A DNA stretch of 64,000 nucleotides from the NCBI GenBank assembly GCA_030765065.1, contig CM060979.1, positions 19,249,001 to 19,313,000 of the forward strand. Direction: 5' to 3'. This document shows positions 1-64,000 of the stretch, one piece after another. The translations under genes were made by a program, and so were the position numbers. The stretch comes from Deroplatys truncata (taxonomy: Eukaryota; Arthropoda; Insecta; Mantodea; Mantidae). Every line of letters begins with the position of its first letter. Within the stretch, counting starts at the first letter, position 1. The notes beneath the pieces are model-generated. The model did no database searches. It saw only the letters and a program-made list of their open reading frames with translations, and had not been told where the DNA came from.

Positions 1-347
1 TATTAGATGTAACTACGTTTCAATATGCACGATGTCGTTGTTTCAGCTTAGCGGCCGCGCATATTTTACTATTAAACAGCATTAATAGTTTATCCATACC
101 CATCTACTCACGATGTATAAAAACTCGTGCACCTATAACCGTATGTTAATAACCATCTTAATGCAATGCAGTGCTGACTGACCTGTCATCTGTAGCCTGT
201 GACCTATATTCGAAGCCATAAGCAACACACTCTAATAAACAATTAATATGTACTTGCAACGCTGTGCAAGGATGACAAACTGCAAACCAATATTGAGGGC
301 ATAAAATCCCTGTTCCTAATGGTGAATCATGACATAGGTTTTAAAAA
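1..347. other. Unassigned AT-rich stretch
   Basis: No coding region, RNA gene or clear repeat is recognised. It ends where the first B-family element begins. Confidence 0.5.
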
Positions 348-985
348 TCTGATGTGTTACATTCACATGGATCTCTCTACCCTCTATCGCTCATAAGTAG
401 GTACAGAAATTAGTCGTATGAAACTTTATTGTCCTATCTACTTCATTTCAATCGAGATAAAACTTTCCAGAAATAGCTACATTACACATTTCGTTATAGA
501 TACAAAGAGAACAGCGATAGTCAAATGTTTAAGAGCTGCACGCTATATACTGGCCTTAAAATTCCATTCTCTTTCCATTACATCACGAGAAACAACTGAA
601 ATTCGACAGGAACTTAAAAGAATGACAAAGTATTAAATTACTCGAACCATTAATAACGGTTATCTCGGATCATTTAACGTTTATCAGTTATACAGGATTA
701 TACCAATTCCTTCCAAATAAAGAGGCCTTCCCGGAAAATTTAAGATATATACTTCATTTGTCATGTAAATATCTTTAATATAGGTTTTTTTCAAACTCGT
801 TTGAGCCTTTTGTCAGAAAATCAAAACATTCGAAAAACGTTCCATGAAAACGTTTGGGATGGGGATTTTCTTGACTTGTCCAAATTTTCGTTTTCGAGTG
901 AAGCTGTTCACAGATACACACACATACACACACACCCAAGCATATGGACATATTTAAAAAAAATTACGTGGTAGAAACAGCAAAA
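348..985 (+). repeat. Family B element, copy 1
   Basis: The copy opens with TCTGATGTGTTACATTCACA and closes with a GTGGTAGAAACAGCAAAA variant of the family terminus. B is a diverged relative of family A: both share the start motif, an internal ACTTTCTCTAC-like block near the 5' end, a G-rich block before a short CA tract, and the 3' GTAGAGAAAGTAAAA end. Here the 5' block reads ATCTCTCTACC. A short open frame inside (418-636) is not conserved between copies, so I do not treat it as a gene. Confidence 0.75.
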
Positions 986-1539
986 ATACAATTTTAAGAC
1001 AACCAAAAACAAGCACCGGAGAGAGGTAAAATAAGTCGGCCACGTCAATATGCACAAAAAGCAAAACACTTTTTTAGGCTTGAAGGCGTATTTATCCCCT
1101 TAAGAGACGTAAAGAATTCCAAGTCAGTTTGCAGCATTATTAATTTAATCGTCATTAAGAATTATCTCTTGGCTTACCCTAAAAAGGCTGCTTACAATAT
1201 GTGAGGTAGCAGAAACACTGGTTGATAATGTGTTTTTATGTTTTAAAAGTATCTTGTGCATATAAAAAAAGTTGAGCTTCATCCAAGAGAAGCCTTAGCA
1301 AGTCCCCCCCCCCTCCCACTTAACCGAGATACGAAGAGAGAACTAAGTTGAATCAGCCAGCAAAAAGGTGTCTTTTGGCTGCTGTAGATTAACGATAACG
1401 AAGCAAGAACTGTGAAGCAGGCCCATTTAGGATTTACAGCTTTACTTTTTCACTCAAGTACACGCACCCAAAAACCTGCTGGTGCTGCTAATTATACCAA
1501 CTTTGACGCAACAAAGCCATGTCAAATGGATTATTTTTT
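986..1539. other. Unassigned stretch
   Basis: No gene recognised. It contains a C-rich run near 1303-1317. Confidence 0.5.
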
Positions 1540-1689
1540 GCTCAACTTCAAAAAATATTATGGAATACATTCACACGGATTTTTCTACCTCTATCATTTA
1601 TTAGTGGAAGTATTGTACTCCACCCAAAAATTCGATACAGAGATTTCACCGGAAATATATGTTTTGAGACGCTCTGAATTAAAAAAAAT
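1540..1689. repeat. A/B family fragments, rearranged
   Basis: A B-like 5' segment (ACATTCACACGG..., then a tract like TCTACCTCTATC) runs straight into the reverse complement of an A-family 3' end (TCCACCCAAAAATTCGATAC). It looks like a recombinant or deleted pair of elements just upstream of the tandem A cluster. Confidence 0.6.
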
Positions 1690-2172
1690 CTGATGTGTTA
1701 CACTCACATGACTTTCTCTACTCTTGTACAAACTATTTTTACAAAGGTAGAATCAGATGACTGAAAAATTCAATGCCATAGCCGGGATTTGAACCACGGC
1801 TATGGCATTGAATTTTTCAGTCATCTGATTCTACCTTTCCAACCCTGTCCAACACACGGCTTGTGTGAAAGAACAATTAATTCTATTTTTACAAACCCTT
1901 ATTCCCCATATATTTCATATTAATCGACATAAACATTTGCAGAAACGATCTTTTGACATGCAGAGAGAATTACATTTTACACATAGCGACCAGTTCTAAA
2001 AATACTTGACTATCGCTTAAGGCGTACTATGTTCCCCTTGTTTTGTATTTGCAACGGAAATATAGAAATACAGAAGCCTTTAAGCATAGACATATCTCTT
2101 AATAGCTGGTTACTAGGTGCAGCACCATTCTCTTTGCCACAGTTTAATACTCTTTGCATATGCAAGACAAAA
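1690..2172 (+). repeat. Family A element, copy 1, scrambled and carrying an insertion
   Basis: It begins with the standard A-family 5' end and is interrupted by a 137-bp SINE-like foldback (1746-1882). It then resumes, but its middle third is in the opposite orientation (the stretch with the CTTGACTATCGCTTAAGG-like motif). The end matches the forward strand again. It is the first and most degraded member of the head-to-tail run up to 5770. Confidence 0.7.
1746..1882 (-). mobile_element. SINE-like retroposon with perfect 42-bp foldback
   Basis: The insert is bounded by a 13-bp direct repeat, CTATTTTTACAAA, at 1733-1745 and 1883-1895. This is a target-site duplication of the length made by LINE-machinery retroposition. 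Positions 1743-1784 and 1797-1838 are perfect reverse complements (42 of 42) around a 12-base loop. The loop and its edges hold a tRNA B-box on the minus strand (GGTTCAAATCCC). Hence I read it as a tRNA-derived SINE fragment duplicated in inverted orientation. The host is an A-family element. Mechanism is inference; the arms, loop and duplication are direct observations. Confidence 0.75.
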
Positions 2173-2174
2173 AA

Positions 2175-3068
2175 TCTGATGTGTTACACTCACATGACTT
2201 TCTCTACTCTTGTACAATCTAATTTTACAAACGCCTATTCTCCATATGTTTCATGTTAATCGAGATATCGAGATGTCAATCTTATTGGTAATTTTCTTGT
2301 AGATGCAAGGGGAATATGGTAGCTTTTAAGCGATAGTCAAATATTTTAACGCTGGTTGCTATGTGGCAAATTCCATTCTCTTTGCAATTTCAGGACATAA
2401 ACAAAATGAATAACGAATTTGAGAAAAAGTATAAGTATTGGAAAATTTAAGGAAATAACAAGCAATATCTCGAAAACGGTTCACTCAACAAAAGAAACGT
2501 ATATGACATAAGTTGTGTATTTTAACGCGATCTACATATTTTGTGTAGTAAAATTTTGTCTATCTCTTATGGTTTACCAGTTATGCAAAAGTCGTTCACA
2601 ATGAAGAATATTTTTGGAAACATTCCCAGAAAATTCGAGATATACATTTTATTTGTCATGACAATATCTTAAACATATGATATTTTAATCAAAATCGTTA
2701 GAGTCGTTTTTGAGAAAATTAAAATTTTCGAAAAATGTTCCATGTAAAGGGTAGTCTGGGGTGGGGGGATTTTCTTGAAAACCTTCGTGTCGCATCTCTG
2801 GAAGATACTGAACCTAAATACCAAGTTTGGTGTTTATCCGACTGTTCGTTTTTGAGTTATGCTGTTCACAGACACACAGACACACAGACAGACAGACACA
2901 CAGACACACAGACACACAGACAGACACACACACGGACATGTTTCCAAAAATGCTTTTTTTGGATTCAGTGATTCTCAAAACATGTATTTCCGGTGAAATC
3001 TCGGTATCGAATTTTTGGGTGGAATGCAATACTTCCCCTACTTACTATACGTAGTAGAGAAAGTAAAA
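2175..3068 (+). mobile_element. Family A element, copy 2 (full length)
   Basis: A complete non-coding element of about 0.9 kb. It opens with TCTGATGTGTTACACTCACA and has ACTTTCTCTACT about 20 bp in. It contains a G-rich block near 2758-2767 and a CACAGA/CACACA microsatellite at about 2870-2935. It closes with a TACTA/TAGTA mini-hairpin and GTAGAGAAAGTAAAA. Open frames across the microsatellite recur in other copies only because the DNA is nearly identical; they look nothing like a transposase. Asymmetric terminal inverted repeats, central microsatellite and 3' hairpin suggest a non-autonomous Helentron-type element, by inference. It abuts copy 3. Confidence 0.8.
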
Positions 3069-3072
3069 AAAA

Positions 3073-3970
3073 TCTGATGTGTTACACTCACATGACTTTC
3101 TCTACTCTTGTACAAACTATTTTTACAAACGCTTATTCTCCATCTACTTCATGTTAATCGAGATAAACATTTGCAGACTCTATCTTATTGCTAATTTTCT
3201 TGTAGATGTAGGGGAAAATATATTTACAAGGGCAATATAGAACAACAGTAGCCTTTAAACACATACATATCTCTTAATAGCTGGTTGCTAGGTGCAACAC
3301 CATTCCCTTTGCCACAGATTATAACTCTTTGCATATCCAAGACAAAAAAAATGAATAACGAATTCCCATTTGAGAAAATAAGTATTGAAAAATTTAAGGG
3401 AATAACAAGCAATATCTCGAAAATGGTTCACTCAACAAAAAAAGTGTATATGACATAAATTGTGTATTTTAACGCGATCTACATTTGTTGTGTAGTAAAA
3501 TTTTGTCTATCTCTTATGGTTTACCAGTTATGCAAAAGTCGTTCACAATAAAGAATACTTTTGGAGACATTCCCAGGAAATTCAAGATATACATTTTATT
3601 TGTCATCAAAATATCTTAAACATATGATATTTTAATCAAAATCGTTAGAGCCATTTTTGAGAAAATTAAAATTTTCGAAAAATCTTCCATGTAAAGGGTA
3701 CTCTGGGGTGGGGGGATTTTCTTGAAAACCTTCGTGTCGCATCCTTGGAAGATACTGAACCCAAATACCAAGTTTGGTGTTTATCCGACTGTTCGTTTCT
3801 GAGTTATGCTGTTCACAAACACACACACAGACACACAGACACACACACGGACATGTTTCCAAAAATGCCGGGGGTCTCAAAACATGTATTTCCGGTGAAA
3901 TTTCGGTATCGAAATTTTGGGTGGAATACAATACTTCCCCTACTTACTATACGTAGTAGAGAAAGTAAAA
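3073..3970 (+). mobile_element. Family A element, copy 3 (full length)
   Basis: Head-to-tail with copy 2 and separated from it only by a few A residues. Same ends, G-rich block (about 3710) and CA tract (about 3820-3852). It differs mostly by point changes and tract length. The segment before the 3' end lacks the usual TTTTTTTGGATTCA block. Confidence 0.8.
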
Positions 3971-4002
3971 ATTACCAAATCGAACTAACTTAGATAAAAA
4001 AA

Positions 4003-4888
4003 TCTGATGTGTTACACTCACATGACTTTCTCTACTCTTGTACAATCTAATTTTACAAACGCCTATTCTCCATATGCTTCATGTTAATCGAGATATGGAC
4101 ATGTTAATCTTATTGGTAATATTCATGTATATGCAAGTGGAGTATGGTAGCTTTTAAGCGATAGTCAAATATTTTAACGCTGGTTGCTATGTGGCGCATT
4201 CCATTCTCTTTGCATGTCCAGGACATAAAAAAATGAATAACGAATTTGAGAAAAAGTATAAGTATTGGAAAATTTAAGGAAATAACAAGCAATATCTCGA
4301 AAACGGTTCACTCAACAAAAGAAATATATATGACATAAGTTGTGTATTTTAACGCGATCTACATTTTTTGTGTAGTAACATTTTGTCTATCTCTTATGGT
4401 TTACCAGTTATGTAAAAGTCGTTCACAATGAAGAATACTTTTGGAGACATTCCCAGAAAATTCGAGATATACATTTCATTTCCCATGACATTATCTTAAA
4501 CATATGATATTTTCATCAAAATCGTTAGAGCCATTTTTGAGAAAATTAAAATTTTCGAAAAATCTTCCATGTAAAGGGTAGTCTGGGGTGGGGGGATTTT
4601 CTTGAAAACCTTCGTGTCGCATCTCTGGAAGATACTGAACCTAAATACCAAGTTTGGTGCTTATCCGACTGTTCGTTTTTGAGTTATGCTGTTCACAGAC
4701 ACACAGACACACACACACACACACAGACACACACACACACAGACACACACACGGACATGTTTCCAAAAATGCTTTTTTTGGATTCAGGAGGTCTCAAAAC
4801 ATGTATTTCCGGTGAAATCTCGGTATCGAATTTTTGGGTGGAATGCAATACTTCCCCTACTTACTATACGTAGTAGAGAAAGTAAAAA
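4003..4888 (+). mobile_element. Family A element, copy 4 (full length)
   Basis: Same orientation as copies 2 and 3, after about 30 bp of unrelated spacer. The microsatellite (about 4697-4753) is longer and CA-richer. Both terminal signatures are intact, and it runs directly into copy 5 through a short A-run. Confidence 0.8.
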
Positions 4889-5770
4889 TCTGATATGTTA
4901 CACTCACATGACTTTCTCTACTCTTGTACAATCTATTTTTACAAAGCCTATTCTCCATATGCTTCATATTAATCGAGATATCGAGATGTCAATCTTATTG
5001 CTAATTTTCTTGTAGATGCAAGGGGAATATGGTAGCTTTTAAGCGATGGTCAAATATTTTAACGCTGGTTGCTATGCGGCGCATTCCATTCTCTTTGCAA
5101 GTCCAGGATATAAAAAAATGAATAACGAATTTGAGAAAAAGTATAAGTATTGGAAAATTTAAGGGAATAACAAGCAATATCTCGAAAACGGTTCACTCAA
5201 CAAAAGAAATGTATATGACATAAGTTGTGTATTTTAACGAGATCTACATTTATTGTGTAGTAAAATTTTGTCTATCTCTTATGGTTTACCAGTTATGCAA
5301 AAGTCGTTCACAATGAAGAATACTTTTGGAGACATTCCCAGAAAATTCGAGATATACATTTCATTTCTCATGACATTATCTTAAATATATGATATTTTCA
5401 TCAAAATCGTTAGAGCCATTTTTGAGAAAATTAAAATTTTCGAAAAATCTTCCATGTAAAGGGTAGTCTGGGGTGGGGGGATTTTCTTGAAAACCTTCGT
5501 GTCGCATCTCTGGAACATACTGAACCTAAATACCAAGTTTGGTGTTTATCCGACTGTTCGTTTTTGAGTTATGCTGTTCACAGACACACACACACACAGA
5601 CACACACACACACACACAGACACACACACACACACGGACATGTTTCCAAAAATGCTTTTTTTGGATTCAGGAGGTCTCAAAACATGTATTTCCGGTGAAA
5701 TCTCGGTATCGAATTTTTGAGTGGAATGCAATACTTCCCCTACTTACTATACGTAGTAGAGAAAGTAAAA
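4889..5770 (+). mobile_element. Family A element, copy 5 (full length)
   Basis: The fourth complete head-to-tail member. Its start reads TCTGATATGTTAC, one change from the consensus. The CA tract spans about 5583-5635. Its 3' end abuts an inverted copy. Confidence 0.8.
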
Positions 5771-6487
5771 AAGCATTTTTGGAAACATGTCCGTGTGTCT
5801 GTCTGTGAACAGCATAACTCTGAAACGAACAGTCGGATAAACACCAACCTTGGTATTTAGGTTCAGTACCTTCCAGAGATGCGACACGAAGGTTTTCAAG
5901 AAAATCCCCCCACTCCACATTACCCTTTACATGGAACATTTTTCGAAAATTTTAATGTTCTCAAAAATGGCTCTAACGATTTTGGTTAAAATATCATATG
6001 TTTAAGATATTTTCATGACAAATAAAATGTATATCTTGAATTTTCTGGGAATGTCTCCAAAAGTATTCTTCATTGTGAACAACTTTTGCATAACTGGTAA
6101 ACCATAAGAGAAAGACAAAATTTTACTACACAAAACAGATGGCGTTAAAATACACAATCTATGTCATATACATTTTTTTTTGTTGAGTGAACCATTTTCG
6201 AGATATTGCTTGTTATTCCCTTAAATTTTGCAATACTTTATACTTTTTCTCAAATTCGTTATTCATTTTGTTTGTCCTGGACATGCAAAGAGAATGGAAT
6301 ACTCCACATAGCAACCAGCTCTTAAAATAATTAACTATCCCTTAAAGCCTACCAATTCCCCTTGCATCTACAAGAAAATTAGCAATAAGCTTAACATCTC
6401 GATTAACATGAAGCATATGGAGAATAAGCGTTTGTAAAAATAGTTTGTACAGGAGTAGAGAAAGTCATGTGAGTGTAACACATCAGA
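5771..6487 (-). mobile_element. Family A element, copy 6, 3'-truncated
   Basis: Inverted relative to copies 1-5. It lacks the usual 3' terminal hairpin segment and begins inside the element near the microsatellite (AAGCATTTTTGGAAACATGT). It ends with the reverse complement of the standard 5' end (GTAACACATCAGA). Confidence 0.75.
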
Positions 6488-6561
6488 ATTTTTTTTCTAT
6501 CTACTTCATTTTAACCTGAATAAATCCTTGCAGAAATAGTTACATTACACATTTCGTTATA

Positions 6562-7830
6562 CGAGGGCAGTCCCAGGAGTACCCGACCTGACATATAGAT
6601 GGTGGTTGTACCTTAAAATGACTGTTGTAGAAAGTACCAACCTTATAAAGCTTAAGTCTGAAGTTTGATGATGCTACGTTGTATAGCAAATGTTTGGCAG
6701 CCATCAATAGTGAACTCTCTCAGTGAATTTGTAAACATGGATAAAAAAAAAGGTCATTCTTACGTGATACAATACTTTCATTTGAAAGGCCTTACTAATA
6801 CTAAAGCTAAACTAGATTCTACTCTGGGGGGAGTCTGCTCCTTCGTTTTACAACAGTAAAATATTGGGTGGCAGAGTTTAAGCGAGGCCGTGCGAGCTGC
6901 AGTGGTCGACCAAATGAAGTGACCACGCCAGAAATTGTGAAGAAAATCCACAAAATGGTATTGGATGACCGTCGACTGAAAGTGCACGAGCTAGCAGACA
7001 TCGTAGGCATTTCAAAAAGTCCTGTACGTCGCATACTGACTGAAAATTTAGACATGAGAAAGCTATGCGCAGGATGGATGCCGCGTTTACTCACAATGGA
7101 ACAAAAGCAGCGTGAGGATGTTTCAGTCGAGTGTTTGGCGATGTTTTGCTGCAATAAAGCCTAGTTTTTGCGTCGATTCATAACCATGGATGAAACATGG
7201 GTCTATCACTTCACACCTGAGATGAAGGTACAATCAAAACAGTGGATTGAAAGGGGAGAATCGGCTCCAAAGAAGGTGAGACAGTTCCATTTGCAGGCAA
7301 GGTCATGGTGTAAGTTTTTTGGAATATGTGTGGAATAATTTTCATTGATAATCTTTAAAAAGAAATAGCAATCAATGGCAAGTATTGTGCAAAATTATTG
7401 CAGCATTTGAATGATGAAGTCAAGCAAAAACGGCCGCATTTAGTGGAAAAGAAACGTTTGTTTCATCAAGACAAGCACCAATTCACACATCCATTATCGC
7501 CATGGTCAAAATCAATGAGTTAAAGTTCCAATTGCTTCCTCAGGCACCCTATTCGCCAGATTTAGCCACCTGTGATTATTTTCTGTTTCCAAAGTTGAAG
7601 AAATAGCTTGGTGGTAAAAGATTTGCCAACAGTGAAAAGGTGGAGTCTGCAGTTGATGGCTATTTTGCAGAACTCGACGATTCTCACTATAAACAGGGTA
7701 TCGAAGCTTTTGAACATCGCTGGGAAAAGTGTATCGAGCTGAAAGGAGACTATGTAGAGAAATTAAGATGTTTTTCCCCAACAATTTTGGTGTTTTCTTT
7801 GTTAGGTGACTACTTCTGGGACAGCCCTCG
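6562..7830 (+). mobile_element. mariner (Tc1/mariner) transposon, degenerate
   Basis: Terminal inverted repeats CGAGGGCAGTCCCAGGAGTA at the left and the reverse complement of TACTTCTGGGACAGCCCTCG at the right differ at two positions. The element is flanked by TA at 6560-6561 and 7831-7832, the standard mariner duplication. Its 1269-bp length is normal for a complete mariner. It lies inside a B-family element, so it is younger than that copy, yet its coding region is broken. Confidence 0.9.
6739..7770 (+). pseudogene. mariner transposase, broken (DD34D type)
   Basis: Translated pieces in two frames cover a mariner transposase. There is an N-terminal helix-turn-helix part from about 6739, a second helix-turn-helix region (ELADIVGISKSPVRRIL, about 6990-7040), MDETWVYHF with the first catalytic Asp (7186), HQD with the second (about 7470), and YSPDLATCDYFLFPKL with the third (about 7550-7590). 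Breaks include a frame change near 6850, an in-frame TAG at 7162-7164, further frame changes around 7280-7500 and a stop after KLKK near 7604. No functional protein is expected. The frequency of breaks suggests an old copy. Family assignment rests on the three motifs and the mariner termini. Confidence 0.85.
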
Positions 7831-8110
7831 TACATACACGAAGGGAACATTTCGAGGCTTTAATACCGAATATCTCAGAAAGGTTTATGCCGTAAAATCG
7901 CTAACTCGAAAAACTTGAAAAAAGGTATTTTCTTGTAAACTTTCGAGTTCCATGTTTGGGAGATACTGAACTGAATAACAAGTTCTTTTAAAATGCTTCT
8001 TCTGGATTCACGGTGCCTCAAAACATGTATATTCGGTGAAATATCGATATCGAATTTTTGGGTGGAGCCTTCTCTACCTTATGATGTAGAGAAAGTCATA
8101 TGAATGTAAC

Positions 8111-8640
8111 ACATTGGTTTCCTTTTTTTATTTCTGACATGTTTAAATTAAACATTTTAATACATTTGCTAAATGAATTTAAATAATTTGGTATGAAATG
8201 TGAACAACCCGATCTCGACCAACAGGCCCCTGCTGATGTAAACGGAATTTAAAGTGCTGCACATATTTGCGGTTATTTCGCTGCTGCATGGTAGGACGGG
8301 TTTCTGATCCATGCAATTCGATGTTTTAACCGATACATTCAGCCCCATGTCAGCAGTCATCGTCACGCTCTCCTGCTTGACGTGATTAATGAATTCCATG
8401 TCATCATGGGGAGGTGTTGCGTTTTCCACTTGGGAAAATACAATAGTCGATTCAAGTAGTCGATGAAATACACCACTGTGAAAAGAGCCGAATGCTTTAT
8501 TGTTAATCGCCAAACGCTACAGCAAACATAATTTCGACGGAAAAAAACACCAGATTAGGCCTCATAGGCTTACAATTTTAGCATACGAAACAAAGCCACG
8601 GCCTTAACTATTTCACTGCAACCTCCACTTTAGTTTTTAT
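8111..8640 (-). other. Mostly unassigned; possible host exon remnant
   Basis: A minus-strand frame at 8169-8513 (114 codons) is less AT-biased than its surroundings. It includes an acidic stretch (PPHDDMEFINHVKQES), and a pyrimidine-rich tract ending in AG sits near 8426-8440 on the minus strand, where a 3' splice site could lie. I do not recognise the protein. It could be a chance frame or part of an unrecognised repeat; no second copy is seen in the window. Confidence 0.25.
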
Positions 8641-8930
8641 GTGTACACTCGCTTCCATTTATGCAGTCACCACAGCTTCGGGAAGCATTTTACCAACTTT
8701 CTCAGCGGGCTCGGAACAGGGAGGCATGTGTCTGGAGCGTTTTGTCTTTGTTGCTTGACCAAGCAGTGGTGTGTGTTAACTGTAGCTCACGCGATTGTGC
8801 AAATATTTCGGAGGTGCATCGGGGAAAAAATTGTGCGTACATATGTGGCAAGCCAATTTGTCATTTGAGGACTGCTAGGGCAATTCCTTGCAGCATTCGC
8901 ATGGAGAGACTATTAAAATAATGTGTCCCC
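8641..8930 (+). repeat. Repeat family E, copy 1 (Cys-rich coding remnant?)
   Basis: The sequence from TGTACACTCGCTTCC to about 8930 recurs at 33622-33900. Both copies can be read as SPQLREAFYQLSQ-like followed by VVCVNCSSRDC and other Cys/His residues, weakly reminiscent of the Cys-rich C-terminus of piggyBac-type transposases. The frame is broken differently in the two copies. The family name is not secure; only the repetition is certain. Confidence 0.5.
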
Positions 8931-8967
8931 TTCAAGAGCAAAAAAAGTACAAAAAGATGTACGAGCA

Positions 8968-9621
8968 GTCGCATAAACACCAAACTTGGTATTTAGGTTC
9001 AGCATCTTCCAGAGATGCGACACGAAGGTTTTCAAGAAAATCCCTCCACCCCAGATTACACTTTACATGGAACATTTTTCGAAAATTTTAATTTTCTCAA
9101 AAATGGCTCTAACGATTTTGATTAAAATATTTTCATGACAAATGAAATGTATATCTCGAATTTTCTGGGAATGTCTCGAAAAGTATTCTTCATTGTGAAC
9201 AACTTTTGCATAACTGGTAAACCATAAGAGATAGACAAAATTTTACTACACAAAAAATGTAGATCGCGTTAAAATACACAATTTATGTCATATACATTTT
9301 ATTTGCTGAGTGAACCATTTTCGAGATATTGCTGGTTATTCCCTTAAATTTTCCAATACTTTACTTTTCTCAAATGGGAATTCGTTATTCGTTTTTTTTT
9401 TTTTTTTGTCCTGGAAATGCAAAGAGAATGGAATACTCCACATAGCAACCAGCTCTTAAAATATTTGACTATCGCTTAAAGCCTACCAATTCTCCTTGCA
9501 TCTACAAGAAAATTAGCAATAAGATTAACACCTCGATTAACATGAAGTAGATGGAGAATAAGCGTTTGTAAAAATAGTTTGTACAAGAGTAGAGAAAGTC
9601 ATGTGAGAGTAACACATCAGA
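8968..9621 (-). mobile_element. Family A element, copy 7, 3'-truncated
   Basis: Inverted copy beginning at the block upstream of the microsatellite (AAACACCAAACTTGGTATTT) and ending at the standard 5' terminus (AACACATCAGA at 9611-9621). The microsatellite and hairpin end are missing. A T-run of about 15 near 9393-9407 is private to this copy. Confidence 0.8.
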
Positions 9622-9649
9622 TTTTTATATAATATGTCGACTCAAAATT

Positions 9650-10260
9650 AAATCATATGACAACTCATTTATGTCGAATACCGAGCGGGATATCTCAGGT
9701 GGCAACGTCGTGTCCCGCATTCGGCAGGTCGTGGGTTCGATTCCCGTGGCCGACCATCCTGATCGATGGGTGTTTTTGAGTTTCCCCGAGTCGCCAGGCG
9801 AATGCTGGTAAGGATCATTACTCCCGAATTTCCTGTCCCTATATTTCACCTCCATTCTCATTTCACTTCACCTTTCATCTGCTTGGTCTTTTTCAGGGTT
9901 GTACATGTGGACGGGATGTCTCGGGGTGTGCATGGCGGGGAAAATAATGCTCAGTGGAAACCTACATCTTCCGGAATGGGGCGGTCTCCGGCTTCTGGGC
10001 TCCCCACGGGGGGAAAGGGAGCCAGTTGCACCAGTGCCCATCCAGGGAGTTTAAAATCTGTGAATGGTAGGAACCCTGCCCTTTGCACGGCATGCCCCTG
10101 GTGCGACCGCCCCTGTCTCCTCTCACCTTATCTCTTCCTTCCGGGGCACCCCGTTCGAGTCAGATACAAAAGAGCCTATGTAGGTCGACGTGCTAAGTCC
10201 ATCCTTGGAATTCTCATCCTAATGTACGCCGAATTATCTCATGGTTTATTTTCAACAAGT
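9650..10260 (+). mobile_element. tRNA-derived SINE-1, copy 1
   Basis: A tRNA-like head at about 9680-9765 carries a canonical pol III B-box GGTTCGATTCC (9734-9744) and an A-box-like TATCTCAGGTGGCAACG upstream. The body contains GTTTCCCCGAGTCGCCAGG. A homologous unit with the same head, body and distal part lies at 37240-37740, which shows dispersal. At about 0.5-0.6 kb it is long for a SINE. The open frame inside (9766-10263) is not conserved in the other copy. Confidence 0.8.
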
Positions 10261-10948
10261 TAAAGTGCATAGAACGTTGTAACAAATTCGTAGATAATCC
10301 TAATATCACACTTGTTTTATAAATTCCTATTTCATTTCAACTATGAAGAAGCTGATGATAATTCTATGGTAGTTGGACTCATTACAGTATTAGCAACAAC
10401 GCACAGGCTTTCACCACGGTGTGCCGATAAAAATTTCTCTGCATGCCATATAGGTAGGCGGTGGAAGTCAAACATAGCAGTGGATAAAAGAATCATTACG
10501 ACTAACGCAAAAATGTATTTTAAAAAAAAGTCATATATGATGTTACCATAGCCTCGTGAGTGGCAAACGAATTTTATTGAAACTCGATATCGACAAATTA
10601 ACCAAATTTCGTCCACAGTTAAAATTTAATTAAAACAGAAAAGCTTGTGAAGCCAATTTCAATTTTGTACATCCTCCTACAGCAACCTGAAGACCCTTGT
10701 GGAATCACAGTTCCTACCACAACATTGTATGGATTTTAATAAATGTTTCTCAATGTGTTGAAAAGCTCGATCCCTTTCCTAACGCACAAAGCGAGTGAAA
10801 TTCCTATAGCGCTGGGCTAAAGTACATCCATTCCTGCCTTGAAACTTAAACTCTTTTTTTATTTTCTATAATTATTTTAGACCGGACCGAGTGAGTACCT
10901 TTAAATGCCATAACTTAAATTTGGTTTGTATGTCATCCTTTGAAGTTT
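10261..10948. other. Unassigned; short shared block near the end
   Basis: No gene recognised. The stretch 10865-10895 (TTTTAGACCGGACCGAGTGA inside it) is nearly identical to one at 52787-52815, next to a reverse transcriptase relic, so it is probably a fragment of a dispersed repeat. Confidence 0.4.
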
Positions 10949-11940
10949 TGAGGCAGTATTTTTAACACTTAAATAATTTCAGTCTAATTATATAATATAT
11001 AAATTCAATAACAGCCCGCCTTAAAGCAATATATGTATGTAAAGATATATAAAAAGTGTATATTACAATCATTATATATGTTTATATTATTGTATACATG
11101 TTCAATAATGTTATCTGAATGTATTGCGTAATTTAATAATGTAGGAGCTGTGAGAATAATAGGTTAAAAGCTGCTAACAATAAGGTAACAATGAAGTAAC
11201 CTTGAGCCAATAATGAGTAAGAATGTTTATTAATGCTACTAGTCATTATTGGAGCAACAATAATGTAATTTTTGTGACAGTTTATAAAATAGCCAATCAA
11301 CAACCAGAAAAAGCTTTAGTTAAATGAAGGTATTCTATTGGAGTAGGATTAGCCAATCAGAAACTAAAAAGGAGAAAATTTTACAAATTTAGAGTTCAGT
11401 TGCCTGCAGACTTCGTTACTAACCGGACGCAAAAAGTCTCCTCAAGAAATGTAATATGTATTCGTGTGAGACGAAAAATAAGTTTACGTGTTAAAAAGTG
11501 CAAGTAATTAATAAAAAGAATCTCACAGCTCTCTATCAGTGAAGTGTTATTTAAATCGTGTCAACCATTAATAAAAGGAGTGAAGTAAAATTATAATCTG
11601 TGTAAGCCTACATTCTTGTCGCACCACAACCCTACAAAGAGAAACGTGTCTATAACAATAATACTGATGCAGCCGAGGCAAACATAAATATAATATTTAA
11701 AGACACAGTCAAATTACAAAGTTAATATTTTAAACATTTTTTGGGGCAAAGGCCACCGGAAGCTACATTTGGGGCGAAGGCTACTGGAAACCGGGTACCA
11801 TACGTGTGGTTGCAACTACTTCAAGTTCGTCTCCCCAACTGTTGAAATATAATACAACTCCTTCAACATAACAAAACATCTTCTGAAATTGGTGCCCAAA
11901 ACGTGGAGGAAATAAAAATTTTCTAGAAATTTCCTCTTCA
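10949..11940 (+). mobile_element. Family C solo LTR, copy 1
   Basis: It begins with TGAGGCAGTATTTTTAACAC, the exact 5' boundary of all family C copies. It contains two CCAAT boxes (AGCCAATCA near 11291 and 11350), an initiator with DPE, an AATAAA-type signal near 11568, two direct repeats of GGGGCGAAGGCTAC (11742-11790) and a TGGTGCCCAAAACGTGGAG block (11890). The 3' end is set by comparison and probably lies at CTTCA near 11940. Unlike the six other copies, I found no matching 4-bp target duplication, so this copy may be recombined at its 3' side. Confidence 0.75.
11396..11429 (+). promoter_or_regulatory. Inr + DPE core promoter of family C LTR
   Basis: TTCAGTT places A+1 at 11398, and GGACG sits at +28 to +32 (11425-11429), matching the DPE consensus RGWYV at its required spacing. 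No TATA box is seen upstream. The arrangement is conserved in five other copies (see findings), so LTR transcription most likely starts here. Confidence 0.75.
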
Positions 11941-11959
11941 CTGAAGAGGAAATACTTAT

Positions 11960-12475
11960 GGAAAACAACTTATAGAAAATAAAAGTATAGAGCAAGTCTC
12001 AATATTTGATTTTCTAGGATGTGAAATAACATATGGGTCTGAAATAGACATTAATAAAAAGGTAAATAAATTTAATTACATAACGGAAATCATAAATTGA
12101 ACACTAAAAAATAAAATTAGAAAAGATTCAATAATAAAATTGTATAAAGCAATGGCCATCCCCACAGTAACTTATGGGTCTGAAACATGGGCAGTGACAG
12201 CAGAAATGAAATTCCTCAGACCTATAGCAGGATACACAAGACTGGATAAAAAGCCAAACAACGAAATAAGGCAAAAGCTAAAAATAGAAGAGTTAAATAA
12301 AGTAATAATAGAATATGGAACTAATTGGAAACAACAGTTAAAAGAATGTCATTAAATAGGATACCCCGAGCAACATATAATTACAGACCCCAAGGATAGA
12401 GAAACCCAGGACGACCAAAAACGTGATGGACACAAAAAGATTTTGGCCTAAAACCGTGAAGTAGAAGAAGAAGAA
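11960..12475 (+). pseudogene. Non-LTR retrotransposon reverse transcriptase, 3' fragment
   Basis: Reading with frame changes gives FDFLGCEITYGSE, then KLYKAMAIPTVTYGSETW (about 12139-12192), then MKFLRPIAGYTRLDKK and WKQQLKECH. This is the C-terminal part of the endonuclease/reverse transcriptase polyprotein of a non-LTR retrotransposon; the YGSETW thumb-region motif is typical. After the stop at 12353-12355, the tail still decodes as a PRATYNYRPQG-like and GRPKTRW-like end. An AAG-rich tail (12462-12475) may be the element's 3' end. The 5' part, including the catalytic domains, is absent. A second, minus-strand copy lies at 50899-52800. Confidence 0.8.
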
Positions 12476-12945
12476 ACGTGGACTTAAGTCAGCAATATAA
12501 TTGCAATATATTCTCCTATTAGTTAAGAACAAGTAGCTACTTAAACAGGTCGTTTTTTTCACATTCTTTGAACATAAAAGAGCAATACATCAAGTACAGC
12601 GCTTTTCCTTCACTTTGTAGCACTGCAAACCTGCTCGCGCGCCGGCCGCCGCATTTGAAATTCCCGCCGAAACTTACACTATGTGATCAAAAGTATCCGG
12701 ACACCCCCACAAATATACCTTTTTCATCTTAGGTGCATTCTGTTGCCACCTACTGCCTGGTACTCATTATCCGCGACCTCAGTAGTCATTAGACATCGTG
12801 AAACAGCAGAATGGGACGCTCCGTGGAACTCACGGAATTCGAACGTGGTCAGGTGATTGGGTGTCACTTGTGTCAGAAGTCTGTACGCGGGATTTCCACA
12901 CTCCTAAACATCCCTAGGTACACTGTTTCTGATGTGATAGTGAAG

Positions 12946-13736
12946 TGTGAGGCAGTATTATATATCACACCATTGTAAATGCCAGAGTGATTGTAGTGTA
13001 AATTAGCATTATTGTATGGCAATGATTTGAGAGGTTTGTTAATTATAAGCATTGTTAGGAAATAAGTTTACACGGCCTCACTGAAACTGACAATAGGAGC
13101 GGGTAACAATGTAGCGAGGGGGTGAGTTGTTTATTAATTAGATGAGACAAACAAATGACGTCAGAGTAGCGCGCTTTTCTTTAGAAATAGAGGGAATATC
13201 TTCCCTAGAGCGTATGTGTTCGTAATTTTGATTGGATAAAAAAATAAGACGCTAATGTTAGCGCGTTTTATTAACCAATAGCAACTCTGTTATAATCTTT
13301 AGGCATATCGGGGTGAGGGAGTATAAATTATGAAGTCAGAGACAAGTATCGCACAGTTCAACAGAATCATGCACGGGTTACATGTCGAACAGTTCTACAG
13401 AATCTCTCGCTTCGTAAAGTTATTTATAAAATGTGAAATGCGCGGCAAATAAGTGATTACAGTTACATTCGGAAATATAACAGTTTCAGTCGGGCGTGTA
13501 TCAAGAGTAATTATGTGAAATTAATTAATTGTGACGGCAATAAAAGTGTAAAAACAAATTCTTTTGTCCGTGTTATCTTTTAGTAACAACTCCTTTCCGT
13601 TTACACATTCTGTTCAAGAGATATGCTCGACTGAGTAATAATAGCTAGCCGGAGGACAAAGAACCCAAAAATTCAAAATAGTAAAACAATAACAGGCGCT
13701 CAGCAAATAAGATAACACGAACGATACCGCGACAAG
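12946..13736 (+). mobile_element. LTR-like insertion inside the Tc1 transposase
   Basis: The boundaries are fixed by the uninterrupted transposase frame on both sides. The insert begins TGTGAGGCAGTATTATATATC. It contains a CCAAT box (ACCAATAGC near 13275), a TATAAAT box with an initiator about 30 bp downstream, and an AATAAA signal (about 13539), which is the U3-R-U5 layout of an LTR. I see no clear target duplication, and the last about 125 bp could be non-LTR sequence. It may therefore be an LTR plus adjacent internal sequence. It has no homology to family C beyond the first few bases. Confidence 0.6.
13322..13357 (+). promoter_or_regulatory. TATA + initiator core promoter in the LTR-like insert
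   Basis: TATAAAT at 13322-13328 is followed by CACAGTTC centred near 13352, about 30 bp downstream, a textbook TATA-Inr spacing. A CCAAT box lies about 45 bp upstream of the TATA. Confidence 0.55.
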
Positions 13737-14682
13737 TGGAAACGTGAAGGGACATGTACAGCACAAAAGCGTACAGGCCGACCTCGCCTGTTGACTGACA
13801 GAGACCGCCGACATTTGAAGAGGGTCGTAAAGAGTAATAGGCAGACATCTATCCAGACCACCACACAGGAATTCCAAACTGCATCAGGATCCACTCCAAG
13901 TAGGCGTGAGGTGAGAAACCTTGGATTCCATGGTCGAGCGGCTGCTCATAAGCCACACATCACGCAGGAAAATGCCAAACGACGACTCGCTTGGTGTAAG
14001 GAGCGTCAACATTACACGATTGAACAGCGGCAAAACGTTGTGTGGAGTGACGAATCACGGTACACAATGTGGCGATCCGATGGCAGGGTGTGGGTATGAC
14101 GAATGCCCAGTGAACATCATCTGCCATCGTGTGTAGTGCCAACAGTGAAATTTGGAGGTGGTGGTGTTATGGTGTGGTCGTGTTTTTCCTGGAAGGGGCT
14201 TGCACCCCTTTTGGTTTTGCGTGGCACGATCACAGCGCAGACCTACATTGATATTTCAAGCACCTTCTTGCTTCCCAATTTAGAAGAGCAATTCGGGGAT
14301 GGCGATTGCATCTTTCAACACGATCAAGCACCTGTTCATACTGCACGGGCTGTGGCGGAGTGGTTACACGACAGTAACATACCTGTAATGTACTGGGCTG
14401 CGCAGAGTCCTGACTAGAATCCTATAGAACACCTTTGGGATGTTTTTGAACGCCGACCTACATCGATACCTCTCCTCAGTTCCGCACTCCGTGAAGAATG
14501 GTCTGCCATTCCCCGAGAAACCTACCAGCACCTGATTGAAAGTATGCCTGCGAGAGTGAACGCTGTCATCAAGGCTAAGAGCGGGCCAGTACCATATTGA
14601 CTTCCAGCATTACCGATGGAGGGCGTCACGAACTTGTACGTTATTTTCAGCCAGGTGTCCGGATACTTTTGATCACGTAGCG

Positions 14683-15382
14683 TATAACATCCCCCTCACG
14701 TTCTTATAGTTCCAATTACAATAATAAGCAGATACCGTATCATAAGAGATGTTGCAAATATTAGCCTTCTCTATCCACATATTTCTGGCATCTTCTCACG
14801 GAATTTTCATTCGGATCGGAGAGTTCAATACCCGAAATAGAGTGGGTTTCTCCCCTGGTGTTTTCTTCTAGTTCTTACCATATACGGGGTTTGTTGTACA
14901 CGCCTTATTTTTAAGTTTTCCCATTTTTTGGCAGTACTTCAAAAAATAAAAAAAAAAACTGAAACCAATAACAACGAATATTTCGGAAACAGCTGATGCT
15001 ACCTAAAAGGTATTTTAAATTAAATGTGTTTTTTTTCAATGGTATCTAAATCTTCTGTATAGTATGTTTTTGTCTATTATCTTATGGTTTGCCATTTATA
15101 TAAAATGTCTACCAAATGAAGAGGACTTCAGAGGCTAATCCCAAAAATTTCAAGCTATACATTGTATTTCTCATGCAAATATCTTAAATATATGGTATTG
15201 TAATCAAAATTAAAGCAATTCTTGGGTACATAAAAGATAACGAACATTTTCAATATAAAGGGTAGTTTGAGTTATCTTGAAAATGTTCGTGTGTAATTTT
15301 TGAAAGATACTGAACTTAAATATTTATTCCTTTTTGAGTTATGCTGTTCACGTGCACGCTGATAAGGAACAGAGAAAGTAAA
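14683..15382 (+). repeat. Family B element, truncated copy (from about 14985)
   Basis: From about 14985 the sequence follows family B at low similarity (blocks such as GAAGAGGACTTC and GATACTGAACTTAAATA) and ends in GAGAAAGTAAAA at 15382, just before another B copy in the same orientation. The first 300 bp (14683-14984) hold nothing I recognise apart from an A-run near 14947. Confidence 0.55.
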
Positions 15383-16009
15383 AAGGAAATATCTGATGTG
15401 TCACATTCACATGACTTTCTCTCCCTCTATCGCTTATTAGCGGAAGTACAAGTTATTCTTACGAAAGTTTTTCTATTTACATTATTTTAATCGACATAAA
15501 CCTTTGCAGAAATAGCTACATTACACATTTCGTTATAGATACAAAGAGAACAGCGATAATTAAATGTTTAACAACTGGACGCTATATGCTGGCCTTAAAC
15601 TTACATACTGTTTCCATGACATCGCGAGAAGCAACTGAATACCGACAGGACTTAAAAAGAATGATAACGTATCCAGCAATTCGAAACATTAATATCGGAT
15701 ATATCGGATTGACTGATTTTTTTTCGTCTATGACCTAACGTTTATCATTTACGCAAGATTTTATAAAATTCCTTACCAGAGGACTTCGGAGTTATTCCCA
15801 GAAAAATCAACGTATACATTTTACTTCTGATGTAAATATCTCTAATATTTTAGTCAAAATCATTAGACCGATTCTTCAGAAAATTAATAAATTCGAAAAA
15901 TGTTCCATATAAGTAGTAGTTTGGGGTGGGGGATATTCTTAAAAATTTTCGAGTAGCATTTTTGGAAGATGCTGAGCTTAAACACTATTTCGTTTCGTGT
16001 TATGTTATT

Positions 16010-16012
<3 letters not shown>

Positions 16013-16050
<38 letters not shown>
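16013..16050. repeat. (CA)n microsatellite in family B
   Basis: About 19 uninterrupted CA repeats, sitting where families A and B carry CA/CAGA tracts. Confidence 0.9.
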
Positions 16051-16056
<6 letters not shown>

Positions 16057-16080
16057 TCAGACATTCTTCTAAAAATACCT

Positions 16081-16847
16081 TTTTTCACTTTCTCTACTAC
16101 GTATAGTAAGTAGGGGAAGTATTGCATTCCACCCAAAATTCGATATCGAGATTTCAACGGAAATATGTTTTGAGACCCCCTGAATGATCGGATAAACACC
16201 AAACTTGGTATTTAGGCTCAGTATCTTCCAGAGATGCCACAAGAAGGTTTTCAAGAAAATTCCCCCCACCCCAGATTACCCTTTAGATGGAACATTTTTG
16301 GAACATTTTAATTTTCTCAAAAATGGCTAACGATTTTGATTAAAATATCATATGTTTAAGATATTTTCATGACAAATGAAATATATATCTCGAATTTTCT
16401 GGGAATGTCTCCAAAAGTATTCTTCATTGTGAACGACTTTTGCATATCTGGTAAACCGTAAGAGAGCGACAAAATTTTACTACACAAAAAATGTAGATCG
16501 CATTAAAATACACAATTTATGTCATATATATTTTTTTGGTTGAGTGAACCAGTTTCGAGATATTGCTTGTTATTTCCTTAAAATTTCCAATACTTATATT
16601 ACTTTTTCTCAATTTCGTTAATTTTTTTTATGTCCTGGACATACAAAGAGAAATGGAATGCACCACATAGCAACCAGCTCTTAAAACATTTGACTATCGC
16701 TTAAAACCTACCATATTCCCCTTGCATCTATAAGAAAATTAGCAATAAGATTAACATCTCGATTAACATGAAGCATATGGAGAATAAGCGTTTGTAAAAA
16801 TAGTTTGTACAAGAGTAGAGAAAGTCATGTGAGTGTAACAAATCAGA
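16081..16847 (-). mobile_element. Family A element, copy 8, internally deleted, inside family B
   Basis: Both termini are present (ACTTTCTCTACTACG on the left, ACAAATCAGA on the right). The microsatellite and flanking segment are deleted: CCCCCTGAAT joins directly to GATCGGATAAACACC. It lies in a T-run of the surrounding B element. Confidence 0.8.
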
Positions 16848-16957
16848 GTTTTTATTTAGGGGGCCTCAAAACATGTATTTCCGATGATCGATATCTAAAT
16901 TTTAGATGGAATGATATACCATCTCTACCTATTATGTACGTGATAGAGAAAGTAAAA

Positions 16958-17785
16958 TTATCAGGTTCTTGCATGCACGCACGTACACACACATGCAACA
17001 AGTATTATGTCTGGGATTGAAACTCTAAACCTCCATGTTTAACAGTCAGAGAGAGACACCCATACATTTCCAAGCATTTGTTCGCGGAATACCAACGTCA
17101 CATCAAGTCTTAACCTACAAGCACACACTTTCACTTTATTTCTGTTTCATTTTTACAGGTAGGGGAGGCTTCACCTTTCCGTCGAACTGCGGGGGAAAAA
17201 AAAGGAGGGAAAAAGTCTTTTTCGCATTATTTTTGCTGCGCAGTCAAGAATGTCAGAATGAGCGGTAATCAAGTGGAGTTCTATTTTAACTAAGCAAAAT
17301 TAAAATCCCTGTTCATACTTTTAAAAAAGCCTGGGGAGGAAAAGTGCTGGAAAATATGGCTGAAGTAGTAAATTCCTTTCTGTCTCTCCCTCCTCCTCCT
17401 CCCCCAGCTCTCAATCCGCAGAACAAATTATTTCTCAACAACACGGATGACAAACTTTTTCTTGTCGTGCTTCGCGACTGTGTACACAAGAACTCTTTTT
17501 AATGCGAGAGCGTACGTAAACACTGGGGTTTTGCTCATTACCAGTTTTAATACATTCGCCTGCTTTCAGGGAACAAGTGAAACAATTCGCGGGCTTAAAG
17601 TGGCAACTACTGCCACAAACACAACAAAATCTGTAACAGCCTTCTTTCGTTAAAGTAGAGCTAAGTTTTATTTTGCATTTTTATTAAAACCTGAGAGTTT
17701 AGAAACAAATGTATTTAAAATGCAATTCCTTTTTATAAACCTTGCGTTCTTTCAAAAATTCAAGTTAACCTAACCTCTACAACTA

Positions 17786-17786
<1 letters not shown>
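16958..17786. other. Unassigned stretch
   Basis: No recognisable gene. It has short polypyrimidine (17380-17405) and A-rich segments; the short open frames here are unsupported. Confidence 0.5.
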
Positions 17787-17823
<37 letters not shown>

Positions 17824-17849
17824 GAAGAAGAAGAAGAAGAAGAAGAAGC
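17787..17849. repeat. (AAT)n followed by (AAG)n microsatellite
   Basis: About 12 AAT units change into about 9 AAG units, directly before a family D repeat. Confidence 0.9.
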
Positions 17850-17991
17850 AGGGTTCTTGACAATGCATTTTGGTTGTTTACATAATTTTAGAGTCAAGAT
17901 ACTGAAAACGTGAAATAGGATTTGCTGCACAATAGTTATGATTGTGAACAAATTTATATAAGTGCAGCCGCTCCCGACAGCAATAATAATA

Positions 17992-18876
17992 CGAGGGCTG
18001 ATCAATAAAGACTGAGGCTGATTTTTTTACAGATATTTATTACTCCATTTCAATGTTGTCCCGCTATTTTTCAAAGTATTCCCCTCCTACTTGAATGCAC
18101 TTTTTATACCGTCTCTGCCAGTCCTCGAACACATGGTGCAGGCCATTCTTTGTCAGGTCTTTGAGAATCGCCTCACTTTTCTTCAGCACTGCTTCGGTGC
18201 TCTCAAATCGAATGCCCCGGAGCTTTGCCTTTAGTGATGGGAATAAAAAGAAATCACAGGTGGCAAGATCTGGTGTATAAGGCGGATGCGCACACAGGTA
18301 ATGTTGAATTTAGCCAAAAATGCCTAGACTTGATTGGCGACGTGAGGCCGCGCGTTGTCGTGATGAAGTTGCCACTCATTCCGATGAAGTTCTGGACGTT
18401 TCCTTGCAATGTGCTTCCTCAGTGTAGCCAATACTGACCTGTAGTACACTGCTGTATCAGTAGAGTGAGGGGGAACAACAATCTCAGCAGCTGTGTTGAT
18501 GTTGACTTCAGTCATAGCAGAAGCCGAAGCACCAGGCTCACCTTGCTTAGCACAGAGGACTCGCTCTACTTTGAAGTCCTTGAACCACCTAACACTGTTG
18601 CACGAGGTAGTGCATCTTCACCGTATGCTTGCTTCAGCTTTTCCAAAATTTCAGAGGCTGTATTACTCCTCTCGTATCACCTCCATTTTGTGGTATGCGA
18701 AATTCAAGTACGGTCAACAATGTACAGCAATACTACAAACCTACCAATACGAGAGTGCTGCCACCTATGGAAATTATCCATGAAACCCCGATCTTTTCAA
18801 ATATTTATAGTAGAGACAGGAAACTATCAAGAAAGCTTCAGGAAAAAATCAGTCTGTCTTTATTGATCAGCCCTCG
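17992..18876 (-). mobile_element. mariner element, internally deleted
   Basis: Inverted termini CGAGGGCTGATCAATAAAGA at the left and the reverse complement at the right (TCTTTATTGATCAGCCCTCG region), flanked by TA at 17990-17991 and 18877-18878. At 885 bp it is about 400 bp short of a complete mariner. The family D copy at 25590 gives the empty site. Confidence 0.9.
18064..18790 (-). pseudogene. mariner transposase remnant (C-terminal half)
   Basis: On the minus strand, LHHDNARPHVANQV (about 18324-18365) is the second catalytic-Asp motif of mariner transposases. Downstream, a frame ending GGEYFEK, followed by TAG at 18064-18066, is the typical mariner C-terminus. The upstream part is scrambled: helix-turn-helix-like segments are missing or shifted, and the first Asp motif is not found. 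Non-functional. Confidence 0.8.
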
Positions 18877-19510
18877 TACTTAAGTTGTCTGAGGAAAGAA
18901 AGGGTTGTTTTGTAGATGCTTGTTGTGTATAAAATTAATAAGGGGTGAATCTGAGTGACTGTTTTTATGAGGTTAACTTACCTTTTACCGCAGTCTGTTT
19001 ATGTTGAAGGGGAGAGGGGAGTCCAGATGTAAACAATGGGCGCATGCCTGCAGGCGGAGATTGTCGAAAGTAAACGTTTTCCGTCTCTTAAATAAAAGTT
19101 ATACCGTGAGAAACTCCTTTCGACGTCGCAAGAGGTGCATATGAAAAATACACTTATACCACTGTCTGGTGTATTTCTTACTCTGTTTGCGAAGCAGAAA
19201 ATAATGCCTACTGCGGTATATTTCTTTACCCTCCCTCTGTGTCCAGGGGGCACGTGCCAAGCTGCATCGGTAGCTTGAAATTACGGACCAGGTCACTCTA
19301 ATCCCCCTAATGATTAAGTGCGTTTTAGGGCACTAAGTAATGTCTAAATTAGATTGTAGTTGAGAGTATGGATGATCTGGAATAAGGGGGAGAAGTTACC
19401 GCGCTCGGGCACGTTACCTTCTTCTGACGCAGTGTGCTACCATCTAGTGGCATTAACGTAAAATTGTAGTGGCAGTATGGAAACAGCGTGCGAGAAGCTT
19501 CAATTACGTC

Positions 19511-19526
19511 ATACGTGTTGCGCATG
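19511..19526. promoter_or_regulatory. Palindromic NRF-1/Ewg-like site in family D
   Basis: TTGCGCATGCGCAA contains TGCGCATGCGCA, the consensus bound by NRF-1 (erect wing in insects). It is retained in the second D copy at about 26032-26047. Confidence 0.45.
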
Positions 19527-19700
19527 CGCAAAACCTTCTTAGAACATAGGCAAGTTAAGATGCGCTACCGACCCTGTTGCCATATTTCATCGAGTTTAGA
19601 GAAGTAGCGCGATAGATTTAAACGCCGTAGATTTTAATTACCACATATACGTCACATTTAATGGCATTTAAAGAAAAATATCCAATAAATTCGTAAGGTG

Positions 19701-20160
19701 TCAAACGTTGGGATGCTCAGTTGTACTCGTATACAAGAGCAGCCACTGATGGTTATAATAATAAGTTGGTTGAGATGTTAATATTGTAGGGACCCGAGTA
19801 AACCCCGGGTCCTACTCTGGAGGGTTAGCTTAGGGTAGAAGCTACTCTTAAGGGCTGAAGCGAGAGTGGTTAGAAGGGCAGAATAAGTGAGACCGTGGCA
19901 AAGAGGTTTATTCCAATTGCCATCAGCCCTAAGGTCCTAGCCTAGCCATTTCAACAAATGCAGATACCTGTGAAAGCTCTAGCTGATCTGATAAGTTAAA
20001 GCGAGACACCGTGACCTACTTGGGGGTAGCTTATATTGCTTCTTGGTGCTGGATACAACAAACATCAGCACTATACTGTAACCGAAAGTTACCTTCTCAA
20101 AAGTTCTTTCCCAAATATAGTTTCCTTGTATGCAATCATCAGTGCCACCGCCTGTAAAAT
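19701..20160. other. Unassigned stretch
   Basis: No gene or repeat recognised between family D and a SINE-2 copy. Confidence 0.5.
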
Positions 20161-20162
20161 TA

Positions 20163-20442
20163 AATTGAGTTTTATTTATGGACGCTCTTTAACTGCTGTG
20201 GTCCTTGGTGTCCCATTCTATATTGGGCGTGAAATACCGGAAATTTTGCTCAGAGGCCTCTTTATCAGGCTTGAGGTTCTTTTTCTTCTACGACACGGGA
20301 CCACCGGTTTTAGTAAGGATTTTTATGCCCAAAAATATCCATCACACTCCGCCGTATTTGAACCCGCGACCTCGGGAACTAGAGGCTAGCATGGTAACCT
20401 CTATACCACGGAGGACGACTTCCCCGGCTGTAGTGTCGTATA
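20163..20442 (-). mobile_element. tRNA-derived SINE-2, copy 1
   Basis: It matches the complete SINE-2 at 40121-40405 in inverted orientation. AGTTTTATTTATGGACGCTC marks the 3' end, a GGGCGTAAAAAT-like block lies internally, and a tRNA-like head at about 20355-20440 carries a B-box (GGTTCAAATAC on the minus strand). Confidence 0.85.
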
Positions 20443-20574
20443 TAATGACGGGCGTCACTAAGAAAAAGACTTCAAGATACTATTTCAAGTGGACGGCGAT
20501 TCAGGAACACCGTGTGTAATGCCGCGAATTTTCCTATCATTTCATTTCCTTATGTTTCAGGGTCGACACGCGTA

Positions 20575-20678
20575 TTACTTTCTCTACTACGTATAGTAAG
20601 TAGGGGAATTCCACCCAAAAATTCGATACCGAGATTTCACCGGAAATATATGTTTTGAGACCCCCTGAATCCAAAAAA
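20575..20678 (-). repeat. Family A 3'-end fragment, copy 9
   Basis: Only the terminal about 100 bp remain (ACTTTCTCTACTACGTATAG to CCCCCTGAATCC). It abuts copy 10 in the opposite orientation. Confidence 0.75.
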
Positions 20679-20679
20679 T

Positions 20680-21000
20680 TCTGATGTGTTACACTCACAT
20701 GACTTTCTCTACTCTTGTACAAACTATTTTTACAAACGCTTATTCTCCGTCTATTTCATGTTAATCGAGATACACATCTGCAGAGTCTATCTTATTGCTA
20801 ATTTTCTTGTAGATGTCAGCGGAATATATATTTACAAGGGCAATATAGAAATACAGACAGACACACGGACATGTTTCCAAAAATGCTTTTTTTGGATTCA
20901 GGAGGTCTCAAAACATGTATTTCCGGTGAAATCTCGCTATCGAATTTTTGGGTGGAATACAATACTTCCCCTACTTACTATAAGTAGTAGAGAAAGTAAA
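20680..21000 (+). mobile_element. Family A element, copy 10, 321-bp deletion derivative
   Basis: Both ends are intact, but about 570 bp are missing between an internal block (ACAAGGGCAATATAGAAATA) and a short CAGACAGACACACGG tract. The result is a MITE-sized derivative with a complete terminal architecture. Confidence 0.8.
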
Positions 21001-21002
21001 AA

Positions 21003-21505
21003 GTATTTTTAGAAACATGTCCGTGTGTGTGTGTGTGTGTCTGTGAACAGCATAACTCAGAAACGAACAGTCGGATAAACACCAAACTTGGTATTTAGGT
21101 TCAGTATCTTCCAGAGATGCAACACGCAGGTTTTCAAGAAAATCCCCCACCCCAGATTACCCTTTACATGGAACATTTTTCGAACATTTTAATTTTCTCA
21201 AAAATGGCTCCAACGATTTTGATTAAAATATCATATCTTTAAGATATTTTCATGACAAAGGAAATGTATATCTCGAATTTTCTGGGAATGTCTCCAAAAG
21301 TATTCTTCAGTGTGAACGACTGTTGCATAACTGGTAAACCATAAGAGATAGACAAAATTTTACTACACAAAAAATGTAGATCGCGTTAAAATACACAATT
21401 TATGTCATATACATTTTTTTGATGAGCGAAGCATTTTCCAGATATTGCATGTTATTCCCTTAAAATTTCCAATACTTATATACTTTTTGTCAAACTCGTT
21501 ATTCA
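21003..21505 (-). mobile_element. Family A element, copy 11, truncated at both ends
   Basis: It runs from the microsatellite ((GT) tract at 21026-21043) to an internal ATTCATTTTT block, where copy 12 begins. Its own 5' end is missing. Confidence 0.75.
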
Positions 21506-22274
21506 TTTTTACTTTCTCTACTACGTATAGTAAGTAGGGGAAGTATTGTATTCCAATCAAAAATTCGATACCGAGATTTCACCGGAAATACATGTTTTGA
21601 GATCCCCTGAATACAAAAAAAGCATTTTTGGAAACTTGTCCGTGTGTGTGTGTCTGTCTGTCTGTGTGTCTGTCTTTGAACAGCATAACTCAGAAACGAA
21701 CAGACGGATAAACACCAAACTTGGTATTTAGGTTCAGTATCTTCCAGGGATGCGACACGAAGGTTTTCAAGAAAATCCCCCCACACTAGAGTACCCTTTA
21801 CATGGAAGATGTTTTGAAAATTTTAATTTTCTCAAAAATGGCTCTAACGATTTTGATTAAAATATCATATGTTTAAAATATTTTTATGACAAATAAAATA
21901 TATATCTTGAATTTCCTGGGAATGTTCTCCAAAAGTATTCTTCATTGTGAACGACTTTTGCATAACTGGTAAACCATAAGAGATAGACAAAATTTTACTA
22001 CACAAAAAATGTAGATCGCGTTAAAATACACAATTTATGTCATATACATTTTTTGTTGAGTGAAGCATTTTCGAGATATTGCTTGTTATTCCCTTAAAAT
22101 TTCCAATACTTATATACTTTTACTATCGCTTAAAACCTACCAATTCCCCTTGCATCTACAAGAAAATTAGCAATAAGATTAACATCTCGATTAACATGAA
22201 GCATATGGAGAATAAGCGTTTGTAAAAATAGTTTGTATAAGAGTAGGGAAAGTCATGTGAGTGTATCACATCAG
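21506..22274 (-). mobile_element. Family A element, copy 12, internally deleted
   Basis: Both termini are present. About 90 bp are missing near 22120, where TATACTTTT joins ACTATCGCTTAAAACC. Because copy 11 stops at the T-run where copy 12 starts, copy 12 probably inserted into copy 11, followed by a deletion. Confidence 0.75.
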
Positions 22275-24846
22275 TTTTTTTATATTATTTTATTCGTGGG
22301 GTTCAGAAGATGTGCTACCGGTGAAATCTCAATTGTTTTGGTAGAATGCAATACGTCCTCTACCTACTAAACAGATATCCTGGCAAAAAAAAAAGGGTCT
22401 GCTCAAACTTTTACCGAGTCTGAACCAGTATTTGGCATTCTATAAATTCTGTGCGAAGAACCATTGCTGAGTAGATTATTATCACCACCAATTTCGATGG
22501 GTTCAAACAAAGGGATGCAAACTAGTGAGCCAAAGATTACTAAAATATCCTCATCACTGAAGATCTACTTAATCTCAATAGATTCCAAATAAGCCTGATA
22601 CCGGGCTCTTGGCGTGACATTGTAGATTACAGAAACACCTACATACAATCGGAATCTTCAAAGATTCGAATCAGTATGCAGGCTGTGACGAAACTTTCAT
22701 TTAATCTTAGAATGCAAAGCACTGTGTAGGAAAAGCATTAACTAATGGGACTGATAAACCCGGACGATCATCCTCCTGAGAAAAATTTAGTTAATAATGT
22801 ACTGTCCCTTCTTAAAGGATCAGGTAATTTAACTAAAATTATAGAGATAGGAAATAACACAATAAACCTTACAGGTTTCAGTGTTAAGAACAATCGTAAC
22901 CCAACTCTGTCTTTGCATAAGTCAAGTCAAGTCAGGTCTACCTACTGGATATTGTAGCGGTTCTCTTCGTCTCGTCGTCGTCGTTCTCGCCGCTACAGCG
23001 TAGGGGTCGTCTTCAGCAATTGATTCCCTTCTGTGGTTATGTCAGGGGAAGACATGGAAGTGTGACACTAGAGTATTGTCTAAAATGAAGCACTGTTTTC
23101 ACTCCGGCGCGTCTTTATGCTAGAAATCCTGCAAGATTCTCTTGTTTTCCCTAACACGTGCAATTCTTTAACACTGTCTTCCCACGATTACCTCCTGGTG
23201 CACTAACGTCTGCTCCGGCTAATTATTCAATATCTCGGTGCTCTATCACCGCTCTTTAGACTCGCGCTAATTTGAAGAAGTCACTTAACAAATATTAAAT
23301 CGTTTATAAGCTTAGATAAAATTATCTCAACAAATATCATTAGCATATTAGATAAATATTCCACACAAATCACTTTGGAGTTACATAATTGCGCGGCACT
23401 TAGCAAATTTCGGAACTTAGCGTCATTTTCCGACACGAAGTACTAAGTTCCCTTGGCGAAAAATAATAACAAACTGTGTGAAATCCACGCTTACGTTTAC
23501 ATATATACAGTTACTACTCGCCTCCGGATTTCTATACATGCAACCACATCTTCCTAATCTTTTCAATGGCTCTCCGGTTGAAAATTCGAAGTCTAAACGG
23601 TAAGAAAAGACCGTTGCCTTGTAGCGTTTGCTTTCTCTTGAAACTTGGTTCATCCCCTCAAAGTGCAAAGAAACGTTGGATATTTATGGCCTCACGCTCA
23701 GAAAAATACAATGAACATTTTGAAGCGAAGCTACCCTATTTCGCCTAAATCTTGCAGATTTTCGTACGCAATTACGCCTTTATTTATTGGACAATATCAA
23801 CGAAACTTAAAAGATACCTACACTTTTTGAAGGGCTCTTGATTGGTGTAGTTTTTAATCCAATTACTTTAAGAATTCCCTTTTGTGTAGGTGTAACCAGC
23901 GGAAATATCTCTACAGTATGTGGTAGAGAAAATAAAAAGTAACGTGCAGTTTTACTGACCAGTTGTTCAGTATTTGAAATAAATTCATGCAGAAAAGCAG
24001 CATCAACACATTTCGCTCCCTAGATGAAAATCGTTTGACAACTTTCATCTAAATCACGCACCAAAGTTTATTTTCTGAAATACAGCAGAAAGCTCTGTAC
24101 ACGGCTACAGACAATTATTCATCTTAAAACGGATGGATGCCACTTCATCCACCAGCTGCCACTAATTTTGAGATATGGCCCACAGCTGGAACAACAAGAG
24201 GCAAGGAAATGGTCAGCTTTAGTATTTGGACTGCTTTCCACCCCCCGGCCTCGCCCAGTGGAGCGTTATAACGCGAGATGCATACCAGCTCACGTAGCAG
24301 AGGACGTACAATTTCAATATGTGCGCCTCCTTCCAGCAAGTACACAAAGCCCTAAACATCGGACCTCCGCCCGCATATCCATATCTGCCCTAGGGCATCT
24401 TAAAGAGAGGTTTCAGTAACGTGTATGCCCGATCAACATCCACAAGCACATTATAACCCTTTGAAAAGCTGAACATATGTCTATGCATGGCGTGTCTTGT
24501 GCTGGTTTTATGGTCGCTTCATTTCAGAACAGGTAACACGATCTCATTTAAAACTGACTGGCACGTCAGCCCAACGATAAAAGCACATTCTCATCACTGC
24601 AGCCTTCCTAACTATACAAAACAATATCAGATGGTTGAGGTTCGGATACAGATATCCAAAAAACTCCGCTGTCGTGGTGAACATGACGAGAGCCCTGATC
24701 AACAAGTTACCCATTTCGAAACCGCCACTAATACAGAGCGGTCTATGACATTCTCTGCGCCATTCAGCTGCAAGCGGACCCGCGTCAGTGCTTGCCATTA
24801 CCGGCGAACAGGATCCACTACAGCCGCTATTATCCCTCCACTCTTA
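22275..24846. other. Mostly unassigned; scattered family B fragments
   Basis: A short B 3'-end piece lies at about 22300-22375 and another terminus-like GTGGTAGAGAAAATAAAA at about 23920. TGTAGCGG (22953-22960) and CCGCTACA (22990-22997) form an 8-bp inverted pair around a CGT-rich loop. The open frames at 22745-22957 and 24487-24960 resemble nothing I know and are probably chance. Confidence 0.45.
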
Positions 24847-25565
24847 AGGCTGGTTCACAACCGCCCGAGAACGGTAACCAGAACGGAAACGAGAACGGGA
24901 ATGCATATCGATCACAAAGTGAAAGTCGATTTTGCGCATTCGGATTTCATTTGTTTTTAACTAACCAATTATATTTCTTCACCTTCTTCCAATTTAGCCA
25001 AGCCAACGTCAAAATTCGATAGAGTAAACATTATCTAAATTCATATTCATTACATTTCCGATCCCTCTACTTATGCCAAACTTTCATTCCTTTATTTAAT
25101 GGCATACATTAAAATTGTTTATTGTTCTTTTTTCATTTCCACCGGTTTTAGCTGTTCTTTGTAGCTTTTGCCATTGTTTTTTTGGTAATAGCCAGTTTTG
25201 AGTTGCATATACACAAAGCTGATTAGATTTGCGGGTGTCCAGATGAGGTTAGGAAGCACATTTACTACTAATGCCTTCCAGTTTCATGTTTCCAGCTTGC
25301 GACTATAGAGAGCACTAGTAGCTGTTTCATGTTACGGCCGCTTAGAATAACCTCTAGAGTGAACAGTCTAATAGGCACAATAGGGATCTAATATGCCGTG
25401 CCCGGGAACGAGAACGAGAAAGTTAAAAGTTGGGCAACTCTTCTTTCCCGTTCCCGGGGCCCGGGAAGGCTTCCCGTCGGTTGCGAACATTCCCATTTGA
25501 ATACATGTATTTTAACTTTCTCGTTCTCGTTCTGGTTACCGTTCTCGTTGGTTGTGAACCAGCCT
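24847..25565. mobile_element. PIF/Harbinger-like MITE with TTA duplication
   Basis: AGGCTGGTTCACAACC begins at 24847 and its reverse complement ends at 25565. The inverted repeats extend, with a few mismatches, for nearly 50 bp through a GAGAACGGTAACCAGAACG block. TTA flanks both ends (24844-24846 and 25566-25568), the duplication used by PIF/Harbinger transposons. At 719 bp it is non-coding. An additional copy of the inverted-repeat theme (GGGAACGAGAACGAGAAAG) occurs at about 25404. Confidence 0.75.
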
Positions 25566-25589
25566 TTAGAATCAGTAGCGACTCATGAG

Positions 25590-26190
25590 TATTCATTTTA
25601 GGTGTACACAAAATCTTAGAGGCAGATAGCCTGAAAATGTAAAGTAGGATCTGTTGCATAATAGGGTTATGAACAAATTGATATAACTGTAGGTGCTCCC
25701 AACAACAATAATGATAACAATAATAATGCACAAGTCGTCAGACGAAAGGAAGGGTTATTTTGTGGATGTTTTTTGTGTACATAATCAATAACGCCACTTA
25801 AGGCAAGAACAAAGTAATATGCAGTTGAGAGAATGGATGATCTGGAATAATCAGTAGACGTTTCTGCGCTCATGCGTGTTACTTACTTCTGCCACAGTGT
25901 TAGCATGTAGTGGCATCAATGTAAAATTCTAGTAACAGCATGAAAACACAGCACGAGAGAAGCTACGTGCACGTCTTCAAGTGTGCACGGTTCGTATGTA
26001 TTTGTCTCTTAAGGTAATTACGTTATACCAGTTGCGCATGCGCAAAAGCTCTTTAAAACGTGCACAAGTCAAGATGTGCTACCGGCCCTGTTGCCACATT
26101 TCATCGCGTTTAGAGGAGTAGCGCGGTAGATTTAAAGGCCGTATGGATTTTAAATTACCGCGTATACGTTACGATTAATTGCATTCAAAG
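25590..26190 (+). repeat. Repeat family D, copy 2
   Basis: Matches the flanks of the mariner in D copy 1, including the AATAATAATG site where that mariner inserted, GGATGATCTGGAATAA (about 25834) and TTGCGCATGCGCAA (about 26033). No mariner is present, so this is a paralogous empty site. Confidence 0.65.
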
Positions 26191-26234
26191 AAAAAATGAC
26201 CAGCCGGAAACCAAAGCACACCATTACATATGTA

Positions 26235-26672
26235 CAGGGAGAGGCAAAAGACTACGAACCGCCTGCGCGGCGTTTTTTCTGTCCGCGTCCTCGGCGCAGG
26301 TTGCCGTCTGCCGCTATCATAGAAAGGCGCGGATGAAACTATACAACATTTTTAAAACTACTTTTAAAGGTTTACTTAACAACTTTATGAAAATGTGTTT
26401 GAGGACAGAACTATTAGTAGAGATTTGTGGCCCCCTCGGTCCCCCGACCTAACTCCCTGCGATTTCTATCTCTGGGATAACTTAAAACAAAGTGTACAAG
26501 ACAAACCCACACACCCTGGAAGAATTAAAACAAAATATCTGCCAGGAAATTGCCAGCATTTCTCAGCGTGAACTACGGTAAGTGATGGATAGTTTCCTAA
26601 AGAGGTGCCAAAAATGTATGGATAACAACGATGGCCAGTTTCAGCATCTCCTTTCATAAAGTAAGTAAAAAA
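26235..26672 (+). pseudogene. Tc1/mariner-superfamily element fragment with transposase C-terminus
   Basis: The left terminus CAGGGAGAGGCAAAAGACTA follows a TA and matches the long inverted repeat of the element at 45736. The coding part (about 26400-26650, plus strand) gives LWPPRSPDLTPCDFYLW, with the last catalytic position of a DDE transposase, then a degenerate EELKQNIRQEIASIS region and a C-terminal SFLKRCQKCM-like part. There is a frame change after KPTHP and a TAA at about 26580. The right end is missing. Confidence 0.75.
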
Positions 26673-26999
26673 CAACAGAGGGTAGATAAAGGCATGTGAT
26701 AAACACATCAGTGTTTTGTGTTTGTCCCTCACAGTTGATATAAACACGAGGCTAACACGGAAGAAAATATTTTGTTTACATCAAGTATGGTCTAAGGCTA
26801 GATCCACTATAGAATCGACTATTAACATTACAGTTTTCATATTGTGTACTATCCTTGACCACAGATGGTGTCGCAAAAATTGTTGCAACACATTCTTCGA
26901 AGAAAATTGCCATTTACACTGCAAGTTCGTCTACTGTAATTTCCCGGTAGAATATTGTCTCTTATTGCCTTTGTATATTTTATTTTTTATATTTCCTCA
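26673..26999. other. Unassigned stretch
   Basis: A 96-codon open frame (26716-27006) shows no recognisable domain. Confidence 0.4.
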
Positions 27000-27720
27000 T
27001 ATATAAAAGTCTCAGGCTGACAAATCTGGGGACCTAGACGGTCATAATTCTCCACCAATAACCCTGTCGTCGAATATTTCCTTCATCAAGTTCAATATTC
27101 CGTCTGCTGTAAGGGCAGCTGCTGAATTCTGTTGGAAATAAGCCCTCTGACACTCGATATGTTTAACTGTTCAAAAATGGGTTGAATATATGTATTCTGT
27201 ATCCATCACCGTTGATTGTATCGTCAAAAAAGTACAGGGCCTAATGCTATGTGTAGATACAGCGCAACTTAAGTCAACTTCATTGTGTAATGGAATTTCA
27301 TGAATGGGATGTGGATTTTCTGTACTCCATTATCTATTGTTTTGTATTATAACACGGGCATGTCAGTGAATCCATGCCTCATCAGTAAAAAATGATGAAT
27401 TTGCGATTCACAACGGTATCGGCAACGCTTTGTAAGCCCCAGTTACAAAAATTCACACGACTCACACTATCTGTAAGCTGTGATACATGCAGTATTGCCA
27501 CTCTGTAAGCGCATAAGACATTTAGTAGTTCTAAGAGATGCGTTATTTCGACACACCCGCTTCTTGTTGGAAGCGATGGGGAGATTTCGAAGGGGAATGA
27601 GCTAATCTTTCTCCTATCTCTTGGAGCTTTCCCTCAGTAAGCACACGATTATTCAGAACTGGCCGCGTTTCTCTGAACTTGCTTACGAGGTTTACTATAG
27701 TGCTCTTATGTGAAACATTT
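27000..27720 (-). pseudogene. Insect DDE transposase remnant (IS630/Tc1-mariner superfamily)
   Basis: On the minus strand, VSKFRETRPVLNNRVLTEGK and SPSKSPHRFQQEAGVSK (about 27543-27720) are the N-terminal helix-turn-helix region typical of abundant insect transposases of the DUF4817/DDE type. Further left, frames broken by stops contain LMRHGFTDMPVL-like and NGVQKIHIPFM-like pieces that fit the start of the catalytic domain. No complete catalytic triad survives. It is close to the fragment at 26235 but in the opposite orientation, so the two may not belong together. Confidence 0.6.
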
Positions 27721-27948
27721 GCCATGTAAAGAATAGTTCGGCGAGGGGAGATTTTCTTGATAATTTTCGAATCGCAATTTTTGAAGACACTGAGCTTAAA
27801 CACCAAGTTTGGTACTTGCCCGACTTTTTGTTCTCTAAAAATGCGTTTTCATTCAGAGGGCTTAAAACATTTATTTCCGATGTAATCTCGGTATCGAGTT
27901 TTTGGATGGAATGCAATGGGTACTTCTCTATAGATGGCAGAGAAAAAA
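27705..27948 (+). repeat. Family B 3' fragment
   Basis: Begins near TGCCATGTAAAG and runs to a GGCAGAGAAAAAAA version of the terminus. It lies head-to-tail with the next B element. Confidence 0.65.
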
Positions 27949-28590
27949 AATGTGTTACTTTTACATGACTTTCTCTTACCTCTGACACCACGAGAAACAA
28001 TTGAAAATTGACGGGACTTTAAAAGAGTGGCTAAGTATTGAAGAGTTCGAACCATTACTAACGGACATCTCGGAAATGGCTGATGCCACAAAAAAAGTTA
28101 TTTTAAGTAAATTGTGTATTTTAAAGGGATGTACTTTTATTTTTTGTAGTGCGTTTTCATTTATCGCTTAACGTTTACCAGTTATACATATTCCTTCTAA
28201 ATGAAGAGGACTTCGCAGGCTATTCCCAGAAAATTCAAGATATACGTTTTATTTGTCATGTAAATATCTTAAACATAGGTATTTTACTCAAAATCGTTTG
28301 AACCATTTTTGAGAAAATAAAATTTTCGCAAAATGTTCCATGTAAAGGGTGGTTTGGAATGGGGACATATTCTTCAAAATCTTCTTGCATCCTTGGTAGG
28401 TACGAACCTAAGTAACAAGTTTGGTATTTATTCTTTAGTTTTTGAGTTATACTGCTCACAGATACACATGCATGGGCCTTTTAAAAATACCTTTTTTATT
28501 TATTCAGGGCTCAAAACATGTATTTCCTGTCATATCTCGGTATCGAATTTTAGGATGAAATGCAACACCTTCTTTACCTTCTATGTATGT

Positions 28591-30399
28591 TGAAGATGTT
28601 ATTGTCTTTACGTTAATTGCCCCAAGCTTTGGGAGCCAATTTGAAGAATGTTTGTTGCTGCTACGTATAGAAAGTCAGTTTAAAGATGATGTATTATATT
28701 TCAACTGTTGGGGAACCGAACTTGTAGTAGTGGCAAGCGCACGTATAGTAAACAGTCTCCGGTAGCCTACGCCACAAATGTATTTTTACTGTTTCTTTAA
28801 ATATTATATAATTATGTTTGCCTCGGCTGCGTCAGTATTTGTTAGAGACACGTTTCTCTTAGGAGGGTTGTGGTGCGACAAGAATGTAGGCTTACACAGA
28901 TTATAAGTTTACTTCACTCCTTTTATTAATACTTGATACGATTTAAATAACACTTCACTGATAGAGAGCTGTGAGATTCATTTATTTTACTTGCACTTTT
29001 TAACACGTAAACTATTTTTCGTCTCACACGAATACGTATTAAATCTCTCGAGGACGTGTCTCGCGTCCGGTTAGGAACACTGTTTGCAGGCAACTGAACT
29101 GATTACAACCGCCTAAACTTTTAAATTTCTGTATTTCAAGTCTCTGATTGGCTATTCCTAATCCAATAGAATACTTTTATTTAACTAAAGCTTTTTCTGG
29201 TTGTTGATTGGGTATTTTTATAAACTGTCACTAAAATTACATTATTGCTTCCAAGAATCACAAGTAGTATTGTTAAACTCTCAAACTCATTATTGACTCA
29301 AGGTTATCTCATTGTTAGCAACTTTTAACCTATTATTCTCACAGCTCCTACATTACTAAATTACGTAATACATTTAGATAACATTATTACACATGGATAC
29401 AATAATATAAACATATAATATGATTGTAATATGCGCCTTTTATATATTGTTACATATACATATTGCTTTAAGGCGGGCTGTTATTATATTTTTACTTTCT
29501 CTACTACGTATAGTAAGTAGGGGAAGTATTGTATTCCACCCAAAAATTCGATACCGAGATTTCACCGGAAATACATGTTTTGAGACCTCCTGAATCCAAA
29601 AAAAGCATTTTTGGAAACATGTCCGTGTGTGTGTCTGTCTGTGTGTCTGTGAACAGCATAACTCAGAAACGAACAGTCGTATAAACACCAAACTTGGTAT
29701 TTAGGTTCAGTATCTTCCAGAGATGCGACACGAAGGTTTTCAAGAAAATCCCCCCACCCCAGACTACCCGTTACATGGAACATTTTTCGAAATTTTTAAT
29801 TTTCTCAAAAATGGCTGTAACGATTTTGATTAAAATATCATATGTTTAAGACATTGTCATGAGAAATGAAATGTATATCTCGAATTTTCTGGGAATGTCT
29901 CCAAAAGTATTATTCATTGTGAACGACTTTTGCATAACTGGTAAACCATAAGAGATAGACAAAATTTTACTACACAAAAAAATGCAGATCGCGTTAAAAT
30001 ACACAATTTATGTCATACACATTTCTTTTCTTGAGTGAACCGTTTTCGAGATATTGTTTGTTATTCCCTTATATTTTCCAATAGTTATACTTTTTCTCAA
30101 ATTCGTTATTCATTTTTTTATGTCCTGGACATGCAAAGAGAATGGAATGCGCCACATAGCAACCAGCGTTAAAATATTTGACTATCGCTTAAAACCTATA
30201 CATATTCCCCTTGCATCTACAAGAAAATTACCAATAAGATTGACATCTCGATATCTCGATTAACATGAAGTATATGGAGAATAAGCGTTTGTAAAAATAG
30301 TTTGTACAAGAGTAGAGAAAGTCATGTGAGTGTAACACATCAGATTTTTTTATTATATAATTTGACTAAATTCATTTAAGTGTTAAAAATACTGCCTCA
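28591..30399 (-). mobile_element. Family C solo LTR, copy 2 (interrupted)
   Basis: TG...CA termini (TGAAGATGTTATTG at the left, ACTGCCTCA at the right) with a perfect 4-bp duplication ATGT at 28587-28590 and 30400-30403. Without the A element it is about 950 bp. On the minus strand, A+1 of the initiator is at 29095 with GGACG at 29068-29064. Confidence 0.85.
29489..30344 (-). mobile_element. Family A element, copy 13 (full length)
   Basis: Complete copy inserted in the family C LTR. Its left end follows TTATTATATT and its right end (ACACATCAGA) is followed by a T-run and the remainder of the LTR (TTATATAATT). GT/CT microsatellite at about 29625-29650. Confidence 0.85.
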
Positions 30400-30449
30400 A
30401 TGTGGTAGAGAAAGTAAAACGAGATGCCATAACTCATACGCTTTCACTA

Positions 30450-30823
30450 TTTAGGTTTTAAAGTTTCTTTCACTGGTACACCAGCCTTGAGTCTGTTGAC
30501 TCCCAATGATCCCATAAATGTTGCAACTGTAGATGAAAGTACTGTAATAATTGACTGCATGACCCAAACGAAAACTATGTTACATCGGTCGTTCCCATGT
30601 AACGTTCTGCAAATACAAAGTCATTTGCGTAAACCACAACATCCAGAGGACAGACAGTAGCCACCGATGGGAAATGATCGCGAACATTTTCGGAGGCGTT
30701 TGTTTCCATCAATTCAGCATACCACATCAACGAAAACTGTAATGGTCCATGATTTTGCAAATCGATTGCGTTTGGAAGGCCATTACAAACAAATAATTCT
30801 GTAGTGGTGTAATTGTCGTCCAT
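30450..30823 (-). other. Possible coding remnant, unrecognised
   Basis: The minus strand has an 82-codon frame (30575-30823) starting MDDNYTTTELFVC. A different frame just downstream, over about 30455-30570, reads VWVMQSIITVLSSTVATF and then a short Lys/Val-rich C-terminal-looking tail ending in TAG. One frameshift would join them, and the hydrophobic segment could be a membrane helix. I cannot name a family, no second copy is seen, and it may be chance. Confidence 0.25.
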
Positions 30824-32285
30824 TGAGTCAAAATGCTCAGCTACGTAATTGGAACTAAACTATTCAGTTTCGCCCCTTCCCTTTCCTCCGCTATTTCCCG
30901 CTCAAAACCTACATGCACAAGACCGAGGCCGATTTCAATGCGATCAAATAGAGAGGCATTCGCATACAAACAGAATGGGAAGCACAGAGAGGAGGAAAAG
31001 CAATCTGTCAGAGGTTGGAGATTCGCTGAGTCTCTCTCGTCTGAGTCAGGGCGACCTGCCTGCCTGCCTGCCTGCGGTGTGGCCGACACGGGAATTCATT
31101 TGCACCATTGTATGGGTGTGACATTCCAGTGTCCTTGCCTACACAATAGTTTTGTGCATCGCAGGGTTCGGAATCTCTCTGTGCGATGGCTTTCCTATTC
31201 CGGGAAGGAAGCCCTACGCAGCGGTTCAATCAGAATGACCATTCGGCCCGAACCGCAGCAATTGTGTCCTGGATGAAGTACAGTAGCTAGTCTAAACGTA
31301 ATTTCGGATGCGCGCGCGGCAGCTTACTAAAAAGTTTCGCTGCACAGAATGTGCCAGAGATGCAAGAGTTCATTTACTGCATTTCAGCTGCAGTCCTATC
31401 CTTTAGCAACGCGCTCTAGTGTGATACATGTTAGGTGTGATCTACTGCAAGACATCTGAGGGAATAGCAGGTAATTATATCATCCCTTTGAACCTTAATG
31501 GTAAACCTCCGCCAGCATCTTCCCTCACATTCGAACAGAGGCGGTACGTCCATAAGACCTGCACTACTCCCACTTTAACAAACGCCCGCTTTTTTTAACT
31601 CTTAAGCCCCTTGTACACGATCAAACTTTTTTTTCAATTCAAGGGTTTACAAGAAAAATTGTGAAATGTGTTTCAATATGTGACAAGATTGGAAAAGACC
31701 TGGCAAGACTTGACAAGTTGTCTCTTCGCCAAACTGAAACCCTTCAGAACACATTGATAATTTATCACGCGCAAAGCAATTTAGTATTTGCGTCACAGTA
31801 TAACAATTCGTAATGAAATATTGTTCTTTATTAATATTATGTAGCACTTTCACGTATTATATCCAATGAAATCACATTACAATTATGGAATACAATGAAA
31901 AGAACACCAACCGATAGGTTAATCACACTATATAACATTGCATTAATGTATACTTAGTTCGGAAATCTGCCTGGCAATTATTTCTTCATCTGCTCCATCT
32001 TGTGGTAATTCACGGAGCCCTCGACGTACAGACCTGGCCAGCTTATGTATAACCTAATCAGTTCGCATAAGACATACCTTGGCCGGGTAGCCATTTTTGT
32101 TTAGTTTTCGCTCAGCCATGTTGCACATTTCATGACGCACTATGGATACTCGCATTTCATTGGTCAAAGCCATCAAATCATTGTGAAATCTTTGACTGTT
32201 TAGAGCATGTCCTTATTTGTTTTCAAGGACATTAAAAGTATTGGAAGCAATTTGACAAAAATTTGATCGCGTACAAACGGCTTTA
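30824..32285. other. Unassigned stretch with (CCTG)n
   Basis: The overlapping open frames on both strands at 30833-31276 owe much to a (CCTG)4-5 repeat near 31056-31075 and lack any recognisable domain. The rest has no recognisable feature. Confidence 0.45.
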
Positions 32286-33464
32286 GGGCCGGTTTCACCA
32301 ACAGATGCTAAATTTTAACACAATGTTAAACTGATTTAACGCTGAAGTTAATACAAATTCTGTTTCATCAAACAATGTTAACTTTAACAATGTGTTAAAG
32401 TCGGTGTTAAGTTAACATCCCCATACCCCTGTGTTAAGGCGTTTAACAAATGTTAGAAATTGGAAAATGGCTGCCGCAAACCAAGCTGTTGATGCGAGTT
32501 TGCTACAATTGGCACTTTTTGAATGTCATTCCTAATAGGAGAGTAGTCGTACGTTACAATAAATTTGAAATCCTGCAAAAGAAGGAAGCTTTAAAGCAAT
32601 ATAGACTGTCCAAGGGGCCATGAGCATGGTTTTATGGGAAATACGAGAGGTTAGAATACTACCAACAAAAGCATGCCTGTTTTTCCTAAGTGTTAATTAG
32701 GTACTTTTATGCAACTAACTTTTTCATTTACTTGTGATAATGTTGGTATTTCCAAAACTACCGTCTGTGTGTTTATCCTGAAGGTTTTCAAAGCAATTGC
32801 TTCAAGAAACAAACTATTTTTTTCGGGTCTGCTTGATTAATCAGCGATAACACGTTTTCGTCCACTTTAGTGTCCACCACCAGTTTTAAACCGTCTTAAA
32901 CGCTCTTCGCACCTAACGTTTCTGGTGCAGCACTTTATGTTAGCATAAAATTGCCGTAGTTGCTTACTGGACTTAAGAGAACCGTGCTCATTCCAATTAA
33001 ATTACTGGTGGATTTTGTCCCAAGCTGCAATCTTATCCTTTAATGTAAGATCGTCAGCTTTTTCGCACTTGACAATACGTCTAAACTTATTAACCAGATG
33101 TTAACTAAAGCGTTTCAAACTGCGAAACGTTTATTTCAGTTGACATCGTTATTCTAACCTCAAACAACCGGGAAAATCACATGGCCATTGCCATGAATGT
33201 AACTAGTTGTCGGCTCTGACACAGAGAGCGCGGCGATACGTAAACAAAAGTGCATCGGAGTACGTTCAGAAGCGGTGTAGTTCGGCCAACGCCTTCTCGA
33301 AAGCTAGCGTTCGGAGTTGTCTTTACGTTAACAAAATGTTAGCTAACAATTTGCTGTTAAAGCTTGATGAAACGCAAAAGTTCTAACTTTATGTTAAACT
33401 TTGAACACCTTGTTAACAAACAAAATGTTAGAGTATTTTTAACATCGTGTGGTGTAACCGACCC
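32286..33464. mobile_element. PIF/Harbinger transposon, degenerate
   Basis: GGGCCGGTTTCACCAACAG at 32286 pairs with the right end (reverse complement GGGTCGGTTACACCACACG) at 33464. TTA flanks both (32283-32285 and 33465-33467). The 1179-bp interior retains a plus-strand piece that may be the transposase N-terminus (about 32500-32630, YNKFEILQKKEALKQYRLSK) and a minus-strand Myb/SANT gene remnant. Subterminal regions are rich in GTTAAC/TGTTAA motifs in both orientations. Confidence 0.8.
32840..33115 (-). pseudogene. Harbinger-associated Myb/SANT-like protein remnant
   Basis: On the minus strand the fragments DKIAAWDKIHQ, FNWNEHGSLKSSKQLRQFY and RLRRFKTGGG follow the order of the Myb/SANT-like DNA-binding domain. 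That domain is carried as the second gene of PIF/Harbinger elements and by related host proteins; it binds the element's termini and recruits the transposase. A stop splits HQ and FNW, and another follows GGGH. The N-terminal helices are poorly preserved. Confidence 0.75.
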
Positions 33465-33621
33465 TTAAAGGTTTGTTTGCATTTTTTACGTATTTCAGTA
33501 CTTGCTCAGACTACTCGAACTACATCAGTTTCGGGAAACCTCCTCTTCCCAGGCGACTGCGTAAATTCGTAACTGAGCAATATTTGGCAGCCTCTGGCTT
33601 CAGCGGTAGACAGATCTTTGT

Positions 33622-34190
33622 TGTACACTCGCTTCCATATATGCCATCACCGCATCTTCGGCAAGCATTTTACCAACCTTCTCAGTGGGCGCGCAAGGCC
33701 GGGAGGCATGTATCTGGAGCATTCTGCTTTTGTTGTTCGACCAAGCAGTGGTGTGTGTTAGCTGTAGCTCACGCGATATATACTAATATTTCGAGGCGAA
33801 TCGGTGGAGAATAAGTATGTGCGAAGCCAATTTGCCATTTGAAGATATTACTAGGACAATTCCATACGGCATTTGCATGGGCAGATCATTAAAATAATGT
33901 CTAGTAAAAATGTCCTCTTTGAGAGTAAAAACTATAATTTACTTAATTTCATATTATATTATCATTAAAAATACTTTTTCGTGAAGAAAGTGTGCAAAAC
34001 AGTGTTTTATTTAGTGTATACTTAGACTGGAGAATGATTACAATAATGTCTAGTGAATGTGTCCTACCTGAGAGTAAAAAGTATAATGTATTTCAGTTTT
34101 ACATTATGTTGCCTTTAAAATATTTTTTCGAGGTCATATTGTGTAAAACAGGGTTTTATTTAGTTATATATTTAAACACGGTTATTATAA
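33622..34190 (+). repeat. Repeat family E, copy 2, with a tandem duplication at its end
   Basis: 33622-33900 matches 8641-8930. It can be read as SPHLRQAFYQPSQWARK and, after a frame change, VVCVSCSSRD. A unit of about 148 bp starting ATAATGTCTAGT (33895) repeats at 34044 with diverged sequence (AGAGTAAAAA, GTGTTTTATTTAGT shared). Confidence 0.5.
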
Positions 34191-34669
34191 GTGGTGACGA
34201 GTCAAGCTATTGCTTAAAGTTATATATCCGTATGCCAATAATCTAGATATGTGCACGTAAAACAGGATGCCAATTTATGTGTGAGAAGGTAAAAACATAT
34301 CACACACCTCCCCCTTGCTATATATGCTCTATCTGTAAAGGCCAGTAGAATGGCACCCAAAATTGCAATGACGGCATAAAAGGAAGCGAGTGAACTTTCG
34401 TGACGGTGAGAGGGCGAAAAATACTTGAGGGTTAGGGATAGGCAAAGGTACAGTTTCAAAATATAGCCCATGTGGCTGCAGCCCTTTGCAGATCGGACAG
34501 GAAATAAGTCTTTCTTAACCCCTGGCTCCACCCCTGGCCCAAAACTTAATGACTCGTCAATTAATGCTACGGCAAATAGATTCTTTACTTTCTTAAAACT
34601 AATTGGCAGATATTAATTCAGAGTACGGATATTTTATAAGCACTGTAGAATATAACCGAAACTAAGAAA
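34191..34669. other. Unassigned stretch
   Basis: No gene or repeat recognised. Confidence 0.45.
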
Positions 34670-35115
34670 AAGCTTTAACGATTTTGATTAAAATAACATA
34701 TATACATGACAAATAAAATGTATATATTGAATTTTCTGGGAATATCCTATGAAGTCTTCTTCATTCGGAAGGAATTTTGTACAACCTTGTATAAGTGGTA
34801 AACGTTAAGCGATAGACGAAAACGTACTGCACAAAAAACGTAGATCCCTTTAAACCACACAATTTATTTCAAATAAGTTTTTTTGTGGCAAAAGTCATTT
34901 CTGAGATATCCGTGATTAATGGTTCGAATTGTTCCAAGTCCTGTCAATATTCAGTCGTTTCTGGCGATTGCATGGAAACAGTATGGAATTAGGGTTTATT
35001 TGGATTAAAATGTAACAGATTAAAAAACAAGCTTTAGTAAGAATAGTTTGTATACTCATTAATAGACGATGGAGAGTAGAGAAGATCATGTGAATGTATC
35101 ACACCAGGTTTTTTC
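34670..35115 (-). repeat. Family B element, truncated copy
   Basis: Inverted B sequence from the AACGATTTTGATTAAAATA block to the 5' terminus (GTGAATGTATCACACCAGG). The 3' half, with G-rich block and CA tract, is absent. Confidence 0.75.
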
Positions 35116-36222
35116 TGTCACACTACCTCACAGGATATGTTTTATATCCTTGCTGAACTAGCACGAAGCTGTAAGTCCTGCCAAGATCAAACATAACCTT
35201 AACACTAAGTAAACTCTGCAGGCTAGCCAACTTTGCAAACCGTTTACTTGACCGTTTCTCGGAGCATGACTCGGGGATCTAACATTAATTAGGAACTACA
35301 CTGGGAAACTTCACCCAAGTTAATCGCCTAAGTGATCAATTAACAAAGGCGTTCCACCCAGCACCGAGACCGACTACTTTCTGAATAAACAAGAGAAGGC
35401 TGCTTAAACCAACGGCGGCCACAATCTTTCTTGCTACAATAAACGGTCTACGAAATTGCTTCAAAACTGTTCATGCATCACCAATCTCGGACTCCCGTGC
35501 TTTTACATTGAAGGAGTTGCCTGCCCTAAGGGCACCTAAGAAATTCAAAGGGTTTTGCAGATCCTAGCCACCCCACCCCACCCCCTTTGCCCTCTGGAGC
35601 CACAGCATAAGTGAAATACCCACCCGGCTTCCATGTAAACAAAGCACGTTCGATAAAATGCTGCTGTGTTTGTCGATTCCGCCTCCAACACAAATCACTG
35701 CTGATCTATGTAGAAAGTAACAGTTGAATGCACCGTAAGGGGAGCAAAGAGGGAAAACTGCTTGCTATCCGAGAAGACACAAGCAGCGTGACCGGGGAAA
35801 GGCAGGGAGGGAAAAGAAATTAATCTGGGAAGAAAACAAAACGCTTCTTCTGCCTCAGCGGAAATGAATACAGGGAGGAACCATGAATAGGAGAAGAACT
35901 CTCTCGTGCTAGGCTCCAGAAATGGGGATTGAATGCTACCATTTGTGGACTCCTACAGTTAAGAAGTGGTTGTGCTTTTTTTTTTGTTTTAACTGCGAGT
36001 AAAACATTCATGCCAGGAAAGCTACAAAATGATAGTATATATCTTCTCCTTGAAGGGGAAGATAAAGCTGAGGATGGATGGAGGGAGGGAGAGTGTTCAA
36101 CTTTTTGGGTACCTTTATGATATGATTACAGCCGTTTGCAGGAAGCCATCAATGGCGTGCAAACCCTCTGGTAATTGTAAGGCATAACACGATAATCTGG
36201 CTTCGCAGATCATTGGATTCTT
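35116..36222. other. Unassigned stretch
   Basis: Less AT-rich than its surroundings. No coding region is convincing; a C-rich tract lies near 35570-35590. Ends at the TCTT duplication of the next LTR. Confidence 0.45.
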
Positions 36223-37147
36223 TGTGGAAGAATGGTTTCTGCATAAATTTCATCTATTGCTTCATGTATGGAAAGCCAATTTGAAAAGATGGTTTGTTGC
36301 TGCTAAGTATGGAAAAGCCGATTTGAAGTAGGAGTTGTATTATATTTCAACTGTCGGGGAGCCGAACTTGTAATTCGTTGCAACCACACGTATAGTAAAC
36401 AGTTTCCGGTAGCCTTCGCCCCAACTTTTTATAAATATTAACTTTGTAATTTAACTGTTTCTTTAAATATTATATAGTTATGTTTACCTCGGCTGCGTCA
36501 GTATTATTGGTAGAGACATGGATGTTTTGGCAGGGTTGTGATGCGACAAGAATGTAGGCTTACAAAGATTGCAATTTTACTTCACTTCTTTTATTAATTA
36601 CTTGTACTTTTTAACACAAACTTATTTTTCGTCTCACACGAATACATATTATATTTCTCGAGGACGCATCACGCATCCAGTTACAAACACTGTCCGCAGG
36701 CAACTGATTTCTGAATTTTAAATGTTTCTGCTTTTCAGTTTCTGATTGGCTAATTCTAATCCAATAGAACACCTTCATTTAACTAAAGCTTTTTCTGGTT
36801 GTTGATTGGCTATTTTATAAACTGTCGCTAAAATTACATTATTGCTTCCAAGAATCAGAAGTAGTATTGTTAAACTCTCAAACTCATTATTGCCTCAAGG
36901 TTACCTCATTGTTACCTGATTGTTAGCAACTGTTGACCTATTTCTCACAGCTCCTACGTTATTAAATTACGTAATATATTCACATAACATTATTAAACAT
37001 GGATACAATAATATAAACCTTTACAATGACTGTAATGTACACTTTTTATATATAGTTAGATACACATATTGTTTTAAGGCGGGCTGTTATTGAATTTATA
37101 TATTATAATTAGACTGAAATCATTTTAGTGTTAAAAACACTGCCTCA
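36223..37147 (-). mobile_element. Family C solo LTR, copy 3
   Basis: Starts TGTGGAAGAATGG and ends ACTGCCTCA, flanked by TCTT at 36219-36222 and 37148-37151. Length 925 bp. On the minus strand the initiator A is at 36705 and GGATG at 36678-36674. Confidence 0.85.
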
Positions 37148-37165
37148 TCTTATCTGGAAATGACT

Positions 37166-37207
37166 GTCTACTAATCATTTATTATTATTATTATTATTAT
37201 TATTAAT
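37166..37207. repeat. (ATT)n microsatellite
   Basis: About a dozen ATT units just before SINE-1 copy 2. Confidence 0.85.
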
Positions 37208-37239
37208 AAAATTCCTGCAATGTTATTCACTTCTTATGT

Positions 37240-37740
37240 CATAACTAATCGTGCGGCATGACTCAGGCTGTTGCGTCTGTGACCCGTATTCGGAAGGTCG
37301 TGGGTTCCATTTCCGCGGCCGACCTTCCTGACCCATGGGTTTTTTCGGGGTTTCCCCAGGTCACTAGGCGAATACTGTAATGACTCATTGACTCCCCCGA
37401 ATTTCTCTCTCACTCCGTTACAGGTTGGCTCCGGGGTTGTGTGTCGGACGACTGCGGAAAGATGATGCAGATGGCTTGCGTCTTAGAATTTCTTCTCGGC
37501 CCCGTCAGATGGAGGCCGTTCAAGAAGTCTCCGTTGGAGGGGGCCTGCGAGTCAATCTGCCTTGAGCGCTCTCCGGCTGGGTGGTCAAGCTTGTAACTGT
37601 TAAGCTCTGCGCGGCTCTGTTGCCTGTGTCGGCCAGTCCAGCAGCCCATACGTCACATATGCTTCCTTCATCTGATCCGTTCCTCCCACAAAAATCCCTG
37701 TGTGGGTCGAGGTGCGTATTCTATATCGTAATCCTAATTC
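37240..37740 (+). mobile_element. tRNA-derived SINE-1, copy 2
   Basis: Same order as the copy at 9650: tRNA-like head with B-box GGTTCCATTTCC (37304-37315, mutated from consensus), GTTTCCCCAGGTCACTAGG, ACTCCCCCGAATTTC and a distal TGGGTCGAGGTGCG region. The frame at 37410-37649 is incidental. Confidence 0.75.
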
Positions 37741-37937
37741 TATGTCCCAACTAAGATTTTTGAAATTTGACACTTGTTATAAAAACGTTTTTTTGGTCGA
37801 CCACACTATAATACATGATTACATGTGATGTAAATGAACTAAAATGGCATCCATTATGCTTCAGTGACTCTATGATCTTACTCGGCTGCGCGCGCACCTC
37901 CCCAATATCTTTTTAACACCTACAAAGCGGCAGTGGA

Positions 37938-38710
37938 TTATAGTCTTGTTGCATAATATACTATTCTAGTACGATCTTTGATCTAATTGGATCACTTTAA
38001 TTCCAGAACCTGGTAAAGTCCTTATGACATATCCAGGTCCGGCAGTATTCTGTGAAGCGACTGAGTGAAATTTGTTTTACGTTGGAGAAAATAACAAAGT
38101 TAGAAAGGAAATCAAAATGAAATTGTATAAAGCAATGGCTTTACCAACATTGTTATATGGCAGTGACGCCTGAATACCGACTCAAAATAGCTGAGCATTA
38201 TCCAATCGGTAGAAATGAAATCCCCGAGTGTAAAGGATGTACAAGAACGGATAGAATAAAAATTGAAAAATGTAAGGGAAGAGATAAATATCGATCGTCA
38301 GTATAAAAATAGTATATTATGCAACGAGACTATAATGGTTGTAATAATTATCATACGAGCATTTTAATCGCCATTATAGTCAAGTTTCATACGACTGTTT
38401 ATGCTCGACCATGTATCTAAATTAAAGGTTTCATAAGTATTCGTTTCTGGTTTGAGTGATGTGTTACAATCGTTATTCCTTTATCTATGGTTACAATACA
38501 ATGACCTTGTAGCACCTGTGTCAAACAAAGTTGCTAGCGTTGCGAGACGTACTACGAAGAATAATCGATATTGCGCTTTCACAATGTTACGTGGCCACTT
38601 CTGATTGGTCGAGCACCAATACTTTAATGAACAGGTGTACTTTAATGAGCCCCATTAAAGTATTGCTACCAGTCGTATAAATACTACATTTTCTCATGGT
38701 CGAGCATAAA
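37938..38710. repeat. Hairpin-rich region with nested inverted repeats
   Basis: A 28-bp near-perfect inverted pair (TATAGTCTTGTTGCATAATA at 37938; reverse complement around 38308-38335) flanks about 340 bp. Further pairs are ACTATAATGG/CCATTATAGT (about 38325 and 38371), CAATACTTTAATG/CATTAAAGTATTG (about 38609 and 38652), and TTTATGCTCGACCATG with its exact reverse complement (38398-38413 and 38695-38710). Confidence 0.65.
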
Positions 38711-38850
38711 AAATATTAAATAACTGACATGATTGGGCAAAATATTTACTAAGAATGGAAAAAACCACCAGATTTCCGTTGAACTACATGCCGAGAGAAA
38801 GAAAAGATGGAAGACGACCCATGACACCCTGGAGAAAGAGGGTAGCTAAA
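38070..38850 (+). pseudogene. Reverse transcriptase fragment (non-LTR), interrupted
   Basis: KLYKAMALPTLLYGSDA (about 38117-38170) is the YGSETW-type thumb region of a non-LTR retrotransposon polyprotein, followed by a mutated segment up to about 38285. The C-terminal part resumes at about 38755 (RFPLNYMPRERKDGRRPM) after about 450 bp of hairpin-rich DNA. It is a different subfamily from the copy at 11960. Confidence 0.65.
38398..38710. mobile_element. Candidate MITE with 16-bp perfect inverted termini
   Basis: TTTATGCTCGACCATG and its exact reverse complement bound 313 bp of non-coding DNA inside the interruption of the reverse transcriptase fragment. No target duplication could be fixed. 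Confidence 0.5.
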
Positions 38851-38854
38851 ACGC

Positions 38855-38869
38855 GGGGGGGGGGGGGGG
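38855..38869. repeat. G15 homopolymer
   Basis: Fifteen consecutive G residues in AT-rich DNA, just after the reverse transcriptase C-terminal fragment. Confidence 0.9.
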
Positions 38870-39311
38870 TTTAGAACCTCATTGCTAAAAAATTTATAAA
38901 TCTAACGATTAATATAAAAAAATAGCTTCGTTAAAATAATAGATGCTTCCTAATCGTATCACTGCTAGTGGTATAGTTACGCCATGTCTTGGACAATATC
39001 GCCAAAGGTAACAAACTATTTTTAGATGACGTGGGTGCAACCATGTTAAGATATCGGGGGGACTTTTTGTTCGGTGCTAAATTTGGGTGCAATATCACCC
39101 TGTTTTGTAGTGAAATAAAATGTCCAGCAGCGGCAATATAAAATACTTCACAGTGTCATTAATTCTAACACAACACATTTGCCGCTTAAAAATCCCAAAA
39201 CACCCTATCCTAATTTTAATTCCAAGGGGAACAACGTAGTCCACCTACACGTGGGGTTCCCTGGGTAACGTTAAATGGACAATACAGGCGACTTCTCAAG
39301 CCGACTTTATA
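38870..39311. other. Unassigned stretch
   Basis: Nothing recognised. Confidence 0.45.
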
Positions 39312-39400
39312 CTGGGAAGCCAGAGGGAAAATGATGCAGATCAATTAATCTCCAGGCCATTGGTGAACAACAACAGCAACAATTGCTGCACCTTAATCTG
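39312..39400 (+). repeat. 3' end of a non-LTR element
   Basis: TGGGAAGCCAGAGGGAAAAT and the following bases match the 3' end of the retrotransposon fragment at 57329-58225, ending in a GGTGAACAACAACAGCAACA-type tail. Confidence 0.7.
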
Positions 39401-39543
39401 TGAATATAAAATCAATATAAATAAATATTTAATTCAGGATTAATTCATACTTATAATTTGAATAAATACAAATTGTTTAAAAATTAGATGCAAAATGGCG
39501 TCTGCAGGTAATAACGCATTGTCTTTCTTTTCTTCAACGTAGA

Positions 39544-40063
39544 TAAATGGGGAAGCCCTGTCAAAATGTACGTGCGAAATGGAGCAGTGATGATCTGAGA
39601 CAGGCGATTGAGGCAGTCAAGTCCGGTAGAAGTGTTACAGATGCAGTTTCAACATTCATCGTAGAACATTTTGAGATTGGATTCAGAGGGTAAACTTAAA
39701 GATCCAGTAAGAAAACTTGGTTTTCAATAAAGACATTGAAAGACAATTAAAAGAAAGCATTTATTAGGCTCCAGCAAGAAGGTTTTGATGTCACGCAGAA
39801 TATCATTTATGTGAAAAACTTTCCTTTGGAAGTGCCAACGACTTCAATTCTTCCCAAATTAGAAATAAAGAAACCACCAACGAAGAGGATGGATAAAGAT
39901 CTCTACTGTGGTGTTTGTGGAGCTTACTGCTATGATAAAAGATAAAAAAAAAGTGGGATTGAGTGCAAACCGTCGTATCATGAGACCTGTGACAATAAAT
40001 CTGTGGAGAAATCAGGACGGTGTTCACTGATGGTTGAGCACATTTGGATGAGTGACCTTGAAT
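39544..40063 (+). pseudogene. pogo/Tigger-like transposase remnant with Cys-rich C-terminus
   Basis: The start (GKPCQNVRAKWSSDDLRQAI) with EAVKSGRSVTDA is the N-terminal psq/CENP-B-type helix-turn-helix of pogo-family transposases. KLKDPVRKLGF and IRLQQEGFDVTQ, from other frames, fit the following region. The catalytic DDE domain is absent. The sequence jumps to KNFPLEVPTT and then to DLYCGVCGAYCYDKR with YHETCDNKS, a C-X2-C...H-X2-C pattern like the PHD-type zinc finger at the end of many insect pogo-like proteins. A stop follows DKR. Internally deleted, non-functional. Confidence 0.6.
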
Positions 40064-40120
40064 GATATCCTAATCACCAGAGACCGGAAGTTCAGGCCTT
40101 ATAAATCATTAAAATAGCAG

Positions 40121-40405
40121 CAGTCGTCCTCCGTGGACTAGTGGTACCGTGCTAGCCTCTAGTTCCCAAGGTCGCGGGTTCAAACCCGGCGGAGGGCGAT
40201 GGATTTTTTCGGGCGTAAAAATCGTTAGCACGGCTTCCTTCGGAAGGGAAGTAAAGCCGGTGGTCCCGTGTCGTAGATTTACGGCACGTAAAAGAACCTC
40301 AAGCCTGATAAAGAGGCCTCTGAGCAAAATTACAGGTGTTTCACGCCCAATATAGAATGGGACGCTAAGAACCATAGTAGTTAAAGAGCGTCCATAAATA
40401 AAACT
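40121..40405 (+). mobile_element. tRNA-derived SINE-2, complete, with 14-bp target duplication
   Basis: Bounded by CATTAAAATAGCAG at 40107-40120 and 40406-40419, a perfect duplication. The head at 40126-40197 (72 nt) folds like a tRNA. An 8-bp acceptor-type stem pairs 40126-40133 with 40190-40197 with one G-U, an A-box-like TGGACTAGTGGTACCG follows, and the B-box GGTTCAAACCC is at 40177-40187. The body contains TTTTTTCGGGCGTAAAAA and CTTCCTTCGGAAGGGAAG and ends ATAAATAAAACT. Three further copies are in the window. Confidence 0.9.
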
Positions 40406-40419
40406 CATTAAAATAGCAG

Positions 40420-41978
40420 GCAAAAAGGCATTATAAATAGCTAAAATAGGCAGGAAAAAAGGCATTATAAATACTAAAACAGGCAATAAAAGGCAATTAG
40501 AAAAAACGCATTTATTTAATAGATTACACTATTCAATAACTCGATCGTCATATTTTAAAGAATTTCAAAGTTTTAAACAAAATGCTAGTGTTGTAATTGA
40601 CACAAGAATGATTTTTATAAAACAAAAAAAGGCCTGTGTATTGCAATGCCTTATTCGTTGCACATGACAACCAAATGCTTTTTATTTAAGTTCTCTGAGT
40701 CATATTGGTCACACAACACATTTTTCATATGAGAAAGTGACCTCTCATCATCGACAGGGGTTATTGGAGCAAATCTAAAACATAGGTTAGTATACTTCTC
40801 CAAAAACTGTGATAATGGAGGATTCTATAATTTCCACAAAAGGATTCCTGCGCTGAGGAAAGCTTTACTTAAGTTGAATGCAAACTGGTATTTTCGACTC
40901 GATGTTGCAATTACTGTTGGAAGCAAAGAAATCTTCTTCCCAGTAGCCTTGGAAAGTGCATTTTTGTGTTTGATTGTGCCGATATGCTGTTATATAAAAT
41001 ACTTCTTTTCGTAAATCACTGACTACTCGCATATTTTGCATGTAAGTACTTTACCGTCGGATCCAAAATTATTAACGTAACTTTGTAATTTACTGCGTAA
41101 AGAAACACTGAATTTCGGCATCTTGCTGTTAGCTACAACAACGTCGCAATGTAAAGTGAAAGAAAAACAAAGTTAGGTCCGAAGTCATTATTGCCTTTTA
41201 AAATAAACACAAGCGGTAATTCAAACGCTTTCTGTTATCTATACATTTAATTGCGCGGCAGCACACATTGTTGCAAAGAAAATAATGAACGGAATGAAAG
41301 ACGCCTGTGTTGTCTACAACTTAAAGACATGTACATTCGGTGAAATAACTTTCATTGTCACGGACTAACAATTATTGAAATAAAATGTACCTGAAGGAAA
41401 TGTTTAATAATTAATAAATAGTAGATAAATGATGAAATAAAGGCAACAAAAACCATTTATTTCGTAAAAATAGGCCTTTATATTTAAAAAGGCAACATAA
41501 AGCTGTGGCATTTCAATCACAAAGGTATATATAATTCGTGCATATTCACTTTCAAATTGAAGATAGATTTGACACATTTAAAAAGGCATTCTGCCTAAGT
41601 TCCTGTCTCTGCTAATCACCATCAATTTTTATTTTCAAACAGTATTATTGTTGTTTTGAGGTTTGTCTTTGATTTAATTTGGAACCAAATAAGAGTCCTT
41701 TAATGAAACCAGAACGAGATATATTTGAAAGTAATACAACGAGACGTTATCATCACTGCAGGTTATAACGCCACTTTGTTCTGTTCTTGGTTCTCTACTT
41801 CTATTTAATAAACTGTTACTTTTCCAAATTATGTTTGGTGAGATGAAGGTAAGCAACGTCTCATAAAATAGAACATATTTTTTATTTCCCCACTCTACGC
41901 TAACATACTGAACTAGTGGCGTTATTGTCTGCAGTTACCCTTACCTACTTTCTGTGTGCTTCGCTTTCACACGTACCG
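40420..41978. other. Unassigned; short GGCATTATAAATA tandem repeats at the start
   Basis: At 40415-40500 a unit of about 35 bp (GGCAAAAAGGCATTATAAAT) recurs roughly three times, and GGCCTTTATATTTAAAAAGG near 41470-41490 is similar. This may be the non-coding end of a DNA transposon. No gene recognised. Confidence 0.45.
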
Positions 41979-42912
41979 TGAGTCAGTATTTTTAGCACTT
42001 AAATAATATCAGTCTAACTATATAATATAAAATATAATAACAGCCCGCCTTAAAGCAATATGTGTATAATATAACTTATAAAATGTGTAAGTCATTGTAT
42101 TATGTTTATATTATTATGTACATGTATAATAATGTTATGTGAATGTATTATATAGTTTAACAATGTAGGAGCTGTGAGAATAGAAGCAAGCTGCTTTTCG
42201 CAGCAAACAGAATTATAAAGTAGAAACCGTAAGTTTCTAACAATGAGGTAACCTTGAGGCAACAATAAATTAGAAAGTTTAATAAAGGCTACTAATAATT
42301 CTTGGAACAATAATGTAATATTTAAACAGTTTATAAATAGCCAATCAAAAACCAGAAAAAGCTTAAGTTAAATAAAAGCATTTTATTGGAGTAGGCTTAG
42401 CCATCAGAGACTTGAACTAGAGGAAATGTGCAAATTCAAGCGGTAGACGCTACAAGATTGCGTACACGATCGGTATGTATAGGTTCAATGTGAGACATAA
42501 AAATTCATTGCGGTGAGAATAATATAAAGTTTACGTGTTAATAAGTGCAATTTAACAATAATCTCACAGCTCTACAGTAGTATGTATCAGTGAAGTGTTA
42601 TTTAATCGTGTGAAGGATTAATAAACAAGTACACAATTATAATTTGTGAAAGCCTTGCTCTTTAGCCGTACCAGCCCTGCTAAGAGATACGTGTCTGAAA
42701 ATTACTACTGACGCAGTCGAGGCATACATATATAACACTTAAATAAACATTAAAATACAAAGTTGATCTTTTAAACGTGGGGGCGAAGGCCACCGGAAAG
42801 TTTGTATCGTACGTGGGGCGATCACTCCAAGAAACATATCTCCCGCAATACGTGGTGTAAACAACACCTGCAAGTTTGGCTAACATACGTGGGGCTGCAA
42901 CAACCGACTGCA
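41979..42912 (+). mobile_element. Family C solo LTR, copy 4
   Basis: Begins TGAGTCAGTATTTTTAGCAC and ends GACTGCA, flanked by ACCG at 41975-41978 and 42913-42916. An ACCG ten bases earlier (42903-42906) is an alternative end. Length about 934 bp. This copy has lost the initiator/DPE seen in the others, and it has several ACGTGGGGC blocks (42775-42895). Confidence 0.8.
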
Positions 42913-42916
42913 ACCG

Positions 42917-44475
42917 AAGTGGTTTCACTTTAAGTTTAAAGGAGTTGTAAACAAAACCACGTGACAAGACAGCATCTCATTGGCTGGTGGGCAAACTACA
43001 ACTTTTCCAGCTTAGCATGTCGTCTCTTCCTCTACATAAAAACACTTAGGTTCAGATGGTAACATTTTGTGGTTATTCTCGTGCAGAGATATTTAAAAAA
43101 ACTCATTATTGTAACAGTTCAATTTATGAAATAAATATGTTTGTTCAAATTCACCTATAATTAAATGAACCGTTATAGCAGAGGGTTTAAGAGACTATGC
43201 GCAGGCGCTGCAGTTTATTTCCGGTTTCATATAAGTCGCCAGTATACTTCGGCAACGTGTTGAGAAAATTAGTGTCATGACAATTGAAGACAATTCTGTT
43301 AAATGCTGTCGTGAAACGTACGCACCTTTAATCGACAATGAATATTGTTGGCCATTATTTGACAATAAATGGCCTTCTTTGTTAATGATGCAGCATTGTC
43401 GCTGGGATTGCTTGGGTCGCGTTTGCTCTCTGTGGTTTTCTAACCTATAGTGCTAATTATCTTCCTAATTTGTTGACTCACAAAAGGTTAAAGCAAAGGT
43501 GGTATACTGATATTAATCATTAAATGAATGATTTCTAAGGCCTGAAGTTAAGAGCAGTTTAACCCAGCACCTTTAACTGCGGATGCAGAACTGTTCAGTG
43601 CAACTTTTATTTGTCTACTCTTAGTATTGTGTGTTATAAGTTTAGGATGTAAGGCAAAATATAGAAATAAGATATACAATGTTTAAAAGCTAATGATCCC
43701 CAAGCTGCGAAAAATACTGTATTCACATTCTGTCTGAAGCAATTTCCTCCACGTGGTGCTGCCATGTGCTCGGCGCAGTGATACATTCAAGTTTTGTTTA
43801 CTTCTCCCTTCAGCTTATAGTGAAAAAGGTATAGTTACTGACTGTGTGTTGGCATCAAATTCGGTTCTGGGAGTGCAGCGATAACAGATATTATTGGCTA
43901 AAGCTTTGTTTAACTACTTCAGTTCACGTAAGACCATTCATTACGGCATTTAACCAATTTTTGCAAACACTAATGTATTCCCGGACTATAACCACGCGAG
44001 CGTTGTAGCAATGAAGTTTTTGTTAGAAAATGTTAGGGTCTTACCAGAAGAACACACAGCCAGAGGAAACGAGAGTTCGTCACGAAAACGAGCGTAACAA
44101 ACTGGGGCGATATATATCACACTAAATTCCTGTTATTAGGATGTAATTTGAACAGACACTTGATAACAGCTATTTTCTCTTGCTTTACACAACCGCCCAG
44201 AGCGAACCATCAATTAGTCACGCGGTACTGGAACATCAACATCTGAAGACCTGTCATCAACGTTACACCGGAACCCAAAAGTTGGCAACTTTATTCTTAT
44301 CGCCATCCACTACTAAATTACCTGCCCTTCTTATGGGTAGCCAACTGCTGCTTAGCTCACTTGAAGGGTCTAGTGTCAAAATCCAGCACGTCCACTTTAG
44401 GATATTTTAAGAAAAATGTGCATCTTTTTTTGGCAAAACATTTGCATGCCTCTACTTTAGTTGGTGACTGCATTT
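42917..44475. other. Unassigned stretch
   Basis: No gene or repeat recognised. The open frame at 44180-44410 has no recognisable domain. Confidence 0.45.
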
Positions 44476-45447
44476 TGAGAAAGTTTATATTTTAGAAGGA
44501 GTTGTATTGTTATATTAGCCCCACGTTTTGGGGCGTCAATTTGAAGTAGGTTGTATCGTATTTCAACTGTTGGGGTGCCGAACTTGTGGTAGTTCCAACC
44601 GCACGTATAGTAAACAGTTTCCGGTAGCCTTCGCCCCAAATATACTTTCAGGTGGCCTTTGCCCCAAGTTTAAAAAAATATTAGCTTTGTAATTAAACTG
44701 TTTCTTTAAATATTTAATATTTATGTTTGCCTCGGCTGCGTCAGTATTTATTTTAGAGACATGGATATCTTCGCAGGGTTGTGATGCGACAAGAATGTAG
44801 GCTTACACAGATTATAATTTTACTTCACTCCTTTTAGTAATGCTTGATACGATTTATATAACACTTCACTGATAGAGAGCTGTGAGATTCTTTTATTAAT
44901 TAATTGCACTTTTTAACACGTAAACTTATTTTTCGTCTCACACGAATACATATTATATTTCTTGAGGACACTTTTGCGTCTGGTTAATAACGCTGTCTGC
45001 AGGCAACTGACTTGATTTCAACCGTCTAAACTTGTAAATTTCTGTATTTCAAGTCTCTGATTGGCTATTCCTAATCCAATATAATACCTTCATTTAACTA
45101 AAACATTTTCTGCTGTTGATTGGCTATTTTTATAAACTCACTAAAATTACATTATTGCTTCCAAGAATCACAAGTAACATTTAAACTCTCAAACTCATTA
45201 TTTCCTCAAGGTTACCCCATTGTTAGCAACTTTTAAATTATTATTCTCACAGCTCCTACATTATTAAATTACGTAATATATTCACATAACATTATTACAC
45301 ATGGACACAATAACATAAGCATATGCAATGACTGTTACATACATTTTACAAATTATTATACACACATTGTTTCTAGGCGGGCTGCTATTGAATTTACATA
45401 TTATATAATTAGACTGAAATTATTTAAGTGTTAAAAATACTGCCTCA
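44476..45447 (-). mobile_element. Family C solo LTR, copy 5
   Basis: Begins TGAGAAAGTTTATATT and ends ACTGCCTCA, flanked by ATTT at 44472-44475 and 45448-45451. Length 972 bp. On the minus strand the initiator A is at 45008 with AGACG at 44981-44977. GCCCCACGTTTTGGGGCGTC at 44518-44537 is the best-preserved ACGTGGGGC-type block. Confidence 0.85.
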
Positions 45448-45735
45448 ATTTCATTGAGTTCTACTAAAATGATGAGTTTCAGAATTGTTCTACGCCGCTT
45501 ATAATGCATATGGAAAATTTTATGTCACCATAAGAACACATACTATAGAGTATACAACGCTCGCACAGCGACCTGCACATAATTTAGTAAGGCTACCAAC
45601 ATAGAAGGGATGAAATAAAGGAACCATAGGAGGCTTCAGACCGCAGGCAGACAGCCCGGTGGCACAATACTTGCTTCTTTATCTAGTCACTAAATTCAGC
45701 GATTAAGGTCACTGCACGAATTCACGCCTGTTGTA

Positions 45736-46539
45736 CAGGGTGAGCGAATAAACTACGAACCGGCAGCGCGGTGTTTTTCCTGTCCGCGTTCTCGGCGCTC
45801 GCTGCCGTCTGCCGCTATCATAGAAAGGCGCTAATGTAACCATACAACATTTTTAAAACTACTTTTAAAGGCTTTACTTACCAACTTTATGAAAGGAGAT
45901 GCTGAACCGGCCACCGTCGTCCATACATTTTTGGCACCTCTTTAGGAAACTATCCATCACTCGCCGTAGTTCATGTTGAGAAATGCTGGCAATTTCCTGG
46001 CGGATATTTTGTTTTAATTCTTCCTGGGTGTGTGGGTTTGTCTTGTACACTTGTTTTATGGTACCCCAGAGATAGGAATCGTAGGGTTTAAGGTAGGGGG
46101 ATCGAGGGGGCCACAAGTCTATACTAATAGTTTCTATCCTCAGACACACTTTCAATTTTTCTCATCGAAATAATTGCCGTATAAACTGTTGCAGAGTCTT
46201 TTTGAAAAAAGGCAAAATCACGCCCCCTGGCTGTTAATTCTCTATAAAAGGGGACAAAATTGTATTCACACATGTACGGGCTACAACTGCTGACTCGAAA
46301 AAAATTGGCGAAAGATGGATAGTTTCCTAAAGAGGTGCCAAAAATGTATGGACAACGACGGTGGCCAGTTACAACATTTCCTTTCATAAAGTTAGTAAGT
46401 AAAGCCTTTAAAATAGTTTTAAAAATGATGCATGGTTTCATCCGGGCCTTTCTATGATAGCGGCAGACGGCAACGAAAGCCGAGGACGTGGACAGGAAAA
46501 ACACCGAGCAGGCGGTTCGTAGTTTTTTGGCTCTCCGTG
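45736..46539 (-). mobile_element. Tc1/mariner-like element with arms of about 220 bp
   Basis: TA flanks CAGGGTGAGCGAATAAACTA at the left and the reverse complement of CACGGAGAGCCAAAAAACTA at the right (TA at 45734-45735 and 46540-46541). The inverted repeats continue inward for about 220 bp per arm (to about 45956 and from about 46313), with indels. They extend through the end of the transposase reading frame, so each arm holds a copy of the C-terminal codons. Length 804 bp; most of the transposase is missing. Related to the fragment at 26235. Confidence 0.8.
45874..46155 (-). pseudogene. DDE transposase C-terminal fragment
   Basis: Reads DLWPPRSPYLKPYDSYLWGT (the catalytic-domain end; the usual SPDL is changed to SPYL), then EELKQNIRQEIASISQHELR and SFLKRCQKCMDDGG. 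This is the order seen at the C-terminus of insect Tc1/mariner-superfamily transposases. The first two catalytic motifs are absent. Loss of the SPD aspartate and the missing N-terminal two-thirds make it non-functional. Confidence 0.8.
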
Positions 46540-46775
46540 TATATTGCTACTTCAAGCAACAACTAATTGCTGATATGCAGTATGTGAACACTGAGAGGTA
46601 AGCATAAGCCCCCATTTATGCGTCATAAACATGTCATGGTTGACGTTCTCCGATGCAGCATTCTGCTTACCAGGCTAAGTATGCTGTTGACTCCCATTTC
46701 GAACAACAGAGGAAACAAACAAATGCTTGGTGCTTGTTCAACGTAATTACTTTAGCATTATATATATATATACAT

Positions 46776-47154
46776 TGTGACGCAGCCGCTACGGCCCAAG
46801 TTCGGCGCCAGACAGTCTCCCCCTCTCCTACAGAAAGTGTGTCGAAATAATTCTAGGACGTTCGAGAACCTTGTGGAAAGATTCCACTGAGTATATAAGC
46901 CAGCGCTCTCGCGGAAGTCGGTCAATGGGAGTCGAGTGGCATCGGTCAGTCAGTGAGCTGTCTAACTTTCTCCTTCTTGCAATGTAGTTTAGATTAGTCA
47001 TTATAAATATTAAAGTCTCTCTTGGAAGCAGAATTAAACGTCTACTAACAGCGTCACCCTTCCAACACCCTACTAGCTACTCGCAGCCTAATAACCCTAT
47101 CGATATCATTCCTGTGTCATGTCTTGCCTTCGTCACCTCTGGCAAAGTGACACA
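46776..47154 (+). mobile_element. LTR-like unit with heat-shock-type promoter (tentative)
   Basis: Begins TGTGACGCAGCCGCTACGG. Ends with an inverted counterpart could be GCGTCACC at 47051-47058 or GTGACACA near 47154. It contains a TATA promoter and an AATATTAAAG-like signal (about 47006). No target duplication is certain and no second copy is in the window, so it could instead be a host promoter. Confidence 0.4.
46851..46927 (+). promoter_or_regulatory. Heat-shock-element array, TATA box and initiator
   Basis: From 46851 the sequence reads TTCTAGGACG, TTCGAGAACC, TTGTGGAAAG. These are consecutive 5-bp modules TTC/GGA/TTC/GAA/TTG/GAA in the alternating phase bound by heat shock factor, with two modules one base off consensus. 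TATATAAG follows at 46892-46899 and GTCAATG at 46920-46926, about 28 bp downstream, could be the start site. Confidence 0.55.
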
Positions 47155-47610
47155 TTACCTCACAATATGTTTGTCCTTGGTCTTTGCGTTTAGGCAGAAA
47201 TCTAAGGCTACCGCGCAAGATGAATGCTCACTTCGCTTTCAAACAGTAATTAACCTCGGAGTTCGCTAAGCGGTCCAGGGTGAAGGTGAAAGGTCGATAA
47301 ACCTACGCCTATTTTCTCTCTCTCCCCATCTCTCTCTAGTCTATCAACTGCACTTCGCTCCTCCTAAACTGCATAAGGTAGAAATTCACCTGGTCACTTT
47401 TACCATTGATTCAATATGGAGAAACAGGTTATAAAATGTACAGAAGGGTTTTTCTTCTTTCCCCTTCTGTATCATTTGGACAATCTTCAGTTAATTTGTG
47501 ATTTTTGGAACAGTTTGCTTCCTCTGCAATTACTTTTGCACTCTTTTAGCATTATCTGTCCTACCTGTGAAGCTGCTAGTGAAAACCACATTTAATTCTC
47601 CTCCCTCTAC

Positions 47611-47649
<39 letters not shown>

Positions 47650-47823
47650 ACACACAAACACATACATCTCTACTCCAAATTGTGTAGTAATCACTTTTTC
47701 TGTGAAGTGGTGCATAATCCAGAAAAGTTTTTTTTTCAAACTTATTAACTGGAATTTCGTCTACAGTTTCATACATATTTTATCGTTGTAGGCATTATTA
47801 TATTTTAAGTATATTTTTAAAAA
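47155..47823. other. Unassigned; (CT)n tract
   Basis: No gene recognised. A CT repeat of about 18 units lies at 47607-47645, and open frames on both strands run through it. Confidence 0.5.
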
Positions 47824-48673
47824 TCTGATGTGATACATTCCCACGAGTTTCTCTACCCTCAAACGTTTATTAGTAGGTATACAAACTATTCTTACTAAAC
47901 CTTATTTCCTACCTACTATATTTAATCCAAATAAACCTTTTCAGATATAGCTACATTACACATTTCGTTATAGATACAAAGAGAACAGCGATAGCCAAAT
48001 GTTTAACAACTGAACGCTATATGCTGCCTTAAAACTCCACACTGTTTCCATGACATCGCGAGTAACAACTGAACGTTGAGAAGAGTTTAAAAGAATGACA
48101 AGTATTGTGCAATTCGAAACATTAGTAACGGATATTTCAGAAACGGCTTAAGCCACAAAAGAATTTATTTGAAATAAATTGTGTGCCTTTAAAGGGATCT
48201 ACATTTCTGTGTAGTACGTTTTCGTCTATTGCTTAACATTTATCAGTTATACAAGATTATACAAAATTCCTTCAGAATGAAGAGGACTTCAAAGACTATT
48301 ACCAGAAAATTCAAGATATACATTTTATTTGTCATGTAAATATCTTCAATGTTTAGCACATATTTAAATCAAAATCGTTAAGAGTCATTTTTGAGAAAAT
48401 CAAACATTTCGAAAAATGTTTCATGTAAAAGGTACTTTGGGGTGGGGGGATTTTCTTGAAAATCTTCGTATCGCATCTTTGAAAGATACTGAACTTGAAA
48501 ACCAAGTTTGGTATTTATCTTATTTTTAGTTTTTGAGTTATGCTGTTCACAAACACACACGGACCTTTTTCTAATTTTTTTGGGGGGGTTAGGAGTCCTC
48601 AAAATCTCGACCACGAATTTTTGGGTGCATACAATACTTCCCCTACCTACGACACGTAGTAGAAAAAGCAAAA
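47824..48673 (+). mobile_element. Family B element, copy (full length)
   Basis: 850 bp from TCTGATGTGATACATTC to GTAGTAGAAAAAGCAAAA, uninterrupted. It holds the family's G-rich block (about 48436-48450) and a short ACACACACGG tract. This is the best reference for an intact B element. Confidence 0.8.
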
Positions 48674-48966
48674 CTGACACTCGATCTGCCAAATTGTACT
48701 GCAAATTCTGCACAGAAATATCCTAACTTCTACACACTTTACATTTATAATAGAGAGGCAAACTTTAGCCTATATTTAGAGGAAGTTTTCTTCTTCGAAT
48801 TCGCACTGCTGTTAAAATATGGCAGTTTCTATGTGCTCAAGTCATGTGATTTCTTTCTTTGCAAATATCTGCGAGTTTTTCTCCGTTTTAGCTGTGAACA
48901 ACTTTTCCTGTAAATGACATTTTCTGACATAAATGGTCGTTTTCTTTCCTCAGAAACTATATAAGA
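48674..48966. other. Unassigned stretch
   Basis: Nothing recognised. Confidence 0.45.
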
Positions 48967-48968
48967 TA

Positions 48969-49694
48969 ACGAGGTAATTCAAAAAGTAACGTTAATTTGG
49001 CTCTAATTGTTAAAAAACAGCGTATTAAACAGACATGTCACTTACAAAACTGAAGCTTACTTTATTTCTCCACATAATCACCTGCAACATTTAAGCTAAG
49101 CTCATGTCATACCTATCCGTGAGGTTTAGAATTCAGTATTGTAGCAGGCTATTGCCAGTCCATTAAGTCAAGATGTTCAAACATAATTGCCCCAAAAAAG
49201 AAAAGAAAGTAAAAAACAAGAAAAATAAAGAAAAAGAAAGAGAGAAAGAAAAAAAAAAGAAATAAAGCCTGTAACTCGTTTAGGGTTACGTGTCTATCTT
49301 GATCGATTTTATTGTTCACTTGATTCTTCGAAATATCTATGATGGATGATGGACGTCCGGATCAGTTTCATCATACACATTTGTTCGTGCATTGTTGAAC
49401 ATTTCACACAATTTTCTCACATTTCTTCCGCTCATTACTGTAGCACTTCCTTTAGTTGACGATAAATTTCTGCAGGTTTCCACTTCGCGGCACTCAAAAA
49501 TCTAATGACACCTCTCCGCTCACAATCAGCGGGACTTCGTATCACATAGCTCATTTTGAATATTCACAGAATGCACAATAACGTGTTTTGACTGTCACTT
49601 ATACAGAACAGATGCCGAGAAAACTATTCTGTCCTGGATAGCGATGTGCGCAGTGGAAATGCGCAAACGATCCTTACTTCAGGGATTACCCTCA
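48969..49694 (-). mobile_element. mariner-superfamily element, deleted
   Basis: ACGAGGTAATTCAAAAAGTA at the left and an approximate reverse complement (TTACTTCAGGGATTACCCTC) at the right, flanked by TA at 48967-48968 and 49695-49696. The interior holds an A-rich expansion (49192-49265) and an N-terminal transposase remnant on the minus strand. Confidence 0.65.
49300..49560 (-). pseudogene. Mos1-type helix-turn-helix of a mariner transposase
   Basis: The minus strand reads MSYVIRSPADCERRGVIRFL, then SAAKWKPAEIYRQLKEVLQ, a stop, MSGRNVRKLCEMFNNARTN and VYDETDPDVHHPS. This is the N-terminal helix-turn-helix of mariner-superfamily transposases (HTH_48 type). The catalytic domain is missing. Confidence 0.8.
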
Positions 49695-49899
49695 TAGCTA
49701 AATTAAAACTCAGGATGATGAAAACAAACGCTAAGTGCTGTTGTGGATCTACTTTGGTGTTATTAACATAGCGGTTGTAAACAAACAAAAACTTTATTGC
49801 TGATACACTTTAATTGAAAGACGGTATGCATAAGAAATACCTACTTCATTCTTCAAATTACCCTTCTCTTTAGAGGACTTGCAAGCCTGTCGAGGAGCA
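49695..49899. other. Unassigned stretch
   Basis: Nothing recognised. Confidence 0.4.
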
Positions 49900-50155
49900 A
49901 GCAAACTCCAGATCATAGCATATCCAGGATGGGTGATCAGCCCAATGTCTGGTATTGCGGTGAAAAAAAAAGGGAATGAAATGTAGTGATGAAGGGTAGA
50001 TAGGAAAATTCGCAGAATTATCCCACACAGCATTTCACCAGCGATCGAGGAAAATGGGAAAAAAAACCTTCGGTCAAGTTCGTCGGCCCCGGGGGTTCTG
50101 AACCCTAGACCTCCCGAATGCGAATCACTCACGTTACCGTGGCGCCACCTCACTT
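49900..50155 (-). mobile_element. tRNA-derived SINE-3
   Basis: On the minus strand a tRNA-like head carries TGAGGTGGCGCCACGG (A-box region, near 50150) and GGTTCAGAACCCC (B-box, near 50093-50105). The body (AACTTGACCGAAGGTTTTTT) follows. It differs from SINE-1 and SINE-2. Single copy in the window; the 3' boundary is uncertain. Confidence 0.65.
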
Positions 50156-50167
50156 GGTTCGTATCTT

Positions 50168-50898
50168 CCTTAATAAAATAAATTCTAAAGTGTTATTCCG
50201 AAAGTTTATTTTCCTACCTAATTCGTTTTAATCCAGATGAACCTTTCCGGAAATAGCTACATTACACATTTGGTTATAGATACAAAGGGAACAACGATAG
50301 TCAAATGTTTAACAACTGGACGCTTATGCTGGTCTTAAAATTCCATACTGTTTCCATGCGAGAAACAAGTGAATGCCGACAGTATTGAATTCGAAGAATT
50401 TAATAAAGGATAGGCTTATTCCACAAAAACAGTTATTTGAAATAAATTGTACATTTTAAAGAGATCTACATTTTTTGTGCAGTACGTTTTAGTATACCGC
50501 TTAACGTTCATCAGTTATACAAGATTATACAAAATTCCTTCCGAATGAACAGACTACTTAGGCTATTCCAACAAAATTCAAGATACACTTTATTTTACAT
50601 ATTAATATTTTCAATATATAGTATTTTTATCAAAATCGTTATAAATTTTCTTGAAAATCCTTGTGTCGCCATCTTTGGAAGGTACTGAACCTCAATAACA
50701 AGTTTGGTATTTATCCGACTTTTCGTTTTTGAGTTATGCTGTTTGTAGACACACACACATGAAGGACCTTTTTTAAAAACTTTTTTTTGGATTCAAGGGG
50801 TCTCAAAACATGTATTTCCGGTAAAATCTCGGTATAGAATTTTTGGGGGGATGCAATGCCTTCTCTATTTACTATGCACGTGACACAGAAAGTAAAAG
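50168..50898 (+). mobile_element. Family B element, 5'-truncated
   Basis: Follows family B from the AGTTTATTTTCCTACCTA block to GTGACACAGAAAGTAAAA and lacks the first about 60 bp, including the start motif. Confidence 0.75.
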
Positions 50899-51157
50899 TT
50901 TATGGAATTTAGAAGGCATGCATCTACATCCTGTGAAAACTTCAACCTTCTTTTTCTCCTACTTCACGGTTTTAGGCCGTTTTTAGCCTGTTCCGGCTCC
51001 AAAATCTTGTTGTGTTCATCTCTTTTTTGGTCGTCCTGGGTTTCTGTATCCTTGGGGTCTGTAGTTATATGTTGCTCGGGGTATCGTATTTAATGACATT
51101 CTTTCTAAACGTTGTTTCCAGTTCTATATTCTATTATTACTTTATTTAATTCTTCTA

Positions 51158-52055
51158 TTTTTACTTTCTCTATTACGTATAGTAAGTAGAAGTATTGTAT
51201 TCCACCCAAAAATTCGATACCGAGATTTCACCGGAAATACATGTTTTGAGACCCCCTGAATCCAAAAAAAGCATTTTTGGAAACATGTCCGTGTGTGTGT
51301 CTGTGTGTGTGCCTGTGAACAGCATAACTCAGAAACGAACAGTCGGATAAACACCAAACTTGGTATTTAGGTTCAGTATCTTCCAAGGATGCGACACGAA
51401 GGTTTTCAAGAAAATCCCCCACCCCAGAGTACCCTTTACATGGAAGATTTTTCGAAAATTTTAATTTTCTCAAAAATGGCTCTAACGATGTTGATTAAAA
51501 TATCATATGTTTAAGATATTTTTATGACAAATAAAAGTATATCTTGAATTTCCTGGGAATGTCTCCAAAAGTATTCTTCATTGCGAACGACTTTTGCATA
51601 ACTGGTAAACCATAAGAGATAGACAAAATTTTACTACACAACAAATGTAGATCGCATTAAAATACGCAATTTATGTCATATACTTTTTTTTTTGTTGAGT
51701 GAACCATTTTCGAGATATTGCTTGTTATTCCCTTAAATTTTTCAATACTTATTTTCTCAAATGGGAATTTGTTATTCATGTTTTTGTCTTGGATATGCAA
51801 AGAGTATTAATCTGTGGCAAAGAGAACGGTGCTGCACCTAGCAACCAGCTATTAAGAGATATGTCTGTGCTTAAAGGCTACTGTATTTCTATATTGCCCT
51901 TGTAAATATATTTTCCCCTTACATCTACAAGAAAATTAGCAATAAGATAGAGTTTGCAAATGTTTATCTCGATTAACATGAAGTAGATGGAGAATAAGCG
52001 TTTGTAAAAATAGTTTTACAAGAGTAGAGAAAGTCATGTGAGTGTAACACATCAG
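51158..52055 (-). mobile_element. Family A element, copy 14 (full length)
   Basis: Complete inverted copy within the reverse transcriptase relic. The left flank ends TTCTTCTATTTTT and the right flank begins with a T-run then AACTTTTGCC. The uninterrupted homologue at 12265-12300 provides the empty site. Confidence 0.85.
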
Positions 52056-52291
52056 ATTTTTAACTTTTGCCTTATTTCGTTGTTTGGCTTTTTATCCAGT
52101 CTTGTGTATCCTGCAATAGGTATGAGGAATTTCATTTCAGCTGTCTGTGTCCTTATTTTATTTTCTGCTGTCACTGTCCGTGTTTCAGACCCATAAGTTA
52201 CTGTGGGGATGGCCATTGCTTTATACAGTTTTATTATTAAGTCTTTTCTAATTTTATTTTTTAGTGTTCTCTTTATCGTTCCCGTTAGATG

Positions 52292-52680
52292 ATAGATATA
52301 TTAGATAGATATTCCTAAAACATTTACACATATATAGCAGCGTCAGATGTTAAATATTACAATAACTGAATCTTATGAAATTCCTGGACCTCATAGAGAG
52401 GATTTTTCTCCAATATCATTAAAATCTGTCATTTAAAAATGTCGTATGTGAGTGTCTTGATTTTATCCGGTAAACTATTGAATAGATTAATGTATGATGC
52501 TTCAAAGCTATTTTGTGTTTTAGTATACTTACATTTCCCAAAATAAATATTGTTGCTACTTTGTGAAGGATAATTATGAACGGTTTCGGACAGATTATAC
52601 TGTTGTAGATTCCTCTTAATGTACACTAGACAATTCAAAATATATATACAAGGAAGAGTGAGGATTCCAAGTTCAATAAA
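52292..52680 (-). pseudogene. Second non-LTR retrotransposon, 3' fragment
   Basis: A minus-strand frame (52429-52638) with NLSETVHNYPSQSSNN and SYINLFNSLPDKIKTL matches the poorly conserved C-terminal region found after the reverse transcriptase of CR1/Jockey-like elements. A GATA-rich stretch (52292-52312) is probably the 3' tail. It sits inside the other reverse transcriptase relic, so it is younger. Confidence 0.6.
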
Positions 52681-52800
52681 ATGTAATTAAATTTATTTAA
52701 CTTTTTATTAATGTATATTTCAAACCCATATGTTATTTCACATACTAGAAAATTTGACACTTGTTCTATGCTGTTATTTTGTATAATTATTTTAGACCGG

Positions 52801-53754
52801 ACCGAGTGAGTAACTTCAATCTGATATGTTAAATAGTTTTTTTGAAATAAGGGCTCATATATTTAGCAGGTTTAATATTGGTGGGTTAGGACTTTTAATT
52901 TCCGTTAAGTACTGTGATTATCATTCAAATAATATTGATGTTGGCTGCAAGTTTTCTTGATTACTAATATATCGGTGTATTTTTACTTGATGGAAGAAAG
53001 CAGGTAAGGAGCAGAGAGAGAAGGTTCAATCCTAGAAGGCGTTTTATTGCTACGCATCTGTATTTTCGTCTTCATCGTTTGCGCTTTCTTTTTCTTGAAG
53101 CAAAAGAAAATTTGCTCCCGGGTCAGAAATCACCATGCTCAGAGCATTGCGGGCCCATATTTGGTTTACGAAGCGGAACACTTTCTGATCTCCGGTTTTT
53201 TCGTTATTTTTTCATTTTATTTTTTTTTTCATGCTAACCAAGCTTTGGGTCTAAGTTCTTGTTTACCTTTTTCCCCTGTGTGGGTAAACGCGTTTTTAAA
53301 ACTCCTCTTTTAGTGGCCGCTATGGTTACATTGAGGGAGGGTCAGATTTCATGGTACAGCTATTTTAGTTCCGCTTTGTAAGGCATTCGCCATTTTCTCT
53401 CTGAAATGCAAATTGCCCGGAACTTGTTTTGAGCTGTTTAGTTGTGCGGCGCGGCACGACGCCTGAAATTTTCCTCGGCCGGCTCAAGACGCTATAGACG
53501 CGCTCCCGTAGAATGCACAGTAGCCCGTATATTGTTTAAATAATACCGGTATATTAATTGCAACGGTTACTACACAGTTAGAGCATGTTTTGAGTTCGAA
53601 ACAATAATACATTCCCTACGAGCAGAAAATCATTCACATAGAAACGTTAACGCAAATGCAAAACAAACGCAAAACTGTGGCAGGTTAATAAATTCATAAT
53701 GAATTTCGTTAACGTGAACATGAACTCTAATGCCAAACCTTTCAGTCCCCAAGG
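52801..53754. other. Unassigned stretch
   Basis: No gene recognised. The start repeats 10865-10895. The frame at 53047-53313 is low-complexity and unsupported. Confidence 0.45.
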
Positions 53755-54626
53755 TTACACTCACATGACTTTCTCTACTCTTGTACAAACTATTTTTACA
53801 AACGCTTATTCTCCATATGCTTCATTTTAATCGAGATGTTAACCTTATTGCTAATTTTCTTGCAGGTGCAAGGGGAATTGGTAGGCTTTAAGCGATAGTC
53901 AAATATTTTAAGAGCTGGTTGCTATGTGGCGCATTCCATTCTCTTTGCATGTCCAGTACGTAAACAAAATGAATAACGAATTAACATTTGAGAAAAAGTA
54001 TTGGAAAATTTAAGGGAATAACAAGCAATATCTCGAAAATGGTTCACTCTACAGGAAAAAAAGTGTATATGACCTAAATTGTGTATTTTAACGCGATTTA
54101 CATTTTTTGTGTAATAAAATTTTGTCTATCTCTTATTGTTTACCAGTTATGCAAAAGACGTTCACAATGAAGAATACTTTTGGAGACATTCCCAGAAAAT
54201 TCGAAATATACACTTCATTTGTCATGAAAATATCTTAAACATATGATATTTTAATCAAACTCGTTAGAACCATTTTTGGGAAAATGGCATCGTTAGAGTC
54301 ATTTTGGGGAAAATTAAAATTTTCGAAAAATGTTCCATGTAAAGGGTAATCTGGGGAGGGGGGATTTTCTTGAAAACCTTCGTGTCGCATCTCTGGAAGA
54401 TGCTGAACCTAAATACCAAGTTTGGTGTTTATCGTCTGTTCGTTTCTGAGTTATGCTGTTCACAGACACACACACAGACACACACACGGACATGTTTCCA
54501 GAAATGCTTTTTTTGGAATCAGAGGGTCTCAAAACATGTATTTCCGGTGAAATCTCGGTATCGAATTTTTGGGTGGAATACAATACTTCCCCTGCTTGCT
54601 TCCCCTGCGTAGTAGAGAAAGTAACA
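53755..54626 (+). mobile_element. Family A element, copy 15
   Basis: It lacks the first about 12 bases and starts at TTACACTCACATGACTTTCT. A 30-bp stretch (TCGTTAGA...CATTTTTGGGGAAAAT) is duplicated near 54265-54315. The 3' hairpin is altered (TGCTTGCTTCCCCTGCGTAG), and the end is GTAGAGAAAGTAAC. Confidence 0.8.
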
Positions 54627-54895
54627 AAAGAGAGAGAAAATTTCGCACTGCACAGAAACAGAAAAGAAGAGAAATGGACTCAATCGATAAGTAAATTATT
54701 TTATATGAAAACCATCGTTGTCTTTCTGACAAAAAGTATGATCTTACAAAGATGATTTGTTAAAACAAAATATTTGTAAAACAGTTTGCAAATGAACCGA
54801 CTAGGCTTTATTATTATTATTACTATGATGTATTGCGACGTTGTGTGTAACCTGGTAGGTTATACACTATTCTGTTTTCTTTGATGTATTAAAGT
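54627..54895. other. Unassigned stretch
   Basis: Short AT-rich interval with a small (ATT)n near 54809-54822. Confidence 0.4.
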
Positions 54896-55070
54896 GAGTT
54901 TTATTTATGGACGCTCTTTAACTGCTGTGGTCCTTAGCGTCCCATTCTATATTGGGCGTGAAAGACCGGAAAGCCATGCTAAGGATTTTTACGCCCGAAA
55001 AAAATCCATCGCCCTCCGCCGGGTTTGAACCCGCGACCTCGAGAACTAGAACCTTGCTCTTTCATGCATG
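54896..55070 (-). mobile_element. tRNA-derived SINE-2, copy 3, internally deleted
   Basis: AGTTTTATTTATGGACGCTC at the left and the tRNA-like head at the right (B-box GGTTCAAACCC on the minus strand, near 55022-55032). About 100 bp between the GGGCGTGAAA block and the head are missing, and the 5' extremity is truncated. Confidence 0.8.
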
Positions 55071-55135
55071 GATATATAAAGCACAAACATAATTAATGTA
55101 TATTGTGGTAACATGAAATGCACTGTTGCGACGTC

Positions 55136-55332
55136 GTGTCGTCTTCCGTGGTGTAGTGGCTTCCTTCGGAAGGGAAGTAAAGCCGGTGGTTCCTTGTCGT
55201 AAATTTACGGCACGTAAAAGAACCTCAAACATGATAAAGAGGTCTCTGAGCAAAATTACCGGTCTTTTACGCCCAATATAAAATGGGACGCTAAGGACCA
55301 CAGCAGTTAAAGAGCGTCCATAAATAAAACTC
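55136..55332 (+). mobile_element. tRNA-derived SINE-2, copy 4, internally deleted
   Basis: Starts GTCGTCTTCCGTGGTGTAGT, then jumps to CTTCCTTCGGAAGGGAAGTA, so the B-box half of the head is gone. It ends ATAAATAAAACT. It is inverted relative to copy 3, 65 bp away. Confidence 0.8.
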
Positions 55333-55668
55333 AACTTTATTTTTATTGATTATGGCAGCCTCTATTTTTAATCACGTTCGCATTTCAATTGTCTTGCTTT
55401 GAAGTCAACGTTTTGTTGGCAATGTGTTCTTGTGTTGATGTTATACGTTTATGTTCTCGCGTTAATGGTTCCATGTGAATGGCCCTTAACAGTCTTTGTA
55501 ATATCAAAGGACTGTTAAATCCACAGTAACATACCTTTATCGACGATGTGATTTTTTCTATCCACTTATCGTTCATGCTGCCATGGTGGAAAGTTAAATT
55601 TCCCGCATTTAGCGCTGGTAACCAACCTACATGCGAGTTTATATATTTTACTGCACATACGTATATGC
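55333..55668. other. Unassigned stretch
   Basis: Nothing recognised. Confidence 0.4.
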
Positions 55669-56634
55669 TGAGGCAGTATTTTTAACACCTGAATAATTTC
55701 AATCTAATTATATAATATGTAAATTCGATAACAGCCCGCCTTGAAGCAATATGTATGTAATAATTTGTAAAATGTATGTAACAGTCATTGCATATGCTTA
55801 TATTATTATAAACATGTTCAATAATGTTATGTGAATGCATTACGTAATTTAATAATGTAGGAGCTGTGAGAATGATAAGTTAAAAGTTGCTAACAATGAA
55901 GTAACCTTGAGGCAATAATGAGTAAGGAAGTTAAAATACTACTAGTCATTATTAGAGCAGCAATAATGTAAATTTTGAGACAGTTTAAAAATAGCCATTC
56001 AACAGCCAGAAAAAGCTTTAGTTAAATGCAGGTATTCTATTGGAGTAGGATTAGCCAATCAGAGACCTGAAATACAGAGATTTTAAGTTTAGACGGTTGA
56101 AATCTATTCAGTTGCCTGCAGACCGTGATAGTGGCAGGATGCCTGATGCGACTTCTAGAGAAATATAATATGTATTCGTGTGAGACGAAAAATAAGTATA
56201 CGCGTTAAAAAAGTGCAAGTATTAAATAAAAGGATCTCACAGCTCTCTATATCAGTGAAGTGCTATTTAACTTGCGTCAAGAATTAATAAAAAGTAGTAA
56301 AAGAAAACCAATAGTCTGTGTAAGCCTACATTCTTGTCGCACCACGCCCTGCATAAGAGAAACGTGTCTTTTAAATAATACTGACGCAGCCGAGGCAAAC
56401 ATAAATATAATATTTAAAGAAACAGTTTAATAACAAATTTAATATTTTTTTTTTTAAACTTGGGGCAAAGGCCACCTGATAGTACATTTAGGGCGAAGGC
56501 TACCGGAAACTGTTTAACATCGTGCTGTTGCAACTACTACAAGTTCGACTCCCCAACAGGTGAAATATAATACAACTCCTTCAATACAAACTACTTCAAA
56601 TTGGCGCCATACGTGAAGCTAATATACTACTTCA
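55669..56634 (+). mobile_element. Family C solo LTR, copy 6
   Basis: Begins TGAGGCAGTATTTTTAACAC and ends ATACTACTTCA, flanked by ATGC at 55665-55668 and 56635-56638. Length 966 bp. Initiator A at 56110 and GGATG at 56137-56141. A TTGGCGCCATACGTGAAGC block lies about 30 bp inside the 3' end. Confidence 0.85.
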
Positions 56635-56744
56635 ATGCATGAACTATATTAATTCCTCTAACTTTTGATATATTTATTATTGTAGACGTGGAATACAATC
56701 ATATTTGATGATTGAATTTTACCATTTCAATTTTACCTGGTTTT

Positions 56745-56955
56745 ATTTGTGCACGCCTTCAAATGTGCACAACCGTATGTTCCTATTTGACCCATAAGGC
56801 AAATTGGTCGTACTAGTTGACCTAAAATCTCCTTACAACGTGCACAAGCCAAGATGTGCCTGCGACCCTGTTGCCATGTTTAATCGAGTTTAGAGGAAGA
56901 GCGTGATACATTTAAATTATCGCATTTGTTACGTCTAATAATATTCAAAGAAAAG
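56745..56955 (+). repeat. Repeat family D, copy 3 (3' part)
   Basis: Matches the last about 200 bp of D copies 1 and 2 (CGTGCACAAGCCAAGATGTG, CCTGTTGCCATGTTT, GTTTAGAGG). The GCATGCGC palindrome is lost. Confidence 0.6.
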
Positions 56956-57328
56956 AAAAAAAATGTATTACATCTAATGTCTTTCTTTACCCTTTGTCGC
57001 GTATTAGTGGTTATACAAACTATACTCACTAAAGCTTATTTTTCTGTCTATTTCATTTTAATCCAAATAAATCTTTGTAGAAACAGCTACATTACACATT
57101 TCGTTATAGACACAAAGGGAACAGCGATAGTCAAATGTTTAACTGGACGCTATATGCCTGTCTTAAAACTCCATACTGTTTCCACGCAATCGCGAGAAAC
57201 AACTGAATGTGAAAGGACTTTAAAGAATGACCAACTGAAGAACAAATTGCTTATGCCACAAAAGGGTTATTTCAAATAAATTGTGTGTTTTAAAAGATCT
57301 ACATTTCTTGGTAGTAAGTTTTCGTGTA

Positions 57329-58225
57329 GAGTGCAATAGAATATACTGATATACAATATTAGAATGACCTGATATATACAATACAAACAAAACAATATAC
57401 CAGATGAAATGAGAGCCATAGTAATAGCTAAGGAAAATGAAAGATACCGCGAAAAAGAGTGGCTCCGAATATATACAGATGGATCCCTCATCAATATAAA
57501 AAATACTGGTACAGGAGTATACTGTAAACATTTTGCACATTATCTAACATTAAATGAAACCTCAAACCACTATGATGGAGAATTAACAGCTATAAAAGCA
57601 GCATTACAGAATATTTTATATAGACCATACATAAAACAAAAACTAATCATCTTATCAGACTCAAAGTTAGGCATAGATGGGATAGTAAATTACAATAATA
57701 AAACAACCAGAAATATTAAAGAAATAAGAAGCCTAATTAAAGCAGTTGAAACTAGAAATCATGTCACTCTACAATGGATCCCAGCTCATGTCGGACTTTT
57801 GGGAATGAACATGCAGACCAATTAGCAAAGAAAGGTGCAATACAACAAACAGAAACCTGCAGGACAAATAGAAATTAACAATTAAATATCATTAAACAAT
57901 ATTTTAAAAGACAACAGAGACTTGATAAATTAAAGATAAAGATTATAAGAATATTAAAGATAGAGTTGATATACAAAAAATGCCAAGGAAGACTGCAGTG
58001 GCCTTATTTAGGATTGCAACTGGCCACGACTGCCTCGCAGAACACCTCTACAAGATATGCCTACCTACACCCAAGTGCACTCTCTGTGAAGATGTCATCC
58101 TGAAGAAACAGCATCTCGTCAAATGCAAAGGCCTTAAAAGTGATAACTTACATACTTTATATTGGGAAGCCAGAGGGAAAATGATGCAGATCAATCAATC
58201 CCCAGTGCCATTGGTGAACAACAAC
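57329..58225 (+). mobile_element. Non-LTR retrotransposon, 5'-truncated insertion
   Basis: AGTTTTCGTGTA at 57317-57328 and AGTTTTCCTGTA at 58226-58237 form a 12-bp target duplication with one change. The 897-bp body ends in a GGTGAACAACAAC tail. It contains only the RNase H domain and the C-terminal zinc-knuckle region of the polyprotein. Confidence 0.85.
57409..58180 (+). pseudogene. RNase H domain and C-terminus of a non-LTR polyprotein
   Basis: RNase H motifs occur in order: IYTDGSL (first Asp, about 57469), DGELTAIKAAL (Glu, about 57577), ILSDSKLGIDG (second Asp, about 57652) and WIPAHVGLLG (about 57775). A frameshift there moves GNEHADQLAKKGA to another frame; the last catalytic Asp lies in HADQ. 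Downstream, after a gap, PRKTAVALFRIATGHDCLAE and CTLCEDVILKKQHLVKC form the C-C-H-C zinc-binding end typical of I/Jockey-like elements. The domain removes RNA from the RNA-DNA hybrid during target-primed reverse transcription; here it is non-functional. Confidence 0.85.
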
Positions 58226-58358
58226 AGTTTTCCTGTATCGCTTAACGTTAACGGTTATTTGTTTAAGAAAGCTTTTTTTTTTTAATTCAAGGGCCTGAAA
58301 ACATGTATTTCCGGTGAAATCTCGGTATTGAATTTTTGGATGGAATGCAATACCTTCT

Positions 58359-59280
58359 TGGTGAACTAAGTTTCTGCCCACGTATGAAAGCCAATTTTAA
58401 GTAGGTGTTGTATTATATTTCCACTGTTTGGGGAGCCGATCTTGAAGTAGTTGCAACCGCACGTATGGTAAAAGGTTTCCGGTAGCCTTCACCCCAAAAA
58501 TGTACTTTCCGGTGGCTTTTGCCCCAAATGTTTAAAAAATATTAACTTTGTAATTTTGACTGTCTCTTTAAATATTATATATTTATGTTTGCCTCGGCTG
58601 CGTCAGTATTTATATGTTTTAGACATGAATGTCTTAGCAGGGAGTGGTGCGACTGAAGAATGTAAGCTTACACAAATTTTAAGTTTTTCTTCACTCCATT
58701 TATTAATGCTTGACACGATTTAAATAACACTTCACTGATATAAAGAGCTGTGAGATTATTAATTAATTACTTGCACTTTTTAACATGTAAACTATTTTTG
58801 TCTCACACAACATACGTATTAAACTTCTTGAGGACGCATCTCGCGTCCGGTTAGGAACCCTGTCTACAAGCAACTGACTTCTGAATTTGTACAATTTGCT
58901 CTATTTCAGTTTCTGATTCACTAATTCTACTCCAATAGAATACTTTTATTTAACTAAAGTTTTTTCCGGTTGTTGATTGGCTATTTTTTTAAACTGTCTC
59001 AAAAATTACATTATTGTTGCTCCAAGAATTACCAGCAGCATTTAAACTTTCTAATTCATTATTGCCTCAAGGTTACCTCATTGTTAGCAACTTTTAACCT
59101 ATTTTTCTCACAGCTCCTACATTATTACACATGTATACAATAATATAAACATATACCGTGACTGTAATATACACTTTTTATATGGTGTTACATGTAATAT
59201 TGCTTTAAGGCGGGCTGTTATTTAATGTATATATTATATAATTAGACTGAAGTCATTTAAATGTTAAAAATACTGCCTCA
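58359..59280 (-). mobile_element. Family C solo LTR, copy 7
   Basis: Begins TGGTGAACTAAGTTTC and ends ACTGCCTCA, flanked by TTCT at 58355-58358 and 59281-59284. Length 922 bp. On the minus strand the initiator A is at 58875 with GGACG at 58848-58844. Confidence 0.85.
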
Positions 59281-59315
59281 TTCTCTACGTACAAGGTACG
59301 TGGTAGAGAAAATAA

Positions 59316-60816
59316 CTAATAACTCCTCAAGCTATCAGAAGTAAGGGTGTGCGCGGGCTCTTGTGCTCTTATACAGTGAACGCGACGCCTTATTTTGTTT
59401 TCCTATATTTTCCCTTATTTTGAGATTACTTAGAGATGAATTGCAGGCAATAAGGAAGGCCGAACCAAGAATAAGCTCCAACAAAGAGGCAAAAATGTTT
59501 AAATAAAAATGTCAATAAAACGCGAATGAGGCACCTGGGGAAAAATAGGAAGTAAATCTGAGGAATGAGAAGGGACGCCGCGAACAATAAGACAGGTTTA
59601 TAGATGTGAAGGAGGAGTAGGAAAATGAAACACAATGCAGACGAGAAACAAGAAACCAAATGAGAAGGTGAGAGGCGACGTCGAGAAGAACAAAAAAGCA
59701 GAATATGTGAAATGAGAAAAAAGCTTTTATAATTTAATGTTTCATCGCACAGTTGCGATGTTTCTTGATTTAAAAATGAAGCACCCAGAGGGGTAAGGTA
59801 TCTTTCTGCTGGAAATAAAAGATGACACCATCTCTACTCGCACTTTACCAGCATCTCTTATCGCACGTGCCTTGCTTCTTTCAACTTCATCAGCAGTGTT
59901 TTCAGAGGAACTGAATGACAACCAATGCTAATTCAATTGGGTCATACTAAAATGACATAAATTCCTTAGGGGATGGAAACATTTAACTTAAAAAGCAGAT
60001 AAGAGAAATGCTCTTTATTTGTCAGAGAAAACACGTTTGAAGATCCCGTAATTTGGAATGGTTGGGCCTAGTTCAGAAAATTGAGTACAAATGAAATGTA
60101 TTCACACTTTCAATTGTAAAATAGAACTACTAAATGAAAGTGTGCCTACTTTATTTATGAAAAAAATCCAAGGATATAGATCTGTATTTATGGATACTAT
60201 ATAGGGTAGTTAAATTATATTCGAACCCACTCTCGGCCTCTCTCTACTGTGCGACATAGCCGGCAGCCGCCGGGGAAATTACGCCGGCAGAGGCGGACCA
60301 AAATCCTTACCTTATAATAGATGCTGGAAATGTTGACCTTCTGCTCTCAAACAGGCAGCATATCTCGTGTAAATATTCTCGCTCACTCTCGCTTGAAGCA
60401 GTACGTTTTCAGTAGCTAAATAAAATTACAATCACAGGGAAAATAAATATTAATAACGCTAGGAATAGTATTGAAAAATACTGGGAAGGGAATGTTACTA
60501 AATGAGAAGGGTTAGACAGTGCCATCAGTGGCCGGAAACGGGTGGTTTTCCCCTCTATTGTGAAGTGTCCCGTTAGGTTGCCTGGAACGCAGATGTGTAG
60601 AAAAGGATCAATGTTCGCCAAAAGCCAGATAGCTCTAGGCATCCAATGAAAGAAGCTAGAAATCAGGTGACAGTGGAATGGGGAGATAGAACATTTTGAA
60701 ATAGGGAAACAGGAGAGTTTAGAACACACACATGGTCGTGGTAGTTCCTCGGAGATGGTTCTTAGAAAATGTGTCGGCGGATAGGTGCGAGGATATGAAG
60801 CGTAGCAATGAGGAAA

Positions 60817-60818
<2 letters not shown>
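59316..60818. other. Unassigned stretch
   Basis: No coding region convinces: the minus-strand frames at 59426-59659 and 60409-60882 are hydrophobic or low-complexity and lack homology. GCCGGCAGCCGCCGG (about 60259) is a small GC-rich palindromic patch. Confidence 0.45.

Positions 60819-60861
<43 letters not shown>
60819..60861. repeat. (GT)n microsatellite
   Basis: About 21 uninterrupted GT units. Confidence 0.9.
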
Positions 60862-60862
<1 letters not shown>

Positions 60863-61129
60863 GAAGTAATAGCAGGAATCAAATTTTAAAGTGGTGACGG
60901 GAAATAAACGAGCAGGAAAACAAAACAATCGTATTCACCACTAACCCGAGGTACAAGATCCATGCAAAATCCCTGAGCTAGTACCGAACCCGGGACCATT
61001 CCTACAAATCCTGTGCCGCCAAATAGCCACATACCACCGCAAATAGGCGAAATACAACCGCAAATTGGCGCCCAAAAGAAGTACCACCGCAAGCTCAGCA
61101 GCAGGAATTCTTGTGATTTCTTGCACAAT
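60862..61129. repeat. Short tandem-like ACCACCGCAAAT repeats
   Basis: ACCACCGCAAATAGGCG, ACAACCGCAAATTGGCG and ACCACCGCAAGC occur within 61033-61095 as diverged tandem units. They lead into the transposase relic. Otherwise nothing is recognised. Confidence 0.5.
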
Positions 61130-61815
61130 GTTTTCTCTAAGTTCCTGTAGTGTGCGAGGATTGGAAAGCTACACTTTCTCTTTTAAAGAACCCCATAAAT
61201 AAAAACGAGGTGCCACAAATCAACACTAATTATTCTGTCATCAAACACCTCTCTTATTGCATGATTCTGCAACAGCAAATACGGCTGCTGAATCATTACA
61301 TGCAACTCCCCGATGGTGTGCAAACGGTGCCAGAACACAATTTCGCTACAAACCAAGTCAGATCTACAAAGCGGGTACCAGTTGATTCAGGAACACTAGT
61401 CGGAGGAAAGCCCTGCTTTGAAGTGCAGTATGTGGTGTAGCACCGTCCTGCTGGAACCACATGGTGGTGGTCAACTGTCGTGCTTGGAGTTCTGGTATGA
61501 CGAAATTTTCCAACATTTCAACATAGCGGTCAGATTTTACAGTTAGTGCGCGACCAGCATGATCCTCAAAAAAAGAACAGGGACCAACGATCCCACACAT
61601 TGCAACTGCACACCACACCACACCACAACTTTCTGGCTGTTCTGAGGTTTTTCATGCACATTTCGAGGATTTTGGTCTGCCAGTACCGGTAATTTTGTTT
61701 GTGATCGATTTTTGATTGCGATCGTGTGACATGAGCAATTGGTCAAGCAGCATGGATTCCTGGGCGATCTTTGGCATAATGTTATTCCTGTCAAATTTGT
61801 CTGAACTCTGACTTA
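61130..61815 (-). pseudogene. Insect DDE transposase relic (Tc1/mariner superfamily)
   Basis: Pieces read on the minus strand, in order: DQNPRNVHEKPQNSQKVVVW, FFEDHAGRALTVKSDRYVE, MLENFVIPELQARQLTTTMW, FQQDGATPHTALQSRAFLR (second catalytic Asp in QQDG), then after damage LFMGFFKREKCS (normally LWG-LKEKVY) and ITRIPAAEL. The order is that of abundant insect transposases with a DDE_3 domain. Several frameshifts; the N-terminal part is not found. The neighbouring mariner inserted just beside it. Confidence 0.75.
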
Positions 61816-61828
61816 TCTGAATCTTATA

Positions 61829-63072
61829 TGAGGTGCACTATTTATATTTTGGGCCTAATAATTAAAACAAGGTAATTTCCGATTGAAAACTGCTTTATTG
61901 TTTTTCAAAATATTCTCCTTTATGATCAATACACTTTTGCATCCGTTTGAACATGGATTTGAAGGCATCAACGGCTTCTTCTGCCAACGAAAATCATTGT
62001 CCATGCAATTTATTCTTGATGTTCGGGAACAAAAAGAAGTCATTGGGTGTCAAATCAGGACTGTATGGCGGATGACCCATCAATTCGATTTTTTGAGCCT
62101 TCAAATACTCTGTTGTTAAACGAAATGTGTGTGCGCTCTCATTGTCTTGATGAAGAATGATCCTACGGTTCTTTTTGGTTTTCCTTACTTCACCGAAGAC
62201 TTCCGGCAAACAAATGGTTATGTACCATTCGACATCGACCGTTTTACGTTCCTCTAAAGTCACTGTTGCCACATGGCCAGTTCTGCTGAAAAAGGAGGCG
62301 ACCATTTGCTTCGAAGTGCTTCGAGTGTGAACAACTTTTGTTGGATTTGCTTCATCTTGAAACACCCATACAGTCGACTGCTGTATACGTTCCGGCTCAT
62401 ACGTATAGATCCATGATTCGTCACCTGTTACAATCTTATATACGTCTTTTAAGGCACCGCCACTGTATTTCTTGAGTATTTTTGTACACCAATCGATACG
62501 AACATATTTTTGAGATTGTGTCAAATTATGTGGGATCCAACGAGAGCAAACCTTTTTCACGGCTAAATAATCATGCAATATTTTATATATACTGGTGGAA
62601 CTAATGTCTAGGGTTGCCTCAATCTCACAATATGTCGCATGACGATCTTTCATTATTAGTTTTTGTACAGCATCAATGTTTTCTGGAACAACAACTGATT
62701 TTGGACGACCTTCACGAACTTCATCATTGAGCGAACGGCGGCCACGATTAAATCCGTTATACCAGCGTTTCACAGTGGCAAAGGATGGAGCTTCGTCGCC
62801 AAATGTGGAAGTTAGTTGATCGATGCACTCTTGTCTTGATAATCCACGTCGAAAGTCGTAATAAATCATTGCACGAACATTTTCACGAGTTAATTCCGTG
62901 TTTTTGTTGACACACAATTTTCAAGTTAGTGTAAACAAAACAAATGACGCTCTATTGACAAAATGTTTGAAGTAGATTATGTTCAAAAATGTCCAACTTT
63001 CCATTGGAAACGTCAGATGGCACCTACAACATTCAGGGTTGCCAAGGCTCAAAATATAAATAGTGCCCCTCG
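61829..63072 (-). mobile_element. mariner transposon, nearly intact
   Basis: Inverted termini of about 27 bp: on the minus strand CGAGGGGCACTATTTATATT, and at the other end TGAGGTGCACTATTTATATT. TA flanks both (61827-61828 and 63073-63074). Length 1244 bp, close to a complete mariner. The minus-strand 5' end also contains a TTGGCAACCCTGAATG block. Confidence 0.9.
61895..62917 (-). pseudogene. mariner transposase, one nonsense codon from full reading
   Basis: ATG at 62915-62917 opens a 307-codon frame with an N-terminal helix-turn-helix (NVRAMIYYDFRRGLSRQECI), a second one (TYCEIEATLDISSTSIYKIL), TGDESWIYTYEPE with the first Asp, ILHQDNESAHT with the second, and YSPDLTPNDFFLFPNI with the third. 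There are 34 residues between second and third, so it is DD34D. A TGA at 61994-61996 follows KNKLHGQ, where relatives usually have Arg, consistent with CGA to TGA. The same frame then continues through FSLAEEAVDAFKS and FKRMQKCIDHKGEYFEKQ to a TAA at 61895-61897. Against relatives, a segment of roughly 18 residues between FKS and FKRM is missing. Confidence 0.9.
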
Positions 63073-63074
63073 TA

Positions 63075-64000
63075 CGAATGGAACTTTACATCGGACAGCA
63101 ACATGTCCAACGACCGGCGCAATAATTGTAGAATTCTCGCATGGAGTCGTGGAGAACGGCGCTGAATCTGTTCCAAAGCTTTTTCGGTGTACGTACGCTT
63201 TTACTGCGACCTACAGGTAGAGTCTCTCAACACCACCAATATTCTGCACTGCCTAACCCACCTCAAAGTGGTGTATCATTTTGAAGCAGCTTATTAATGC
63301 CAGTCTTCATTGATTTGTCGCTGCGTTTCAATCACGTAACCAGTTACAATAAAAGCCTCTACAGCTGCAATTCTGCACGCGCCAACAATTCATTAAGAAC
63401 TGATTGCGAGCATGTTGCTCAATAATCACGCGCATGCGCATCGCCGATTCAACAGGAATGGCAGATACAGTAAGCGCGATAGTCTTCAAGGCCTTTTTAA
63501 TGCTACATCTCACCAATATGCGTGAAGGACGGGGTAGGGCAACCTTAATTAAAATTTGCGGGTAAAGGGCGCTTCAGATCTCATTTGGGTTAGAAATTCA
63601 TCATCTTGCTTTCAGGTTCAACAGTTTTAATAAATTGTAAGAGCTGTGGGCATTAGATTATGGAAGAATACTTCAAGGTTATCCTTTTTCCAGAATTTTA
63701 AGGCTTCAACATCTAGCACTGCAATGAATGGATCTGCCTAAAGCAGTCACACTGTACCGAACAGTCGCCTAAACGTACTAACATATTTTTTCCTTTACTT
63801 AAATGTAAATATTTTATACTGCTAATTCTGCGACGTGTTATAATGTAGCTATTTGTAGTGTTGTGCTCTTTAAAACGCCTGTGACATACTAGTTACTGAT
63901 TTTATTTTGGATATTGTCACGAGTGCTGTTGAGAAGCATAAGGATCCACAGAGAGATTCAGACATACATTTTTGGGTCACCTCTTTATTTTGGACTAAAT
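63075..64000. other. Unassigned flank
   Basis: No gene recognised. CGCGCATGCGCATCG at about 63430 is another GCGCATGCGC palindrome, here without family D sequence around it. Confidence 0.45.

Follow-up and report, generated by a model that had tools for sequence, protein, structure and literature searches.

How a perfect foldback centred on a tRNA promoter box came to lie between two copies of a target site is the question raised by this locus of the mantis Deroplatys truncata. In the window, the stretch of 64,000 nucleotides that was analysed, a 137-bp insert occupies positions 1746–1882 between two copies of the 13-bp sequence CTATTTTTACAAA (1733–1745 and 1883–1895, plus strand). Positions 1743–1784 and 1797–1838 are exact reverse complements of 42 bp each, separated by a 12-base loop (1785–1796) that reads TGGTTCAAATCC on the minus strand, the T-loop or B box of a tRNA. 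A preliminary description of the locus had given the arms, loop and duplication correctly to the base, and its placing of the loop at a B box was also right. The longest perfect hairpin (loop 3–30) in each of three mononucleotide shuffles of the window was 11 bp, indicating that the 42-bp hairpin is not due to chance. With arms of at least 14 bp and the same loop range, eleven hits to perfect hairpins were present in the window and none in the three shuffles.

The insert lies in a dispersed host repeat (1619–1745, plus strand, continuing past 1895). CTATTTTTACAAA occurs 12 times in the window, twice flanking the insert and ten times in further copies of the host repeat, where it is found in the same repeat context, single and without an insert. 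These ten empty paralogous sites confirm the target duplication, and the retroposition that had been proposed is supported. The outermost three bases of the left arm (AAA, 1743–1745) belong to the target duplication and pair with TTT at 1836–1838. As this outer AAA/TTT is partly target sequence, the insert contributes 39 bp of the left arm, and the other 3 bp represent junction microhomology. Other features of the window were noted in passing. The host repeat family includes four near-tandem copies at 2400–5611 (start spacing 947, 880 and 885 bp), along with dispersed direct and inverted copies to ~54 kb, whose arms reach 362 bp and are 95 % complementary. A second tRNA-type element, in which GGTTCAAACCCGGCGGAGG.CGATG precedes a T run and CGGGCGTAAAAAT, was present at 40177–40208 (minus strand) and 55000–55031 (plus strand), and mariner/Tc1-type transposase-like frames were recognized by eye at 61997–62920 (minus), 13716–14096 (plus) and 6811–7161 (plus).

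The parent unit and the short foldback family

The parent and the further foldback copies that the preliminary description had thought worth seeking were both found in the genome (4.29 Gb, 818 contigs). A pattern search with the 74-bp foldback core identified 82 places within 3 mismatches, 27 of them perfect, and the same search with the reversed core as a control returned 0 matches. A longer element (L047) carried tRNA sequence in its inverted part, and a query derived from it returned 4,903 candidates with hits at 319-bp spacing. The parent is a tandem unit of 319 bp, of which locus L069 comprises 7.9 copies with no mismatch. That a parent might natively possess both arms had been named as a point against the earlier interpretation; this held in part, in that foldback products are numerous, but the unit itself has one arm.

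In the reference unit, TTAATTGACC stands at position 1, CTACCTTTCCA at 265–275 and AATTAATTCCA at 309–319. A tRNA was detected by Rfam in each unit of L069–L071 (53.5 bits), and ARAGORN placed a tRNA-Ser(gga) at unit positions 168–242, giving the parent a tRNA head with both A and B box. About 5 nt past the tRNA is a TTTTT run, which we take to be a possible Pol III terminator, at which transcription by Pol III from the tRNA promoter may end. Rfam at E≤1 reported no hammerhead and no other family of self-cleaving ribozymes in L069–L071 and L047, and a CUGANGA core was present on neither strand of the unit; a hammerhead retrozyme was rejected because no such motif was found. Rfam rows for miRNA families were likewise set aside as matches to hairpins, under their gathering scores. 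Contigs of IMG/VR and GTDB contained no exact match to the 25- and 27-base parent patterns. Sampling 200 kb of the genome yielded one old relative of the unit (L057:8292–9139, 70–84 % identity) together with short weak hits. As this old relative is arranged with minus units before plus units, the architecture described below is not new. The GGTTCAAACCCGGCGGAGG.CGATG tRNA-type element was also seen inside it, at about L057:8700–9000. Among 25 frames of at least 150 aa in the same sample, none was Penelope-like by eye.

A similarity search scored the best 40 of 959 candidates for the short foldback. From 38 fetched regions we obtained 42 alignment rows, and removal of five (inner or second matches; L029, L035, L043) left 37 short copies. 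As the top hits of a tail-right query these are a selected set and cannot show how common other forms are. All 37 displayed target duplications, of 10–15 bp except in L029 (scored 19, with one mismatch); that of L025 also contained one mismatch. Together with the 82 core matches and the tandem parent, these duplications speak against a one-off event on a SINE copy; an ordinary SINE with one accidental foldback was rejected on the core matches and the parent. At the second and third base outward from the duplication, the left flank had A and the right flank T, each in 81–86 % of the 37 short copies, which suggests one activity cutting both strands. Every short copy (37/37) started on the left at unit 267–276 and ended on the right at unit 316–321, the right side extending about 43 bases beyond the end site of the left, a difference for which two separate cDNA starts can account.

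In unit terms, the left piece of the window copy (1746–1796, minus strand), a putative first cDNA comprising the left arm within the insert and the loop, runs antisense from unit 269, or from 272 if the shared AAA is counted, to unit 219, whilst the right piece is sense and covers unit 231–316. The right arm (1797–1838, plus strand) corresponds to unit 231–272, and its CGG at 1797–1799 is compatible with both sides, so that the two pieces meet through a 3-bp microhomology. The tRNA-type origin given in the preliminary description is supported, as is a junction at the T-arm, where this CCG/CGG join lies. Beyond the arm lies a tail at one end only (1839–1882, plus strand), equivalent to unit 273–316 and containing the AC-rich stem-loop CACACGGCTTGTGTG; we infer that its outer end marks the start of a second cDNA. 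The window copy lacks an A box, as it spans unit 219–269 and 231–316 and the A box falls within unit 168–218. Its Pol III promoter is incomplete, consisting only of the B box in the loop.

A few variations within the family were also apparent. Five of the 82 foldbacks (C6:29059972, C16:180968864, C5:82730471, C6:58848624 and C16:650421736) displayed the junction CGGATATGG instead of CGGCTATGG, equivalent to one extra unit base (A) before the switch. Two pairs of foldbacks (window 1746 with L009, and L026 with L031) seemingly share their insertion point within diverged host repeats. All four start at GGTAG and their inserts are identical, yet the flanks are 61–82 % alike where aligned (47 bp adjoining the insert for the window and L009), so these may perhaps be separate insertions at a preferred site.

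Two end sites in short and longer elements

A one-unit query, for which the best 40 of 806 candidates were scored, produced 184 matches, and the 150 of these that were listed were parsed into 36 clusters. Among the matches listed, 22 of the 36 clusters were on one strand only and 14 on both, with minus units followed by plus units in all 14 of the mixed clusters. The outer ends lay at 275–282 on one side and 317–319 on the other in 11/14 mixed clusters among the matches listed, and the three deviants had ends at 319/189, 217/229 and 224/277. Both ends at one same site were seen in none of the 14, again among the matches listed. The unit has two fixed end sites, at about 276 and 319 and separated by 43 nt, and junction positions vary between loci. 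Locus L074 illustrates the arrangement as a palindrome with two arms of ~274 bases and, at just one of its sides, a 43-base tail. Tandem and inverted copies that end at two internal sites are unlike a SINE monomer inserted in one orientation from its 3' tail. The window element fits this rule as a case without any full unit, its halves joined at the tRNA T-arm. Judging from the genomic ends, the two sites are probably adjacent internal start sites for reverse transcription that bound the one-sided tail.

Some junctions had features of their own. Those close to unit position 1 (TTAATTGACC), which repeatedly show AATT/TTAA palindromes (centres of L069 and L074, and C8:36834290), may reflect a second hot spot or the 5' terminus of a linear RNA. 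In L070, one of three unit boundaries (~1200) is altered, with GGTGGAATTAATGG in place of GGTCAATTAATGG, and at 1373–1415 the 5' half of the tRNA is missing from the inverted end, as though a structure had been skipped by the enzyme.

The ends bear directly on the mechanism first suggested for this locus, self-primed copy-back, in which one cDNA or antisense RNA folds back at the T-arm and serves as its own template. The CCG/CGG of the T-arm at the junction and the perfect palindromic centre GGTCAATTAATTGACC of L074 are what such a process might leave, but it predicts mirror-image ends, and the two sides instead terminate at differing fixed sites, in 11/14 mixed clusters among the matches listed and in 37/37 short copies (267–276 against 316–321). 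Its fit is further reduced by junction positions that vary by locus. We therefore disfavour self-priming and regard it as very improbable. Twin priming with an L1-type helper acting on a linear SINE RNA was also rejected, as it does not readily give many identical rounds and a fixed pair of end sites.

Target duplications were found by eye in all six longer elements with both ends in view (L047, L048, L070, L072, L074 and L075). These duplications, along with those of all 37 short copies, the ten empty paralogous sites in the window and the recurrence of one architecture across many chromosomes, speak against an event at the DNA level, be it recombination or inversion involving neighbouring copies, or an artefact of assembly. 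Inverted arrays are difficult to assemble, and two of the 37 short copies, at L010, are a local duplication of a single insertion; as a general explanation, a DNA-level origin is nevertheless scarcely credible.

One founder or repeated formation

Variants within the elements were examined for information on their templates. A private variant, GATAACTG, was present in all four units of L070 and in its inverted end, whereas L071 units carried GATGACTG in its place. Its presence throughout L070 indicates that both cDNAs were copied from one RNA or from RNAs with a single source. Amongst the short foldbacks, 6/82 copies carried variants concordant between the arms, of four kinds; the concordant variants include CAGGTG, CAGACG and CGGATG, and AAAATTTC is a further named variant. 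Shuffling arms among copies gave an expected concordance of 0.53, and six was reached in 0/20,000 shuffles. Concordance fits formation from variant RNAs or arm-to-arm conversion; it was discarded as proof of repeated formation because conversion gives an identical pattern.

A pattern search for the opposite arrangement (tail-left) returned 26 rows, eight of which had the T-arm junction with the tail on the opposite side. One further row was a tail-right copy with a similar flank, and the remaining 17 differed after CCACGG and may represent other junctions, truncations or mutated units. L047 and L048, which comprise more than one unit and differ in their bodies (83 % identity over the 'up' region), also display the T-arm junction. 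Its occurrence in tail-left and longer forms indicates that this junction probably arose repeatedly. Both-tailed palindromes (L035/L043) were considered as an ancestor and dismissed, since they turned out to be segments of multi-unit forms.

The alternative is that the short foldback is an element in its own right, with most tail-right copies descending from one founder that would have formed a single time by the mechanism proposed below and be transcribed from outside or from a weak promoter. The group is one-sided, in that 77/82 short foldbacks were unmatched by the tail-left pattern (≤3 mismatches), and C7:85236462 and C6:144930107 have in common two variants that are not mirrored in the opposite arm. 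No T-arm foldback of the GATAACTG variant was found within 1 mismatch, which counts against formation from every unit variant. Taken together, the one-sidedness, the lack of a GATAACTG foldback and the shared unpaired variants indicate that much of the group may derive from a foldback master. The identical cores of 27/82 copies, which a founder would explain, fit copying of a master and repeated formation equally. Against a founder, no A box was seen in the short form, and the tail-left, longer and concordant-variant copies would require separate origins or conversion. Moreover, the tandem arrays use the end sites of the short copies, so priming explains these ends. In sum, we consider a founder origin for most tail-right copies rather unlikely.

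Proposed mechanism and comparison with known systems

We think it probable that the family is a non-autonomous, tRNA-bearing element inserted by Penelope-type double-ended target-primed reverse transcription. The template RNA would be the 319-nt unit with its tRNA-like domain, as a circle or a multimer, and would contain two internal start sites for reverse transcription, each ending in UUCCA (unit 275 and 319) and flanking the AC-rich stem-loop. A Penelope-type enzyme would cut both target strands, usually 12–15 bp apart, with AA outside the left cut and TT outside the right, and each target 3' end would prime one cDNA on the unit RNA, one per start site. The antisense cDNAs would extend inward for zero to many rounds before joining, often via short homology. 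The predicted outcome is minus units ahead of plus units, together with a tail of 43 bp at one end and a duplication of 10–15 bp. In the window copy, neither cDNA would have completed its first round: both would have halted near the tRNA T-arm and been joined by way of CCG/CGG, with the 39–42 bases copied by both forming the perfect arms. A bolder version, which we regard as possible rather than probable, sees a retrozyme-like class lacking a ribozyme, with the tRNA domain replacing the hammerhead and a circular RNA copied for many rounds from both target strands by a Penelope-type enzyme, such that the hairpin ends would be a signature of two-headed rolling-circle copying.

Penelope-like elements (PLEs) offer the closest likeness. 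For PAc of Anolis, both target strands are described as cut and extended, with reverse transcription starting at two adjacent internal RNA sites at an AC-rich stem-loop and the stretch between them forming the genomic 'tail' (PMC11167929). The account of Penelope in Adineta vaga includes direct and inverted pLTRs, a 31-bp one-sided tail, duplications of 8–10 bp and junctions that are palindromic; self-priming on an antisense template is the model it favours (PMC3846280). Shared with PLEs are tandem or partial tandem copies with an adjacent inverted copy within one insertion, as at L069–L075, a tail at one end (optional and of 30–40 bp in PLEs), target duplications and, in the mechanism proposed here, two internal starts at an AC-rich stem-loop with cutting and extension of both strands. 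In contrast to PLEs, the 319-nt unit seems too short for a reverse transcriptase gene, it has a tRNA-like domain and no hammerhead of the kind reported in PLEs was found, and one start site per end is nearly a rule.

The way in which PLEs are copied is debated, these accounts favouring self-priming (PMC3846280) on the one hand and two-strand cutting with internal starts (PMC11167929) on the other. Each copy of the present element displays both putative cDNA starts, the join and the template, so the models give different predictions that are countable from genome sequence, in an element that is small, numerous and partly very young. The mechanism proposed here would suggest that a tRNA-bearing unit can take a Penelope-type route without a hammerhead, linking SINEs, retrozymes and PLEs. 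Such insertions would also seed hairpins able to form dsRNA, from 42 bp to ~274 bp per arm (L074).

Metazoan retrozymes are described as tandem units of ~300 bp with hammerheads and circular RNAs, for which PLEs are suspected as helpers (PMC7229834). The combination of small tandem units and target duplications, a retrozyme feature, is present here, and the likeness extends to low GC, a range from dimers to large multimers and a proposed circular RNA template. A type I hammerhead defines retrozymes, whereas none was found in our units, which contain a tRNA instead.

LTR elements also provide a comparison, as Helenus TRIMs carry a tRNA-like sequence in their repeated terminal unit; they differ, as described, in having duplications of 4–5 bp, a primer-binding site and a polypurine tract (PMC10886601). 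Amongst tRNA-derived SINEs, Sbg1-9 of the cockroach Blattella have target duplications of 10–15 bp (PMC9191728). Our element resembles SINEs of this class in its tRNA head with A and B box and in duplications of the same length, and differs from them in its tandem unit, inverted ends and two internal end sites, in the run of five T behind its tRNA, and in the missing A box of the window copy. In LINE-1 twin priming, two cDNAs are made from both target strands on one RNA to give an inverted end, as an occasional variant; here, in contrast, inverted forms are frequent and show fixed sites and repeated rounds.

Among the open-licence papers listed in our literature searches, none had a title describing a tRNA-bearing non-autonomous Penelope-like element of this kind. 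A ribozyme-free unit with a tRNA and the nearly regular use of one end site on each side are apparently new, whilst the parts are known in PLEs. On the best reading of these comparisons, the element behaves like a Penelope-like element and is a putative non-autonomous derivative of that group.
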